DNA of 64,000 bases, taken from contig NZ_SLYB01000011.1 in the NCBI RefSeq assembly GCF_004340985.1, positions 4,335 through 68,334 on the forward strand. Direction: 5' to 3'. Both the position numbers and the translations under genes were made by a program. Of this stretch, positions 1 through 64,000 are shown piece after piece (positions within the stretch are counted from its first letter, which is position 1; every line of letters begins with the position of its first letter). The notes below the pieces were generated by a model that saw nothing but the letters and a program-made list of their open reading frames with translations, had not been told where the DNA came from and ran no database searches. This DNA is from Cricetibacter osteomyelitidis (GTDB lineage: Bacteria > Pseudomonadota > Gammaproteobacteria > Enterobacterales > Pasteurellaceae).

Positions 1-328
1 GACGGCGGCGATCGCAAGAGCTAAAGCAAAGAAAGAAGCACAGCAAGCCGTTGCTCAACCTGTTGCTGAAAAAACTGAAAGTGCGGTTGAAAATTCCGCA
101 GAATCTGTTGATCCGAAAAAAGCGGCAATTACGGCGGCGATCGCAAGAGCTAAAGCAAAGAAAGAAGCACAGCAAGCCGTTGCTCAACCTGTTGCTGAAA
201 AAACTGAAAGTGCGGTTGAAAATTCAGCAGAATCTGTTGATCCGAAAAAAGCGGCAATTGCGGCGGCGATTGCGAGAGCAAAGGCCAAAAAAGCAGCTCA
301 AGCATCAGAACAAAATAAGGATGTATAA
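1..328 (+). CDS. rnfC: Electron transport complex subunit RnfC, C-terminal end only (partial)
   Basis: Open reading frame entering from the left edge in frame 2 and stopping at TAA 326-328. Only the Ala/Lys-rich tail is in the window. It consists of a 43-residue repeat ([15 protein letters not shown]... DPKKAAI) present twice, plus a shortened third copy. Such Ala-Lys tails are typical of RnfC, the peripheral NADH-binding, Fe-S-containing subunit of the membrane Rnf complex that couples NADH and ferredoxin-type electron transfer to ion movement. Identity rests on this tail and on the rnfD-rnfG-rnfE genes downstream. The catalytic N-terminal part and rnfAB must lie to the left. The tail length is probably variable because of the DNA tandem repeat. 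Confidence 0.88.
2..259 (+). repeat. 129-bp tandem repeat in the rnfC tail, each unit holding an uptake signal
   Basis: Two nearly identical 129-bp units (2-130 and 131-259), followed by a diverged partial third unit to about 300. The unit is a multiple of three, so copy-number change keeps frame. Each full unit contains the uptake motif AAGTGCGGT (79-87 and 208-216), read as Glu-Ser-Ala-Val in the protein. The two units differ at only one or two bases, for example ATTCCGCAG against ATTCAGCAG, which suggests recent duplication or gene conversion. Confidence 0.9.
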
Positions 329-329
329 A

Positions 330-1109
330 ATGAAAAAATTCTTTCTCGTTCTTACTGCACTTTTTAGTGCAAATTTATACGCTCAAAATTGTGAACAAAT
401 TGATATACGGCTGGCAGATAGCTATGGAAATATGAAAAAATACGGTAGCTACGGCAAGTATGAAGAAAGAGATTATGACAAATTAGAAATTGCGATCAAA
501 CAATTTACCGATACATTATCCGCTTATTTAAAAACACCAGAATCAATGCAATGTGAATTTATCAAAACCGGAGAAGCTGGTGTATATATTTTACGTTCCG
601 ATGATAATAAATTACGTACGTTTTCTTGGGATGAGCAAAGCGGTGGTTCAATGCACGATGCTTCCGCAATATATCAATATATTGATAACCAAAATAATGT
701 AGTTATCACCACTGAACATGCGAATGGATTTGAGATTGGACCGCTCACTTATCAATTATCAACAATAAAATTACTGGATAAAATCTATTATTTAGCCGTC
801 GATCTTTCTATTGGTGACGGTCGTAATCATATGATTTCAGCTATATTCTACCAAATTACCAATAATGGTTTAGAGTATGCCAATATCATTCAAACATCCA
901 AATTAACTAATGAAATTAATGTAGCTTTTGATCCTACATTAATCAACAATGATGTGAGCTATCCTGATTTTACTTATGATGAACAAACTCAAACTTTGAG
1001 TTTTCCTGTAATTATGCCATCAGAAGACGGATATGGTTCAGGAAAACCGACTAATGAAAAAATTCAATATAAATTTAACGGGCAACATTTTGTCCGCATA
1101 AAAAATTAG
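330..1109 (+). CDS. Putative secreted protein of unknown function inserted between rnfC and rnfD
   Basis: A 259-residue protein. The ATG at 330 lies one base after the rnfC stop, and upstream codons in this frame only shadow the rnfC repeat. Residues 1-18 (MKKFFLVLTALFSANLYA, then QNC) are a textbook type I signal peptide, so the product is probably periplasmic or exported. The mature part is rich in Tyr, Asn, Asp and Thr, with no membrane segment and no domain I recognise. It is visibly more AT-rich than the rnf genes around it. It lies 12 bases before rnfD and so is probably co-transcribed, yet the usual order is rnfC followed directly by rnfD. It is therefore likely an acquired or lineage-specific passenger. 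Function unknown. Confidence 0.75.
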   Translation: MKKFFLVLTALFSANLYAQNCEQIDIRLADSYGNMKKYGSYGKYEERDYDKLEIAIKQFTDTLSAYLKTPESMQCEFIKTGEAGVYILRSDDNKLRTFSWDEQSGGSMHDASAIYQYIDNQNNVVITTEHANGFEIGPLTYQLSTIKLLDKIYYLAVDLSIGDGRNHMISAIFYQITNNGLEYANIIQTSKLTNEINVAFDPTLINNDVSYPDFTYDEQTQTLSFPVIMPSEDGYGSGKPTNEKIQYKFNGQHFVRIKN

Positions 1110-1121
1110 GAATAAAAACAA

Positions 1122-2177
1122 ATGTTTAAAATGACCAGTTCGCCCCATACACATTCCGGCAAACTGACTGCCCGTGTGATGTTGTGGGTGCTATTTGCGA
1201 TGTTACCGGCGATTGCGGTGCAGATATATTTTTTCGGCTTCGGCGTGCTTGTGCAAATTTTATTGGCTGTGAGTTTTGCCTGGTTGTTAGAATTTGGCGT
1301 AACATTATTACGTAAAAAGACACCGCTCTTTTATCTATCGGATTTCAGCGTGACTGTGACCGCCCTGATTTTAGCGGTGGCAATTCCGTCTTATGCTCCC
1401 TACTGGATTATTTTAATCGGTACATTTTGTGCCGTGATGCTTGGCAAACACGTTTATGGCGGATTGGGACAAAATCCGTTTAACCCTGCGATGGTCGGCT
1501 ATGTGGTGCTGTTGATTGCTTTTCCGTTACAAATGACCACATGGACACCGCCATTAAGCCTGTTGCACGAACCGCTAACACTCAACGATGCGTTGCATTT
1601 AGTGTTCGCCGGCAACACCACGGACGGCTTCGGTTTACGCCAACTCACCGCAAATATTGATGGTATCACTCAAGCTACACCGCTTGATGCCGTCAAAACC
1701 GGCTTAAAAACCACCGCACTTTCCGATGTATTCGCCTCACCGATTTTCACCGGCTTCCCACAACTGGGCGGTTTAGGCTGGTGGCAGTTAAATCTCGCCT
1801 TTTTACTCGGCGGATTGTTCCTAGTGTGGAAAAAAATTATCCACTGGCAAATTCCTTTGGCATTTTTAGCGACTTTTGCGGTTTTAGCCACCGTTACTTG
1901 GTTTATTGACCCGCAACACACCGCCAATCCGCTTTGGCATTTGTTCAGCGGAGCAATGATGTTCTGTGCGTTTTTTATTGCAACGGATCCGGTCACCGCA
2001 TCCATCACCATCAAGGGCAAAGTGATTTTCGGTATTTTATTGGGCGTATTGGTATATGTGATCCGCTTCCACGGTAACTATCCGGACGGTGTCGCATTTG
2101 GGATCCTGCTCGCTAATATTTGCGTGCCATTAATCGATCATTACACCCGACCGCGTGTTTACGGCCGTGCAAGATAG
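1122..2177 (+). CDS. rnfD: Electron transport complex subunit RnfD
   Basis: A 351-residue polytopic inner-membrane protein of the NqrB/RnfD family. The N-terminus ([15 protein letters not shown]) and the [14 protein letters not shown] stretch near residue 115 are family hallmarks. Thr186 in TQATPLDA is the expected site for covalent FMN, attached through a phosphodiester bond by ApbE in this family. About ten hydrophobic segments can be seen. The ATG at 1122 is preceded by TAGGAATA; a second ATG at 1131 would remove three residues. RnfD is part of the flavin path carrying electrons through the membrane part of the Rnf complex. It is followed by rnfG after 12 bp, as one operon. Confidence 0.96.
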
Positions 2178-2189
2178 AAGGAAAACGTA

Positions 2190-2804
2190 ATGAAATCAAT
2201 CACTTTAAAATTTGCTCTGATGCTTGCCGGTGTAGCGTTAGTTTGCACTGCAATTTCCAGCGGAGTGTATTTTTTAACCAAAGCACCGATTCAGCAAGCC
2301 ATTGATAACAATCAAAAAGCCTTATTAGCGGAAGTGATTCCCGCTCAATATGCGGATAACGACTTGCTGAAAACCTGCGTAAAACCGACCGCACTTTCAA
2401 CCATAGAAAAGCTGTATATTGCGAAAAAAAATCAGCAAATCACCGCTTATGCTTTTGAAACCACCGCTCCCGACGGCTATTCCGGCGATATTCGTTTATT
2501 GGTAGGATTAACGCCGCAAGGCGAAGTATTGGGCGTGCGGGTAATTGAACATCATGAAACGCCGGGATTGGGCGATAAAATCGAAACCCGAATTTCAAAT
2601 TGGATTTTATCTCTTTCTAATCAAATGATTACGCCGGATAATTTGCCAGAATGGGCAGTAAAAAAAGACGGCGGTAAATTCGATCAATTTGCCGGAGCCA
2701 CGATCACCCCAAGAGCGGTGGTCAATCAAACCAAGCGTTCTGCCTTGGCAATGTTAAATCGGTTTAAACCGGCACAAATTAACGATTTTCCCCGCTGTAA
2801 TTAG
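2190..2804 (+). CDS. rnfG: Electron transport complex subunit RnfG, FMN-binding
   Basis: A 204-residue protein with one N-terminal membrane anchor (about residues 7-30) and a periplasmic FMN-binding domain. The motif AGAT at 168-171 supplies Thr171, the predicted covalent FMN attachment site (family consensus S/T-G-A-T), and ETPGLGDKI at 123-131 is the other conserved block. It is the NqrC-like flavoprotein subunit of the Rnf complex. The AAGGAAA ribosome site precedes the ATG at 2190. It lies in the operon between rnfD and rnfE with gaps of 12 and 8 bp. Length is normal for the family. Confidence 0.96.
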   Translation: MKSITLKFALMLAGVALVCTAISSGVYFLTKAPIQQAIDNNQKALLAEVIPAQYADNDLLKTCVKPTALSTIEKLYIAKKNQQITAYAFETTAPDGYSGDIRLLVGLTPQGEVLGVRVIEHHETPGLGDKIETRISNWILSLSNQMITPDNLPEWAVKKDGGKFDQFAGATITPRAVVNQTKRSALAMLNRFKPAQINDFPRCN

Positions 2805-2812
2805 GATGAAAT

Positions 2813-3538
2813 ATGTCAGAAAATGAAAACACAATCAATTCTGCCGATAAAAATGAAATGGAAAGTGCGGTAATAAATCCGACAATTTCCCATCAACCAA
2901 GCATCTGGAAAGAATTATTTATCCAAGGAGTTTGGAAAAACAACGGCGGTTTAGTGCAATTATTAGGTCTTTGCCCGCTGTTGGCGGTGTCCAGCTCGGC
3001 GACAAATGCCTTGGGATTGGGATTTGCCACTATGCTCGTGTTAATTTGTACCAACACGGTAATTTCCCTGTTTCGCAAATATATTCCGCAGGAAATCCGC
3101 ATTCCTATTTATGTGATGATTATCGCCACTACCGTGACTGTGGTACAACTGCTGATGAACGCTTATACTTATACGCTCTATCAAGCCTTGGGGATTTTTA
3201 TTCCGCTGATTGTCACCAACTGTATCGTTATCGGTCGGGCGGAAGCCTTTGCATCCAAAAACAGCATTGCTCATTCCGCCTTTGACGGTTTCGCAATGGG
3301 ATTAGGGATGGCATTCAGCTTATTCTTACTGGGTGCATTACGTGAAATTTTAGGTCAAGGCACTTTATTTGACGGCATTGAAAACCTGCTCGGTAACTGG
3401 GCAGGCATGTTGAAAATCCAATTCTACCACGCCGACAACACATTCCTGCTCGCCATCCTGCCACCCGGCGCGTTTTTAGGATTGGGTTTGATTTTAGCAG
3501 TGAAAAATATTATGGATGCGTGGAAAAAACAGAGCTAA
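2813..3538 (+). CDS. rnfE: Electron transport complex subunit RnfE
   Basis: A 241-residue membrane protein of the NqrD/RnfE family with about six transmembrane helices. Conserved blocks include [19 protein letters not shown] (about 52-70) and a C-terminal [13 protein letters not shown]. The first 30 or so residues are a hydrophilic, poorly conserved extension that contains an uptake signal translated as ESAV (2863-2871). RnfE pairs with RnfA in the membrane core of the complex. Its stop at 3538 is 5 bp before nth, so the usual rnfABCDGE-nth arrangement is kept. Confidence 0.95.
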
Positions 3539-3543
3539 TAAAA

Positions 3544-4179
3544 ATGAATCAACAAAAACGTATTGAAATTCTTACTCGCCTGCGGGATAACAACCCCCAC
3601 CCGACCACGGAGCTGAAATATGACTCGCCTTTTGAATTGCTGATTGCGGTGATATTGTCGGCGCAAGCCACCGATAAAGGAGTAAATAAAGCCACGGATA
3701 AACTGTTTCCTGTTGCCAATACGCCACAGGCAATTTTAGCGCTCGGCGTGGACAGTTTAAAGGAATATATTAAAACCATCGGGCTCTATAACAGCAAAGC
3801 AGAAAATATCATTAAAACCTGTAGGGATTTGGTGGAAAAACATCAAGGCAAAGTGCCGGAAAGCCGAGAAGCCTTGGAAGCCTTAGCGGGTGTAGGACGA
3901 AAAACCGCTAATGTGGTGCTAAACACCGCCTTCGGACACCCCACCATTGCGGTGGACACTCATATTTTCCGGGTTGCCAATCGCACCGGTTTTGCACCGG
4001 GTAAAGATGTACTGAAAGTAGAAGAAAAACTAAATAAAGTCGTGCCGCCCGAATTTAAGGTAGACGTGCATCATTGGTTGATTTTGCACGGTCGTTACAC
4101 TTGCATTGCCCGCAAACCCCGTTGCGGTTCCTGCATTATTGAAGATTTATGTGAATTTAAAGAAAAAACTGAAATTTAG
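3544..4179 (+). CDS. nth: Endonuclease III, DNA glycosylase/AP lyase
   Basis: A 211-residue protein that aligns in numbering with E. coli Nth: catalytic Lys120 (GVGRKTAN, helix-hairpin-helix) and Asp138 (AVDTH), with the [4Fe-4S] ligands C187, C194, C197 and C203. It removes oxidised pyrimidines and nicks abasic DNA in base-excision repair. The start is ATG 3544 (MNQQKRIEIL); an upstream in-frame ATG at 3520 lies inside rnfE and would add eight unconserved residues. It is the last gene linked to the rnf operon, with the symporter gene 8 bp downstream. Confidence 0.97.
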   Translation: MNQQKRIEILTRLRDNNPHPTTELKYDSPFELLIAVILSAQATDKGVNKATDKLFPVANTPQAILALGVDSLKEYIKTIGLYNSKAENIIKTCRDLVEKHQGKVPESREALEALAGVGRKTANVVLNTAFGHPTIAVDTHIFRVANRTGFAPGKDVLKVEEKLNKVVPPEFKVDVHHWLILHGRYTCIARKPRCGSCIIEDLCEFKEKTEI

Positions 4180-4187
4180 GAAGGATT

Positions 4188-5567
4188 ATGTCAACTAAAA
4201 ATCAAGCTAAAACTCAAGAAAGACAAACTTGGTCAAGCCGTTTAACCTATGTAATGACCGTTGCCGGCGCCACCGTCGGCTTCGGCGCTACTTGGCGATT
4301 CCCTTATTTAGTGGGGGAAAACGGCGGCGGAGCTTATGTGCTATTATTTTGTATTGCAATGATTTTAATCGGCATTCCGATGATTTTAGTGGAAAATGTA
4401 ATCGGCCGTCGTTTGCGGGTAAATTCCATTGATGCTTTCGGCGATCGTTTGCACGATAAAGGCATTTCTAAATATTGGAAAATCGTGGGTTATATGGGCT
4501 TGCTCGGTGCTTTCGGGATTATGGCTTATTATATGGTACTCGGCGGTTGGGTGATGGATTATATTATCAGCATCATCAGCGGCAAATTAGATATTTCAAC
4601 ACCGATTACCAAAGAAATTGCACAAAGTTTTTATACGGAAAATATCACCAACAGCCCTTTCAACATTATTATTTATACGCTGATTTTCGTGTTGATTAAC
4701 TATTTTATTTTGGCAAAAGGCATTATCGGCGGAATCGAACGTTCGGTGAAATATTTAATGCCGTTGTTGTTTATTTTCTTAATCGGTATGGTGATCCGCA
4801 ATATTACTTTACCCGGTGCAATGGAAGGCATTACCTTCTATTTGAAACCGGATTTTTCAAAAATCACACCGCAATTATTTATCTTCGTGTTAGGTCAAGT
4901 TTTCTTTGCTTTAAGTCTCGGTTTCGGCGTATTGATTACCCTATCCAGCTACTTAAATAAAGAAGAAAATCTGATCCAAACCGCAGTAATTACCGGTTTT
5001 ACCAATACCATTATCGCCGTATTGGCAGGCTTTATGATTTTCCCGTCATTATTTAGTTTCGGTATCGAACCGAATGCTGGTCCGACCTTGGTATTCCAAA
5101 GTCTGCCGATTGTGTTCTCTCATTTATGGGCAGGCAAATTCTTTGCTATCGTATTTTTCTCATTACTATTAATCGCCGCACTCACTACATCATTGACCAT
5201 TTATGAAGTATTGATCACCGCATTACAGGAAAAACTCAGAATGCGTCGCGGTAAAGCAATTTTCGTCACTTTGTTCGGTATTTTTGCATTAGGCAATATT
5301 CCGTCAATTTTAGGGGATAATGTGTGGAAAGAAGCGACATTCTTTGGCAAAAGCATTTTTGATGCTTTCGATTTTGTCAGCGGTAATATTTTATTTATGC
5401 TGACCGCACTGGGTTGTGCGATTTTTGTAGGGTTTGTATTAAAAGATAAAGCCAAACAAGAACTCTCTCTAACGCCGGATTCCCTGTTTACCACCATTTG
5501 GTTCAACTATGTAAAATACGTTGTTCCGTTGATTATTATCGCAATTTTTGTATTTAACATTATCTAA
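4188..5567 (+). CDS. Neurotransmitter:sodium symporter family transporter
   Basis: A 459-residue protein with about eleven or twelve hydrophobic helices. TM1 carries GATVGFGATWRFPYLVGENGGGAY (about 27-50), the signature of SNF/NSS sodium-coupled amino-acid transporters, whose unwound TM1 binds sodium and substrate. The substrate, probably an amino acid, cannot be told from sequence. It sits 8 bp after nth behind AGGA, so is probably on the same transcript. A palindromic hairpin follows the stop. Uncharacterised homologues occur widely in Pasteurellaceae. Confidence 0.9.
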   Translation: MSTKNQAKTQERQTWSSRLTYVMTVAGATVGFGATWRFPYLVGENGGGAYVLLFCIAMILIGIPMILVENVIGRRLRVNSIDAFGDRLHDKGISKYWKIVGYMGLLGAFGIMAYYMVLGGWVMDYIISIISGKLDISTPITKEIAQSFYTENITNSPFNIIIYTLIFVLINYFILAKGIIGGIERSVKYLMPLLFIFLIGMVIRNITLPGAMEGITFYLKPDFSKITPQLFIFVLGQVFFALSLGFGVLITLSSYLNKEENLIQTAVITGFTNTIIAVLAGFMIFPSLFSFGIEPNAGPTLVFQSLPIVFSHLWAGKFFAIVFFSLLLIAALTTSLTIYEVLITALQEKLRMRRGKAIFVTLFGIFALGNIPSILGDNVWKEATFFGKSIFDAFDFVSGNILFMLTALGCAIFVGFVLKDKAKQELSLTPDSLFTTIWFNYVKYVVPLIIIAIFVFNII

Positions 5568-5576
5568 TTTATTTTT

Positions 5577-5607
5577 CTGCACCTTAAATTGATGATTTAA
5601 GGTGCAG
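5577..5607 (+). terminator. Strong hairpin after the symporter gene
   Basis: Perfect 13-bp stem: CTGCACCTTAAAT (5577-5589) pairs with ATTTAAGGTGCAG (5595-5607) around a 5-base loop. It sits just after the stop codon and before the purH promoter. There is no U-run after it on either strand, so it may be a weak intrinsic terminator or a 3-prime RNA stabiliser. Confidence 0.55.
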
Positions 5608-5650
5608 AAGTTATCCGCTATTACAAATTTCAAACATAAAATCTACATAA

Positions 5651-5672
5651 ACACAACCGTTTGCGTTATAAT
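5651..5672 (+). promoter_or_regulatory. PurR operator overlapping the purH promoter
   Basis: ACACAACCGTTTGCGT at 5651-5666 matches the PurR palindrome ACGCAAACGTTTGCGT at 14 of 16 positions. It abuts a perfect TATAAT (5667-5672) that would be the -10 element; no good -35 hexamer is seen 17 bp upstream. A repressor here would block RNA polymerase, so purine repression of purHD is expected. The regulator gene is not in the window. Confidence 0.85.
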
Positions 5673-5717
5673 GTGCCACCTAAATTTCTATTCATTTATT
5701 TTTCAAAGGAATTTTCA

Positions 5718-7319
5718 ATGCAACCAAATCGCCCTATTCGTCAAGCTTTATTAAGCGTTTCAGACAAAACAGGTATCGTGGAATTTGCGTCAGCTCTTAT
5801 TCAACGTGGTGTTAAATTATTATCAACCGGCGGAACTGCAAAATTATTAGCGGATTCAGGCTTACCGGTAACGGAAGTATCCGATTACACAGGCTTCCCT
5901 GAAATGATGGACGGTCGAGTAAAAACCCTTCACCCGAAAGTACATGGAGGGATTTTAGGTCGTCGTGAGCTAGACGGCGATGTGATGGCACAACATGGTA
6001 TTGATCCGATTGATATGGTTGTTGTCAATCTTTATCCGTTTGCTGCCACTGTAGCAAAACCGAATTGCACGCTTGAAGATGCCGTGGAAAATATTGACAT
6101 TGGTGGCCCGACAATGGTGCGTTCTGCGGCGAAAAACCATAAAGATGTGGCGATTGTAGTGAATAATCACGATTTTAACGCAATCCTTGCGGAAATGGAT
6201 AACAATAAAAATAGCTTAACTTTAGAAACCCGTTTTGATTTAGCCATTAAAGCCTTTGAACATACGGCACAATATGATTCCATGATCGCTAACTATTTCG
6301 GCAAATTGGTAAAACCGTATTTTACTGCGGACGAAGAAGACAAAGAAGCGAAGTGCGGTCAATTCCCACGTACTTTAAACTTAAATTTCGTGCGTAAACA
6401 AACGATGCGTTATGGCGAAAACAGTCATCAAAATGCAGCATTTTATGTAGAAACCGAAGTGAAAGAAGCCTCTGTTTCCACCGCTCAACAATTGCAAGGT
6501 AAAGCCCTTTCTTACAATAATATTGCAGATACGGATGCGGCGTTGGAATGCGTGAAATCCTTTGACGAGCCGGCTTGTGTGATTGTAAAGCATGCGAATC
6601 CTTGTGGCGTGGCGTTAGGCGGTAATATTTTAGAAGCCTACAACCGAGCTTATCAAACCGATCCGACTTCTGCCTTCGGCGGCATTATCGCATTCAACCG
6701 TGAACTGGATGCGAAAACGGCTAAAGAAATCGTAGATCGTCAATTCGTGGAAGTGATTATTGCCCCGAAAGTTTCTAAAGAAGCCCTTGAAATCACCAGT
6801 AAAAAGAAAAATGTACGCGTGCTTGAATGTGGCGAATGGCACAACGCTGAGCCTCGTTTGGATGTGAAGCGGGTGAACGGCGGTCTGTTGGTGCAAGATG
6901 CCGATCTTGGTATGGTTAGCCTTGATGATTTGGAAGTGGTGAGCAAACGTAAGCCGACGGAAAAAGAATTGCAAGATTTGTTATTCTGCTGGAAAGTAGC
7001 GAAATTTGTGAAATCCAATGCCATCGTGTATGCAAAAGATAATCAAACTATCGGTATCGGTGCCGGGCAAATGAGCCGTGTGTATTCAGCAAAAATTGCA
7101 GGGATTAAAGCACAGGACGAAGGTCTGGAAGTAAAAGGTTGTGTGATGGCATCCGATGCGTTCTTCCCATTCCGTGACGGTATTGATGCGGCGGCAGCCG
7201 TCGGCATTGAGTGCGTTATTCACCCGGGCGGCTCAATGCGGGATCAGGAAGTGATCGATGCGGCGGATGAGCATAATATGGTGATGGTATTAACGAAAAT
7301 GCGTCATTTCCGTCATTAA
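5718..7319 (+). CDS. purH: Bifunctional AICAR formyltransferase / IMP cyclohydrolase
   Basis: A 533-residue enzyme carrying out the last two steps of IMP synthesis: formylation of AICAR with 10-formyl-THF, then ring closure. The N-terminal MGS-like cyclohydrolase domain ([26 protein letters not shown]) is followed by the transformylase domain with [14 protein letters not shown] and a C-terminal PGGSMRDQE. The start is ATG 5718 ([11 protein letters not shown]) behind AAAGGA; an upstream in-frame ATG overlaps the promoter and PurR box and is rejected. purD follows, separated by a 155-bp repeat-bearing spacer, and the two likely form the classic purHD unit. Confidence 0.97.
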
Positions 7320-7348
7320 TCTGTGATTTTGGATCGCCTGCGGCAGGC

Positions 7349-7455
7349 TTTCGCCGTTGGCGACCTTACTTTTTCTTTGGCAAAACAAAGAAAAGAAAGT
7401 CGCCATCGGCGAAACCGGATTTCAATTACAACGCAGGGCGAAAAATATTTCGCCC
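7349..7455. repeat. Nested palindromic repeats between purH and purD
   Basis: Two hairpins lie side by side. First, TTTCGCCGTTGGCGAC (7349-7364) pairs with GTCGCCATCGGCGAAA (7399-7414), with 15 of 16 positions complementary. Their interior also pairs imperfectly (CTTTTTCTTTG with CAAAGAAAAG). Second, GGGCGAAA (7436-7443) pairs perfectly with TTTCGCCC (7448-7455). The arrangement resembles dispersed non-coding repeats that spread between genes. The RNA would form strong stems inside the purHD transcript and could uncouple expression of the two genes. Confidence 0.7.
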
Positions 7456-7474
7456 CTACAAATAGGTACAAAAA

Positions 7475-8761
7475 ATGAACATTCTTATCATCGGAAACGG
7501 CGGTCGTGAACATGCCCTTGCCTGGAAAGTGAAACAATCCCCGTTGGCAAACAAAGTCTTCGTTGCACCGGGTAATGCCGGCACTGCACAGGAAAAAGGT
7601 ATTGAAAACGTCGCTATCTCGGCTACCGATATCCCTGCATTGGTTAAATTTGCACAGGATAACAATATCGGTTTAACTATCGTCGGTCCTGAAGCACCTC
7701 TGGTTATCGGCGTGGTAGATGCTTTCCGTGCGGCAGGTCTTAAAATTTTCGGTCCAACCCAAGCGGCAGCACAATTAGAAGGCTCTAAAGCCTTTACCAA
7801 AGATTTCTTGGCTCGCCACAATATTCCGACGGCCGAATACAAAAACTTTACTGAAGTCGCTCCCGCTCTTGCTTATTTACAAAAAAAAGGTGCACCGATT
7901 GTCATCAAAGCAGACGGCTTAGCCGCGGGTAAAGGCGTGATCGTCGCAATGACACTCGAAGAAGCGGAAGCGGCCGTACGTGATATGCTTTCCGGCAACG
8001 CCTTCGGCGAAGCAGGCAGTCGAGTGGTGATCGAAGAATTTTTAGAGGGCGAAGAAGCCAGTTTCATCGTCATGGTGGATGGCAAAAATGTAGAGCCAAT
8101 GGCAACCAGCCAAGACCACAAACGCGTGGGTGAAAATGATACAGGCTTAAATACGGGCGGTATGGGGGCCTATTCTCCTGCTCCCGTCGTGACAAAAGAA
8201 ATTCACCACCGAATAATGGAACAAATTATCTATCCGACTGTACGTGGCATGGCAGCAGAAAATAATATTTATACCGGTTTTTTATATGCCGGGTTGATGA
8301 TTGATAAAAACGGTCAACCGAAAGTAATTGAGTTCAACTGTCGTTTCGGTGATCCTGAAACACAACCGATTATGATGCGTTTGCAGTCCGACTTAGTGGA
8401 ACTTTGTTTGGCTGCCATTGATGGAAAATTGGACACTATGACATCGCAATGGTGTGAACAAGCAGCACTTGGTATTGTGCTTGCAGCCGAAGGTTATCCA
8501 GGCGATTATCGCAAAGGTGATGAAATCAGCGGAATCCCGCAAAGTGCGGTAGAAAATCAAAAAGTTTTCTTAGCGGGTGTAGAATTAAAAGACGGCAAAC
8601 TGCTCACTAACGGCGGTCGTGTATTATGTGCCACGGCGTTGGGTAACAGTGTGTATGCTGCACAACAGCAAGCCCTTGAATTAGCCGAAAAAATTCAATG
8701 GACAGGGCGTTTCTATCGTCGCGATATCGGTTATCGTGCAGTGGCGAGAGAAAAAGCGTAA
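7475..8761 (+). CDS. purD: Phosphoribosylamine-glycine ligase (GAR synthetase)
   Basis: A 428-residue ATP-grasp enzyme forming glycinamide ribonucleotide, step two of purine synthesis. It begins MNILIIGNGGREHALAWK, the conserved N-domain loop. The ATP-grasp core has KADGLAAGKGV (about 147-157) and EEFLEGEEASF. The metal-site block EFNCRFGDPETQ is near 288-299, and the C-terminus has the GGRVL motif. Length is typical. It lies downstream of purH and ends at a clear intrinsic terminator, so purH-purD is a closed unit. Confidence 0.97.
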   Translation: MNILIIGNGGREHALAWKVKQSPLANKVFVAPGNAGTAQEKGIENVAISATDIPALVKFAQDNNIGLTIVGPEAPLVIGVVDAFRAAGLKIFGPTQAAAQLEGSKAFTKDFLARHNIPTAEYKNFTEVAPALAYLQKKGAPIVIKADGLAAGKGVIVAMTLEEAEAAVRDMLSGNAFGEAGSRVVIEEFLEGEEASFIVMVDGKNVEPMATSQDHKRVGENDTGLNTGGMGAYSPAPVVTKEIHHRIMEQIIYPTVRGMAAENNIYTGFLYAGLMIDKNGQPKVIEFNCRFGDPETQPIMMRLQSDLVELCLAAIDGKLDTMTSQWCEQAALGIVLAAEGYPGDYRKGDEISGIPQSAVENQKVFLAGVELKDGKLLTNGGRVLCATALGNSVYAAQQQALELAEKIQWTGRFYRRDIGYRAVAREKA

Positions 8762-8769
8762 TACGTTTG

Positions 8770-8800
8770 ATGGTGGGTATTTTATCCACCATTTTTATTT
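8770..8800 (+). terminator. Intrinsic terminator of purHD
   Basis: ATGGTGG (8770-8776) pairs with CCACCAT (8786-8792) and is followed at once by TTTTTATTT. It lies 9 bp after the purD stop. Confidence 0.9.
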
Positions 8801-8975
8801 TCATTCAAACTTAACATTCATGAAAACTCAACAAATTTTCACCGCACTTTTGATGTTTTTTCATTATTTATTGCTGTGAATGAAAGTCATAAACAAAGAA
8901 TATGGAATAAAAGCCCAGACAGTGTTAACTTAAACCTGATGCATTATCAATCGAATCATGTTGATTTACTGACTA

Positions 8976-9040
8976 TGAATTTTATTCATTTTAAAAATTA
9001 AAATTATGAGTTAATTTTTTACAAAAAAAGTGTGTATAAA
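8976..9040 (+). promoter_or_regulatory. Possible MetR site and promoter of glyA
   Basis: TGAATTTTATTCA at 8976-8988 fits the MetR consensus TGAA-N5-TTCA. About 50 bp downstream is a candidate promoter: TTAATT (9011-9016), 18-bp spacer, TATAAA (9035-9040). In E. coli glyA is activated by MetR. The motif is short and AT-rich, so a chance match is possible. No PurR box is seen here. Confidence 0.4.
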
Positions 9041-9100
9041 AAGATTCAAACCCTTTAGAATAACAACGTCAATTCACTCCACTCAAGAAGGACTACATCA

Positions 9101-10363
9101 ATGTTAAAAAGAAATATGAACATCGCTGACTACGATTCCGAATTATGGGAAGCAATCCAAAATGAAGATCGCCGCCAAGAGGAACATATTGAATTAATCG
9201 CCTCCGAAAACTATGCCAGCCCTCGGGTGATGCAGGCTCAAGGTTCACAATTAACCAATAAATATGCGGAAGGTTATCCGGGTAAACGTTACTACGGCGG
9301 TTGTGAATACGTGGATATCGTTGAACAATTAGCAATTGACCGTGCAAAAGAATTATTCGGTGCAGACTATGCTAACGTGCAACCTCACTCAGGGTCACAA
9401 GCTAATGCAGCAGTTTATATGGCGTTACTTGAGCCGGGCGACACTATTTTAGGCATGAGCCTGGCACACGGCGGTCACTTAACCCACGGTGCTTCAGTGA
9501 GCTTCTCCGGTAAAATCTATAAAGCGGCACAATACGGTATTACCGCCGAAGGTTTAATCGATTATGATGCGTTACGTCAACAGGCTCTTGAAGTCAAACC
9601 AAAAATGTTAGTTGCCGGTTTCTCTGCTTACTCACAAGTGGTCGATTGGGCAAAAATGCGTGAAATCGCTGATGAAGTGGGTGCTTACTTATTCGTTGAT
9701 ATGGCACACGTTGCAGGCCTTATTGCTGCAGGTATCTATCCTAATCCGGTTCCACACGCACATATCGTGACAACCACAACTCACAAAACCTTAGCAGGTC
9801 CGCGCGGCGGTTTGATCTTATCCGCATCCGGCGATGAAGATATGTACAAAAAATTACAAAGTGCGGTATTCCCGGCCGGTCAAGGTGGTCCATTAATGCA
9901 CGTGATCGCGGCAAAAGCGGTATGTTTCAAAGAAGCCATGGAACCGGAATTTAAAGCTTATCAAGCTCAAGTATTGAAAAACGCACAAGCGATGGTTGAA
10001 GTGTTTAAACAACGCGGTTTTGATGTGGTTTCTAACGGCACTGAAAACCACTTATTCCTTGTAAGCTTCATCAAACAAGGTTTAACCGGTAAAGCAGTGG
10101 ATGCCGCATTAGGTGCGGCAAACATCACCGTAAACAAAAACTCCGTACCAAACGATCCGCAAAAACCGTTTGTGACTTCCGGTATCCGTGTTGGTACGCC
10201 ATCTGTAACCCGTCGCGGCTTCAATGAAGCTGATGTAACGGCACTTGCAGGCTGGATGTGTGATGTTATCGACAGTATCGGTAAAGATAATCACGAAGCG
10301 GTAATCGAAGCAACCAAACAAAAAGTACTTGATATCTGCAAACGTTTACCGGTTTATGCTTAA
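9101..10363 (+). CDS. glyA: Serine hydroxymethyltransferase
   Basis: A 420-residue PLP enzyme interconverting serine and glycine while loading one-carbon units on tetrahydrofolate. The PLP lysine is K229 in [14 protein letters not shown], the same number as in E. coli. Other conserved blocks are [13 protein letters not shown] (about 31-43), [11 protein letters not shown] and DMAHVAGL. The ATG at 9101 ([12 protein letters not shown]) follows AAGGACTACATCA. It feeds glycine to PurD and one-carbon units to PurH, so its place beside purHD makes metabolic sense although it has its own leader. Its last 8 bp overlap the next gene. Confidence 0.98.
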
Positions 10364-10640
10364 TTTCTACACAATATTTATCATTTATCTGGCGGCGGTG
10401 AATATCGCCGCTTATTTTTTAATGTATCGGGATAAACAACAAGCTAAAAAGAAAGCTCAACGTACCGCAGAAAACGTGTTTTTCTTATTGAGTTTTATGG
10501 GCGGTTTTATTGGATTACATCTCACTATGCAACATTTTAGGCATAAAACATTGCACCGCAGTTTTAAATTGGTTGTCATTATAAGTGCTTTATTTTGGTT
10601 GATTTTTTTGCCATTTTCACTATATTGGGTCACATATTAA
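10356..10640 (+). CDS. DUF1294 family small membrane protein
   Basis: A 94-residue protein starting at ATG 10356, inside the end of glyA (8-bp overlap in another frame), so translation is probably coupled. It has three hydrophobic stretches (about 5-21, 40-54, 71-90). The middle has [20 protein letters not shown], which matches the DUF1294 pattern of a glycine-rich helix followed by F-R-H-K-T. Function is unknown for the whole family. A basic segment [12 protein letters not shown] lies between the first two helices, presumably in the cytoplasm. Confidence 0.82.
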
Positions 10641-10665
10641 CCGTAAATTTCTTAAGGATATGATT

Positions 10666-11682
10666 ATGATTAACGCTCAACCTGTTACAATTTCATCCCT
10701 AACACCGCATCCGTCACTGGAATATTGGTCGGTATGCAAAGTCGAAGCATTATTTGAAACCCCGTTTCTTGACTTAATCTACAAAGCGGCACAAATTCAC
10801 CGCGAACATTTCAATCCGAAAGCAATTCAACTTTCCACCCTAATGTCCATCAAAACCGGCGGTTGCCCGGAGGATTGCAGTTACTGTCCGCAGTCTGCCC
10901 GTTATCAAACGGGAGTGCAAAATCAACAGTTATTAGACGTTAACGAAATCGTGGAAAAAGCCAAAATTGCTAAATCCCGCGGTGCCAACCGTTTTTGTAT
11001 GGGAGCCGCTTGGCGTGGACCGAAACCGAAAGATATGGAAAAAGTGACGGAAATTATTAAAGCCGTTAAATCTTTGGGCTTGGAAACTTGCGGAACTTTC
11101 GGTTTATTGCAAGACGGTATGGCAGAAGATCTGAAAGAAGCAGGACTAGATTATTATAATCACAATCTTGATACGGCACCGGAACATTATAGTGAAATTA
11201 TCGGTACCCGCCGTTTTGATGATCGTATCAATACATTAGGTAAAGTACGTAATGCCGGTTTAAAAGTCTGCTGTGGTGGAATTATTGGTATGAATGAAAC
11301 CCGCAAAGAGCGTGCGGGTTTAATTGCCAGCCTTGCCAACTTAGATCCTCAACCGGAATCGGTGCCGATTAATCAGTTAGTGCAAGTGGAAGGTACTCCT
11401 CTGTTTGATGCGGAAAAATTAGATTGGACGGAGTTTGTTCGTACTATTGCCGTTGCCCGTATTACAATGCCGAAAAGCTATGTGCGTTTATCTGCCGGTC
11501 GTCAAGGCATGTCGGAAGAAATGCAGGCTATGTGCTTTATGGCAGGGGCAAATTCCATTTTCTACGGTGATAAATTATTGATTACGGAAAACCCTGAAGA
11601 AGACGGCGATCAGCTGTTAATGGCTAAATTAGATTTAGAACCTGAAACTGCGGAAAATCGTTATCCGTTGGATCGTAATTAA
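10666..11682 (+). CDS. bioB: Biotin synthase
   Basis: A 338-residue radical SAM enzyme that inserts sulfur into dethiobiotin. The radical SAM cluster motif is C67-x3-C71-x2-C74 ([13 protein letters not shown]). Further signatures are [30 protein letters not shown] and a late SAGRQGMS, whose Arg lies near the second Fe-S cluster. The ATG at 10666 lies 7 bp after AAGGA; an ATG at 10660 is too close to that site. No other bio genes are adjacent. It ends at a strong terminator facing afuC. Confidence 0.97.
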
Positions 11683-11704
11683 ATTCAACAGGCTGTAAAT
11701 ACCT

Positions 11705-11746
11705 AAAGTGCGGTGAAAAAATTTTTATTTTTCACCGCACTTTTTT
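11705..11746 (+). terminator. Inverted uptake-signal terminator between bioB and afuC
   Basis: AAAGTGCGGTGAAAAA (11705-11720) pairs perfectly with TTTTTCACCGCACTTT (11728-11743), followed by T residues to 11746. The stem is built from two uptake signals in opposite orientation. It lies between convergent genes and probably serves both. Confidence 0.92.
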
Positions 11747-11755
11747 ACACCGGAA

Positions 11756-12808
11756 TTACTCCCTATTTAATAAAAATACACCCTGTTCAGAAAAATGCAC
11801 ATAGGCTTGTTTTAAATCACCGTTAAACTGCTCCGGGCGGCTGTTGACCAATAATTCTTGTCCGTGCCATTCGGCAACAATTTCCCAATGATTGCCCATA
11901 TACACCGCACTTTTAATTGTGCAGCGTTGAGCTTCACCGCCTTCGGTTTTAAGTGTAACGGCTTCCGGTCGCACACCGACCATACATTCACCGTCGACAA
12001 TATTAAAGTGCGGTGCATTTTCTAAAGAAAATTCATAACCGTTTACGTTCACTTTATTTTGTTGCAAAATTGCAGGGAAAATACTGGATTCGCCCATAAA
12101 GTTGGCTAAAAACAATGAATTAGGTTGTTGATACAACGTTTTCGCCGGAGCTTTTTGCATGATTCTGCCTTTGTTCATCACTATCACTTCATCGGATACC
12201 GCAAACGCTTCCGTTTGATCGTGGGTCACATAAAGAGATGTAATACCCAAACGCTGTTGTAATTCGCGGATTTTTTCCCGCATTGAACGGCGTAAGTTGG
12301 CATCCAAGTTACTCAAAGGTTCATCAAACAGTAACACTTTCGGTTTCAACACCAAGGCGCGAGCCAATGCCACCCGTTGTTGTTGACCACCGGAAATTTG
12401 ATCCACAAAGCGATCTTCAAATCCGCCCAAATCCACCAACTCCAAAGCCTCTTTTACTCGTTGTTGGCGTTCTTCTTTGCCCACACCCTGCATTTTCAAA
12501 CCATAGCCCACATTATCACCAATGCTCATATGCGGGAACAACGCATAAGATTGGAAAACAATACAAATATCGCGATGTTGAATCGCCGATTTCGTCACAT
12601 CTTCACCGTCAATAAAAATTTGACCGGAAGTCGGGTTCTCCAGACCTGCCACCAAACGCAATACGGTGGTTTTACCGCAACCGGACGGGCCTAGCAATGT
12701 CACCATGGTGCCACGTTTAATCACTAAATCCAAATCGTCAATCACCACGGATTTACTAAAAGCTTTAGTGATATTTTTTAATACTAAGAAATTATCGTTT
12801 TGAGACAT
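11756..12808 (-). CDS. afuC: AfuC/FbpC-type ABC transporter ATP-binding protein
   Basis: A 350-residue ATPase. Walker A is GPSGCGKTT (40-48), the signature SGGQQQR starts at 139, Walker B VLLFDEP is at 158-164, and the switch region is YVTHDQ. A C-terminal TOBE-like regulatory domain follows (about 240-350). It energises import by the AfuB permease with AfuA as binding protein. It lies 65 bp downstream of afuB on the minus strand. Names in this family (ferric transporter) come from similarity; AfuABC of Actinobacillus pleuropneumoniae was shown to import sugar phosphates, which fits the CRP site before afuA better than iron. Confidence 0.93.
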
Positions 12809-12873
12809 ATTTATTTACCTTAATTCAAATATTCTGTGCCTACTTTCGGTGGACAATAAATGCCCCCTACGGA

Positions 12874-14931
12874 TCAGTTCATTTTTTTCGCTTTGGAACG
12901 AGAGATACGGGTATCGCCCACCAACCAGTCGAATAATAAAATAATACTCATCATCACTACGATTAAAATTGAACCGTAAGCAATGGCTACACCATATTCG
13001 CCGTCTTCTACACGGTTTAAAATATAGGCGGTGGCAACGCGGGTATCGGCGGTAACTAAGAAGATAATCGCACTCACCGTGGTCATCGCACGCACGAAAC
13101 TGGTGACCAACGCGGATAATAATGCCGGTTTCAACAATGGAAAGACGATAAACCAAATGGTTTTAAAAGAGCTGCCTTTAAGAGATAAAGAAGCTTCGTC
13201 CAAAGATTTGTCCAACTGTCCCAGCCCCGCGATGGCGGCACGCATCCCAATCGGCAAATCACGCATGACCATAGAAATAATGATGATAATTCCTGTGCCA
13301 GTGATATACATCGGAGCATCGTTAAAAGCGAGAATATAAGACACCCCGGCAACGGTTCCCGGCACGGCAAAGCACAACATGGTTAAAAATTCCAAAGTTT
13401 TTTTACCCTGAAAATCTTTACGCACCACAATATACGCAATCAATAAGCCGAAAAGTGCGGTCAATGGTGCGGCAATTCCTGCATAAATCATGGTGTTGAT
13501 CAATGACGGCCAAGCCCCGTCGCTTAAACCTTGTCCGAACAGCATTTGGTAGTTATTTAAAGTAAAGGTGTAATCCACGCCCCAGTTCACGGTAAAGCTG
13601 CCATAGAAAATACTGCCGTATAACACCAAATTGAATAATACCCAGAAACCGAGCAAGGCAATAATCGCTGATTTTAATCCGCCCGGCAGATCTTGCACGT
13701 CACCGCGATAGGATTTACCGGAAACCGTGACATAAGATCGGTTGCCAATCCACATATATTGCACGACGAAAACCAATAAAGAGAAAATCAATAACATAGA
13801 ACCCAATGTACTGGCAGAAGCATAATCCAGTTGCGAACCGGCGATATAGAAATAGATTTGCGTAGCAATCACGTCAAAACTACCACCCAATACCAACGGA
13901 TTACTGAAATCGGCCAAAGATTGGATAAACACGATCAAGAATGAATTTGCCAATGCAGGACGCAACAACGGGAAAATAATGTTATAGAAAGTTTGATAAC
14001 GATTCGCCCGCAGTGTGTAAGAGGCTTCTTCAATGGACGGATGAATGGATTTCAATGCACCGTCTAAAATCATAAAAGAAATGGGGGCGAATGCCAAAAT
14101 CTGTGCAATGGCAATACCGTTAAAACCGTATAACCAGTTATGCTCTTTAAAGCCGAAATAAGTATCTAAAAATTCCGTGACATAACCGGAACGTCCTAAC
14201 ATCAATGTTACGCCAAGTCCCACTACAAACGGCGGTGTTACGATAGGCAAAATCGAGAAAATTTTACCGATAAATGCCGTGCGTTTGGCTATGCGAGTGG
14301 TATAAAGCGCAAAAGCCAAACCAAAAAAGGTTGAAACCAATCCCACAAAACCGGAAAGCAATAAAGAATTGGAAATAACCCGAACAATATAGTTTTGATT
14401 TAAAATTCGCCAAACTTGCTCCGGTGAAAAAGTATCGCCGTCATAAAACATTGATACAAAAATGGCCAGAGTCGGATACACGATAAAGAAAAAGATCAAT
14501 AAAATAATTGCCAACAATGAAGCAATAATAAATTTATCCCCTTGCATCACCTTCAGTTTTGCCAAAGAAAGTGTGGCAAGCGCGCTCAAACTAGTGATTA
14601 AAATAATCACCGAATAGCCCATACTCACTTTATAAATCGTGGCGGTAACAAAAGAAAATACCGCAATAAAAGCAATCAGTGCCAATTCAAGTTTAGCTTG
14701 TTTTTCCGTAGAAAATTTGCCGAGCGGAATAAACCAAAATAATGCCAATAAAGCAAACCATAGCCAAGTTATATTGGCTGACGACCATCCCATCGCCTCC
14801 CAAAATTCATCGGCCGTGGACTCTAATAATCCGTAATCCAGTGCCATAGAGGGCAAAACCAAGAAGGCTAAAAAAGCCAACAAGATCCAAAAATTTGTTG
14901 ACTGAAATAGAGAATTTTTTGCGGAATTCAT
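12874..14931 (-). CDS. afuB: AfuB-type fused ABC transporter permease
   Basis: A 685-residue integral membrane protein formed of two permease halves fused in one chain, as in FbpB/AfuB. About twelve to fourteen hydrophobic helices can be seen. Each half has an EAA-type coupling loop: EEASYTLRANRYQTFYNIIFPLLRPAL in the first and DEASLSLKGSSFKTIWFIVFPLLKPAL in the second. These loops contact the AfuC ATPase. The N-terminal region (about 1-150) carries extra helices before the first permease domain. It lies between afuA, from which it is separated by a hairpin attenuator, and afuC. Confidence 0.94.
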   Translation of the reverse strand: MNSAKNSLFQSTNFWILLAFLAFLVLPSMALDYGLLESTADEFWEAMGWSSANITWLWFALLALFWFIPLGKFSTEKQAKLELALIAFIAVFSFVTATIYKVSMGYSVIILITSLSALATLSLAKLKVMQGDKFIIASLLAIILLIFFFIVYPTLAIFVSMFYDGDTFSPEQVWRILNQNYIVRVISNSLLLSGFVGLVSTFFGLAFALYTTRIAKRTAFIGKIFSILPIVTPPFVVGLGVTLMLGRSGYVTEFLDTYFGFKEHNWLYGFNGIAIAQILAFAPISFMILDGALKSIHPSIEEASYTLRANRYQTFYNIIFPLLRPALANSFLIVFIQSLADFSNPLVLGGSFDVIATQIYFYIAGSQLDYASASTLGSMLLIFSLLVFVVQYMWIGNRSYVTVSGKSYRGDVQDLPGGLKSAIIALLGFWVLFNLVLYGSIFYGSFTVNWGVDYTFTLNNYQMLFGQGLSDGAWPSLINTMIYAGIAAPLTALFGLLIAYIVVRKDFQGKKTLEFLTMLCFAVPGTVAGVSYILAFNDAPMYITGTGIIIIISMVMRDLPIGMRAAIAGLGQLDKSLDEASLSLKGSSFKTIWFIVFPLLKPALLSALVTSFVRAMTTVSAIIFLVTADTRVATAYILNRVEDGEYGVAIAYGSILIVVMMSIILLFDWLVGDTRISRSKAKKMN

Positions 14932-14958
14932 ACTACCTCGCAGTAAATAAAATAATAA

Positions 14959-15001
14959 AAGTGCGGTCGTTTTAAAAATTTTCTTAAAATGTACCGCACT
15001 T
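14959..15001 (-). terminator. Hairpin between afuA and afuB made of inverted uptake signals
   Basis: AAGTGCGGT (14959-14967) and ACCGCACTT (14993-15001) form a stem extended by a TTTTAA/TTAAAA pairing inside. Read on the minus strand it is followed by TTTTATTATTTTATT. It probably stops part of the transcripts after afuA, giving more binding protein than permease, a common arrangement in ABC import operons. Confidence 0.75.
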
Positions 15002-15013
15002 GCTTAAAAAAGT

Positions 15014-16054
15014 TTATTTCGCCAATTTGACCTCATCAACCCATTTATTGATCAAACGCTTACGTTCATCTGCCGCACCGTATTTTTCAAAATCGTAGTT
15101 GATTAAATTAAGTTTGCTCGGGTCGAATGCCACCGGCGATTGTTCAGCAGTTTTATTGATTAAAGTCTGTAAAGATTCGCCTTTTTTCCATGCTAATTCC
15201 TGGCCTTCTTTAGATAGCACAAAATCCACAAATAATTTTGCATTATCTAAGTTGCGAGCACCTTTCAGAATACTCACGCCGCCTAATTCATAACCAGTAC
15301 CTTCGCAGGGTACTATCATTTCCAATGGTGCACCGTTTTGTTTTTCAAGTGCGTAATCGTGTAAGAAACCGATACCGACTGCCGCTTCACCGCGAGCGGT
15401 ATTGCGGGACGGTGTAACGCCCGATTTTGTATATTGCGAAATATTCGGATGTAATGCTTTGAAATAATTGAAAGCTTCATCTTCCCCCCACAATTGGGTA
15501 AAGGTGGCAATAGCCGTATAAGCCGTACCGGAACTTTGCGGATCAGCTATTTGGATCTCACCTTTCAGACGCGGATCCGTTAAGTCTTTCCAGCATTTTG
15601 GCATTTCAGTAATACCGAGTTTTTTCAAACGTTCCGTATTCACCCCAAATCCTAAAATTCCCATATATACGGCAGAACTATAATTGCCTTTCATTTTTGC
15701 CGGATCTTGGAAACGTTCGACGATTTGATCAACATTTGGCGAGCGATACGGTTGTAATAATCCTAATTCACCTGCTTGAGATTGCGGATCCAATGTGCCG
15801 CCATGCCATACATCCGCTTGAGGGTTATTTTTTTCCGCTTCGATTTTTGCGAAAGTGCTACCGGATCCATTACGAATAAAAGATGTTTTTACATCATATT
15901 TCTCACCAAAAGCTTGAGTTACCGTTTCACACAGAATATTCGTGGCACTACAATATACAACCAACCGCCCTTTGGCTTCCACCGACTGTGCTGTAAATAG
16001 TAAACCGCCTAAAAGAGCGGTCGAAATTGCAAAAGAAATGCTTGAACGCTTCAT
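15014..16054 (-). CDS. afuA: AfuA-type periplasmic substrate-binding protein
   Basis: A 346-residue exported binding protein. The signal peptide is residues 1-27 (MKRSSISFAIS... SVEA-KGR). The mature protein is a type II periplasmic binding fold (LVVYCSATNILCETV, ADVWHGGTLDPQSQAGELG, GFLHDYALEKQNGAPLEMIVPCEGTGYELGG). The paired Tyr-Tyr that ligates iron in FbpA is absent (SSGTAYTA at the equivalent place), arguing against a ferric-ion transporter. Close relatives in Actinobacillus bind hexose and heptose phosphates. First gene of afuABC, behind AAGGAG, with a CRP site upstream. Confidence 0.92.
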   Translation of the reverse strand: MKRSSISFAISTALLGGLLFTAQSVEAKGRLVVYCSATNILCETVTQAFGEKYDVKTSFIRNGSGSTFAKIEAEKNNPQADVWHGGTLDPQSQAGELGLLQPYRSPNVDQIVERFQDPAKMKGNYSSAVYMGILGFGVNTERLKKLGITEMPKCWKDLTDPRLKGEIQIADPQSSGTAYTAIATFTQLWGEDEAFNYFKALHPNISQYTKSGVTPSRNTARGEAAVGIGFLHDYALEKQNGAPLEMIVPCEGTGYELGGVSILKGARNLDNAKLFVDFVLSKEGQELAWKKGESLQTLINKTAEQSPVAFDPSKLNLINYDFEKYGAADERKRLINKWVDEVKLAK

Positions 16055-16114
16055 TAAAATACTCCTTGTCCATTAAAAAACGGTATTATTTTATGGCGAT
16101 ACATAAAAAATTTC

Positions 16115-16130
16115 TGTGAGTTAGCTCACA
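16115..16130. promoter_or_regulatory. Perfect CRP site between afuA and udk
   Basis: TGTGAGTTAGCTCACA is an exact TGTGA-N6-TCACA CRP box. On the minus strand a -10-like TAAAAT (16093-16088) would put the afuA start site near 16081, with the CRP centre at -41.5, class II geometry. Towards udk, TATAAT at 16169-16174 would place the site near -59, so an effect on udk is also possible. No Fur box is visible. Confidence 0.82.
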
Positions 16131-16205
16131 AAAACTATTTAATTACTGCTAAATGTTCAATTTTTATTTATAATCTAACAACTTTATCAATTATTTAGAG
16201 GTTAT

Positions 16206-16850
16206 ATGTTAAATCAGCCCGCTTGCATTATTATTGCCATTGCCGGCGCTTCCGCATCAGGTAAAAGTCTGATTGCCTCCACCGTATATAAAGAACTGTG
16301 CGAAGAGCTCGGCTGCAAAGAAATCGGCATTATTCCCGAAGACAGTTATTATAAAGACCAAACGCATTTAGCCTTTGAAGAACGTATCAAAACCAATTAC
16401 GATCATCCGAATTCAATGGACAGAGATTTATTGATCGAACATCTGCGGGCATTGAAAAAAGATCGGGCGGTGGATATTCCCGTGTATGATTATGTCACGC
16501 ATACCCGCACCGGCAAATATCAGCATTTTGAACCGCGGAAAATTATTATTTTAGAAGGTATTTTATTGCTCACCGACGAACGCGTGCGTAATGAAGTCAA
16601 TATTTCCGTGTTTGTAGATACGCCGTTGGATATTTGCTTTATCCGCCGTTTACAGCGGGATATGCAAGAACGCGGGCGTTCAATGGAATCCGTCGTGGAA
16701 CAATATCGTGCCACGGTACGTCCGATGTTTTTACAATTTATTGAACCGTCTAAGCAATATGCCGATATTATCATTCCGCGCGGTGGTAAAAACCGTACGG
16801 CAATCAATATGTTGAAAGCACAAATTATGCATTTGCTAGGCAAAAAATAA
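16206..16850 (+). CDS. udk: Uridine kinase
   Basis: A 214-residue P-loop kinase that phosphorylates uridine and cytidine with GTP or ATP in pyrimidine salvage. The P-loop is GASASGKS (14-21). Conserved [35 protein letters not shown] and a late RDMQERGRS match E. coli Udk. The start ATG follows TTAGAGG. A TATAAT at 16169-16174 is the probable -10. It leads the udk-dcd-asmA-like cluster, the same gene set that is linked in E. coli. Confidence 0.97.
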
Positions 16851-16860
16851 GGATAAAAAA

Positions 16861-17445
16861 ATGAGATTATGCGATACCGATATTGAACGTTATTTAGATG
16901 ACGGCAAAATTGCCATTGAACCTCGACCAAGCAATGATAAAATCAATGGCGCTACCATTGATGTACGCTTGGGCAATTCTTTCCGCGTATTCCGCGAACA
17001 CTCCGCACCTTACATTGATTTAAGCGGGCCGAAAGAAGAAGTGACCGCACAATTGGAATCCGTGATGAGTGATGAAATCGTGATCCCTGATGATGAAGCC
17101 TTTTTCCTGCACCCCGGTGCGTTAGCGTTGGCAACAACCTTGGAATCCGTTAAACTGCCTGCCAATATCATCGGTTGGTTAGACGGTCGTTCATCATTGG
17201 CTCGCTTGGGATTAATGGTGCACGTTACCGCTCATCGTATCGATCCGGGTTGGGAAGGTAAAATCGTGTTGGAATTTTACAATTCCGGCAAATTGCCGTT
17301 GGCACTACGCCCGAATATGGTCATCGGCGCATTAAGTTTTGAAGTGCTCAGCGGTGAAGCTGCACGCCCATACAACCGCCGCCAAGATGCCAAATACAAA
17401 AACCAGCAAAGTGCGGTAGCAAGCCGTATTAATGAAGATAAATAG
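16861..17445 (+). CDS. dcd: dCTP deaminase
   Basis: A 194-residue trimeric enzyme converting dCTP to dUTP, the main source of dUMP for thymidylate synthesis. E138 in KIVLEFYN is the catalytic glutamate, the same number as in E. coli; [10 protein letters not shown] (109-118) and HRIDPGWEG (125-133) form the nucleotide-binding and catalytic loops. It sits 10 bp after udk behind AAGGATA, so co-expressed. The C-terminal lysine-rich part contains an uptake signal read as QSAV. Confidence 0.97.
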
Positions 17446-17454
17446 GATTTGATT

Positions 17455-18495
17455 ATGTGGAAAAAGCTCGCTCTTGTTATTGGGATTTTGCTCGTTGCAA
17501 CAGCGGGTTTTTTGTATTATTTAAAATCTACCTTAGAAACTAAAGTGATTGATTTTGCCCGTCAACAAGGTATTACTTTAGCGGCTGAAAATATCGAATC
17601 CGATTTTTTGTCACAAAAATTACGCCTGAACAATATCAATTATAAAATCGGCAATATCGAATTGGAAAATATCAACGCAGAATTTTCAGGTATCCGCATT
17701 GAAACCACTCCGAATCCTAAAGTAAGTGCGGTAGAAAATAAAATAATTTTTAGATTCAACAACCGCTCATACAAGATCAGCCTGGCGAAAATCGCTTTGA
17801 CACAACAATCTAAATCACATTATCAAATTGAAACCGAACAAACTCAAATCAATCAATCAACTCGATTTGATTTAAACGGCGAGCTCACCAAAAAGAATTT
17901 TATTTTTCAAATCAAAGAAAAAAATAACGGTGAACTTAAAATCACACAAAATAATCAAACTACACAAATTAGCGGGCAAAATATTCCGACCAATTTAATT
18001 CAAGCCATTTTAAGCGCGCCCACAATGATTGATGGTATCAGCAATTTTAAGGCTGATATCGAACGCCGACAAAATCATTATTTAGGGCGAATTAATATTC
18101 AAACCAAAGACGGCGTGATGAACAACCTGAATTTATTAGAAATCGTCGCTCAGCGCCTACCGATTAATTATCAAAAAGACGAATTGGCACAAAAAAATAT
18201 CAATACTAAATTTGATTTAATGGACAGCGAATTTACCTTTACCGATAAAAAAATTAACGTGCAAAAAAGCCGAATCATAACCAAAGATCTGGTGGGATCA
18301 GGCGAAGGAGAAATGGATCTTGATTCCATGCAGTGTAATTTTATCATCAACCTGCAAACCAAAGATCCTAAATACGCCAAAATCACACTCCCGCTCCGTT
18401 TCTACGGTGACTGCCGTTCACCGCAGTATAAAATCGAAATCACCAAAGATTTTCGTGATGGATTGAAAAAGATGTTGAAAGAGAGGTTAAAATAA
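17455..18495 (+). CDS. AsmA-related inner-membrane anchored protein, short form
   Basis: A 346-residue protein with one N-terminal membrane helix (about 4-24) and a long periplasmic part rich in beta-strand, Asn, Gln and Lys. The position after udk-dcd and the C-terminal half (LNLLEIVAQRLP, FTDKKINVQKSRIITKDLVGSGEGEMDLDSMQCNF) recall the AsmA family, which acts in outer-membrane assembly or lipid transport. E. coli AsmA is about 617 residues, so this is a much reduced member. ATG 17455 is 7 bp after AGGA; a TTG six bases earlier is less likely. Confidence 0.72.
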   Translation: MWKKLALVIGILLVATAGFLYYLKSTLETKVIDFARQQGITLAAENIESDFLSQKLRLNNINYKIGNIELENINAEFSGIRIETTPNPKVSAVENKIIFRFNNRSYKISLAKIALTQQSKSHYQIETEQTQINQSTRFDLNGELTKKNFIFQIKEKNNGELKITQNNQTTQISGQNIPTNLIQAILSAPTMIDGISNFKADIERRQNHYLGRINIQTKDGVMNNLNLLEIVAQRLPINYQKDELAQKNINTKFDLMDSEFTFTDKKINVQKSRIITKDLVGSGEGEMDLDSMQCNFIINLQTKDPKYAKITLPLRFYGDCRSPQYKIEITKDFRDGLKKMLKERLK

Positions 18496-18530
18496 GAAAA
18501 ATTTGGATCGGTATTTGCCGACCCAATATA

Positions 18531-21500
18531 CTACTTCACACTCCCAATACAATTCATCACTCGTTTATCGGAAATCGGGTATTTTGTGCCCAGTTGTTGG
18601 GCAAATAAACTCACCCTCAGTTCTTCGATCATATAACGGATTTCCTTCACATCGTCAGAGTGCGGTTTAGATTTCGGCAATTTTGCCAATAGTTGTTGAT
18701 AGGCTTGGGTGACCTGCTCTACCCGTAACATTGATGCCCGATCACGATTGACATCCTGTGCCAGTTTATCAATACGTTTGTCGATGGCGTTAATGTAACG
18801 GTGTAAATCCGGCAGGCGAGCGTAGCCAGTTTTTTCCGCAAAGCCGGGATAAATCAATCCGCTGATTTGCGTTTTGATATCCGACAAGGCGAACGCCATT
18901 GTGAAATCCATTTTGCCTTTTAACCGTTTGTTGATGTCAAAAGTTGCCGTTAAAATTCGTTCCACTTGTTGAGCAATATCCATCGTCACATCGTTGAGAT
19001 TTTCACGCACAAAATCCCGCAATTTTTCAAAACCTTGCTCGTCCCATACTACTCCGCCGAAATCCGCAATCAGCTTATCTACCGCACAGGCGATACAGTC
19101 GTCAATCAATTCCAACACCTTGCCGAACGGAGCGAAATAAAGACCCAGTTTGGATTTATTCGGCAGTTTTTCGTGCAGATATTTAATCGGCGACGGCACA
19201 TTAAGCAATAACAAACGGCGTAATCCTTGTTGCATTGCCACCGCCTGCTCAAATTCCGTTTCAAATAACTTAATGCCTACCGCATCTTTTTCATCCACAA
19301 TGGCGGGATAGGCTTTCACCGTAAATCCACGTTTTTTCTGTTCGTAAAATTGCGGTAAGCTGCCAAAATTCCAAATATGAGCACCGCTTTGTTCAATGCC
19401 GTCATCCGCCACCGCTGAAATACTTTCCTGTACTTGATCTTTCAGTTGGAATTTCAATAGATCCAAATCTCCGCTTTCGGCAATTTTTCTGCCTTTATCA
19501 TCAATCACCCGAAAGGTCATTTTCAAATGACTCGGCACTTGTTCCCAACTCCAACTTTCCGTATCCACACTCACACCCGTCATTCGGCGAAATTCGTGGC
19601 TTAATGTTTCCGTTAGTGGTTTATCCGTGGATGTAACACGACCTAAAAACGCATCGGCGTAATTCGGAGCAGGCACAAAATTTCGTCGTAAGGTCTTTGG
19701 TAAAGATTTGATTAAAGCAATAATTAACTCATGGCGTAAACCTGGAATTTGCCAGTCGAAGCCTGTCATTTCCACTTGATTGAGTAACGGTAACGGAATA
19801 TGTACGGTCACGCCATCCGCTTCAGTACCCGGTTCAAACTGATAACTGAGTTTCAGTTTCATATTGCCTTGATGCCAGAAATTCGGGAAATCCAGTTCGC
19901 TTACCGTTCCCGCATTGTCTTTAGTTAAGAAATTCTTTTCAAAATTCAGCAATTCCGGATCTTGTTTTTGTGCCTTTTTCCACCAACTGTCAAAATGCTT
20001 TTGTGACACCACATCCGTGCCGATACGTTGATCGTAAAATTCAAACAAAGTACGATCATCCACCAAAATATCGCGACGGCGGGATTTATGCTCTAAATTT
20101 TCAATCTCTTTAATGAGTTGTTGATTTTGCAGGAAAAATTTATGCTTGGTATGCCAATTACCTTCTACCAACGCCGACTGAATAAAGATCTCTCGGCTCA
20201 CTGTCGGATCGATACTGCCGTAATTTACCGATCGATTCGCCACAATCGGTACGCCGTATAAACTCACTTTTTCATCGGCAATCACTGCCCCTTGGGATTT
20301 CGACCAGCGTGGTTCGGAATAAGAGCTTTTAGTGAGATGTTTCGCCAGCGGTTCGATCCATTCCGCTTCAATATCCGCCACCATTCTCCCCCACAGCTTG
20401 CTGGTTTCTACCAACTCGCCCGCCATCACCCATTTCGGCTGTTTTTTGAATAACACGGAATTGGGGAAAATAGCAAAATGTGCGTTTCTCGCCCCTAAAT
20501 ATTGTTGTTTTTCCGCTTCTTTTTGTCCGATATGAGAAAGTAATCCGCTTAAAAGTGCGGTATGAATTTGCTCATATTTTGCTTCTGTGGAATTAATCGG
20601 CAATCCCATTTCCCGCACGGTTAAACGGATTTGCTGATAAATATCCTGCCATTCACGCACCCGCAAATAATTTAAATAATCCTTTTGGCACAAACGGCGG
20701 AACTGATTTTTAGCCAGTTCTTTTTGCTGAGTTTGCAGATATTTCCATAAATTCAAAAAGGCTAAAAAATCGGATTTTTTATCTGCAAAACGGCGGTGTT
20801 TGTCGTCGGCAGACTGCTGTTTTTCCTGCGGACGTTCTCGCGGATCCTGAATGGAAAGGGCGGATACGATAATCATTGTTTCGTGTAAACAGCCTTGTTC
20901 TACCGCACTTAACAGCATTTTTGCCAAACGGGGATCTACCGGCAACTGTGCCAAACGGCGACCGTCTTGCGACAGGCGTTTATGCCCCTTGGTATCAAAT
21001 GCGCCTAATTCTTCCAACAGTTTGATACCATCCTGAATATTGCGACGATCCGGGGCATCTACAAAAGGAAAGGCTTCAATATCATCCAAACCCAATGCGG
21101 TCATTTGCAAAATCACCGATGCCAAATTGGTACGTAAAATTTCCGGATCGGTAAATTCCGGGCGGTTGTTAAAATCATCTTCCGAATACAAACGAATACA
21201 AATGCCTTCGCTCACCCGTCCGCAGCGGCCTTTACGCTGATTAGCCGAAGCCTGCGAAATCGGTTCAATCGGCAAACGTTGCACTTTAGTACGATAACTG
21301 TATCGAGAAATGCGAGCCGTGCCGGGGTCGATAACATATTTAATATTCGGAATAGTCAGCGATGTTTCCGCCACGTTAGTTGCCAGTACAATACGGTTTA
21401 AATTGGACGACTGAAAAATACGATTCTGCTCTTGTGCCGATAAACGGGCAAAGAGCGGTAGGATTTCGGTGAATTTTAGCTCTCGTTTTTCCAATGCTTC

Positions 21501-22427
21501 TGCCGTGTCGCGAATTTCACGCTCGCCGCTGAGGAAAATCAAAATATCGCCACGGCCTTCCGCTTGCAATTCATCCACCGCGTTTAAAATGCCTTGCAGT
21601 TGATCTTGTTCTTCGTCTTCCACAATGGGACGATATCGCACTTCCACCGGATAAGTCCGTCCGGACACTTCAATAATCGGGGCGTTATTAAAATGCTTGG
21701 AAAAGCGTTCCACGTCAATAGTCGCCGATGTAATGATTACCTTTAAATCAGGACGACGTGGCAATAGCTGTTTCAAATAACCGAGAATAAAATCATTGTT
21801 GAGGCTGCGTTCGTGAGCTTCATCGATAATAATAGTATCGTATTGATTTAAATAACGATCTGTTTGAATTTCTGCCAGCAAAATCCCGTCGGTCATTAAT
21901 TTAATGCGACTGTCTTCACTCACTTGATCGCTGAAACGCACTTTATAACCCACGATAGAACCCAGTTCCGTTTGCAATTCTTCCGCAATACGGGTTGCCA
22001 CCGAACGGGCAGCGATGCGTCGCGGTTGGGTATGACCAATCAAGCCTTTGGTGCCTAATCCCAATTCCAAACACATTTTCGGCAACTGCGTGGTTTTGCC
22101 CGAACCGGTTTCCCCTGCAATGACGACCACTTGATGTTGCTGAATGGTTTTCAAAATTTCATCACGACGTGCAGACACCGGTAGATCTGGATAAGTGATT
22201 TTCGGCATTGAATTTTTCCGATTTTCCAATCGCACTTTGGCTTGCTGGATATCCAGCTCAATTTCCGTTATCACTGCATTGCGGGATTCGTTATTTTTTA
22301 TATTGCTTAATCCCTTAATACGGGCAAATAAACGGCGGTTGTCCGTCAACATCACATCGGAAAGCTGTGCAATCAATGCCTTTTGTTCGGAAGTAAAAGG
22401 TGTTTTTAGAGTAAATTTATTTTTCAT
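18531..22427 (-). CDS. hrpA: ATP-dependent RNA helicase HrpA
   Basis: A 1298-residue DEAH-box helicase of normal length. Walker A GETGSGKT is at 105-112, DEAH at 202-205, SAT (motif III) near 235, and QRKGRCGRV is motif VI near 390. The helicase-associated domains follow, with a long C-terminal region of HrpA type containing DUF3418-like sequence. Members help resolve stalled ribosomes and process mRNA. It is transcribed toward the asmA-like gene; the short convergent gap has only a weak imperfect hairpin. The start at 22427 (MKNKFTLKTPFTSEQ) is best supported by position. Confidence 0.95.
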   Translation of the reverse strand: MKNKFTLKTPFTSEQKALIAQLSDVMLTDNRRLFARIKGLSNIKNNESRNAVITEIELDIQQAKVRLENRKNSMPKITYPDLPVSARRDEILKTIQQHQVVVIAGETGSGKTTQLPKMCLELGLGTKGLIGHTQPRRIAARSVATRIAEELQTELGSIVGYKVRFSDQVSEDSRIKLMTDGILLAEIQTDRYLNQYDTIIIDEAHERSLNNDFILGYLKQLLPRRPDLKVIITSATIDVERFSKHFNNAPIIEVSGRTYPVEVRYRPIVEDEEQDQLQGILNAVDELQAEGRGDILIFLSGEREIRDTAEALEKRELKFTEILPLFARLSAQEQNRIFQSSNLNRIVLATNVAETSLTIPNIKYVIDPGTARISRYSYRTKVQRLPIEPISQASANQRKGRCGRVSEGICIRLYSEDDFNNRPEFTDPEILRTNLASVILQMTALGLDDIEAFPFVDAPDRRNIQDGIKLLEELGAFDTKGHKRLSQDGRRLAQLPVDPRLAKMLLSAVEQGCLHETMIIVSALSIQDPRERPQEKQQSADDKHRRFADKKSDFLAFLNLWKYLQTQQKELAKNQFRRLCQKDYLNYLRVREWQDIYQQIRLTVREMGLPINSTEAKYEQIHTALLSGLLSHIGQKEAEKQQYLGARNAHFAIFPNSVLFKKQPKWVMAGELVETSKLWGRMVADIEAEWIEPLAKHLTKSSYSEPRWSKSQGAVIADEKVSLYGVPIVANRSVNYGSIDPTVSREIFIQSALVEGNWHTKHKFFLQNQQLIKEIENLEHKSRRRDILVDDRTLFEFYDQRIGTDVVSQKHFDSWWKKAQKQDPELLNFEKNFLTKDNAGTVSELDFPNFWHQGNMKLKLSYQFEPGTEADGVTVHIPLPLLNQVEMTGFDWQIPGLRHELIIALIKSLPKTLRRNFVPAPNYADAFLGRVTSTDKPLTETLSHEFRRMTGVSVDTESWSWEQVPSHLKMTFRVIDDKGRKIAESGDLDLLKFQLKDQVQESISAVADDGIEQSGAHIWNFGSLPQFYEQKKRGFTVKAYPAIVDEKDAVGIKLFETEFEQAVAMQQGLRRLLLLNVPSPIKYLHEKLPNKSKLGLYFAPFGKVLELIDDCIACAVDKLIADFGGVVWDEQGFEKLRDFVRENLNDVTMDIAQQVERILTATFDINKRLKGKMDFTMAFALSDIKTQISGLIYPGFAEKTGYARLPDLHRYINAIDKRIDKLAQDVNRDRASMLRVEQVTQAYQQLLAKLPKSKPHSDDVKEIRYMIEELRVSLFAQQLGTKYPISDKRVMNCIGSVK

Positions 22428-22452
22428 TCTATTTCAGAGCAATTACAAAGAG

Positions 22453-22899
22453 TTATTTAATAAATAAAGCTAAAATGCCGGCTGCAATCAATGGACCGAC
22501 GGGAATGCCGCCTAAAAATGAAACACCGATAATGGTGCCGACAATCAAACCGGTGACTAATGTAGGTTGAGCACTCATCAAAGGCACGCCTTTCCCCCCC
22601 AACCAAGCGACTAAAATACCCACGGCAATGGCAAACAGCATTTTTAAATTCAAAAATTGGGCGATACTATTAATAGGAATTTTACCTGATACGACAGGAG
22701 CGAGTACGCCGATCGTTAAAATAATAATGCCGATTTTCAGACCGTATTTTTCTGCCAGAGGAACATATTTCATCAAGGGTGTTTGTTGCATAATCAATAG
22801 CGCCGCCGAAGCAATCGTGATCGACGAATTATGGCTGAGTACACCCAAAACAATGAGCACTACCAGCAATAATGCAATGGAATTAAGTTGAAGTGACAT
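22453..22899 (-). CDS. DUF441 (YeaL) family membrane protein
   Basis: A 148-residue protein with four or five hydrophobic helices. [46 protein letters not shown] (from about 100) is the DUF441 signature. The family is widespread in gammaproteobacteria and has no known function. It is 25 bp upstream of hrpA on the same strand and may be co-transcribed. Divergent from the AEC permease gene across a 112-bp spacer flanked by inverted uptake signals. Confidence 0.88.
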
Positions 22900-22911
22900 A
22901 GAAATCCTTGA

Positions 22912-22988
22912 AAGTGCGGTTATTTTTTGAAAAGTTTTATAGAATTATAGCAAATTTACAGCATTTGTTGATAAAATAAACCGCACTT
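22912..22988. repeat. Widely spaced inverted uptake signals in a divergent promoter region
   Basis: AAGTGCGGT at 22912-22920 and ACCGCACTT at 22980-22988 face each other across 59 bp and extend by further pairing (TTATTTT against AAAATAAA). Elsewhere in the window such pairs form terminators after genes; here both neighbouring genes start and point away. Confidence 0.7.
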
Positions 22989-23011
22989 ACTTTTTATTTT
23001 ACGTGTTAATT

Positions 23012-23941
23012 ATGGATCTCGCCTTTTTGCTCGGTGCAAAAGTCGCCGAACTTGCTTTAGTGATGTTGGCAGGTTTTGCTTTGGTAAAAGCAAAATTATT
23101 GGCTTCTAAGGACAGCTATCCCCTTTCCATCATCGGGCTGTATATTATCAGTCCTTGTGTGATCATCAATGCCTTTCAGGTCAGTTACACACCGGATATT
23201 AAACAAGGATTACTGCTCTCTTTTGCAATGGCGATATTTCTGCATATCATTTTGCTTGCTTTGGGACGATTGTTCAAAAAGCTGTTAAAGCTTGATCCTG
23301 TGGAACATATCGCAACCATTTATTCTAATTCCGGTAATTTAATTTTTCCTTTAGTAACCGCACTTTTCGGCCCTGAATGGGTTATTTATGCTTGTGGTTT
23401 TATTGCGGTGCAAATTTTTCTGTTTTGGACACATTGTCGAATTTTATTATGTGGTAAAAGTGAATTGTCACTGAAAAAAATTCTGATGAATATCAATATT
23501 CTGTCTATTATTATCGGATTATCCCTGTTTATTTTACAAATAAAATTACCGTCTTTGATCACCGGTACATTTTCAGCAATCGGAATTATGATCGGTCCGA
23601 ATGCCATGTTAATTGCCGGCATGCTATTGGCTTCGATTCCAATGCGAATGTTATTAGGTTCAAAGCGGGTTTATTTGGTGACATTACTGCGTCTTATCAT
23701 TGTGCCGTTCTGTATTTTACTGATAATCAAACCGTTGGATTTTACTCATTGGGTAGCGAATGCAGATAAAATCATGATGATCAGTTTCTTAGCGACTATT
23801 TCGCCGGCGGCGGCAACAGTGACCCAAATGGCATTATTATTTAAAAAAGATGCGAATAAAGCCAGTGCGATTTATGGTGTTACAACTGTGCTTTGCATTA
23901 TTACAATGCCATTGGTGATCGCGGTTTACCAATTAATATAA
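23012..23941 (+). CDS. AEC (auxin efflux carrier-type) family permease
   Basis: A 309-residue protein with about ten hydrophobic helices. YSNSGNLIFPLVTALFG in the first half and LATISPAAATVTQMALLF near the end are the family's two inverted-repeat core motifs. Bacterial members are permeases for dicarboxylates such as malate or malonate, or for other small organic anions; the substrate here cannot be deduced. ATG 23012 is chosen; a GTG at 23003 would add three residues. Neither has a good ribosome site, which is odd. No linked metabolic gene is present. Confidence 0.85.
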   Translation: MDLAFLLGAKVAELALVMLAGFALVKAKLLASKDSYPLSIIGLYIISPCVIINAFQVSYTPDIKQGLLLSFAMAIFLHIILLALGRLFKKLLKLDPVEHIATIYSNSGNLIFPLVTALFGPEWVIYACGFIAVQIFLFWTHCRILLCGKSELSLKKILMNINILSIIIGLSLFILQIKLPSLITGTFSAIGIMIGPNAMLIAGMLLASIPMRMLLGSKRVYLVTLLRLIIVPFCILLIIKPLDFTHWVANADKIMMISFLATISPAAATVTQMALLFKKDANKASAIYGVTTVLCIITMPLVIAVYQLI

Positions 23942-24042
23942 TCGGTTTTAATCGTTTTTCTTTTTGTTGAATTTATGTTATAGTTCGCCCAAATTTCAAA
24001 GGGGCTTATCATTCTCATTTGACTCGCCAAAAGGTTTAAATA

Positions 24043-24330
24043 ATGGCAAAACAAGAAGCGGATTGTATCACTTTAGATCTGTTTACCAATGTACCGAAAG
24101 TCGGGCGACCGAGAACAAATCCGTTAACTCGGGAACAGCAAATTCGTATTAATAAACGCAACCAACTTAAACGGGATAAATCCAGCGGATTGCGTCGGGT
24201 AGAACTAAAATTACATACAAATATAGTTCAACAATTAGAAGAATTAGCAAGCTTACAAAATATCGGGCGAGCAGAACTGATTGAAACAATTTTACAAGAT
24301 TACTTAAATATTCGGAGCACAGGAAAATAA
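24043..24330 (+). CDS. ybfE: YbfE family (LexA-regulated) small protein
   Basis: A 95-residue basic protein. The central VGRPRTNPLTREQQIRINKRNQLKRDK stretch and C-terminal LRRVELKLHTNIVQQLEELASLQNIGRAELIETILQDYL suggest a ribbon-helix-helix-like DNA-binding or dimerisation fold. It is placed directly before fldA (1-bp gap), the order seen in E. coli (ybfE-fldA-fur). The E. coli gene was named LexA-regulated, but I find no CTGT-N8-ACAG SOS box in the 100 bp upstream here. Role unknown. Confidence 0.85.
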   Translation: MAKQEADCITLDLFTNVPKVGRPRTNPLTREQQIRINKRNQLKRDKSSGLRRVELKLHTNIVQQLEELASLQNIGRAELIETILQDYLNIRSTGK

Positions 24331-24331
24331 T

Positions 24332-24856
24332 ATGGCAATTGTTGGTGTATTTTATGGCAGCGATACCGGTAATACCGAAAATATCGCAAAAATGATTCAA
24401 AAACAATTAGGTAATGAATTAGTTGATATTCGCGATATTGCAAAATCAAGTAAAGAAGATATTGAAGCATACAATTTCTTATTAATCGGTATTCCGACTT
24501 GGTATTACGGCGAAGCGCAATGCGACTGGGATGATTTCTTCCCGACTTTAGAAGATATTGATTTTTCTGAAAAATTAGTGGCAATTTTCGGCTGTGGTGA
24601 CCAAGAAGATTATTCGGAATACTTCTGTGATGCTATGGGAACGGTACGCGATATTATCGAACCACGCGGTGCGACTATTGTGGGTCATTGGCCAACGGAA
24701 GGTTATACGTTTGATGAATCCAAAGCCTTAGTGGACGATAATACTTTCGTCGGCTTATGTATTGATGAAGATCGTCAACCGGAATTAACGGCCGAACGCG
24801 TAAAACAATGGGTGAACCAAGTTTACGACGAAATGTGTTTAAGCGAATTGGCTTAA
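24332..24856 (+). CDS. fldA: Flavodoxin I
   Basis: A 174-residue FMN electron carrier. The phosphate loop is GSDTGNTE (about 10-17). IPTWYYGEAQCDWDDF and FGCGDQEDYSEYFCDAMG are the isoalloxazine-binding 50s and 90s loops of long-chain flavodoxins. It replaces ferredoxin when iron is scarce and supplies electrons to enzymes such as BioB, which is also in this window. ATG 24332 follows AGGA in the end of ybfE. fur lies 100 bp downstream with its own Fur-box promoter. Confidence 0.97.
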   Translation: MAIVGVFYGSDTGNTENIAKMIQKQLGNELVDIRDIAKSSKEDIEAYNFLLIGIPTWYYGEAQCDWDDFFPTLEDIDFSEKLVAIFGCGDQEDYSEYFCDAMGTVRDIIEPRGATIVGHWPTEGYTFDESKALVDDNTFVGLCIDEDRQPELTAERVKQWVNQVYDEMCLSELA

Positions 24857-24881
24857 TCTTATATTTTATAACATAAATCTG

Positions 24882-24910
24882 TTGAAATTGAGAATCATTA
24901 GCCTTAATAT
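24882..24910 (+). promoter_or_regulatory. Fur box inside the fur promoter
   Basis: Promoter TTGAAA (24882-24887), 17-bp spacer, TAATAT (24905-24910). The spacer holds GAAATTGAGAATCATTAGC (24884-24902), 15 of 19 matches to the Fur consensus. This predicts autorepression of fur by Fe-Fur. Confidence 0.85.
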
Positions 24911-24956
24911 ATGTAAGGATAATAATTTTACGGCAAAGTAAAAAGGGGCAATCAAT

Positions 24957-25391
24957 ATGTCTGAACAAAATATCAAATTGTTGAAAAAAGTAGGCTTAAA
25001 AGTGACTGAACCTCGCTTAACCATTTTGGCATTAATGCAACAAAATAAATTACAACACTTTTCAGCAGAAGATATTTATAAGTTACTTCTTGAACAAGGT
25101 GAAGAAATTGGTTTAGCGACAGTTTATCGCGTTTTAAACCAGTTTGATGAAGTGGGGATTTTGGTTCGCCATAATTTTGAAGGCAATAAATCCGTCTTTG
25201 AATTAGCCCCGCAAGAACATCACGATCATATTATCTGCGTGGATTGTGGTAAAGTGTTTGAGTTTAACGATGAAGTGATTGAAAAACGTCAACGCGAAAT
25301 CAGTAAAGAGCACGGTATTGAACTTGCTTCACATAATTTATATATGTATGGCAAATGTAGTGATATTGCTAATTGTGAAGAAAAAAAATAA
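24957..25391 (+). CDS. fur: Ferric uptake regulator
   Basis: A 144-residue metal-dependent repressor. The winged-helix part holds EPRLTILALM and the recognition helix region IGLATVYRVLNQF (51-63). The metal-binding hinge is HHDHIICVDCGKV (88-100), giving His88, His89, His91, Cys94 and Cys97. It represses iron-uptake genes when Fe(II) is bound. It starts at ATG 24957 behind AAAAGGGG. The predicted target sites in this window are its own promoter and the sRNA promoter at 31037-31051. Confidence 0.97.
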   Translation: MSEQNIKLLKKVGLKVTEPRLTILALMQQNKLQHFSAEDIYKLLLEQGEEIGLATVYRVLNQFDEVGILVRHNFEGNKSVFELAPQEHHDHIICVDCGKVFEFNDEVIEKRQREISKEHGIELASHNLYMYGKCSDIANCEEKK

Positions 25392-25414
25392 CTGAAGCTG
25401 CTATAAATAAAAAA

Positions 25415-25443
25415 TAAAGTGGGTAATTGTTACCCACTTTTTT
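25415..25443. terminator. Bidirectional terminator between fur and metX
   Basis: AAAGTGGGTAA (25415-25425) pairs with TTACCCACTTT (25429-25439) around a 3-base loop; T-run to 25443 for fur, and an A-rich left flank gives T residues for metX. Confidence 0.9.
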
Positions 25444-25457
25444 GTCTATTACGCCCT

Positions 25458-26537
25458 TTATTGCATTCCATCCATAATCACACGCTCAAACAGATCATAA
25501 TCCACTAAAAATGCATCATGTCCATAATCCGACGCAAATTCATGATAATCCAAATTTACGCTTGCCTGCTCTAATTGTTGCTTACTTTTTCTTAAATCAA
25601 TGAGTTTAAATAATTGATCATTGCTGATTGAAACCAGTGTATAGCGAGCCTTAATTCGAGAAAGTGCGGTCTTTAAATCGGAAAATCCGATGCTTGGATC
25701 ATACAGATCCAACGCACGCAATAAGTGCAGATAGGTGTTGGCATCAAAACGACCTAAAAATTTCGTGCCTTGATAGCTCAAATAAGATTCCACCTGAAAA
25801 TAATCACCCCAATATTGCTTCTCGCTTTTTGTCACTCGACCAAATGCTTTGGCTAACTGCACATCGGTACGATAAGTCAGCATACCCAACATACGGGCGA
25901 TAGATAAACCTTTGTCGGGATGTTCTCCCTCATAATAATCGCCATTATTGAAATTCGGATCATTGACAATTGCTTGACGCATCACGTGGTTAAAACCGAT
26001 ACCTTCGGCACTCAACGATAATGATGAGCATAAATTCACCACATTGCTCACAAACTCCGGATAATCAATCGCCCATTGAGTTGCCTGCATACCGCCGAAT
26101 GAACCGCCTACCACTGCTTGCAAATGCGTTAATTGCAAATAATCAATCAAGGCTTTTTGCACCTTTACAATATCTTGCACGGTAATCGCAGGAAAACTGC
26201 TGCCATAAGGTTTATGGGTTTGCGGATTAATAGAAGCCGGACCGGTAGTACCTTTGCAACCGCCCAACACATTGGAACAAACAAAGAAATATTTAGATGT
26301 ATCAAATGCCAAGCCATCACCCATAAAAGACTGCCACCAACCGGACTTTTCCGAAGGCGGAGCAAAATAAGGCTCTGCATCACCGGTAAGGGCGTGACAT
26401 AGCAACACTGCGTTACTTTTATTCGCATTTAGCACACCGTAGGTTTGATACACCACATCAATATGCGATAACTCACCACCGAAGACAAGCTTGAGCGGTT
26501 GGTCTGTAAAAAGCGTAACTTTTTGTACCTGTGTCAT
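25458..26537 (-). CDS. metX: Homoserine O-acetyltransferase
   Basis: A 359-residue alpha/beta hydrolase. The nucleophile elbow is GGSFGGMQ with Ser146; the late motifs SISNDQLF and YGHDAFL supply the catalytic Asp and His. It acetylates homoserine with acetyl-CoA, the first committed step of methionine synthesis in organisms lacking MetA. Start ATG 26537 ([10 protein letters not shown]) lies 6 bp after CGGAA; an earlier ATG at 26561 adds eight residues and lacks that site. The tandem MetJ boxes about 80 bp upstream point to methionine repression. Confidence 0.95.
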
Positions 26538-26615
26538 TACATATTCCGAGCGATAAAACAACTGATTCGTAAGATGATAAACTACCGTTAGTATAACTTA
26601 TTGTCAAGAAATTTT

Positions 26616-26631
26616 AGCCGTTTAGACGGCT
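26616..26631 (-). promoter_or_regulatory. Tandem MetJ boxes upstream of metX
   Basis: AGCCGTTT (26616-26623) and AGACGGCT (26624-26631) are two adjacent met-boxes with 6 of 8 and 7 of 8 matches to AGACGTCT; the two together also form a palindrome. Two tandem boxes are the minimum for cooperative MetJ binding. They lie about 80 bp before metX and 95 bp before the divergent small gene. Confidence 0.82.
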
Positions 26632-26725
26632 AAATAATAAGAGTGTCGCAATTTTGATGGATTTTACCCGCTTTCATCGTTAAAATACTCAAAATACAGA
26701 CATTTAACAGCAAACAGGAGCAACT

Positions 26726-27022
26726 ATGAGCGGCAAAACCGAACTTCTTTTCAGCAATAACCGGACTGTGCGTTTAAGCGATCCGGGCGAAGAAGGGGCT
26801 CAAAGTCATTTATTTGAAACCACTTATATTAGTTTTGAAGCACTGCTAGACGACAACCAAGTCAGCTATGTGTTTACCCGCAAAGTGGAAGATAAAATTG
26901 AACAGCAACAATCTTTTACCGATTTAAAAGAATTTTTCAAATTTGCCGGTGATTATCTGGATCCTATTGCACTTGGTTTAATGGGAGTTAAAATCGGCTC
27001 TCTAAGTGCTGCTACCAAGTAA
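26726..27022 (+). CDS. Conserved small hypothetical protein
   Basis: A 98-residue acidic protein starting at ATG 26726 behind a good CAGGAG site. It has no signal peptide. The last 30 residues (FAGDYLDPIALGLMGVKIGSLSAATK) are mildly hydrophobic, and the middle is rich in charged residues and Phe/Tyr. I do not recognise a family. It is a single-gene unit between the divergent metX and the convergent pntB, ending at a hairpin terminator, so it is well formed as a gene. The MetJ boxes lie about 95 bp upstream, far for direct control. Confidence 0.7.
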   Translation: MSGKTELLFSNNRTVRLSDPGEEGAQSHLFETTYISFEALLDDNQVSYVFTRKVEDKIEQQQSFTDLKEFFKFAGDYLDPIALGLMGVKIGSLSAATK

Positions 27023-27054
27023 TTTTTATTCTTAAAATCTCCCAAAAAAACAAG

Positions 27055-27080
27055 CCGCACTTTGCTTTCACAAAGTGCGG
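27055..27080. terminator. Terminator between the small gene and pntB
   Basis: CCGCACTTTG (27055-27064) pairs with CAAAGTGCGG (27071-27080). On the minus strand it is followed by TTGTTTTTTT, so it mainly ends pntAB; for the plus strand the downstream TTAATTTT is weaker. Confidence 0.88.
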
Positions 27081-27104
27081 TTAATTTTAGCTTAATTTTA
27101 CTGT

Positions 27105-28502
27105 TTATAATGCACGTAAAATGCTATCCACGCTTTCTTTCGCATCACCTAATAACATTAAAGTGTTTTCTTTAAAGAATAACGGGTTTTGAACGCCTGC
27201 GTAACCTACGCCCATGGAGCGTTTGAATACCACAACGTTTGCCGCTTTCCATACTTCAAGCACCGGCATACCGGCGATTGGACTGGATGGATCATCCATT
27301 GCGGCCGGATTTACGGTATCGTTTGCCCCGATCACCAATACCACATCGGTATCAGCGAAATCTTCGTTGATTTCATCCATTTCCAACACGATGTCATAAG
27401 GCACTTTCGCTTCTGCCAATAACACGTTCATATGACCCGGTAAACGACCCGCTACAGGATGAATACCGAAACGCACATTCACACCGCGTTCACGTAATTT
27501 TTGTGTGATTTCCGCTACCGGACATTGTGCTTGGGCCACAGCCATACCGTATCCCGGTGTGATGATTACAGAGCTTGCATTTTTCAACATCTCCGCGGTT
27601 TCTTCTGCGGAAGTTTCACGGTGTTCGCCGTAATCCTGCTCGCCGCCTGCCTGCACATCATTACCGAAACCGCCGGCAATTACACTGATAAATGAACGGT
27701 TCATGGCTTTACACATAATGTAAGACAAAATCGCACCGGATGAACCGACTAAAGCACCGGTTACAATAAGCAATGAGTTATTCAACATAAAGCCTGCCGC
27801 CGCCGCTGCCCAACCGGAATAAGAGTTCAACATTGAAACCACAACCGGCATATCTGCACCACCGATGGAGGCAACTAAATGCCAACCGAATGCCAATGCA
27901 ATCGCTGTCATCACAATTAATGGGAATACGCTGTGACCGTCGCCGTTCACAAAACCGATCATAAATAATGCTGAAATCACTAATGCCGCTAGATTCAATT
28001 TATGGCGATGTGGTAACATCAAGGCTTTTGAATTAATAATACCGCGTAATTTACCGAATGCTACGATAGAGCCGGTGAATGTCACCGCACCGATAAAAAT
28101 CCCTAAAAACACTTCAACGTTGTGGATATTATTCAATACCGCCTGTTCCGCTTCGCTTACGGTCGGATCGATATGGTGCAAACCAAAGCTGTTGAACCCC
28201 ACCAATACCGCTGCCAAACCAACGAAACTGTGTAAAATTGCCACCAATTCCGGCATTTCGGTCATTTCAACTTTTAATGCACGTTGAATACCTAACGCGC
28301 CGCCGATAATCATAGCAATAATGATCCACAGTGTACCGTCGGATTCCGGTCCGAAAATTGTTGCGATTAACGCAATGGTCATCCCCACGATACCGAACCA
28401 GCAACCAGCTTTCGCCGTTTCGTGTTTAGACAGACCCGCAAGGCTCATAATAAAGAGGACTGCTGCAACAATGTATGATGCTTGAACTAAACCTTCAGAC
28501 AT
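27105..28502 (-). CDS. pntB: NAD(P) transhydrogenase subunit beta
   Basis: A 465-residue protein. The N-terminal two-thirds is membrane domain II with about nine helices; the C-terminal domain III binds NADP(H) ([49 protein letters not shown]). With PntA it moves hydride from NADH to NADP+ driven by proton entry. Start ATG 28502 ([10 protein letters not shown]) is preceded by AAGGAGAGAAAA. A further upstream TTG would overlap pntA and is rejected. Ten bp after pntA. Confidence 0.96.
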
Positions 28503-28512
28503 TTTTCTCTCC

Positions 28513-30051
28513 TTAACCTTTTCTGAACATTGCGAGCATTCTTTGAGTGACTTTAAAGCCGCCAAAGATGTTGATACTTGCCACTAAAACCGCAATAAAC
28601 GCCAACAAATCGATAAATAAGTTACCGGTTGGTTTTGCAATCTGCACTAATGCACCCACGATAATAATACCGGAAATCGCATTGGTTACCGCCATTAACG
28701 GCGTATGCAAGGCATGGCTTACATTCCATACCACATAGTAACCTACCACGCAGGAAAGCACGAATACCGTAAATAGGGAAAGGAAAGATGCCGGAGCGGC
28801 TGAAACGATCCATAAGAATAATAAGGCTGCAATACCCATTGCACCGTATTTCACTTTCGGATCCATTGATTTTTCTTCTTTTTTCACCGCACTTTCCGCT
28901 TTCGCTGCTTGTTTCGGTTGAGCTGAAACCTGAATCGGCGGAGCCGGCCAAGTCACTTCGCCTTCTTTTACCACGGTCACGCCGCGTAATACGACATCTT
29001 CAAAATTAATATCGATTTGACCGTCTTTATTCGGTGCTAATAATTTCAATAAGTTGACTAAGTTAGTACCGTATAATTGAGATGATTGGGTCGGTAAACG
29101 TGCCGGGAAGTCAGTATAACCAATGATTTTGACTTGATTATCCGTAACAAAAATTTCACCCGGTTTGGTATATTCGCAGTTACCGCCGGTTAATGCCGCC
29201 AAATCCACAACCACAGAACCCGGTTTCATTGAGTCCACCATTTCTTTGGTGATTAAACGCGGAGCCGGTTTACCCGGAATCGCTGCGGTAGTAATAATAA
29301 TATCCACTTCTTTCGCTTGTGCTGCATAAAGCGCCATTGCACGACGATTAAATTCTTCGGACATCACTTTCGCATAACCGTCACCGCTACCGCCTTCTTC
29401 TTGGAAATCAATTTCTAAGAAATCAGCGCCCATACTTTTCACTTGCTCTTTCACTTCAGGGCGAGAGTCAAAAGCACGCACAATCGCACCAAGGCTGTTA
29501 GCGGCACCAATTGCAGCAAGACCTGCCACCCCCGCACCGATTACCAACACTTTCGCCGGCGGCACTTTACCCGCTGCGGTAATTTGACCGGTAAAAAAGC
29601 TACCGAAAGCATTTGCCGCTTCGATCACCGCACGATAACCGGAAATATTCGCCATCGAACTCAAGGCATCCAAGGCTTGAGCACGAGAAATACGCGGCAC
29701 GGCATCCATTGCTAACACATTGATCTTCTTGGCAGATAATTTTTCCATTAAAGCGGGATTCTGAGCCGGCCAAATAAAGCTGACCAATGTCGCACCTTCT
29801 TTAATCAATGCAATCTCCGCATCGGTCGGGGCGTTCACTTTAAAAATAATGTCCGCATTCCAAACATCTTGTACAGAACCCACTTTAGCACCTGCTTCCA
29901 CAAATGCCTGATCTTCAAAACTGGCTTTAAAACCTGCCTCGTGTTCCACGATCACGTCAAAACCCAGTTTTAAAATCTGCTGAACAGTTTTCGGTGTGGC
30001 AGCCACACGGGATTCATTATCCAGCAACTCTCTAGGTACACCAATAAGCAT
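28513..30051 (-). CDS. pntA: NAD(P) transhydrogenase subunit alpha
   Basis: A 512-residue protein. Domain I (about 1-380) resembles alanine dehydrogenase and binds NAD(H): [23 protein letters not shown] and [31 protein letters not shown] linker of about 30 Ala/Lys/Glu residues, containing an uptake signal (ESAV), joins it to three or four C-terminal membrane helices. It forms the proton-pumping transhydrogenase with PntB, supplying NADPH. The leader carries a small GGGAT/ATCCC hairpin. Confidence 0.96.
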
Positions 30052-30273
30052 AACGATTCCTTCAAATTGGTTGGTTTATATTTAGGGATCGCAATCCCCT
30101 CCTTAATCAAAATCAAAAATGACTGTTTGTAACTCTACCATTTATTGCTTCAAAATTGAAAAGGATTTTTACAGAAATTTACAATTAATTTAATTCATAT
30201 AACCTGTTGAAGTGCGGTTGCTTTTCCGTTTAAAATTTTGTTAAAAATTTTTTAGCTTTTGAGATAATATTTT

Positions 30274-30987
30274 ATGCAATTACCACTACTTCAATCCGCT
30301 ACACTCATTCGCCGTTATAAACGTTTTATGGCTGATGTAACCAAACCTAACGGTGATACGCTTACTATTCACTGTGCCAATACCGGTGCAATGACCGGTT
30401 GCGGTGAACAAGGCGATACCGTTTGGTATTCTGATTCCAAAAGTACAACACGAAAATATCCCTGTTCTTGGGAGCTGACACAACTGAAAAATGGCCAATT
30501 GGTATGCATTAACACGCATCGTTCCAATCAACTTACTTTTGAGGCCTTACAAAATGGAATCATCAAAGAATTAGCGGAATACGATGAAATTCTGCCGGAA
30601 GTGAAATACGGCGAAGAAAACAGCCGTATCGACTTTTTACTTAAAAGTGAAGGCTTACCGGATTGCTATGTGGAAGTGAAATCCGTGACATTGCTGAAAC
30701 ACAATATCGGTATGTTTCCCGATGCCGTCACGACCCGCGGACAAAAACATTTACGTGAATTAATAAGCGTAAAACAACAAGGTAAAAGAGCGGTCATTTT
30801 TTTCGCCGGATTACACAACGGCTTCGATTGCTTTAAAGTAGCGGAATATATCGATCCCGCTTATGCAAAACTGCTCGAAGAAGCCATCACCGTAGGCGTT
30901 GAAGTCTATTGTTATGCTTGCGAATTTGAATTTTCTCTCGGAATTCCTACCGCACTTTCGCTCACCCATGCAGTGCCGCTGATCTGA
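30274..30987 (+). CDS. sfsA: Sugar fermentation stimulation protein SfsA
   Basis: A 237-residue protein of the SfsA family. Conserved blocks include [23 protein letters not shown] (about 33-43), [20 protein letters not shown] and [16 protein letters not shown] (about 149-164), which together give a PD-(D/E)XK-nuclease-like core (D, E-x-K). The family was named for its effect on maltose use in E. coli; a nucleic-acid-binding role has been suggested, but its biochemistry is unsettled. Monocistronic, followed by the sRNA locus. Confidence 0.93.
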
Positions 30988-31023
30988 CCAATGAAAAATT
31001 TATCAAATAATGTAAAAAAGTGC

Positions 31024-31052
31024 TTGCATTTATAATTGAGAATTATTATCAT
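31024..31052 (+). promoter_or_regulatory. Fur-box promoter in the sfsA-arfA spacer
   Basis: TTGCAT (31024-31029), 17-bp spacer, TATCAT (31047-31052) make a sound sigma-70 promoter. TGAGAATTATTATCA (31037-31051) differs at only one position from the 7-1-7 Fur box TGATAAT-N-ATTATCA and covers the -10. Transcription should be shut off by Fe-Fur. The only thing downstream before the next terminator is a short non-coding stretch. Confidence 0.83.
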
Positions 31053-31057
31053 TAGCA

Positions 31058-31132
31058 GCATTCAAACAATAATAGATAATCACTCCAACTTTCAGACGGT
31101 TTTCCCCCACAAAGAGCCGTCTTTTCTTTTTT
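31058..31132 (+). ncRNA. Predicted Fur-repressed small RNA (HrrF/RyhB-like)
   Basis: About 75 nt from the predicted start near 31058 to the T-run at 31122-31132. The terminator stem AGACGG (31094-31099) pairs with CCGTCT (31117-31122), followed by TTTCTTTTTT, the kind of tail Hfq-bound sRNAs carry. The 5-prime part (CATTCAAACAATAATAGATAATC and on) is unstructured by eye, as expected for a pairing region. No ATG frame with a ribosome site lies between promoter and terminator. HrrF of Haemophilus influenzae and Fur-regulated sRNAs of Aggregatibacter are known; homology to these is likely but unchecked. Confidence 0.65.
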
Positions 31133-31167
31133 AACACATCATAAAATCCGCTACTTAATCAAATAGC

Positions 31168-31195
31168 TTGAAAGTTTACGTTTTTTATATAAAAT
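31168..31195 (+). promoter_or_regulatory. Predicted arfA promoter
   Basis: TTGAAA (31168-31173), 16-bp spacer, TAAAAT (31190-31195). It lies after the sRNA terminator, so arfA has its own start. Confidence 0.6.
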
Positions 31196-31233
31196 AGCTC
31201 AACTTTTAAACCACCATAACAAAGGAAATATTT

Positions 31234-31458
31234 ATGGAAAAGAAAAAACAGGTTCAAACTGTGCAAAATACGCCGGTATATGAACACAATAAAGGTACAA
31301 TCCGCGATAATGCATTATTTGCACTGGTGCGGGATCCGCTGTTCCGACAACGCATTGAGAAAAAACTGAAAGGCAAAGGCAGTTATCAACGTAAAGCCAA
31401 ACACGCAAACAACTATTTTGAAAAGCCCGATTATCAACGTTCTGTGTTAGAATTTTAA
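31234..31458 (+). CDS. arfA: Alternative ribosome-rescue factor A
   Basis: A 74-residue basic protein. [37 protein letters not shown] (about 21-57) is the ArfA core: it enters the empty mRNA channel of stalled ribosomes and recruits RF2, backing up tmRNA. ATG 31234 follows AAAGGAAA. In several proteobacteria ArfA is made from mRNA lacking a stop codon, so that full-length protein is tagged and destroyed when tmRNA works. Here the last nine codons lie in a terminator hairpin (31426-31466), consistent with that strategy, although the stop codon still precedes the T-run. Confidence 0.92.
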
Positions 31459-31472
31459 TAATCGGGTTTTTT
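31426..31472 (+). terminator. Terminator hairpin overlapping the end of arfA
   Basis: CCCGATTAT (31426-31434, coding) pairs with ATAATCGGG (31458-31466), followed by TTTTTT (31467-31472). The loop of 23 nt holds the last codons; the right arm begins on the final A of the TAA stop. The left arm is inside the reading frame. Confidence 0.85.
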
Positions 31473-31507
31473 ATTGCGCTAATTTCATCACAAATAAGGA
31501 GAATACT

Positions 31508-32116
31508 ATGAAACTCTGGTCATCTACAATGAGTCCTTTTGTGCGTAAAGTTTCGGTGACTATCGTTCATCACAATTTACAATCACAAATTGAAGTGTTA
31601 AACACCAAAGCGGCAGATCCTAACGCACCGCATAATCAAGACAACCCACTTGGTCGTATTCCTGCATTGCAGTTACAAAACGGAGAATGGTTGTTCGGTA
31701 GTTTGGTGATTTCCGAATATCTCGACAGTATCGGTGAAAATAGCACGCTTTTCCCGCAAAATGAAAGCAAATTTAAGGCACTAGGATTACATTCTCTGGT
31801 GGATGGTATTATGGAAAACACAATGCCGATGGCAGTGGAACGCATGATGCGACCGGAATCGGAATGGTGGAACAGCCGTCATCAGCAACTGATCGAACGC
31901 AATCAACGCAGTTTCCGCTATTTAGCCGAACGTTTATCCACAATCGGCGAGGATCTCAATATCGGTACGATTACATTAACAGCATTAATCGATTGGTATG
32001 CGTTTCGTGAAAATGTGATTGGTTATTCACTCAATGATATTGCACCAGAATTAGTACAATGGGCAGAAAAAATGAACGAAAAATATACCGCACTTTCGGC
32101 GACGAAGCCTTGTTAA
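31508..32116 (+). CDS. Glutathione S-transferase family protein
   Basis: A 202-residue protein with a thioredoxin-like N-domain (MKLWSSTMSPFVRKVSV; NPLGRIPALQL 46-56 with the cis-proline; ISEYLD 68-73) and an all-helical C-domain. Ser/Thr near residue 9 (SPF) is the likely glutathione-contact residue; there is no Cys at that place. It resembles E. coli YibF. The substrate is unknown. Starts at ATG 31508 behind AAGGAG. Convergent with glnE over a 77-bp gap that has no clear terminator. Confidence 0.87.
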   Translation: MKLWSSTMSPFVRKVSVTIVHHNLQSQIEVLNTKAADPNAPHNQDNPLGRIPALQLQNGEWLFGSLVISEYLDSIGENSTLFPQNESKFKALGLHSLVDGIMENTMPMAVERMMRPESEWWNSRHQQLIERNQRSFRYLAERLSTIGEDLNIGTITLTALIDWYAFRENVIGYSLNDIAPELVQWAEKMNEKYTALSATKPC

Positions 32117-32193
32117 TATTCCTCGCCCGATTGCAAGAGAGGGTGGAGAAAATACAGTGCATTCTTCATTCAGAGGAAGAGGGAAAAAATCCT

Positions 32194-35076
32194 TTATTCC
32201 AACAACTCCTTCCAAATTCTCTGAACAAACGCCCGTTCATCGGCAAATTCCGTTGCAGGCACAACGGACGGTTCGCCTAATAAATTCAAATGATGGATTT
32301 TATTGCGTAAACCGGTATAAGCGGCTTTCAGCTTCTCTGAAATTTCGTGAGAAATCACCGCACTTTGCGCCATTATCTCGAAAATTCGCACATTATCCGA
32401 CCACTTCGCCAACTGCGGATATTGAGGTGCGTTGGCCAGTACTAAATACTGGGCGATAAATTCAATATCTGTAATACCACCACGATCTTTTTTAATATTG
32501 AATAAGGTTTCATCTGTACTTGCAAGATGTTCATACATTTTTTCCCGCATTTCCCGTACGTCTTGTTTGAGTTTTTGCAGATCCCGCGGCAATGCCAAGG
32601 TAGCTTGGCGGATTTGCTCGAATTGTTTGCATAACGCGGCTTCGCCAAATACCGCGCGACTCCGAACCAAGGCTTGTGTTTCCCATGTCCAGGCTTCATT
32701 TTTTTGATAATCCGCAAAAGCAGCCAAACTACTCACTAACATTCCCGCTTCGCCGGACGGTCGCAATCGCATATCCACTTCATACAACACCCCTGCACTG
32801 GTATTGATATTAAAAATGCTGATTACTTTTTTGGCTAACCGTAAATAAAACTGCACCGTATCAATGGGACGTTTACCGCCAATAGTTTGGCCGTTTTGCA
32901 AAGCATCGTATAAAAACACTAAATCCAAATCGGATTTATAACCCAGTTCCACCCCGCCTAATTTGCCGTAGCCCACCACTAAAAAGCTTCTTTCATTTTC
33001 CGCCAAATGATCCGGCACGCCGTGACGGGCGGTGATTTGCTGCCACGCCAAATTCACCACCGCATTGATTATCGCTTCTGCCAGAAAGGTGAGATGATCG
33101 CTCACTTTCATCACCGGCAACACGCCAAGAATATCCGCTGCAGCTACACGCAATAAACAGGCCTGTTTAAATTGGCGTAACGCATCAATAAACTGCTCTT
33201 CGTCATCTTGTGGCAACCGTAATAAATATTGTTGTAATTCAGTATGATAACTATCAGCAAGCGGTGGATTACGTAACAATTTCGGATCTAATAATTCATC
33301 CAGTAAAATCGGATGGCGAGCCACTTGTTCAGCGATCATTTGCGATTCTTCGCACAGTTGCAGCAACTGGGTTAAGGCTTGCGGATTTTCCAACAATAGC
33401 TCTAAATAGGTGGTGCGTGTAAGAATTTTATCGATGATATTAAGAATGCGGGGCAATAAAGTGCGGTAGTTTTTATAAAAAAAAATCTGCGGCAATAACA
33501 AGGGGATTAATTGTGATAAAATTTTACGCCCGCGCATACCAATCGGGCGACGACCGGTTTCTGTTTTAAATAACTGCAATTTTTCGATGATTTCATCGAA
33601 ATCCTGTCTGTTGACGTTATTTTCCTGCAGAATCTGCTCAAATTCGGCAGTATCAAAATCCGTCTCTAAAAAATCCTGCCATTCGTTTTCGGCTTCCGTT
33701 TCATCCTGTTCCGCTTTATCTCCGAAAAGCGTATCAAAAACCGACCGCACTTTGCGGTGGTGTTCATTCAATACAATATAAAAACCTGCCCAATCGTGAA
33801 TCGGATAATGCACTGTGACTGTTTGTTGATGTTCGTCCCATTGAGTAAAGGTTTGTGTCGCCAACACTAAACGGCTGCGATTTAATTCGTCTTCCGGTAG
33901 GGTTTGGGTTTGCTCGTCATTAATGGCCTGCAACACATTTTCCGTACGGCGCAAGAATAAATAAGCCTGCAATAAATCGTTTTTTTGTTGCGGTGTGATC
34001 AATTCCAATTCTGCAATTACCGGCAATAATTTTAATAGCGAATGTTGCTGCAAACGCACTTCCCGTCCACCGCGGATCAACTGAAACACTTGCACGATAA
34101 ATTCGATTTCCCGAATACCGCCCGCACCGAGTTTAATATTATCCGTCAATCCGCGACGACGCACTTCCCGCTCGATTTTGCCTTTCATTTCCCGCAGAGA
34201 CTGAATCACGCTGAAATCAATATAACGGCGATAGACAAAAGGCCGCAGTAGCTGACGGAGATATTTTTGATGCGGACAATGGGGATTTTCGCCCAAAATC
34301 CGCCCTTTTATCATGGCATACCGTTCCCAATCCCGTCCTTGTTCTTGGTAATAGGTTTCCATTGCGTTAAAACTCAATGCCAATGCACCGTTATCACCAA
34401 AAGGTCGCAACCGCATATCCGTGCGATACACAAATCCGTCGGGCGTAAATTGATCTAACGCATTAATCAAACGCTGCCCCAAGCGAGTGAAAAATTTGGC
34501 ATTATCCACCGTGCGGCGTGCACCGGCGGTTTCGCCGTTTTCCGGGTAAACAAAAATCAAATCGATATCCGATGAAAAATTTAGCTCAAAGCCGCCCAAT
34601 TTTCCCATTCCTAAAATCAACAGTGGTTGTGGTTCGCCTTTGTTATTGGTCGGCGTGCCGATTTCGGTGGCAAGTGTGGTATATAACCAATCTCTTGCCC
34701 CAATAATCAGGCTTTCCGCCAACTGCGATAAACGGATAAAAATCTGCTCCACCGTCGCTAAATTCAGGGTTTGACACACAGATAATTTTGCCATTTCCCG
34801 ATTGCGGAATTGCCGCAACACGCGATAAAGCTGTTCTTCATCCTCAGTTTCTGCCAACAACGCGTTAAGCTGACTACCATAATTGCCGCAATCTGAAAAT
34901 TGAATCGGCTTTACCGCCCATTCTGCCAAAAAGTGCGGTTGTTTTTTGCAAACATTTGTTACAAAGTCCGACATTAAAATAGCTTGGGGAATTTGCGGAT
35001 GTTGGGATAAATCCGTGGAAATAGGCTGTTCTGCCAAAAGTGCGGTGAGATGGGTAAGCGTTTCTGTATTATTCAT
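32194..35076 (-). CDS. glnE: Bifunctional glutamine synthetase adenylyltransferase / adenylyl-removing enzyme
   Basis: A 960-residue protein with two nucleotidyltransferase domains: [22 protein letters not shown] near residue 160 (adenylyl removal) and [23 protein letters not shown] in the C-terminal half (adenylylation), joined by a PII-responsive middle region. It sets glutamine synthetase activity according to nitrogen state. ATG 35076 ([10 protein letters not shown]) is chosen; ATG 35094 would add six residues and overlap the upstream gene by 13 bp. Neither has a clear ribosome site, so translation may be coupled to the gene before it. Confidence 0.94.
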
Positions 35077-35081
35077 AATAT

Positions 35082-35699
35082 TTACTGATGGCATTTTTCA
35101 TACAACGGCAGCAAATCCCGAATAGTCTGCGTGATAAATTCCGCACAATCGGTTTGTGCCAGTTGGTCTTTTTCCAGATTTTTGCCGATACACCAAAAAT
35201 CATCGGCGGTGCGTAAATTAAGATCGGATTGAATGAAATGCTCGGCAGTTTGGAAATCATCGTATTCGCTGTCGTCGCCACGCCAGAGATCGAAATTTGT
35301 ATATCCGGCAAAATCAAAATCCGTCAGCCATTGATTATATTGATCCACATTGATTTGCGAGCGATCTGCGCGATAACAATGCCAGTCTAAGCTAACTTGC
35401 AAGCGGCGACGGTTAAGCAAAACAGACAAAATCGCCGCGGAATTTTTATGATATTCGTATTTAAAATAAGCGAAAAAATGTGCCCGCACTTGCCATCCGT
35501 TGCACCATTTTTCAATATGCGGTTCGGCAAAAGGCGTGCCGAGATTACGGGAAACCTGTAAAATTAAGGCTTTCCACTCATTCCACGCCTGTTTGTAATC
35601 CGCTTTGATTTGCAAAATGGTTTCAGGTTGGTATTTTTTTAATTGGGAAAACTGAAAAAACGGAATATCAAACAATTCGCAGGATTTTGCCGTCAGCAT
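35082..35699 (-). CDS. Conserved hypothetical protein between ygfZ and glnE
   Basis: A 205-residue soluble protein, very rich in Trp, Tyr, Phe and acidic residues ([49 protein letters not shown]). No signal peptide or membrane helix. I do not recognise the family. ATG 35699 begins two bases after the ygfZ stop, and its own stop is 5 bp before glnE, so ygfZ, this gene and glnE look like one transcript. The dense packing argues it is a real gene. Function unknown. Confidence 0.72.
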
Positions 35700-35700
35700 T

Positions 35701-36642
35701 TTAGTTTTCCAATGTATAAGGCAGCGGGTATAAGCATAAACGGCTTTCATCGCTCGGCAAACGGAAATGGGTGTTTGGTTCGATATCTTTATTCAACACT
35801 ACTTGCAACCATAAATTTCCGTCAAAATTCACCGCACTTATAATGGTACCGGTTTTCCGCCAGTTGGTTTCCAACAGCATTTCCACTTCGGAACCGATTT
35901 CCGGCAGACTGTCGGTTTTACCGGCTAAGGTGAACATCGCCCGTTTATTCGCTCCGCGATATTTCGCCCGTGCCACCATTTCCTGCCCGATATAACAGCC
36001 TTTTTGGAAAGAAATCCCCGTTTCCAATAATTGCAGATTCAAGGCTTGCGGTAAAAATTCGTTTTGTGTTTTTGCCGCAAGCAATGGCATGCCGTCTTGA
36101 ATATCCAATAAATCCCATTGTGCGAAATCTGAATTAAAATCAATAGTTTCCGTTTGATGATTGATTAATATATAGCGCGGTTGAGCGGTTTCGAGATAGA
36201 GTTGCACTTGCATCTCATTTTGCAGAACCGGTTGAGTTTTATCCGAAATCTGACCGCACTTTTGAGCGACAAAATCTTGAGCCTGTTCACCGGCAATACC
36301 AACGATTTGAGCGTTTAATTCCGTAAAAGTAATTTTGGAAAAAACTGCATATTTTTTCAAATTCGCCAAACCTAATGCCAACAAATCTTTGTGTATTAAT
36401 AAATAAAATTGTGTCGGGCTTAAACGGATTAAGCGGAATAAAGACAACATTTTTCCTTTCGGATCGCAATTTGCCGTTAAGGTGGAATGGCCTACCGCTA
36501 ATTTAGCCACATCACAAGTCAACTGGCCTTGCAGATATTTTTCCGCCTCATCACCGCAGGCTTCGATCACGGTATATTGCGTCAGATCAGCGATAATCAA
36601 TGATTTTTCTTGCGTTAATAATGCATATTGACAACTTGTCAT
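35701..36642 (-). CDS. ygfZ: Folate-binding protein YgfZ (Fe-S cluster and tRNA modification factor)
   Basis: A 313-residue protein of the GcvT-like fold. The family signature K214-G-C216-Y-I-G-Q-E-(x)3-R-x-K-Y-R-G230 is intact, including the essential Cys216. It binds folate and supports certain [4Fe-4S] enzymes such as MiaB. Upstream, yicC ends with the same orientation; downstream genes follow without a gap. The start ATG 36642 is preceded by AAGGAAAGGTT. Confidence 0.93.
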   Translation of the reverse strand: MTSCQYALLTQEKSLIIADLTQYTVIEACGDEAEKYLQGQLTCDVAKLAVGHSTLTANCDPKGKMLSLFRLIRLSPTQFYLLIHKDLLALGLANLKKYAVFSKITFTELNAQIVGIAGEQAQDFVAQKCGQISDKTQPVLQNEMQVQLYLETAQPRYILINHQTETIDFNSDFAQWDLLDIQDGMPLLAAKTQNEFLPQALNLQLLETGISFQKGCYIGQEMVARAKYRGANKRAMFTLAGKTDSLPEIGSEVEMLLETNWRKTGTIISAVNFDGNLWLQVVLNKDIEPNTHFRLPSDESRLCLYPLPYTLEN

Positions 36643-36651
36643 AACCTTTCC

Positions 36652-37515
36652 TTATTCCAAATTCTGAATTTGTTCACGCATTTGTTCGATCAGCACTTTC
36701 AATTCCACGGCAGAATTGGTGATATCGGTGTTAATCGATTTTGATGCCAACGTGTTGGATTCGCGGTTGAGTTCTTGCATCATAAAGTCCAGTTTACGCC
36801 CGACCGCACCGCCTTTTTTCAAAATGCCGTTGGTTTCTTTCACGTGCATTTGCAGGCGATCTAATTCCTCTGCCACATCCACACGTTGAGCAAGTAATAC
36901 CATTTCTTGTTCTAAACGGGTCGGATCCGCCTGTATTTGGATTTCATCAAAACGTTGCTGTAATTTTTCCCGTTGCCATTGCAAAATTTCCGGCATAAAC
37001 GACCGCACTTTCACTGCTTCTGCATCAATGGCGGTCAGGCGTTGTTGAATCACTGACTGTAATTTTTCCCCTTCGCGGGCACGCATAGCGATAAAGTCTT
37101 GTAATAATTCGTCAAATCCCGCCAGTAAATCCTGGCTGATTAAATCCAAATCCTGCTCCGGCGTTTCCACCACGCCAGGATAGCGTAACACATCCGTTAA
37201 ATTGATTTCCCCTTCGCCTGTTTGCTGTTTAAGCCATTGCAGAGATTGAATCACTGATTGTGCTAACTCTTTGTTTAAATTCAATTCTTGGGCAGTCTGT
37301 TTTTTACTGTCGATGCGTAAAGAACATTCAATTTTACCGCGGGTAAGATTTTGGCGGAGTTTTTCACGCAAAGCATTTTCCAATCCGCGAAATTGTTCCG
37401 GCAAGCGGAAGAAGTTTTCTAAATAGCGTTGATTAACGGATCGAATTTCCCAAACGGCATCGCCCCAATCTTTTTTGATTTCATGACGGGCAAAAGCGGT
37501 CATACTGTATATCAT
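36652..37515 (-). CDS. yicC: YicC family endoribonuclease
   Basis: A 287-residue protein, the same length as E. coli YicC. It begins MIYSMTAFARHE and contains EIRSVNQRYLENFFRLPEQFRGLENALREKL, FIAMRAREGEKL and a C-terminal KLDFMMQELNRESNTLASKS with the conserved EMNRE-type motif (here QELNRE). Recent work describes the family as ribonucleases acting on sRNA and mRNA. ATG 37515 follows AAAAGGAAAAA; the longer frame upstream is non-coding leader. Divergent from rph over 109 bp, the E. coli arrangement. Confidence 0.93.
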   Translation of the reverse strand: MIYSMTAFARHEIKKDWGDAVWEIRSVNQRYLENFFRLPEQFRGLENALREKLRQNLTRGKIECSLRIDSKKQTAQELNLNKELAQSVIQSLQWLKQQTGEGEINLTDVLRYPGVVETPEQDLDLISQDLLAGFDELLQDFIAMRAREGEKLQSVIQQRLTAIDAEAVKVRSFMPEILQWQREKLQQRFDEIQIQADPTRLEQEMVLLAQRVDVAEELDRLQMHVKETNGILKKGGAVGRKLDFMMQELNRESNTLASKSINTDITNSAVELKVLIEQMREQIQNLE

Positions 37516-37624
37516 TTTGTTTTTCCTTTTTATTATTCTTAAGATTAAAACATTGTACCCATAAATTTCCCCGCGTGCTAGAATATCCCCCAATTTTAAT
37601 CTAAGAATTTCAAAAGGAGAGACA

Positions 37625-38338
37625 ATGCGACCAAATAACCGAGCATTAAACCAACCCCGCTCAATTAAAATCACCCGTAACTACACCAAACACGCCGAAG
37701 GATCCGTACTTGTGGAATTTGGTGATACTAAGGTGCTTTGCACCGCCACCATAGAAGAAACCGTTCCCCGCTTTCTCAAAGGACAAAACCAAGGTTGGGT
37801 TACTGCAGAATACGGCATGTTACCACGTTCCACCCATAGCAGAATGCAACGTGAAGCGGCAAAAGGCAAACAAAGCGGTCGCACAATGGAAATCCAACGT
37901 CTTATCGCCCGTTCTTTACGAGCAATGATCAACTTAGAAGCCCTTGGCGAACGCACTATCACCCTAGATTGCGATGTGATCCAAGCCGACGGCGGCACTC
38001 GTACCGCCTCCATCACCGGTGCCAGTGTGGCGTTAACCGATGCCATTAACGGCTTAGTAGCAAACGGCACATTAAAAAATAGTCCGTTAAAAGGTTTAGT
38101 GGCAGCAATTTCTGTGGGTATCGTCAATGGTGAAGCGGTGTGCGATTTGGAATACGTGGAAGACTCTGCCGCCGAAACCGATATGAATGTGGTTATGTTA
38201 GAAGACGGCAGAATGATCGAAGTGCAAGGCACTGCAGAAGGCGAACCGTTCAGTCACGATGAATTATTGCAATTATTGGATTTAGCGAAACAAGGCTGCG
38301 ACCGGATTTTTGCAGAACAACGCAAAGCATTGGCATAA
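37625..38338 (+). CDS. rph: Ribonuclease PH
   Basis: A 237-residue phosphorolytic 3-prime exoribonuclease trimming tRNA precursors. [41 protein letters not shown] begins the fold; the phosphate-site arginine lies in [17 protein letters not shown] (about 84-100), and [18 protein letters not shown] is the family signature. Length matches the intact 238-residue form, unlike the frameshifted E. coli K-12 allele. Followed after 12 bp by pyrE as a two-gene operon. Confidence 0.97.
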
Positions 38339-38350
38339 CCGGAGTATCAA

Positions 38351-38992
38351 GTGCAAAACTACAAACAACAATTTATTCAGTTTGCATTAAGCCGTAATGT
38401 ATTGAAATTTGGTGAGTTTACTTTAAAATCCAGCCGAAAAAGCCCATATTTCTTTAATGCGGGATTATTCAACAGCGGGGCAGATTTGGCTCGTTTAGGA
38501 GAATTTTATGCGGCTGCGATTCAGGCAAGTGCGGTGGATTTTGATGTCATTTTCGGCCCGGCGTATAAAGGTATTCCTATCGGCACCACGGCTTCTGTGG
38601 CGTTATTCAACCAATACGGTATTGATAAACCTGTCTGCTTTAATCGCAAAGAAGCCAAAGATCACGGTGAAGGCGGCAATTTAATCGGCAGTCCGTTGCA
38701 AGGCAAAGTGCTTTTGGTGGACGATGTCATCACCGCAGGCACGGCTATTCGTGAAAGTATGGATTTAATCGCTGCCAATAAAGCTAGCTTAAGTGCAGTA
38801 TTAATCGCCTTAAACCGCAAAGAACGCGGCAAAGGCGAACTATCCGCCATTCAAGAAGTGGAACGGGATTATCAATGCACCGTACTGTCTATTATTGACT
38901 TAGATGATTTAATGCAATTTATTGAAAATGATGAAAATTATCGGGAATTTTTACCGTCAATGAAGGCTTATCGCGAGCAGTATGGGGTTTAA
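38351..38992 (+). CDS. pyrE: Orotate phosphoribosyltransferase
   Basis: A 213-residue type I PRTase making OMP from orotate and PRPP. The PRPP loop is [14 protein letters not shown] (about 120-133); [12 protein letters not shown] is the mobile catalytic loop and [10 protein letters not shown] the phosphate site. The start is GTG at 38351, 6 bp after GGAG, giving [14 protein letters not shown], which matches the family's N-terminus. An uptake signal inside the gene reads ASAV. Co-transcribed with rph. No pyrimidine attenuator is visible in the 12-bp gap. Confidence 0.97.
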
Positions 38993-39037
38993 CGTTGTTA
39001 TAAAACATCACTATTGTAAATCAACAGGAGAAAATAA

Positions 39038-39715
39038 ATGAAATTGAAAAATACGATAATGATAACAGCTGCAACATTCGCTCTAACGGCTTGCTCCGGA
39101 TTAGGATTAAACGGAGAAGATCAAATCGAGCGTCCTTATAAAGATATTGATGGTTCGGTAAAATTCATATCTTTTACAAAAATGGAAACGGCTTATGGGT
39201 CAAATGATAAAAAATCAGTGCAAGGTCGTGCTATAAAATCTAATGGCGATATATTGGGCTATATTTACTATATTTTTGATGCTAATGGACAAGCGATGAA
39301 TACGCTTTTTTTAAAAAACCAAGCCTCATTAAACCCTCATAACATCGAAGATATGCAAAAATTAGCTAAAGCTAAAATATTTAATTTCTATGAATTCGGC
39401 AAAGGTCGTTTAGCTCATGCCCAGTATATTGCCAAAAATAGTTTGTGTTCGGATTTTAAATCCCAAAATGGTATTCAGTTAAATATAGCGACAAATTATT
39501 ATCTTGATTTCACTAATTATTATACTAGCTTTATTAGTGCAAAAATAAGTAAAAACAGTCAACCCACAGGGCTATCTTATCGTCCGGACTTCACAGTCTC
39601 AGATCCAAAAATACTGGCACAAATACAAGCTCAAGAACAAAGCAATGGACAAAAATTAGCAGAATCCAATTTATTTGAAAAAATCAGTGTTTTGACAAAT
39701 ATTGTTTGCCGATAA
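39038..39715 (+). CDS. Putative lipoprotein of unknown function
   Basis: A 225-residue exported protein. The signal peptide ends in the lipobox L16-T-A-C19, so Cys19 is probably lipidated. Residues after it (SGLGLNGEDQ) do not start with Asp, consistent with outer-membrane sorting by Lol. The mature part is rich in Asn, Lys, Tyr and Ile and has no domain I recognise. It has two or three further Cys residues, one at the very end. Base composition is more AT-rich than pyrE and trmB beside it, suggesting an accessory gene. ATG 39038 follows AGGAG. Confidence 0.8.
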   Translation: MKLKNTIMITAATFALTACSGLGLNGEDQIERPYKDIDGSVKFISFTKMETAYGSNDKKSVQGRAIKSNGDILGYIYYIFDANGQAMNTLFLKNQASLNPHNIEDMQKLAKAKIFNFYEFGKGRLAHAQYIAKNSLCSDFKSQNGIQLNIATNYYLDFTNYYTSFISAKISKNSQPTGLSYRPDFTVSDPKILAQIQAQEQSNGQKLAESNLFEKISVLTNIVCR

Positions 39716-39720
39716 AACAC

Positions 39721-39747
39721 AAATGCGGTGAATAAATCACCGCATTT
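39721..39747. terminator. Terminator between the lipoprotein gene and yggL
   Basis: AAATGCGGTGA (39721-39731) pairs with TCACCGCATTT (39737-39747). It is a one-base variant of the inverted uptake-signal terminators (AAATGCGGT in place of AAGTGCGGT). Confidence 0.82.
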
Positions 39748-39757
39748 CGCATTTATT

Positions 39758-40099
39758 TTATCCTTTAACCGGATAATCCCACCAAATATCAAACAACTCG
39801 CTAATTTCGATTTGTTGTAAGCCGTTAGATTCTAACCAGTTTTTTACTAATTCACGGTGGCTTTCATCGCATTTTCCGATTTTTTCCAAGCATACTAAGC
39901 CTTCCCAGTGTAAATAGCCGCTGCCTTCGTAAGCTAAACCGTTCGGATGGATTACTTCAGCAATAAAGCGATCAACCGCAGTATCTACTTGTTCAATATC
40001 AGTGCCTTCAGCAAATTGCCAGTTCACTAAAAAACCGAGTTCTTGGAATTCACCCAAGTGCATTTTTTTACGTTGTCTTTGATTACGTTGCGTTGCCAT
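39758..40099 (-). CDS. yggL: YggL (DUF469) family protein
   Basis: A 113-residue protein beginning MATQRNQRQRKKMHLGEFQELGF, the DUF469 start. It ends with IEISELFDIWWDYPVKG. E. coli YggL has been found bound to 50S ribosomal subunits. ATG 40099 lies behind AGGAGAATATT; in-frame codons further upstream fall in trmB. It sits 37 bp after trmB, the same pair as in E. coli (trmB-yggL). Confidence 0.9.
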   Translation of the reverse strand: MATQRNQRQRKKMHLGEFQELGFLVNWQFAEGTDIEQVDTAVDRFIAEVIHPNGLAYEGSGYLHWEGLVCLEKIGKCDESHRELVKNWLESNGLQQIEISELFDIWWDYPVKG

Positions 40100-40136
40100 A
40101 ATATTCTCCTTTGAGTGATAATCCATTGAATGATAA

Positions 40137-40907
40137 CTAATTTTTGACAAAATACAAATCCCACACGCCATGACCTAAACGGTGTCCCCGTTGCTCAAAT
40201 TTGGTAAGCGGACGAAAATCCGGGCGGGGGATATAATCGTTGGTTGCGGAAGTATTGTAAATTCCCACCGCACTTGCAGTAGATTGTAACACATCTAACA
40301 TTTGTTCGGCATAATTTTCCCAATCTGTGGCCATATGAATAAATCCGCCGCAGGCTAATTTTTTCGCCACGCTTTCTACAAATTGCGGTTGTACGATCCG
40401 GCGTTTATGATGTTTTGCTTTATGCCAAGGATCAGGGAAAAATAATTGCAACCCGCCAAGGGAGCCATCGGCAATACAATCGCGCAAAATTTCCGTGGCA
40501 TCGTGACAAATCACGCGTAAATTCCGCACATTTTTTTCTTTGGCATAGGCAATACAAGCCCCGACTCCGGGCGTATGCACTTCAATACCGAGATAATTGC
40601 GATCAGGATTTTGCTCCGCCATTTCCACCAGCGATTTCCCCATACCGAAGCCGATTTCCAACACCACCGAATTATCATTACCAAAGATCGTTTTAAAATC
40701 ATAAGGTTGCATTTGATGATCTAAACCATACAAATGCCAATTATCATTCATCGCTTTTTTCTGAAATTCGCTCAACCGCCCTGTACGCAGCACAAAACTC
40801 CGCACCTTACGTTTATAACGTCCATCCGCCGTAAACTCCGCCGTCTCTACAACTTTACGTTTACCATCGGCAAAACTTCCTTGTTCAATTTGATTATTTG
40901 ATGACAT
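40137..40907 (-). CDS. trmB: tRNA (guanine-N7)-methyltransferase
   Basis: A 256-residue SAM-dependent enzyme forming m7G46 in the tRNA variable loop. The SAM site is [17 protein letters not shown] (about 82-98). [21 protein letters not shown] is the TrmB signature with the catalytic Asp, and [10 protein letters not shown] and [17 protein letters not shown] complete the family motifs. Start ATG 40907. Divergent from pepB. Confidence 0.96.
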
Positions 40908-41060
40908 TTTGATTTGTTTATAAGTCCGTTGTAATGAAATTCAGTGCGGAATTATACGGGTTTTGGAGGAAAGTTTAAAGTGTCGATAAATCCCCTTGAT
41001 TCCTCTCAATTTTTTGCGTAAAGTGCAGGAATTATTTATGAAAATAAACAAGGACAAATT

Positions 41061-42398
41061 ATGTCAATGAAAATTATTCTTTCCACTAAACAGGCTAATA
41101 AAGTTTGGGGAAAAAATGCGTTAGTGAGTTTTGCCGAAGATAAAGCAACCGTACATATTAAAGCGAAAAGTGACCGCACTTCGGTACAAAAGGCAGCTCG
41201 TAAATTACGCGGACAAGGTATTAAAGATGTAGAACTTACGGGTAATTGGGATATAGAACAATGTTGGGCGTTTTATCAAGGATTCTACACGGCAAAACAA
41301 GACGAAAACATTGAATTTCCGGAATTAGGTAAAGACACCGATGAATTGTTTGCCCGCTTGCAATGTGGCGATTTCGTACGTGAAATCATTAACTTACCGG
41401 CTGAGGTGATTACTCCGGAAGTCTTGGCTCGACGTGCGGCACAATTTATCAGCGAACAGGCTGAAAATGCGTTTGGTGATAAAAGTGCGGTAAGTTTTGA
41501 GATTATTTCCCGTGAGGCTCTGCGTGAACGCGGTTATCACGGCATTTGGACGGTAGGTTGCGGCTCACAACACTTACCAGCCATGTTACAGTTGGATTTT
41601 AACCCGACAGGTAATCCTGACGCACCGATATTGGCGGCATTAATAGGCAAGGGAATTACCTTTGATTCCGGTGGTTACAGCATTAAACCGAGTAATGCCA
41701 TGGATTCTATGCGTTCCGATATGGGCGGTGCCGCGTTGCTTACCGGTGCATTGGGTTTAGCCATTGCACGCGGTTTAAAATATCGTGTAAAACTATACTT
41801 ATGTTGTGCAGAAAATATGGTAAGCAGTCGAGCCTTTAAACTGGGCGATATTATTAAATACCGTAACGGCAAAACCGTGGAAGTGTTAAATACCGATGCA
41901 GAAGGGCGTTTGGTGCTGGCGGACGGTTTAATTGATGCGAGCAAAGATCAGGCAAAATTAATTATCGACTGCGCAACCTTGACGGGGGCGGCAAAAGTGG
42001 CGGTAGGTAACGACTATCATTCCGTACTATCAATGGACGACGATTTAGTAAACGAATTATTACAATCCGCCAAAGCGGAACAGGAACCGTTCTGGCGTTT
42101 GCCTTTTGAAGAATTTCACCGTTCCCAAATCAGCTCGTCTTTCGCAGATATTAGCAATACCGGCTCGGTAGCTGTGAGTGCCGGAGCAAGTACGGCAACA
42201 GCATTTTTATCTCACTTTGTGGAAAATTATCAACAAAATTGGCTGCATATCGACTGTTCCGCCACATTCCGCAAAGCTCCAAGCGATTTATGGGCAACGG
42301 GGGCGACCGGTATTGGCGTACAAACTCTGGCAAATTTATTGTTAACTAAAGCAACAAAATTAACCAAAATAAAGAAAATAAAAAAGGCAGGTGAATAA
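41061..42398 (+). CDS. pepB: Peptidase B, M17 leucyl-type aminopeptidase
   Basis: A 445-residue metalloaminopeptidase. Metal and catalytic residues lie in [30 protein letters not shown] (Lys, Asp, Asp) and [14 protein letters not shown] (Asp, Glu, Arg). The N-domain is shorter than in PepA, which favours PepB. It hydrolyses N-terminal residues from small peptides, including Cys-Gly from glutathione turnover in related bacteria. ATG 41061 follows AAGGACAAATT. The stop overlaps the ndk start codon (TAATG). Confidence 0.93.
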
Positions 42399-42817
42399 TG
42401 GCGATCGAACGCACTCTTTCAATTATCAAACCCGATGCAACACAACGTAATTTGATCGGAAAAATTCTTAATCGTTTTGAAGAAGCCGGTTTTAAGATCG
42501 TGGCAACTAAAATGTTGCGATTAAACCAAGCACAAGCTGAAGGTTTTTATGCGGAACATAAAGGCAAAGAATTTTTTGTCCCGTTATGCGACTATATGAT
42601 GTCTGCCCCGGTTGTAGTTTCGGTATTGGAAAAAGAAAATGCAATCGCAGATTACCGTGAGTTAATCGGCACGACGAATCCGGAAACGGCAAAGTGCGGT
42701 AGCATTCGTCATGATTTTGCCGTAGGTAAAACACAAAACTCCGTTCACGGTTCGGATAGTATTGCTTCTGCGGAAAGAGAAATTGCCTATTTCTTTGTGG
42801 ATAGCGAAATTTTCTAA
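42398..42817 (+). CDS. ndk: Nucleoside diphosphate kinase
   Basis: A 139-residue enzyme that equalises nucleoside triphosphate pools. The phosphorylated residue is His117 in NSVHGSDS, and [10 protein letters not shown] starts the fold. The segment normally reading E-T-A-x-x-G-T-I-R is here [13 protein letters not shown] because an uptake signal (AAGTGCGGT near 42691) is built into the codons, replacing the usual Ala/Glu-Gly-Thr with Lys-Cys-Gly-Ser. Its A at 42398 is shared with the pepB stop, so translation is coupled. Confidence 0.97.
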
Positions 42818-42822
42818 AAAAT

Positions 42823-42864
42823 AACCGCACTTCGTACAGGATTACATCCAAATGAAGTGCGGTT
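42823..42864. terminator. Inverted uptake-signal terminator between ndk and the PhnA-like gene
   Basis: AACCGCACTTC (42823-42833) pairs with GAAGTGCGGTT (42854-42864), loop of 20 nt. The plus strand continues GGTTTT; the minus strand has TTATTTTTT. Serves convergent genes. Confidence 0.85.
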
Positions 42865-42878
42865 GGTTTTATAAAAAT

Positions 42879-43214
42879 TTATGCTTTTTTCAAAAATTCT
42901 GATTTTAATGAAAAACTTTGTCCGTTAATTTTGCAATCGACATCATGATCGCCGTCCACTAAACGGATGTTTTTTACCTTGGTGCCTTTCTTAATCACGA
43001 TCGACGAACCTTTCACTTTCAGATCTTTGACTAAAATAACAGAGTCACCGTCTTGTAATACATTCCCGTTGGCATCTTTGAATACTTTTTCTTCTTCGAC
43101 TCCATTTGAAATGTCACCAGACCACTCATTACCACAATCCGGACAAACAAAATTGATAGAATCATGATAAACATATTCACCGCTGCATTGCGGGCACTTT
43201 GGCATACTTTCCAT
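42879..43214 (-). CDS. yjdM: PhnA/YjdM family zinc-ribbon protein
   Basis: A 111-residue protein. The N-terminal zinc ribbon is CPQCSGEYVYHDSINFVCPDCG (Cys-x2-Cys ... Cys-x2-Cys, about residues 7-28). The C-terminal half (VFKDANGNVLQDGDSVILVKDLKVKGSSIVIKKGTKVKNIRLV) is the PhnA domain, an SH3-like barrel. Despite the old name it is not a phosphonate enzyme in most species, and its role is unclear. ATG 43214 lies 6 bp after AGGAG. An isolated gene with an AT-rich leader. Confidence 0.9.
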   Translation of the reverse strand: MESMPKCPQCSGEYVYHDSINFVCPDCGNEWSGDISNGVEEEKVFKDANGNVLQDGDSVILVKDLKVKGSSIVIKKGTKVKNIRLVDGDHDVDCKINGQSFSLKSEFLKKA

Positions 43215-43518
43215 TAATCACTCCTATAATGGTATATAAAAACAACAATTTATAAATTTTTAATAAAAAATAAAAAAATCCATATTATTCAATAATAGAT
43301 AACAATACTCACTGGTCTAATCATTTTATTTGCTAATAGTAAAAGGTGTTTTTCCTTATAAGCAATTTTTCTTTACAAAAATTTACAATAGAATGGAGAG
43401 GAATTAGAACGATTGGGCAGAAATTGTTCTAATATAATAATAAATCATATATAAATCCTATCCTATCCTATCCAGCCTACTTCCCGTAGGCTTCTTTTTT
43501 ATTTCGGTTCAATATTTT
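43215..43518. other. 304-bp spacer with signs of a plus-strand transcript
   Basis: Between two minus-strand genes. It has the yjdM leader on the left, an 8-bp inverted repeat ATTAGAAC (43403-43410) / GTTCTAAT (43426-43433), a TATAAT (43433-43438), a short TCCTA tandem (43456-43473), and a strong plus-strand terminator (43474-43500). No convincing open frame: an ATG near 43394 stops after four codons. Confidence 0.6.
43474..43500 (+). terminator. Orphan plus-strand intrinsic terminator
   Basis: AGCCTAC (43474-43480), loop TTCCC, GTAGGCT (43486-43492), then TCTTTTTT. The T-run is only on the plus strand, yet both neighbouring genes are on the minus strand, so it must end some unannotated plus-strand RNA. 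Confidence 0.82.
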
Positions 43519-44823
43519 TTATTCAGTTCTTTCCACTTTATCCTGTGGCAAGATCAAATTTAGAATTAATGCCAACAAAGATCCGACGGTAATTCCCGAA
43601 CCTAATACTTCTTTGAAAAAGTGCGGTAGTTTATCTAATAATTCCGGACGGGTTGTTACAGCCAAACCGCAACCGATAGAAATCGCAATAATCAAACCGT
43701 TTCGTTTACTACGCTCGATGTTATCCAGCATTTGAATACCCGCTGCGATAATCATGGCAAACATCATTAATCCCGCACCGCCAAGCACCGGCAATGGAAT
43801 TGAAACGATTAAGGCACCGAATACCGGGAATAAACCGGCCAAAACCAATAATGCACCAGTCAATGCAACGACATAACGGCTGGCAACACCGGTTAGTGAA
43901 ATCACACCGATATTTTGTGAAAACGAAGAGAACGGTGTGGTGGACATTAATGCTGCTAATGCTGAGCCCAGACCATCACACAATACTCCACCGCGTAAAT
44001 GTTTACCGGTAATTTCCGTTTTAGTGGCATTCCCTAGTGCTAAGAAGTTACCGCTGGATTCTACAATCGTTACTAAATAAGCAATACTCATGCCGATAAT
44101 ACCAGATATCGGAAATTCTAAACCGAAGTGCAACGGTTTTGGCAAGGCAAATGCTTCGGCGGCATGCACACCGTCAAAGTTCACCCAACCCAAAGCAAGT
44201 GCAACGACATAGCCTGTCATCATACCGATAACAATAGCTGCCGCAGAGAAAATGCCTTTACCCCATTGTACCAAGGCAACCACAATCACTAAGACAAAAC
44301 TCGCCATCAATAAATTTTCCGGTGTAGCATAGTGAGCATCACCGCGTTGACCGCCGGCAAACCAGTCCACTGCCACAGGAATCAGACTTAAACCGATCAT
44401 CATAACTACGGTTCCCGTAACTACCGGCGGGAATAATTTACGAATATACGGCATAAAAAAGCTACCGATAATCATCACTAATGAACCGACTAATGAAGCA
44501 CCGAGAATACCTGCCACTCCCGCTTCGCTAAAACCAATAGCAAGTGCGGCGGCAACGAATGTAAAGCTGGTTCCCATAACACTAGGCAAACGAATACCGA
44601 CAGGACCTACTCCACGGCATTGCACAATAGTCACAATACCGGAAATTAATAAGGCGGCATTCACTAAAATAATCGTGTCTTCCGTCGGTAATTTAAGTAC
44701 GTTACCGATCACTAACGGCACGGCAATGATACCGCCTAAGGCGGCAAGCAAATGTTGAGCGGCAAGTAATAAACTCAACCCGAATGGCGGCTTATCTTCA
44801 ACCGAATAAAGTAAATGATTCAT
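43519..44823 (-). CDS. NCS2 family purine permease (xanthine/urate type)
   Basis: A 434-residue transporter with about fourteen hydrophobic helices. The NCS2 signature region reads GNATKTEITGKHLRGGVLCDGLGSALAALMSTTPFSSFSQNIGVISLTGVASRYVV (about 265-320). The QN-x-GVI-x-LTGVASRYV form is that of xanthine and urate permeases rather than uracil permease UraA. It also has LPSVMGTSFTFV in the TM3 region. Exact substrate is uncertain. It starts at ATG 44823 behind AAGGAAATCC, with a good promoter 55-80 bp upstream. Confidence 0.88.
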   Translation of the reverse strand: MNHLLYSVEDKPPFGLSLLLAAQHLLAALGGIIAVPLVIGNVLKLPTEDTIILVNAALLISGIVTIVQCRGVGPVGIRLPSVMGTSFTFVAAALAIGFSEAGVAGILGASLVGSLVMIIGSFFMPYIRKLFPPVVTGTVVMMIGLSLIPVAVDWFAGGQRGDAHYATPENLLMASFVLVIVVALVQWGKGIFSAAAIVIGMMTGYVVALALGWVNFDGVHAAEAFALPKPLHFGLEFPISGIIGMSIAYLVTIVESSGNFLALGNATKTEITGKHLRGGVLCDGLGSALAALMSTTPFSSFSQNIGVISLTGVASRYVVALTGALLVLAGLFPVFGALIVSIPLPVLGGAGLMMFAMIIAAGIQMLDNIERSKRNGLIIAISIGCGLAVTTRPELLDKLPHFFKEVLGSGITVGSLLALILNLILPQDKVERTE

Positions 44824-44875
44824 TGGATTTCCTTAGAAAATAAATAAAAAAGCCGAAGGCCAAAAAAGTGGGCAA

Positions 44876-44904
44876 ATTATACGCTAATTTGTTAAACTCA
44901 CCAA
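44876..44904 (-). promoter_or_regulatory. Promoter of the purine permease gene
   Basis: On the minus strand: TTGGTG (44904-44899), 17-bp spacer, perfect TATAAT (44881-44876). The leader then contains GGCCTTCGGC followed by TTTTTT, a possible weak attenuator. Confidence 0.65.
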
Positions 44905-45047
44905 CCATTCAACATAAAATTTTGTAGTAATACCTGAACAAATAGTCTTTAGTTATAAAATAGAACAAATAACTATTTTTTGACTATAATAACCTATGAT
45001 AAAACTATGCTAAACGAAAACAAACATTCACTATAAGAGGATTTATT

Positions 45048-45998
45048 ATGACAATTTACGCAGACAATTCTTTAACCATCGGTAATACCCCTTTAGTTCG
45101 TTTAAAAAACTTTGGCAGCAACGGCAATTTATTAGTAAAAATCGAGTCTCGCAATCCGAGCTTTAGCGTGAAATGCCGTATTGGTGCCAACATGGTATGG
45201 CAAGCGGAAAAAGACGGCACTTTAACCAAAGGTAAAGAAATTGTGGATGCAACCAGCGGCAATACAGGTATCGCATTAGCTTACGTAGCAGCAGCCCGCG
45301 GCTATAAAATCACCTTAACGATGCCGGAAACGATGAGCTTAGAACGTAAACGTTTATTACGCGGTTTAGGAGTGAATTTAGTATTAACCGAAGGTATAAA
45401 AGGCATGAAAGGGGCGATTGCAAAAGCCGAAGAAATCGTAGCTTCCGATCCGAACCGTTATGTTATGTTAAAACAATTTGAAAATCCGGCAAACCCGGAG
45501 ATCCATCAAAAAACCACCGGTCAAGAAATTTGGAGAGATACCGAAGGTAAAATTGATGTATTGGTTGCCGGTGTCGGTACAGGCGGTACAATTACCGGTG
45601 TGAGCCGTGCAATTAAACAAGATCACGGTAAACAAATTCTTTCCGTAGCGGTTGAACCGGCAGAATCTTCGGTAATTACACAAACCTTAGCGGGTGAAGA
45701 AATCAAACCGGGCCCACATAAAATCCAAGGTATCGGTGCAGGATTTATTCCCAAAAACTTAGACTTAACATTAATCGATCGCGTTGAAACCGTAGACAGC
45801 AACACTGCATTGGCAACCGCACGTCGTTTAATGGCGGAAGAAGGTATCTTAGCCGGTATTTCATCCGGTGCGGCAGTTGCGGCAGCAGAGCGTTTGGCTA
45901 AATTGCCTGAATTTGCAGATAAATTAATCGTTGCAATTCTACCTTCTGCCTCGGAACGTTACTTAAGTACCGCATTATTCGAAGGCATTGAAGGTTAA
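45048..45998 (+). CDS. cysK: Cysteine synthase A (O-acetylserine sulfhydrylase)
   Basis: A 316-residue PLP enzyme forming cysteine from O-acetylserine and sulfide. The PLP lysine is K42 in [20 protein letters not shown] is the substrate-binding loop and [15 protein letters not shown] the phosphate-binding glycine loop. The C-terminus EGIEG shows the usual acidic tail, although a full C-terminal Ile hook for other partners does not apply here. ATG 45048 follows AAGAGGA. Monocistronic, with a palindromic terminator toward tyrR. Confidence 0.97.
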
Positions 45999-46017
45999 TT
46001 TTCAAATCGAAAAATAT

Positions 46018-46041
46018 AAAGGGACATCATCATGTCCCTTT
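46018..46041. terminator. Terminator between cysK and tyrR
   Basis: AAAGGGACAT (46018-46027) pairs perfectly with ATGTCCCTTT (46032-46041), 4-base loop. Short T-runs on either side suggest it serves both convergent genes. Confidence 0.82.
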
Positions 46042-46052
46042 GCTTATATTGT

Positions 46053-47651
46053 TTATTTGCTAATGCCGTATTGACGCAATTTATTGGCAATCGCCGTGTG
46101 TGATACGCCTAAGCGTGTAGCTAATTTCCGCGTACTCGGATATTGCTCGAAGAATTTCCGCAATACTGCCGCTTCAAATTGATGCATAATATCATCTAAC
46201 GTTTCATCACCAAACTGTTCGATATTCAAAATCGTCAATTCTTTATCCAATAAATTAAGCCCTTCAATTGATAATTCACCGTGCTCTGCCAAAGAACAAG
46301 CCCGATATAACGCATTATAAAGTTCGCGTACGTTTCCGGACCAAGGATAATTGATCAAATATTGCAAAAACGGGGCACTAAAGTGCGGTCGAGAAATGCG
46401 TAATTGTTGGCAAATTTGATTGACAAATAAATCTACTAAATCAGGAATATCCTCACGCCGTTCGCGTAACGGCGGAATAGTGAGAGCTAATACGTTCAAG
46501 CGGTGAAATAAATCTTCCCGAATTTTTCCCAGTTCCACATAATCTTGTAACAATCCTTGAGTCGTACAAATAACCCGCACATTGGCATAATTTTCCTGCT
46601 CTTCACCGACGCGACGAAATGTGCCGTCATTTAAAAATCGCAATAATTTTGCCTGCAATGCCAAAGAAAGTTCGCTAATACCGTCTAACAATACCGTTCC
46701 GCCATCGGCATATTCAAAAAAACCGGTGCTTTTCTTTTCGCCGTCATAATAGCCAAACATTTCACTTTCGGCATTCTCAGCAGGTAGGCCGGCACAATTT
46801 ACTGCGATAAATTTATTTTCGCTGCGAAAACTCAGATGATGACAGGCTTTTGCCAGCAATTCTTTTCCCGTTCCGGTTTCCCCTTGAATCAATAACGGCG
46901 CATCCAACAATGCAAATTTTTTGGCTTTTTCCAATAACATTTGCATTTTAGGACTCTTCGCCACCACATCATCAAACACATGGCTTTGATTGGCACTAAA
47001 ACGGTGTAAATCAATGCGTAATTGATCATGGGATTCGATGATGACTACCGCACCGACAACCTTAGTGTTCTCCTGTTCATGAATATGTACAGGCAACAAA
47101 TCAATCCGCCAAATTTTTTCATCAATCTCAATGGAATTTGATAAAGGCTTGAGAGATTGGGATTCCGGTAAGCGCGCTTTGTGTAAAAAAGTACGATACC
47201 AGCTTTCATGTGACAATTGCGGTATTATTTCGGATAACAAACGCCCATGCAGCTGTTTGATTTGATTTTTTTTACTTTGTTCCAAATTAAAAATCGGTAA
47301 CAATAATTTATTCGCTTGTGCATTGGCGAAATCAATTTTTCCATCTAAATCCACGGATAACACGGGACTTGGCAATGATTCAAACAAAGCACTCAATTCA
47401 ATTTTATTTCGCTCATTCGGCAAATATTCAACAATTTCCACCTTGCTGATATCCGGCACTTGCAAAAATTGTTGAATAAAATAACTACGACGGGCTTCAT
47501 CCATCGCATCGACTTTCAAATAAATGACTCCGGCATCGCCTTCTTTTTTTTGTACTTCAATGCCGAGCACACTCACCCGCTCATGTGCGAGAAAATCCAA
47601 TACTTCTCGCACTACCCCTACACGATCGATACATTCAATAGAAAACCGCAT
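46053..47651 (-). CDS. tyrR: Transcriptional regulator TyrR, full-length
   Basis: A 532-residue regulator: ACT domain (1-72), PAS domain (about 80-190), AAA+ domain with Walker A GETGTGKE (257-264), and a C-terminal HTH (TRKLATRLGVSHTAIANKLRQYGISK). It controls aromatic amino-acid genes in response to Tyr, Phe and Trp. The loop that would hold GAFTGA in sigma-54 activators reads GYYDGEKKSTG (300-310), so it should act with sigma-70, as E. coli TyrR does. Haemophilus influenzae TyrR is known as a shorter form lacking the N-domain; this one is complete. Confidence 0.94.
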   Translation of the reverse strand: MRFSIECIDRVGVVREVLDFLAHERVSVLGIEVQKKEGDAGVIYLKVDAMDEARRSYFIQQFLQVPDISKVEIVEYLPNERNKIELSALFESLPSPVLSVDLDGKIDFANAQANKLLLPIFNLEQSKKNQIKQLHGRLLSEIIPQLSHESWYRTFLHKARLPESQSLKPLSNSIEIDEKIWRIDLLPVHIHEQENTKVVGAVVIIESHDQLRIDLHRFSANQSHVFDDVVAKSPKMQMLLEKAKKFALLDAPLLIQGETGTGKELLAKACHHLSFRSENKFIAVNCAGLPAENAESEMFGYYDGEKKSTGFFEYADGGTVLLDGISELSLALQAKLLRFLNDGTFRRVGEEQENYANVRVICTTQGLLQDYVELGKIREDLFHRLNVLALTIPPLRERREDIPDLVDLFVNQICQQLRISRPHFSAPFLQYLINYPWSGNVRELYNALYRACSLAEHGELSIEGLNLLDKELTILNIEQFGDETLDDIMHQFEAAVLRKFFEQYPSTRKLATRLGVSHTAIANKLRQYGISK

Positions 47652-47914
47652 TATTACTCCTATTCATCGAAAAATATCCGCTATAAACATTAATAAAAAA
47701 TAATACGCCCAGTGTACAGAATTTCATAGGGCTTTGGCAAAATTTATTTACACCTTAGCTTATATGTATAAAGTGCGGTCGTTTTTTATAAAATTTTCAA
47801 ATATTTGACTTCAGTCACATATTTATTTGTAATTTTCTCTTATAATCAACCCGCTTATTTTCAAAGCATTACAATTTAAAACATCTTTACTTCTGATATC
47901 ACAAGGGTCTAATT

Positions 47915-48976
47915 ATGAAAATATTAACTTGGCCTGTGGTTGCAGGTGCTGCACTTGGTATCATTGCTCCTCTGCTAACCTATAATGGCAATCCCGGTAA
48001 TATGGGCTTCTGTGCGGCCTGCTTCCTACGCGACACAGCAGGTGCTTTAGGCGTACATCGAGCTGCTCCGTTACAATATATCCGTCCTGAACTCATCGGC
48101 TTGATATTCGGTGCACTAGCCAGTGCCTTTTTCGCCAAAGAATTTCGAGCCCGCGGCGGTTCGGCACCTATCACCCGACTTGTACTCGGCTTTTTTGCGA
48201 TGATCGGTGCCTTGACTTTCCTCGGTTGTCCGTGGCGGGCTTATTTGCGTTTAGGTGGCGGAGATCTCACCGCAGTCGCCGGTATTATCGGTTTATTCGC
48301 CGGAGTGGTTGGCGGTATTTTCTTTGCCAAACGCGGCTTTTCTTTAGGTAAAGCCGAAGTGCAAAGTACATCATCAGGTATGGTGGCACTGTTGTTTACC
48401 GCATTATTATTCGTCTTTTTAATTACCCAATTTAAAACCGGTGAAAACGGTGCTATTTTCTTCTCAGAAAAAGGACCTGGTGCACAACATGCTAATGTAT
48501 GGTTATCTTTAGGCAGTGGTTTATTACTCGGTGTGCTAATGCAAAAATCCCGTTTCTGCACCATCGGCGCATTTCGTAATTTTATTTTATTCCGCGATGC
48601 CCATTTATTAAACGGAGTGATTGCTTTGATTGTCTTTGCGGCAATCACTAATACCGCCTTAGGCCAATTCCATGTAGGTTTTGAAAACCAACCTATTGCC
48701 CACAATCAATACATATGGAACTTCTTAGGTATGGCGTTATGCGGCTTATGTTTTTCCCTTGGTGGCGGTTGCCCGGGTAAACAATTAGTACATATCGGCG
48801 AAGGTGATAACGATTCTGCACTGTTCGTTTTAGGTATGTTACTCGGTGCGGCTGCCGCACATAATTTCTCACTTGCCGCTTCCGGTGCCGGCATTACAGG
48901 CTTCACGCCTTATGCTTTGGCACTGGGTTTTATATTCTGTCTTTATATCGGTTTTACCAATAAAAGCACAACATAA
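47915..48976 (+). CDS. yedE: YedE family membrane protein, putative selenium or sulfur-compound transporter
   Basis: A 353-residue protein with about ten hydrophobic helices in two YeeE/YedE repeats. Conserved Cys motifs are FCAACFLRD (about 32-40), FLGCPWRAYLRLGGGD (about 102-117), KSRFCTIGAFRNF and GGGCPGKQLVHIGEGDNDSA; the paired form of these is typical of the YedE selenium-associated subgroup, while other members carry thiosulfate. The usual partner yedF/sirA is not adjacent. ATG 47915 follows CAAGGG. Divergent from tyrR. Confidence 0.83.
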   Translation: MKILTWPVVAGAALGIIAPLLTYNGNPGNMGFCAACFLRDTAGALGVHRAAPLQYIRPELIGLIFGALASAFFAKEFRARGGSAPITRLVLGFFAMIGALTFLGCPWRAYLRLGGGDLTAVAGIIGLFAGVVGGIFFAKRGFSLGKAEVQSTSSGMVALLFTALLFVFLITQFKTGENGAIFFSEKGPGAQHANVWLSLGSGLLLGVLMQKSRFCTIGAFRNFILFRDAHLLNGVIALIVFAAITNTALGQFHVGFENQPIAHNQYIWNFLGMALCGLCFSLGGGCPGKQLVHIGEGDNDSALFVLGMLLGAAAAHNFSLAASGAGITGFTPYALALGFIFCLYIGFTNKSTT

Positions 48977-48977
48977 C

Positions 48978-49009
48978 AAATAAGGCGTATCATTAGGTAC
49001 GCCTTATTT
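48978..49009. terminator. Bidirectional terminator between yedE and manA
   Basis: AAATAAGGCGTA (48978-48989) pairs perfectly with TACGCCTTATTT (48998-49009), 8-base loop. Confidence 0.87.
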
Positions 49010-49023
49010 CTGTTTGAATACGT

Positions 49024-50208
49024 TTACGGCAATTTTGCTACTACCAAATATCCGCCTTCAACACCTTCAATTTGATACTGCGTATCGGCACAGATAAACG
49101 CACTTTCACCTTGTTTTAGCTCAAGTGCGGTCTGTTTATCGAAAATTTTCACACAACCTTGCATTACGAATAAAATTTCCGCATTTTTAGCCGCACTTTG
49201 GTGTAATTGACCGACAGCATAACCCACATTTTCTAAAGCAAAATCTTTTGCCGGTGTAGGATAAGTATATTTTGCCTGCGGTGCGGGGGCAATAATTTGT
49301 GGTGCGATCTCCGTGCAATCCACTACTTTCAGTAATTCGGCAATATCCACATGTTTTGGAGTAAGCCCTCCGCGAATCACGTTATCGGAACAGGCCATCA
49401 GCTCAATGTTCTGCCCGCGTAAATACGCGTGCGGAATGCCCGCATCCTGGAAAATGCCTTCGCCAGCTTTGGTGTGCACAATATTGAATAAATAGAAACA
49501 CAGCAAACCCGCATCCAATTTTTCTTTGCGGATATCCATGGCTTCCATCGCGTAACACACCCAATAATCCGGATTATCTAACGGTAAATCCTTGCCTTGA
49601 TTTTGTTCAATAATAGGCAATAACCATTGTGCCAATTGAGATTGCTCCGCCTGCATAATATCGGCATAAAACGAATGTAAATCTTGATTGTTCAATTTAT
49701 CCGCAAGTGCGGTCAAAGACGGGCGGGTTTTCAGCGTATCAATAATTTTACTTTTGTTCTTAAAACCATGTAACAACCAAAAATCGGATAAAGCAATCAT
49801 CATTTCCGGTTTATGGTTATTATCTTTATATGTCCGCTTTGGATCCGTTAATGCAATCCCTGCGGCATTTTCTGCGGCAAAGCCGATTTCCGCTTGTTTT
49901 TTGGTCGGATGCAATTGAATGGATAAAGGCTTTTTGACATCCAGAATTTTCAGTAAATACGGCAATTCATCACCAAAAATTTGACGGGATTGCGAACCAA
50001 GTGCGGTCGGATTTTGTTGTAAAAATTCAACCAAAGATATATCGCCTTGTGCTGTTTCAAGCAACGACGGCGATGAACTATGCGCTCCCAGCCATAATTC
50101 CGCATAATAATCGTTTGATTTTTCAATATGTAACAAACTCGGAATATAATCCGCACCACCCCAAATATAATGCTGTAATGTGCCTTTCAATTTATAAAGA
50201 TGTGTCAT
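49024..50208 (-). CDS. manA: Mannose-6-phosphate isomerase
   Basis: A 394-residue type I zinc isomerase interconverting mannose-6-P and fructose-6-P. YIWGGADYIPSLL begins the cupin fold; PLSIQLHPTKKQAEIGF (about 94-110) gives Zn-binding Gln and His, NHKPEMM the Glu, and GIFQDAGIPHAYLRGQNIELMACSDNVIRGGLTPKHVD the catalytic block with His and Arg. It allows growth on mannose and supplies GDP-mannose precursors. Single gene, start ATG 50208. Confidence 0.96.
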   Translation of the reverse strand: MTHLYKLKGTLQHYIWGGADYIPSLLHIEKSNDYYAELWLGAHSSSPSLLETAQGDISLVEFLQQNPTALGSQSRQIFGDELPYLLKILDVKKPLSIQLHPTKKQAEIGFAAENAAGIALTDPKRTYKDNNHKPEMMIALSDFWLLHGFKNKSKIIDTLKTRPSLTALADKLNNQDLHSFYADIMQAEQSQLAQWLLPIIEQNQGKDLPLDNPDYWVCYAMEAMDIRKEKLDAGLLCFYLFNIVHTKAGEGIFQDAGIPHAYLRGQNIELMACSDNVIRGGLTPKHVDIAELLKVVDCTEIAPQIIAPAPQAKYTYPTPAKDFALENVGYAVGQLHQSAAKNAEILFVMQGCVKIFDKQTALELKQGESAFICADTQYQIEGVEGGYLVVAKLP

Positions 50209-50374
50209 TTTGCTGCTTCTCTCTCTGATTATTGCAATAATGGGATCATACCGTAATACGCATATCTTTCCAAAGCAATTTTATCATTTGTCACATAACA
50301 TCTCACCGTTGCCGGCATTGACATTTAATCGATCTTTGCAATAATTAGTCAACTTTATTTTATTGAGAAGCAAC

Positions 50375-51667
50375 ATGGCGAAGAAACCTGCAAAACAGAG
50401 CAAAAAATCGGCAAAAAATATTAATTTAGAATTAGACGTGCTAAGCAACGCATTCCGTCAACACTTTGCCGTCGGTGAATATGAAAAAGCCTTAGATGCC
50501 CTACTTAAAATACATAAACTGATCCCTGCCAGAGCTGATCCGCTCAGTGATGCATCAACCATCTGCATTCATTTAGAACGCTGGGAAGAATGTATTAAAT
50601 TGGCTAACAAGGCGTTAGCCCGTGATCCTGCTAATATTAACGCGTATGATGCAATGGCTCATGCTTACGGTTCAATGTCCGATTGGGAAAATTCCGGTAA
50701 AGCGGGATTAGAAGCCTTAAAATTGCGTCACAAAAAAATGTTAAAGAACAATCCGACACTTCCGCCGCTGCCGACTGATGTCCGCACACAAGGTAAAAAT
50801 ATTATTGCCTTCTCACTATTTGGTTCAAAATCTGCTTATATAGAACCTTCAGTGATGAATACGCAAGTGGCAAGAGATGTGTATCCCGGCTGGATACTAC
50901 GTTTTTACGTGGATGAAACCGTCAACGAACAATCCGTGCAACGCTTGCGTGAAAATGGGGCTGAAGTGATTTTAGTCGATGAAGAAACGAAAAAAATCCC
51001 GGCAACCATGTGGCGTTTCCTGGCATTAGACGATCCGCAGGCACATTTTGTGATTTTCCGTGATGCAGACTCGGTGATCTCACAACGGGAAGCCAAAGCA
51101 GTGAAAGAATGGATGGAAAGCGGTAAATTATTCCATACTATTCGCGATTCAGGATCTCATACAGAATTAATGCTGGCTGGTCTATGGGGCGCTATAGGCG
51201 GAGCGATTCCGAATATGCGAGAACAAATCGAAACCTATATGGCAAATACGGTAAAATTAGATAAACGCTTTGCCGATCAATATTTCTTACGGGATTATAT
51301 TTGGCGTTATGCCTGTCAAAGTCTGTATGCCAGCGACCGTTTATTCGGTTTTATGAACGCACACCCGATGGATGATCGTTTCTTTAATTATAAAATTACC
51401 CATATCGGTTGCGATGAAGCCACTGTGACTTTTAATGCACAAACCGAATTGGCACCGGGTACAGATATTGAGTGGAAATTATATACCCGGATAGTACCAC
51501 TGCTTAACGAAGATCTATCGTTAAATTATTATCCTGAAGAACGCCTTGTTTGCAGTTATCGGGATAAAGTCAGTGCCTCCGGTACGGTGACGGCAAATTT
51601 ACCGCGACGTTATGCCCGCGGGCTTGATGAAGGCAAAACCAGATTGACCGTAACAAAAGCGGAATAA
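50375..51667 (+). CDS. TPR protein fused to a glycosyltransferase-like domain
   Basis: A 430-residue soluble protein. A basic N-terminus (KKPAKQSKKSAK) is followed by two or three TPR-like helical repeats (about 20-120: YEKALDALLKIHKLIPA, WEECIKLANKALARDP). From about residue 140 there is a different domain: AFSLFG, YPGWILRFYVDE, ATMWRFLAL, FRDADS (229-233) and TIRDSGSHTELMLAGLWGAIGG. The Asp-Ala-Asp fits the DXD metal site of GT-A glycosyltransferases. No signal peptide. Acceptor unknown; a cell-surface sugar or protein is possible. ATG 50375; a TTG 12 bp earlier is less likely. Confidence 0.7.
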   Translation: MAKKPAKQSKKSAKNINLELDVLSNAFRQHFAVGEYEKALDALLKIHKLIPARADPLSDASTICIHLERWEECIKLANKALARDPANINAYDAMAHAYGSMSDWENSGKAGLEALKLRHKKMLKNNPTLPPLPTDVRTQGKNIIAFSLFGSKSAYIEPSVMNTQVARDVYPGWILRFYVDETVNEQSVQRLRENGAEVILVDEETKKIPATMWRFLALDDPQAHFVIFRDADSVISQREAKAVKEWMESGKLFHTIRDSGSHTELMLAGLWGAIGGAIPNMREQIETYMANTVKLDKRFADQYFLRDYIWRYACQSLYASDRLFGFMNAHPMDDRFFNYKITHIGCDEATVTFNAQTELAPGTDIEWKLYTRIVPLLNEDLSLNYYPEERLVCSYRDKVSASGTVTANLPRRYARGLDEGKTRLTVTKAE

Positions 51668-51737
51668 TCGCTTTTCATTCAAATAATAACCTTTATAATA
51701 GAGACATTTATTTCATTTAATAACATTAGGAAAATCA

Positions 51738-52925
51738 ATGACTGACATTAATGTTGTTCTCGCGGAACTCAAACGCGGTGTAGATGAAGTGCTTTCCGAA
51801 GCAGATTTAATCGAAAAATTAAAAGAAAATCGTCCGTTAAAAGTGAAATTAGGGGCAGACCCAACCGCACCGGATATCCATTTAGGACATACTGTTGTAT
51901 TAAACAAATTACGTCAATTCCAACAATTTGGTCACGAAGTGATTTTCTTAATCGGTGACTTCACTGGTATGGTGGGCGATCCGTCCGGTAAAAATACCAC
52001 CCGTCCTCCATTAAGCCGTGAAGATGTATTGCGTAATGCGGAAACCTATAAACAACAAATTTTCAAAATTTTAGATCCGCAAAAAACCCGCATTGTATTC
52101 AACTCTGAATGGTTGGGTAAATTAGGGACGGAAGGGATGATCCGTTTAGCCAGCAACTACACTGTCGCCCGTATGCTTGAACGTGATGATTTCAAAAACC
52201 GTTTTAGTAATCAACAACCTATTGCCATTCACGAATTTATTTATCCGTTATTGCAAGGTCACGACTCTGTGGCATTGGAAGCCGATGTAGAATTAGGCGG
52301 TACAGACCAGAAATTCAATTTATTAGTAGGCCGCGAATTACAAAAATCTGCCGGTCAAAAACCGCAAGTGGCGATTACATTGCCGTTATTAGTAGGTTTA
52401 GACGGCGAGAAAAAAATGTCTAAATCCCTGGGCAACTATATCGGTGTTACTGATGCGCCAAACGAAATGTTCGGTAAAATTATGTCCATTTCCGATGACT
52501 TAATGTGGGATTGGTATAATTTATTGTCATTCCGTTCATTAAGCGAAATCACACAACTTAAAACCGATGTAGCAAACGGCAAAAACCCCCGTGATGTGAA
52601 AATTTTGTTGGCCAAAGAAATTATCACCCGTTTCCACAGCAAAGCGGATGCCAATGCAGCTGAACAAGAATTTATCAACCGCTTCCAAAAGGGTGCAATG
52701 CCTGATGAAATGCCGGAATTTACCTTTGAGGGCGAAATCGGCTTGGCACAATTATTAAAAGAAGCCGGTTTAGTTGTCTCTACTTCCGAAGCGATTCGTA
52801 TGGCACAACAAGGCGGCGTAAAAATCGACGGTGAAAAAACCGATGATGTGAAAGGCAATGCAGCTAAAGGTACCGCGGTTTATCAAGTGGGAAAACGTAA
52901 ATTTGCCAGAGTCACTGTGAAATAA
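51738..52925 (+). CDS. tyrS: Tyrosine-tRNA ligase
   Basis: A 395-residue class Ic synthetase. The HIGH-type motif is HLGH (48-51) and KMSKS is in [12 protein letters not shown] (about 230). A C-terminal S4 RNA-binding domain spans about 330-395. The [17 protein letters not shown] block with the [15 protein letters not shown] sequence marks the TyrRZ subgroup found in Haemophilus. ATG 51738 follows AGGAAAATCA. Not in an operon with tyrR, and no T-box or other leader is seen. Confidence 0.96.
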
Positions 52926-52980
52926 TTGATAAGATCGGGGCGTATTTCATACGCCCTTTTTGTTGTATTAGGGGGAAAAT

Positions 52981-53904
52981 ATGAGCAAAATTTGGGTAAC
53001 CGGCGATGCGGTAGTGGATTTAATTCCGGACGGTGATAATCATTATTTACGTTGTGCAGGCGGTGCTCCGGCAAACGTGGCGGTGGGCGTAGCACGTTTA
53101 GGCAGTTCAAGTGCTTTTATCGGGCGTGTGGGTTTGGATCCGCTAGGCCAATTTATGCAGGAAACCTTACAAGCAGAAAACGTGAATACGGATTTTATGA
53201 TTTTAGATCCGAAGCAACGCACATCCACCGTAATTGTAGGCTTAACTAACGGGGAACGCAGTTTTACCTTTATGGTTAACCCAAGTGCGGATCAATTTTT
53301 GCAAGTTTCCGACTTGCCGGACTTTCAGCAAGGCGAATGGCTGCACTGCTGCTCTATTGCCTTAATCAACAATCCTTCCCGTGAAGCCACCTTTGAAGCG
53401 ATCCGACGTATCAAAGCGGTTGGCGGTTATTTCTCTTTCGATCCGAATTTGCGGGAAAGTTTGTGGACAAGTTTCGATGAAATGAAAACAATAGTCAATC
53501 AAGCGGTTGCGCTTGCCGATGTATTAAAATTCTCTGAAGAAGAATTAACTCTATTAACGGATACAGATACCCTTGAAAAAGCCTTTGAAAAAATCACCGC
53601 ACTTTATCCCAATAAACTAATTATTATCACAATGGGGAAAGACGGAGCATTGTATCACCTAAACGGTAAAAAAGATCTGATTGTCGGTAAACCAGTACAA
53701 CCCGTTGATACCACCGGTGCGGGCGATGCCTTTGTAGGCGGTTTATTGACCGGTTTATCGCAAAATACCGACTGGCGGGAAACTGACACCTTAATACAAA
53801 TTATCCGCCAAGCCAATGCCTGCGGTGCACTTGCCACTACCGCAAAAGGTGCAATGGCGGCATTGCCGAATAAAGATCAATTAGAACAATACCTTGAAAA
53901 TTAA
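52981..53904 (+). CDS. scrK: Fructokinase (PfkB family)
   Basis: A 307-residue ribokinase-fold kinase. The N-terminal di-glycine motif is RCAGGAPANVAVG (24-36), and the ATP/anion-hole motif is DTTGAGDAF (243-251) with catalytic Asp249. NP-N-RE (FDPNLRESLW, 153-162) is typical of fructokinases. It phosphorylates fructose released from sucrose-6-P by ScrB, encoded next. ATG 52981 follows GGGGG. No sucrose PTS gene is adjacent, so uptake must be encoded elsewhere. Confidence 0.92.
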   Translation: MSKIWVTGDAVVDLIPDGDNHYLRCAGGAPANVAVGVARLGSSSAFIGRVGLDPLGQFMQETLQAENVNTDFMILDPKQRTSTVIVGLTNGERSFTFMVNPSADQFLQVSDLPDFQQGEWLHCCSIALINNPSREATFEAIRRIKAVGGYFSFDPNLRESLWTSFDEMKTIVNQAVALADVLKFSEEELTLLTDTDTLEKAFEKITALYPNKLIIITMGKDGALYHLNGKKDLIVGKPVQPVDTTGAGDAFVGGLLTGLSQNTDWRETDTLIQIIRQANACGALATTAKGAMAALPNKDQLEQYLEN

Positions 53905-53913
53905 TTTACGATT

Positions 53914-53993
53914 TTAACCTATAGCTTCTCCATAGGTTAAGCATACTCGGGCTACTTTGTAGCCCTAATTATAGAACAATGCTTAACCTATGG
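53914..53993 (+). promoter_or_regulatory. Tripartite repeat leader between scrK and scrB
   Basis: Segment 1 TTAACCTAT (53914-53922) can pair with segment 2 ATAGGTTAA (53932-53940). Segment 2, extended as CCATAGGTTAAGCAT (53930-53944), can instead pair perfectly over 15 bp with segment 3 ATGCTTAACCTATGG (53979-53993), enclosing an inner hairpin GGGCTAC/GTAGCCC (53949-53965). The two folds exclude each other. Neither ends in a T-run. This could be an RNA switch, a processing site, an operator or a tiny mobile palindrome. Confidence 0.6.
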
Positions 53994-54047
53994 TGAACCC
54001 ACGGCTTATGAAATTTGTCCCACAATTAAGATAAAAAGAGATTTCAA

Positions 54048-55505
54048 ATGATCATTTTCAACAACGGTAAATACAAAAGCATTCTCGCCGCAGAACCGGG
54101 CGAATTGGCAGGAGTGAAAAGTACGGTGGAATCCGACAAAGATTTCCGTCCCGTTTATCACCTTGCTCCGCCAACCGGCTTATTAAACGATCCTAACGGA
54201 CTAATTTTTGACGGCGAAAAATATCATCTTTTTTATCAATGGTTTCCCTTTGATGCTCTGCACGGAATGAAGCACTGGAAACATTTCATTACTCGTGATT
54301 TCCAACAATTCCAAACTGCGGATAATTTAATTCCGTGCGAATTATTTGAATCCCACGGCTGTTATTCCGGCGGTGCACTGCCTGTAAATGAGGAGCATTT
54401 TGCAGTTTTTTACACCGGCAATACCCGTCGTCTCTCCGACAATCAACGTGTACCGTTTCAAAATCTAGCGATTTTCCGCAAAGACGGCACTTTAGTCAGC
54501 AAACGTCCGCTGATTGAACAGGCTCCTAAAGGCTACACCGAACACGTGCGTGATCCCAAACCATTCTACACTTTTGAGGGCAAAATTCGTTTTGTATGCG
54601 GTGCACAGCGGGAAAATCTTACCGGCACGGCAATTTTATTTGAAATGGACAATCTCGATGACACCCCGCGTTTATTAGGAGAATTGACCTTGCCAAATTT
54701 CCCGAATGATCACGTATTTATGTGGGAATGTCCGGATCTGTTCAAACTGGGCGATAAAGATGTGTTTGTGTGGTCGCCACAAGGCAAATCCCGCGAAGCT
54801 CATCAATTCCAAAACAACTATCACGCCACTTATGCAGTCGGTGAATTAGACGGTTTAACCTTGAACAGCACACAAATTGCCGAATTGGATCAAGGCTTTG
54901 ATTTCTATGCCCCACAAACCTTTGCCGGCTTAAGCAACCAACAGCAAACCATTATGTTCGGCTGGATCGGTTTGCCGGATCTCAGTTATCCGACGGATCA
55001 ATATAAATGGCATTCAATGCTCACAATGCCCCGCGCTATTCGTTTACAAGGTGATCGTTTATATCAACAGCCAATCACAGAAATTTATCAAAATCTCACC
55101 GCACTTGAGAGCATCACCGTGGAACATCAGGCTGAAATTAAAGATTTAGACCGCGCTTATGTGACATTTAACGCTGAAAACCACCCGTTCAAACTGGAAT
55201 TATTCCGCAATGCAAAAGATCAAACACTCACGCTTTCCTATGAAAACGGTATGCTTTGTTTAGATCGAACATTAAGCGAACAAACCGAATTAATGGAAAA
55301 ATTCGGTACTCAGCGTTATTGCGAAATTGACAATTTACAACAAGTAGAAATCTTTTTGGACGGTTCCGTAGCCGAAATTTTCCTAAACAACGGCGAAAAA
55401 GCAATGACATCAAGATTCTTTATTGCTGATCGAGAAAATATTCTCAAAACCGACCGCACTTTGAAATTGGAAGTGGGATATCCTAAAGCGATTGATTATT
55501 TGTAA
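54048..55505 (+). CDS. scrB: Sucrose-6-phosphate hydrolase (GH32)
   Basis: A 485-residue glycoside hydrolase with the five-bladed propeller: nucleophile Asp48 in NDPNG (47-51), RDP at 168-170 (transition-state Asp) and acid/base Glu227 in MWECPD. A C-terminal beta-sandwich follows. It cleaves sucrose-6-P into glucose-6-P and fructose, feeding ScrK. It is cytoplasmic, with no signal peptide. ATG 54048 has a moderate site (AAAGAG). The 143-bp gap from scrK holds the repeat leader, which may set the ratio of the two enzymes. Confidence 0.93.
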   Translation: MIIFNNGKYKSILAAEPGELAGVKSTVESDKDFRPVYHLAPPTGLLNDPNGLIFDGEKYHLFYQWFPFDALHGMKHWKHFITRDFQQFQTADNLIPCELFESHGCYSGGALPVNEEHFAVFYTGNTRRLSDNQRVPFQNLAIFRKDGTLVSKRPLIEQAPKGYTEHVRDPKPFYTFEGKIRFVCGAQRENLTGTAILFEMDNLDDTPRLLGELTLPNFPNDHVFMWECPDLFKLGDKDVFVWSPQGKSREAHQFQNNYHATYAVGELDGLTLNSTQIAELDQGFDFYAPQTFAGLSNQQQTIMFGWIGLPDLSYPTDQYKWHSMLTMPRAIRLQGDRLYQQPITEIYQNLTALESITVEHQAEIKDLDRAYVTFNAENHPFKLELFRNAKDQTLTLSYENGMLCLDRTLSEQTELMEKFGTQRYCEIDNLQQVEIFLDGSVAEIFLNNGEKAMTSRFFIADRENILKTDRTLKLEVGYPKAIDYL

Positions 55506-55516
55506 TCCGGAAACAC

Positions 55517-55545
55517 AAAGTGCGGTAGAATTTACCGCACTTTTT
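55517..55545. terminator. Inverted uptake-signal terminator between scrB and nagK
   Basis: AAAGTGCGGTA (55517-55527) pairs perfectly with TACCGCACTTT (55533-55543), followed by TT and C, then TTT. It lies between convergent genes. Confidence 0.92.
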
Positions 55546-55553
55546 CTTTAAAA

Positions 55554-56468
55554 TTACCTCGTTAAAAACAACGCTGCCGCACCACGCACACCACCCGAAT
55601 CACCATGTATCGCTTTTTTAATCATCGGTACTTTAGCTGTACGCATTAAATGTTTAGGTAGGACTTTTGGCAGGGCATCGTAGAGATAATCGAAATTCGA
55701 CAAGCCGCCGCCTAATACTATTAAATTCGGATCTAATACAGTAACGATATTGCCCAATGAAATTGCACAAAGTTCCACAAAAAGTTCGACAAATTTTACC
55801 GCTCTTTCGTCTTGCTTGTAAAAGCGTTCGATAATTTCACGAGCTGATAACGCTTCGCCTTGTAAATCACGATATAACATTTCAAAGCCACGACCGGAAA
55901 GATAAGTATCCAAACAAGCTCGATTACCACAACCGCATTCATAAATTGGCGCTTTGTCCCAACCTAATAATTTCAAGGCATGATAATTTAACTGCATATG
56001 CCCTACTTCACCCGCCATGCCGGTTTGTCCGGAATGAACCTTGCCGTTAAACACTAAACCGCCACCAAAACCGGTACCAAGAATAAGCCCTAAAACAAAA
56101 GGGTATTGCTGATTTTCTTCATCCCATGCTTCCGATAAAGCAAAACAGTTAGCGTCGTTCTCCGCTCGAATTTCGCGCTCCAAACGTGCGGATAAATCCT
56201 TTAAAATCGGCTTGTTATCCGCTACACGGATATTCGTAATTTCGGCAATACCGGTTTCCTTATTGACAAATCCCGGAACACCCAAACCTACGGTACCTTT
56301 GCAACCGAATTTTTCATCAGCTCGTCGCACTAAATCAACAATGGTATTCAGCCAGTTTTCATAGCTGTCTTTCGGGGTATTTACCCGTTCGGAATATTGC
56401 TTTTCCAATTTTTCATTAAACACCGCTAATTCAATTTTTGTGCCGCCGATATCAAATCCATAAAACAT
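55554..56468 (-). CDS. nagK: N-acetylglucosamine kinase (ROK family)
   Basis: A 304-residue sugar kinase. The phosphate-1 motif is [11 protein letters not shown] (1-11), and the ROK zinc site is [30 protein letters not shown] and [12 protein letters not shown] match E. coli NagK (303 residues). It phosphorylates GlcNAc recovered from murein or host glycans; other hexoses are possible. Three ATG codons run in series; the third (56468) is best spaced from AAGGGG. It lies beyond a hairpin from the sugar operon and may have its own promoter. Confidence 0.85.
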
Positions 56469-56538
56469 CATCATCCCCTTATTGATTAAAATTTTTATTA
56501 TTTTAACCGCACTTTTGTATTTTGTCTTGTCCTAAAAC

Positions 56539-56564
56539 AAAGAGCAAGAAAATTCTTGCCCTTT
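56539..56564 (-). terminator. Hairpin after the sugar operon
   Basis: AAAGAGCAAGAA (56539-56550) pairs with TTCTTGCCCTTT (56553-56564) with one mismatch. It lies 20 bp after the oxidoreductase stop on the minus strand. The following minus-strand sequence has only GTTTT, so termination may be partial and nagK could still be reached. Confidence 0.6.
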
Positions 56565-56583
56565 AGTTAATATTTTAAATATA

Positions 56584-57729
56584 TCAGATAGTTACCCAAC
56601 GTTGTTCTTTGCTGCTCCGTACAATAGCATCAACGATATGTACAATGCGTGCACCTTCATTGAAAGTGGCAAAGTCAGCGTGATCAACACCGATTTTTTT
56701 ATTATCACGAATAAAGCTGTAATATTTTAACAACATATTTTTGAACGCATCCGGCCATCCTTCAATATGACCGCCCGGAAAATGAATGCTTAATGCAATA
56801 TCTTTATCCGCTAAACTCGGATCATCTGAAATAATTTGATTTGCTTGTTCGCGATAACCGATTTTTAAATATTGAGGATTTTCTTGTTTCCAAGACAGTG
56901 ATTTTTTACTGCCGTCTACATTGAGTTTCAAATCATTTTTATGACCGGCACTCACTTGCGATACTACAAAAGAGCCTTTTGTACCGTCTTCAAACCGTAA
57001 TAAAATATTGGCATAATCTTCCGTCACAACCGGTTTTTCTTCAAAAGCCTGATCTTGCTTAGCAACACTGAAAGTTTCCTGATTTTTACTGACCTTACGT
57101 ACCGGATGTACAATGCTGAAATCAGCAAATACTGATGCGATTCGTTTCCCTGTGACGAATTGAACGGTATCACACCAATGCGAACCAATATCTGCCACCG
57201 TGCGGGATATGCCGCCGATTTCCGGTTCAATACGCCAGTTGTAGTCTGTATCAAATAATAACCAATCCTGCAAATAATGTCCGTGAACGGCAAAAACCTT
57301 GCCAAGTTCATCTTTCTTACACATCGCTCTTGCCTGCTGTACCATGGCAAAATGACGATAAACAAACCCGACACCGTGAACAATACCTTTTTGTTCAGCA
57401 AGCGACACTAATTCATCCGCTTCTTGCGGAGTCAAACATAATGGTTTTTCTGAAAAAACATGTTTGCCCGCATTGATAATTTTTTTATTAATCTCTGCAT
57501 GAATATGATTCGGCGTACAGTTATGCACGACTTGAATATCCGGATTTGCTAAAAAATCGTCAATACTGCCGTAAGCTAAAGGGATATTAAATTCTTTGGC
57601 TTTTTTATCGGCCAAATCCTGATTATTTTCGGCAATGGCAACAACTTCAACAAAACCTAAACGGCGGATTGCTTCAAGATGTGCAGCACCGATAAAACCC
57701 GTACCGATAATACCTGCTTTAATTCTCAT
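56584..57729 (-). CDS. Gfo/Idh/MocA family oxidoreductase
   Basis: A 381-residue NAD(P)-dependent sugar or cyclitol dehydrogenase. The Rossmann motif GTGFIG is at 9-14, and EKP at 94-96 carries the catalytic Lys. FVYRHFAMVQQARAM and DIGSHWCDTVQFV (GSH-x2-D type) build the substrate site. No signal peptide. In this family NAD usually stays bound while a sugar hydroxyl is oxidised. The TIM-barrel isomerase gene ends 14 bp upstream, suggesting the two act in one route through a keto-sugar. Last gene of the operon. Confidence 0.88.
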   Translation of the reverse strand: MRIKAGIIGTGFIGAAHLEAIRRLGFVEVVAIAENNQDLADKKAKEFNIPLAYGSIDDFLANPDIQVVHNCTPNHIHAEINKKIINAGKHVFSEKPLCLTPQEADELVSLAEQKGIVHGVGFVYRHFAMVQQARAMCKKDELGKVFAVHGHYLQDWLLFDTDYNWRIEPEIGGISRTVADIGSHWCDTVQFVTGKRIASVFADFSIVHPVRKVSKNQETFSVAKQDQAFEEKPVVTEDYANILLRFEDGTKGSFVVSQVSAGHKNDLKLNVDGSKKSLSWKQENPQYLKIGYREQANQIISDDPSLADKDIALSIHFPGGHIEGWPDAFKNMLLKYYSFIRDNKKIGVDHADFATFNEGARIVHIVDAIVRSSKEQRWVTI

Positions 57730-57743
57730 TATTTTCTCCTATA

Positions 57744-58799
57744 TTATTTGATACCTAATAAATCTATCGCTTGATTTAAATCATCACCTGTATCGGCGAA
57801 ATTATCAAAGGCTTTTGATGATATCGGTATGATATGGCGTTGAATAAATTCGGCACCTTCTTTCGCCCCGGTATTACCGTCTTTCAAACAGCATTCCCAT
57901 TCTAATACCGCCCAACCTGTATAATGGTATTGCGTTAATAAACTGAAAATGCGGGAGAAATCAATCTGTCCGTCACCGAGAGAACGGAAACGCCCGGCTC
58001 TGTCAATCCAGTTTTGATACCCGCCATATACACCGCTTTTGGCCGATATATTAAATTCAGCATCTTTAACGTGAAATGCTTTGATACGTTCGTGGTAAAT
58101 ATCGATAAATCCGACATAATCCATATGTTGCAATAACATATGGCTCGGATCATATAAGATATTACAACGCTGATGGTTATTCACTGACTCTAAAAAATGC
58201 TCAAAGGTTATTCCATCGTGTAAATCTTCACCAGGATGCAGTTCATAGCACACATCGACATCATTTTCGTCAAAACAATTCAGAATCGGCAGCCAACGTT
58301 TTTTAAGTTCATTAAAAGCCAAATTAACCAAACTTTCTTTACGCGGTGGCCATGGGTAAAAATAGGGCCAAGCTAATGAACCTGAAAAAGTCGCATGTGC
58401 ATTTAATCCCAAATTCTTAGATGCCACAGCCGCTTTTTTGAGCGTATCAACCGCCCATTGTGTTCTGGCTTGATAATTATTTCTGACTGCTTCCGGTGCA
58501 AAACCGTCAAATGCTACATTATAGGCTGAATTAACCGCAACTAACTGCCCTTCTAAATGAGTAGACAGTTCACTGATTTCTAATCCGTACTGTGCCAAAA
58601 TCCCCGTTATTTCATCACAGTAGGTTTGACTTTTAGCCGCTAATTCAAGATTAAAAATATGTGGATGATTGCAAGGAATCTGCAACGCTTTAAACCCTAA
58701 TGATGCGGCCCACCGAGCTATTCCTTCCAAACTATTGAAGGGCGCTTGTTTATCAATAAACTGAGAAATAAAAATCCCCGGGCCTTTAATCGTTTTCAT
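57744..58799 (-). CDS. Sugar phosphate isomerase/epimerase family TIM-barrel protein
   Basis: A 351-residue AP-endonuclease-2-like TIM barrel. Metal-ligand candidates are Glu186 (YELHPGED), Asp217 and His220 (YDPSH), His243 (FHVKDAE) and a late Glu in AVLEWECC, the usual set in xylose-isomerase-like epimerases such as IolE or YcjR. The reaction is not deducible: epimerisation, dehydration and lyase activity on keto-sugars all occur in the family. It lies between the transporter (12-bp gap) and the oxidoreductase (14-bp gap). Confidence 0.86.
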   Translation of the reverse strand: MKTIKGPGIFISQFIDKQAPFNSLEGIARWAASLGFKALQIPCNHPHIFNLELAAKSQTYCDEITGILAQYGLEISELSTHLEGQLVAVNSAYNVAFDGFAPEAVRNNYQARTQWAVDTLKKAAVASKNLGLNAHATFSGSLAWPYFYPWPPRKESLVNLAFNELKKRWLPILNCFDENDVDVCYELHPGEDLHDGITFEHFLESVNNHQRCNILYDPSHMLLQHMDYVGFIDIYHERIKAFHVKDAEFNISAKSGVYGGYQNWIDRAGRFRSLGDGQIDFSRIFSLLTQYHYTGWAVLEWECCLKDGNTGAKEGAEFIQRHIIPISSKAFDNFADTGDDLNQAIDLLGIK

Positions 58800-58811
58800 T
58801 ATATCAATCTC

Positions 58812-60032
58812 CTATTTGCTTTCATCTTTATATTTAAATGAGACAAAAAATATCACTGCAATAATTGCCGCAAATATTGCCGGAATCCACCAGAAAGAAA
58901 CCCATTGAGCTAATTCTGCCGTATTACCGTCGGCAAACATATTATTGAATAGTGCACCGGAAATTTGCGAACCTAACAACATACCAATACCGTAAGTGAA
59001 TAGTACTACCATACTTTGTGCTTGAGCTTTCACTTTTTCACCGGCAATTTTATCGGTATAAATAAAGCCGACCACAAAAAAGAAATCGTAACAAATACCG
59101 TGCAATAAGATGCCGAAATAAATTAACCAACGGGTTTCTTCACCAACACCTAGCGCAAATAGGGCGTAACGTAAGAACCAAGCCGCCATACCGATAAACA
59201 GCATATATTTCACACCCAAGCGTTTAAAGAAAAAAGGAATTAACAACATAAAAATGATTTCTGACATTTGCCCCATAGACATCAGGCTGCTGATTTTCTC
59301 AAAACCGATTGATGATAGGAACGGTGCGGTATAGGCATAGTAGGTACCAAGTGGAATAGAAATTAATGTGGCACATACGGCAAATACCAAGAAATGTTTG
59401 ATTTTTAACAGAGCAAACGCATCAGCACACATCAAATCACGCATCGCAAACGGTTGGCCTTTTGCCGGTGCCGGTGTATTTGGTAGTGTTAAACTATACA
59501 CACCTAACACCACAGAACTAATCGAAGCAACATAAAAAATACTCACACTATCCGATAAATCTGCCTGACCAATGAATAGCCCTGCTACAATCCAACCGAT
59601 AGTACCGAATACGCGTATAAGCGGGAATGATTTTTCACTGTTTTCCAAATTATGGAACGCAATATTATTTGTCAGGGCGACAGTCGGCATATAACAAAGC
59701 GTATAAATAAATAATAATGTGATAAGTGCGGTACCATTTCCGGCAACAATAAAATCCGGAATAAACCAAAGGATCACAGCCCCTACTAAGTGCAGGAATG
59801 CCAATACCCACTGCGATGCAAAGAATCTATCTACTATCATTCCTAAAATAAAGGGTGAAATAATGGATGCAATGGGTGAAGCGGAAAAAGCATCACCGAT
59901 TAATGATGCCAGATTATGCCGGGTCATTACCACACCTAATGTTACAGACCAAGATCCCCAAATGAAAAATTCAATGAACATCATTAGAGATAATCGAGAA
60001 ACAATAAAACCTGATTTTTTAGCTTGAGTCAT
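58812..60032 (-). CDS. MFS transporter, nucleoside:H+ symporter-like
   Basis: A 406-residue protein with twelve hydrophobic helices. The beginning (RLSLMMFIEFFIWGSWSVTLGVVM) and FIYTLCYMPTVALTNNIAFHNL match the NHS subgroup of MFS that includes NupG and XapB. Relatives linked to Gfo/Idh and TIM-barrel genes are often sugar or glycoside importers, so the name need not mean nucleosides. ATG 60032 is 6 bp after GGAGG; an ATG 33 bp earlier lacks a site. First gene of the operon, behind two LacI-type operators and a CRP box. Confidence 0.87.
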   Translation of the reverse strand: MTQAKKSGFIVSRLSLMMFIEFFIWGSWSVTLGVVMTRHNLASLIGDAFSASPIASIISPFILGMIVDRFFASQWVLAFLHLVGAVILWFIPDFIVAGNGTALITLLFIYTLCYMPTVALTNNIAFHNLENSEKSFPLIRVFGTIGWIVAGLFIGQADLSDSVSIFYVASISSVVLGVYSLTLPNTPAPAKGQPFAMRDLMCADAFALLKIKHFLVFAVCATLISIPLGTYYAYTAPFLSSIGFEKISSLMSMGQMSEIIFMLLIPFFFKRLGVKYMLFIGMAAWFLRYALFALGVGEETRWLIYFGILLHGICYDFFFVVGFIYTDKIAGEKVKAQAQSMVVLFTYGIGMLLGSQISGALFNNMFADGNTAELAQWVSFWWIPAIFAAIIAVIFFVSFKYKDESK

Positions 60033-60066
60033 TTTAGCCTCCAAGTGATTTATCTGAGTTACCAAC

Positions 60067-60088
60067 TAAAAGTAATCGATTACTTTTA
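60067..60088. promoter_or_regulatory. LacI-type operator 1 before the sugar operon
   Basis: A perfect 22-bp palindrome centred on TCGA; its inner 14 bp are AGTAATCGATTACT. The central CG with A/T-rich arms is the LacI/GalR family pattern. It lies 35 bp before the MFS start codon. Confidence 0.85.
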
Positions 60089-60102
60089 AGGTAAGAATAA
60101 TT

Positions 60103-60114
60103 GTAATCGATTAC
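60103..60114. promoter_or_regulatory. LacI-type operator 2
   Basis: GTAATCGATTAC, 12 bp, identical to the core of operator 1. The two centres are 31 bp apart, close to three helical turns, so two repressor dimers would sit on the same face of the DNA. A -10-like TATTCT (60099-60094, minus) lies between them. Confidence 0.82.
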
Positions 60115-60144
60115 TTTTAAGAATAAATAGAATTTTATTGAAAT

Positions 60145-60160
60145 TGTGAGCAAGATCACA
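60145..60160. promoter_or_regulatory. Perfect CRP site before the sugar operon
   Basis: TGTGAGCAAGATCACA, an exact TGTGA-N6-TCACA. It begins just after the LacI-family gene stop (60165, minus). If the start site is near 60087, the centre is at about -65, close to class I spacing. It indicates catabolite control. Confidence 0.82.
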
Positions 60161-60164
60161 AAAA

Positions 60165-61148
60165 TTAACTAGATCGTCGTTGGATGAATGTCCAATCTAA
60201 TAAATGATGCTGTGCATTAAAAGCAGATGCATTTTCAATTTGTTCTAATAACAATTGAACCGATTTGCTACCGATTTCATCGCAAGGCTGTGCAATCGTA
60301 CTTAGCGCGGGAACGGTGATTTGGCTGATATCCATGCCATCAAAACCAATTACGGCAATATCTTGCGGAATAGCAATATTTTGTTCTGTCAACATACTGA
60401 TAATGCCCGCAGCCAACACATCAGAAACAGCAAAAACAGCATCCGGCAGTTCCGATGATGCCAATATCTGCCGAGCCGCAAATCTGCCGGAAATATAATC
60501 TAAATTTTCGGCATAATATACTTTGCCATAATTCAGCTGATAATAAGCAAGCTGCTCCCGATAGCCTTGTTCGCGATAACGGGCATATTGATAATTTAAA
60601 TCATGATTAACCATTGCTATTCTATGTTTGCCGCTTTTAACAAATTGATCAACCACAAATTTTGCAGCAGAAATATCATCAATCCCTACCGAAGCTACTA
60701 GTGAATCAGGATCGAACTCGGCACATTGAACCCAAGGGTAATCACCTATGATAGTCTTTAATTCCGGTAATTTTGAAATAGCGTCCATTGTAATCACACC
60801 ATCTACCATATGTCCCGAGAGTAGAGCTAATGATGAACGAGAACGATTCAGATCTGATTCGGAGTTACACAACAAAATGCGATAATTATTCTTTTCTGCT
60901 TCTTTTTCAATTCCTTTTACGATAGCTGCACAAAAGGGATTCGCTATATTTGATACCATTACTAATAACATTCCGCTTCGAGCTGTTCTCAACTGTCTTG
61001 CTAACAAATTTGGCTGGTAGTTCAATGATTCGATCACAGAGAGAACTTTATCTCTATTAGCTGGTTTGACACTAGGTAAATTATTCAATACACGAGATAC
61101 TGTTGCGACAGAAACTCCTGCTAATTTTGCTATTTGTTGAACCGACAT
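60165..61148 (-). CDS. LacI family transcriptional regulator of the sugar operon
   Basis: A 327-residue repressor. The HTH is VQQIAKLAGVSVATVSRVLNN (3-23), followed by the hinge helix (NLLARQLRTARSG) that inserts at the CpG of the operator. The periplasmic-binding-like core has DPDSLVASVGIDDISAAKFVVDQF and FAVSDVLAAGIISML (GalR type). It is encoded directly upstream of the operon on the same strand, and the paired TCGA-centred operators lie between them, so it is the likely local repressor. The inducer is presumably the transported sugar or its product. Confidence 0.92.
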   Translation of the reverse strand: MSVQQIAKLAGVSVATVSRVLNNLPSVKPANRDKVLSVIESLNYQPNLLARQLRTARSGMLLVMVSNIANPFCAAIVKGIEKEAEKNNYRILLCNSESDLNRSRSSLALLSGHMVDGVITMDAISKLPELKTIIGDYPWVQCAEFDPDSLVASVGIDDISAAKFVVDQFVKSGKHRIAMVNHDLNYQYARYREQGYREQLAYYQLNYGKVYYAENLDYISGRFAARQILASSELPDAVFAVSDVLAAGIISMLTEQNIAIPQDIAVIGFDGMDISQITVPALSTIAQPCDEIGSKSVQLLLEQIENASAFNAQHHLLDWTFIQRRSS

Positions 61149-61166
61149 TTTTACTCCAACATTATT

Positions 61167-61901
61167 TTAAATAAAATCAAATTTCTTACTAATCCAACAA
61201 AAAATTCCAATATTTAATAACCATGCAATTAATGTTGAAACCAATAAATCTACCGGATAATGCATTCCTAAACGCAATCGGCTGATTAACATCAACACAG
61301 CCCAACATGCCATAAAAACAACCGCTACCGGCATAACTTGGCGCCTTTGCCCCTTAAATAAATAAGCAAAGCCTACAAAGAGCATTAACCAAGTAGCAGC
61401 AAAAATACTGTGACCGGAAGGAAACGAATAGCCTGTTTCATTTTCACGATGTGTTTTTAGCCAATGGGGTGTAACAGATTTATTACGATAAAACTCACTA
61501 ACAATTTTTTCCCGCTCTGCACGGGGAACCGCATAAAACTGTTCATCAAATAAATTATGCTGTGTCATAATTTCCATGACATAAGGACGTGGTTCGGCAA
61601 ACACAGCTTTTAAGCCGGATTTGATCGCTTGTGTGCCAAGTATGGCAAAAAGTGCGGTGAAAAAAATTAATTTATAATATTTTTTATCGCCCGAAAGCCA
61701 CATTAAAGCAAAGCCCAATATGGTGGATGTTATTACTGCATAAGGCATACTGCCGGTTTCAGTAAGCCAATACAGGTTTTGATCAAAAGCGGTTAAAATA
61801 ATATCACCATTCCATTGCCAAGCAAAAATCCATACAAAAAAAGGGACAAGACAGAGCAACAAAGTATATAATGAAAGGCGTTTTATCATAGGCTTAATCA
61901 T
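61167..61901 (-). CDS. pgpB: Phosphatidylglycerophosphatase B, PAP2 family
   Basis: A 244-residue membrane phosphatase with about six helices. The three PAP2 motifs are present: K98-x5-RPY, PSGH (161-164) and SR-x5-H-x3-D (207-218), with His164 and His214 as catalytic residues facing the periplasm. It dephosphorylates phosphatidylglycerophosphate, undecaprenyl pyrophosphate and related lipids. The long periplasmic loop between motifs 1 and 2 (about 107-155) matches E. coli PgpB. ATG 61901, weak ribosome site. It lies 18 bp upstream of lacI in the same orientation. Confidence 0.92.
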   Translation of the reverse strand: MIKPMIKRLSLYTLLLCLVPFFVWIFAWQWNGDIILTAFDQNLYWLTETGSMPYAVITSTILGFALMWLSGDKKYYKLIFFTALFAILGTQAIKSGLKAVFAEPRPYVMEIMTQHNLFDEQFYAVPRAEREKIVSEFYRNKSVTPHWLKTHRENETGYSFPSGHSIFAATWLMLFVGFAYLFKGQRRQVMPVAVVFMACWAVLMLISRLRLGMHYPVDLLVSTLIAWLLNIGIFCWISKKFDFI

Positions 61902-61964
61902 TTAATTGAGAGATAATAGAAAAGTGATTCTAACATTATTTATTGCAAAATAAGAAGGAATAAT

Positions 61965-62624
61965 ATGTCAAAAATTCAACGGGTTGCTGAAGCCAATTTA
62001 CCGACAGAGTTCGGTGTGTTTAAAATTGTCGGCTTTGAGTTTCCTGATACTAAAAAAGAACACGTTGCGTTGGTTATGGGGAATGTAGCGGACAGTGATG
62101 AACCTATCCTGGCTCGTATCCATTCGGAATGTTTAACTGGTGATGCCTTACACAGTTTAAAATGCGATTGCGGTTTTCAGCTTAATACTGCTCTACGTCA
62201 AATCAGCGAAGCGGGTAAAGGTGTTTTAATTTATCATCGTGAAGAAGGCCGTGGTATTGGTCTAATTAACAAAATCCGTGCTTATGCCTTGCAAGATCAA
62301 GGAATGGATACAATTGAAGCTAATTTGGCATTAGGTTTTTCTGCGGATGAACGTAACTTTGCTGTATGTGCCGATATTTTTGAGTTATTAGGCGTAAAAG
62401 AAGTTTGTTTAATGACAAATAATCCTGCCAAGATTGATACGATGAAACAAGCCGGCATTAACGTGGTGAAACGTGTGCCGCTCAATGTAGGCGAAAATCG
62501 TTACAATACCGATTACCTTGATACAAAAGCCAAAAAAATGGGGCATTTTATCATCCATAACGCTGAACAGTATTTATTATCTTGTCCGTATTGTCAGGAA
62601 GAAGTGCCACAGAAAGAAAAGTAA
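61965..62624 (+). CDS. ribA: GTP cyclohydrolase II
   Basis: A 219-residue zinc enzyme opening GTP for riboflavin synthesis. The zinc ligands are C56, C67 and C69 ([21 protein letters not shown]), and [10 protein letters not shown] (91-100) holds catalytic residues. MTNNPAKI near the end is the GTP-binding block. It stands alone, without the RibB domain. ATG 61965 follows AAGAAGGA. Ends at a hairpin next to the tRNA-Lys cluster. No FMN riboswitch is seen in the 63-bp leader. Confidence 0.96.
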
Positions 62625-62644
62625 CCGACATATCAAATATAAAG

Positions 62645-62673
62645 AACCTTGCTACAATGCAAGGTTTATTTTT
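62645..62673. terminator. Terminator between ribA and the tRNA-Lys cluster
   Basis: AACCTTGC (62645-62652) pairs with GCAAGGTT (62659-62666), followed by TTATTTTT on the plus strand; on the minus strand TTCTTTAT follows, so it can also end the tRNA transcript. Confidence 0.87.
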
Positions 62674-62748
62674 GGTGGGTCGTGAGAGGCTCGAACTCTC
62701 GACCGACGGATTAAGAGTCCGCTGCTCTACCGACTGAGCTAACGACCC
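62673..62748 (-). tRNA. tRNA-Lys (CTT anticodon)
   Basis: A 76-nt cloverleaf with CCA encoded. Acceptor GGGTCGT pairs with ACGACCC; anticodon loop CTCTTAA gives CTT, reading AAG. T-arm stem GAGAG/CTCTC differs from the three neighbouring copies but keeps pairing. Distal gene of the cluster. Confidence 0.95.
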
Positions 62749-62777
62749 AAAAGGATTTGTTATAAATAAATTTCAAG

Positions 62778-62853
62778 TGGTGGGTCGTGAAGGATTCGAA
62801 CCTTCGACCAACGGATTAAAAGTCCGCTGCTCTACCGACTGAGCTAACGACCC
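62778..62853 (-). tRNA. tRNA-Lys (TTT anticodon), copy 1
   Basis: 76-nt cloverleaf with encoded CCA; anticodon loop CTTTTAA (TTT); T-arm GAAGG/CCTTC. Identical to the next two copies by eye. The flanking spacer is nearly identical to those of the other copies. Confidence 0.96.
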
Positions 62854-62882
62854 AAAAGGATTTGCTATAAATAAATTTTAAG

Positions 62883-62958
62883 TGGTGGGTCGTGAAGGAT
62901 TCGAACCTTCGACCAACGGATTAAAAGTCCGCTGCTCTACCGACTGAGCTAACGACCC
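62883..62958 (-). tRNA. tRNA-Lys (TTT anticodon), copy 2
   Basis: 76-nt cloverleaf with encoded CCA; anticodon loop CTTTTAA. The gene plus its 29-bp spacer repeats with a period of about 105 bp. Confidence 0.96.
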
Positions 62959-62986
62959 AAAAGGTTTTGTTATAAATAAATTTTAG

Positions 62987-63062
62987 TGGTGGGTCGTGAA
63001 GGATTCGAACCTTCGACCAACGGATTAAAAGTCCGCTGCTCTACCGACTGAGCTAACGACCC
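62987..63062 (-). tRNA. tRNA-Lys (TTT anticodon), copy 3, promoter-proximal
   Basis: 76-nt cloverleaf with encoded CCA; anticodon loop CTTTTAA. First gene behind the cluster promoter on the minus strand. Confidence 0.96.
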
Positions 63063-63094
63063 ACTGACATATTACTGCTTCGTAACGGAGTGCT

Positions 63095-63122
63095 ATAATA
63101 CGGATTTTCAGGGAATAATCAA
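63095..63122 (-). promoter_or_regulatory. Promoter of the tRNA-Lys cluster
   Basis: On the minus strand: TTGATT (63122-63117), 16-bp spacer, TATTAT (63100-63095), predicted start near 63088, about 25 nt before the first tRNA. Confidence 0.65.
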
Positions 63123-63190
63123 CAACTATTTTATTTTTTTTGTTTATTTGGATAAATAGCCGTCAATATACGGCTTATTTATGCCAAAAG

Positions 63191-63219
63191 AAAAGCCGAA
63201 TAACAATTATTCGGCTTTT
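63191..63219 (-). terminator. Terminator of the tol-pal operon
   Basis: AAAAGCCGAATAA (63191-63203) pairs perfectly with TTATTCGGCTTTT (63207-63219). On the minus strand it is followed by CTTTTGG. It lies 25 bp after the pal stop. Confidence 0.88.
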
Positions 63220-63244
63220 TCTGTTCGGATAGATACTTTGCTAA

Positions 63245-63703
63245 TTAGTATGCTAACACCGCACGACGGTTTTTAGCATAATCAGCTTCTGTGTGACCTA
63301 ACACAGCTGGTTTTTCTTCACCGTAAGAAACAGTTGAAGTTTGGCCTTGAACACCTTTAGATGCTAAGTAGTTTTGTACTGCATCTGCACGACGTTGACC
63401 TAATGCAATGTTGTACTCCGGAGTACCGCGTTCGTCAGTGTTACCTTCGATGACTACTTTAGAAGCCGGAGTTGCAGTTAAGTATGCTGCATGAGCATCT
63501 AAGATTGATTGATATTCACTTTCAATGTCATAACGGTCAAAACCGAAGTACACAGTGTTATAACGTTGTTGTAAATCTTCAACAGAATAACCACCGAAAG
63601 TTGCATTTGCGTTTGCATTACCGTTTGCATCATTAGAAGATGAAGAACATGCTGCTAATAATACCGGTGCTGCAGCCAGTAAAACTTTAGTAAATTTGTT
63701 CAT
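63245..63703 (-). CDS. pal: Peptidoglycan-associated lipoprotein Pal (P6-like)
   Basis: A 152-residue outer-membrane lipoprotein. Signal peptide with lipobox L16-A-A-C19, then a flexible Ser/Asn/Ala linker containing a short Asn-Ala repeat, then the OmpA-like peptidoglycan-binding domain ([42 protein letters not shown]). It ties the outer membrane to murein and works with TolB at division. In Haemophilus influenzae the homologue is the P6 antigen. 13 bp after tolB. Confidence 0.97.
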
Positions 63704-63716
63704 TTGTTAAGTTTCC

Positions 63717-64000
63717 TTAGTTTTTGGTTAGATATGGTGACCAGGCCGGGAATTTTACTTGCCCATCGTTGCCGGGTAACCGTGCTTTAAAGCGTCCATC
63801 CGCGGATACTAATTGTAACACCTTTCCTACGCCTTGTGTAGAGCTGTAAATAATCATGATGCCATTCGGTGAAATACTCGGGCTTTCATCAAGGAACGTT
63901 GAACTTAAAACTTCTGTGCTTCCTGAGACTAAATCGGTTTTCACAATATGATCACCTGAAATTGTTACCAGTGTACTGCCGTCTGCAGATATTTGCCCAC
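63717..64000 (-). CDS. tolB: Tol-Pal system protein TolB, C-terminal part only (partial)
   Basis: The reading frame enters from the right edge and stops at 63717. About 93 residues are visible: [56 protein letters not shown]... [19 protein letters not shown]. The repeated SPNG/SADG turns are the blades of the TolB beta-propeller, and the ending FPAWSPYL is characteristic. TolB is periplasmic and binds Pal. The rest of tolB and tolQRA should lie to the right. Confidence 0.95.

Follow-up and report, generated by a model that had tools for sequence, protein, structure and literature searches.

A family-wide candidate small RNA gene of the Pasteurellaceae with Fur boxes at its promoter and complementarity to the nrfA and fdnG start regions

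The window, a 64,000-nucleotide stretch of the Cricetibacter osteomyelitidis genome, contains between sfsA and arfA, with a GST-like gene also among the neighbors, a short segment (31024-31132) that comprises a -10 element with a Fur box lying over it, a predicted RNA of about 75 nt and an intrinsic terminator. The features of this locus are as follows.

31024-31029, + strand: -35 element TTGCAT, weak in this genome; most relatives have TTGACA or a near match
31037-31051, + strand: Fur box TGAGAATTATTATCA, over the -10; 0-2 mismatches in 84/84 homologous elements
31047-31052, + strand: -10 element TATCAT, 17-nt spacer from TTGCAT
31059-31132, + strand: predicted sRNA, ~75 nt, 5′ end placed from the promoter; covariance model R1 matches 31059-31128 with 81.9 bits
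31073-31089, + strand: conserved unpaired core UAGAUAAUCACUCCAAC, proposed seed 1; 31075-31087 complementary to the nrfA start region
31094-31122, + strand: terminator hairpin, stem 31094-31103 with 31113-31122; compensatory changes in relatives
31104-31112, + strand: terminator loop CCCCCACAA, proposed seed 2; complements nrfA in Actinobacillus-type genera
31123-31132, + strand: U-rich tail of the terminator, TTTCTTTTTT, as read from the sequence

The initial annotation had described a clean TTGCAT-17-TATCAT promoter overlapped by a Fur box with one mismatch, and an intrinsic terminator with a U-tail, with no coding frame between. This layout stands: the Fur box has one mismatch to the 7-1-7 consensus, the terminator and its tail are present, and the transcribed stretch holds only short mechanical open reading frames of 32-49 aa. 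The word "clean" does not fit the -35 element, which agrees with TTGACA at 3 of 6 positions, although the promoter is good in relatives, where five or six of these positions agree in 61 of 84 elements and TATCAT is present in 80. A simple promoter/terminator scan, with limits of 9 of 12 bases and a loop of at most 8 nt, lists neither the sRNA promoter nor its terminator; the terminator loop is 9 nt long. The 84 elements are distinct stretches that were picked for having the core and not for having a Fur box; the best Fur box 5′ of the core has two or fewer mismatches in all 84 (0, 1 and 2 mismatches in 14, 43 and 27 elements, respectively), compared to 0.8% of dinucleotide shuffles. At least two non-overlapping Fur boxes, each with three or fewer mismatches, occur in 63 of the 84, and the window has one. 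The locus combines the stand-alone promoter, intrinsic terminator and conserved structure of the Fur-regulated, Hfq-type sRNA class, and a U-rich tail is present in the sequence. Beyond the element, the 3′ coding end of arfA (31234-31458) is overlapped by a hairpin and T-run (AAGCCCGATTAT...ATAATCGGGTTTTTT); such an arrangement goes with arfA genes expressed from truncated mRNA.

The predicted RNA (31058-31136) folds solely into the terminator hairpin, at -11.3 kcal/mol compared to a shuffled mean of -4.1 kcal/mol (z -3.7), and none of 200 shuffles folds as stably. Counted over 48 distinct rows, on an alignment that was fitted to R1 and so leans towards structure, the eight pairs of the terminator stem are formed in 93.7% of cells as against 63.3% in shuffles, with 105 double-change cells as against 21.5 and a covariation score of 0.770 as against 0.220; in slid-register controls pairing falls to 37-58%. 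Two of the 48 rows are weak (18.1 and 17.0 bits) and probably chance matches, and R1 itself was built from a 23-row subset with its stem hand-written from the pairing counts. RNAalifold predicted no pairs on the raw 48-row MAFFT alignment because the stem arms are misaligned there. When the 84 elements were folded independently, 82 gave the same hairpin, the remaining two rows being clipped sequences. Two unpaired segments, the core UAGAUAAUCACUCCAAC and the loop CCCCCACA, are strongly conserved, and all 18 invariant columns of the 48-row alignment lie within core and loop.

Conservation beyond this genome, which the initial annotation had proposed to check by covariance search or alignment in other Pasteurellaceae, proved extensive: of the 140 family genomes R1 finds a match in 136, and of the 43 genera in 42. 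No match was obtained in G011, G145, G154 and G155; of these, G011, the sole member of its genus, has 3′ of sfsA a divergent copy scoring 30.9 bits (E 0.0012). There is one copy per genome, except for two in G020 and G085, and the source genome is matched once, at sfsA. An exact core-plus-loop pattern hits named genomes in 51 stretches, whose titles all point to the Pasteurellaceae or the Haemophilus group, among them Haemophilus influenzae, H. aegyptius, Aggregatibacter actinomycetemcomitans and Histophilus somni as well as Avibacterium, Rodentibacter and Gallibacterium. The RNA family is absent from Rfam 15 as searched, the window and the locus giving no sRNA match. Some relatives depart from the common layout. 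In Rodentibacter and H. seminalis (L042, L044, L054, L055, L058, L073) about 27 nt, possibly forming an extra 5′ hairpin, are inserted between promoter and core; the entire sRNA gene, Fur box included, is tandemly duplicated at L079 7487-7684 and L120 1548-1790 (Pasteurella bettyae, G020); and a Testudinibacter-type locus (L019 2340-2608) has three tandem units of ~80 nt, 83-97% alike, whose start lies within the 3′ portion of the sRNA gene and which look like degenerate extra terminator-like copies.

Of 30 sfsA loci fetched, 19 have the element 3′ of sfsA, nine of these with tyrS next, and at no fewer than 13 of 20 other loci the element directly precedes tyrS. Since both linkages occur, the order sfsA - sRNA - tyrS is probably ancestral, and the window keeps its sfsA side. 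The recurrence of tyrS might also suggest that the element serves the downstream gene as a Fur-controlled leader or attenuator and is not a trans-acting RNA. We regard this as very unlikely, as the gene that follows varies between genomes (it is arfA in the window), a promoter-like site of arfA's own lies in between (31168-31195), and the most conserved part of the element is unpaired sequence, with no alternative antiterminator fold predicted for the RNA 31058-31136.

Identity with RyhB was rejected, given that RF00057 matches none of the 140 family genomes, with a positive E. coli control, and gives no match at the locus at E up to 5. The element is like RyhB in the Fur box over its promoter and in being aimed, as predicted here from complementarity, at non-essential iron proteins, but it has a different core and is predicted to pair through its terminator loop as well. 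FsrA of Bacillus and other C-rich iron sRNAs, which are under Fur control, direct a C-rich unpaired seed at Shine-Dalgarno regions; the element resembles these by description only. The initial annotation had offered an HrrF homologue or a new RNA, and the HrrF part of this proposal falls. HrrF, a published Fur-regulated sRNA of Haemophilus, shares with the element its family, a Fur box and a similar size, at about 100 nt (PMC4144887; this paper and those cited below are drawn on in part). However, HrrF is located between pmbA and hpt (PMC4144887), and the source genome has a separate HrrF gene at exactly such a place (the PmbA gene being recognized by Pfam), with the conserved block GTAGAGTAGAAAGTAAATTCGTTAGGGT present, so that equating the two can practically be dismissed. 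The HrrF block (nt 29-64) is absent from the element, and the longest word common to the element and the pmbA-hpt spacer is 8 nt. The targets given for HrrF in the available text, modABC (down) and asnA, asnC and nrdB (up), are likewise not an iron-sparing set (PMC4144887). Finally, the HrrF block is found at 12 of 24 hpt loci, whereas the element is found in 42 of 43 genera.

The ribosome-binding site and start of nrfA, which encodes the pentaheme nitrite reductase, read TGGAGTGATTATC-GTG in the source genome, and 13 nt at this site are the exact complement of 31075-31087 in the 5′ core. Across the 2.73-Mb genome, the matches listed contain TGGAGTGATTATC in exact form at two places, one antisense to the sRNA gene and the other at the nrfA ribosome-binding site. 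We turned to nrfA first since nitrite reductase was the target that Stacy et al. predicted for an unnamed iron-induced sRNA (PMC5156373). The gene was found in 20 of 23 family genomes searched, and its site is perfectly complementary to the core over 13-14 nt in G000, G006, G015 and G018 (four genera) and complementary with one mismatch in G007, G014, G017 and G022 (four genera). At nrfA of some Actinobacillus-type genera the site is a perfect complement of the loop hairpin (11 nt in G001, 12 nt in G004 and 14 nt in G010), which points to the terminator loop as a second conserved pairing segment, one that the initial annotation had not foreseen. The site in G019 pairs with G-U, that in seven of the 20 genomes (G002, G003, G005, G009, G012, G016, G021) is weak, with 6-7 nt exact, and among the 20 genomes compared G011 has no complementary site. 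Inverted repeats such as GAGAAATATTTTC or GAGAAAAATTCTC lie 5′ of nrfA at several loci (L195, L196, L178, L181); their sequence is reminiscent of Fur boxes or of a hairpin in a 5′ leader.

Of 23 genomes from different genera, 15 carry the core complement GGAGUGAUU in the start region of fdnG (formate dehydrogenase-N) and eight have no site there; at the ribosome-binding site, GGAGTGATT is retained in 15 of the 23 genera between flanks that vary. A first target search of the source genome with a 17-nt pattern gave no start-region target, nrfA being missed by one mismatch. Scanning for core complements placed gene-start matches at fdnG (AAAGGAGTGATTATG), ccmD, ppc and rimO, gene starts accounting, with nrfA counted, for just 5 of the 49 contexts examined among the matches listed (100 of 111 near-matches); a reversed-pattern control, not matched for composition, gave 36 near-matches compared to 111. 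When duplexes were ranked over 722 start regions, which cover ~0.79 Mb of the 2.73-Mb genome (~30%) plus the window in stretches partly chosen to include candidates, nrfA ranked first (-22.1 kcal/mol) and fdnG fourth (-17.0 kcal/mol), against a mean of -6.2 and a standard deviation of 2.6 kcal/mol; rank 2 has a doubtful TTG start, rank 3 is a ppc-like gene and rank 6 a PhnA-like gene. These complementarities agree with the earlier proposals that the unpaired 5′ half is the pairing region and that the RNA is iron-sparing, of the RyhB type; conservation, stem covariation and Fur boxes lend comparative support to its being a Fur-controlled sRNA.

Other candidates vary in how widely they recur. 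The core complement at ccmD is confined to the source genome among 11 genomes with well-placed starts, another 11 rows being left aside as their starts fell on an internal codon, and loop-type complements occur at ccmD in G013 and G015. At rimO, an sRNA with GAUAAUC goes with GATTAT in the leader in 5 of 9 genomes and one with GGUAAUC goes with GATTACC in 6 of 12, the converse pairing being found in 0 of 9; the association (Fisher p 0.019) is among related genomes and so comes near to a single clade-level event. In one stretch of the source genome's contig C2 (L384 5651-10755, G000), several genes of an operon that we take to be hydrogenase-4/formate hydrogenlyase-like have GGGGG ribosome-binding sites complementing the sRNA loop, and four of the top 20 loop matches fall in this operon.

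Published expression data bear on both predicted main targets. In published arrays of Actinobacillus pleuropneumoniae both genes are strongly lowered under iron restriction: nrfA is reported at -10.48, formate dehydrogenase-N alpha at -5.68 and -5.40 and its beta subunit at -5.23, with frdA also lowered, at -9.20 (PMC1832192), and in Shewanella oneidensis RyhB destabilises nrfA mRNA (PMC5826389). A Fur-repressed sRNA could be real and its pairing with nrfA and fdnG incidental, the drop in low iron then coming about through FNR/HlyX, ArcA or direct action of Fur. HlyX/FNR and ArcA are indeed discussed by the authors (PMC1832192), as ArcA and HlyX are in PMC3091793; Fur-box-like inverted repeats precede several nrfA genes; and C-rich seeds resemble an anti-Shine-Dalgarno sequence, so that chance pairing is easier. 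Nevertheless, a Shine-Dalgarno match would account for no more than 4-5 of the 13 nt, almost every other start region sampled ranks below nrfA and fdnG, and all 18 of 758 start regions with 11 nt or more of complementarity belong to nrfA, fdnG or rimO, in a set whose loci were partly fetched for those three genes. We therefore consider incidental pairing improbable.

Whether the RNA has been detected before bears on priority and not on mechanism. Aggregatibacter genomes carry the element; a second sRNA of A. actinomycetemcomitans 624 is induced by iron restriction, bound by Fur and predicted to target nitrite reductase (PMC5156373); and JA02 is described in Aggregatibacter and P. multocida by Santana et al. 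(PMC4144887). The likeness of this second iron sRNA and of JA01-JA04 to the element is by description and not by sequence, and we judge the chances about even that the element is JA02 or that unnamed RNA. The available parts of PMC4144887, PMC5156373, PMC1832192, PMC3091793 and PMC5826389, and likewise of PMC4986893, PMC10204968, PMC4809551 and PMC10708910, describe no equal sRNA beside tyrS or sfsA; EvsRna13, which was considered, lies upstream of sfsA and differs as far as its description goes. In the fur RNA-Seq work on H. influenzae 86-028NP, HrrF is, in the text available, the sole Fur-regulated sRNA (Santana et al., PMC4144887). Other H. influenzae-group genomes carry the element, and either the ~70-nt RNA was missed in that work, or it was silent in the condition used, or the strain is without it.

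Taken together, genome comparison establishes a conserved gene with conserved structure, Fur boxes and complementarities, and the best reading is a new sRNA family of a known kind, acting like RyhB. Specifically, we consider it likely, with good confidence, that 31059-31132 is a stand-alone, Fur-repressed, trans-acting iron-sparing sRNA, found family-wide and silencing nrfA and fdnG first. In iron-replete cells of this organism, we infer, Fe-Fur would cover the -10 element; without iron the RNA would be transcribed, and its unpaired core, or in some genera its terminator loop, would pair at the Shine-Dalgarno region of mRNAs whose products are iron-rich but dispensable enzymes of anaerobic respiration, nrfA and fdnG foremost. 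Pairing would block translation and probably trigger decay, with Hfq perhaps required. A bolder reading, to which we give about equal credence and doubt, is that the Pasteurellaceae have in this RNA their main iron-sparing sRNA, that it is related to neither RyhB nor HrrF and has two alternative seeds, that nrfA has switched from the 5′ seed to the loop seed in one clade, and that the rimO leader tracks a base change in the 5′ seed; if so, co-evolution of an sRNA with its mRNAs would be visible across a family. The role of RyhB or other sRNAs in the Pasteurellaceae remained to be demonstrated, according to the authors of PMC3091793, and in the portions of the literature drawn on here no regulator of iron sparing had been shown for the family, the named Fur sRNA HrrF having mostly non-iron targets. 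The element would provide a concrete candidate, present across the family and with target sites that can be named, through which the loss of anaerobic nitrite and formate respiration in low iron may become explainable.
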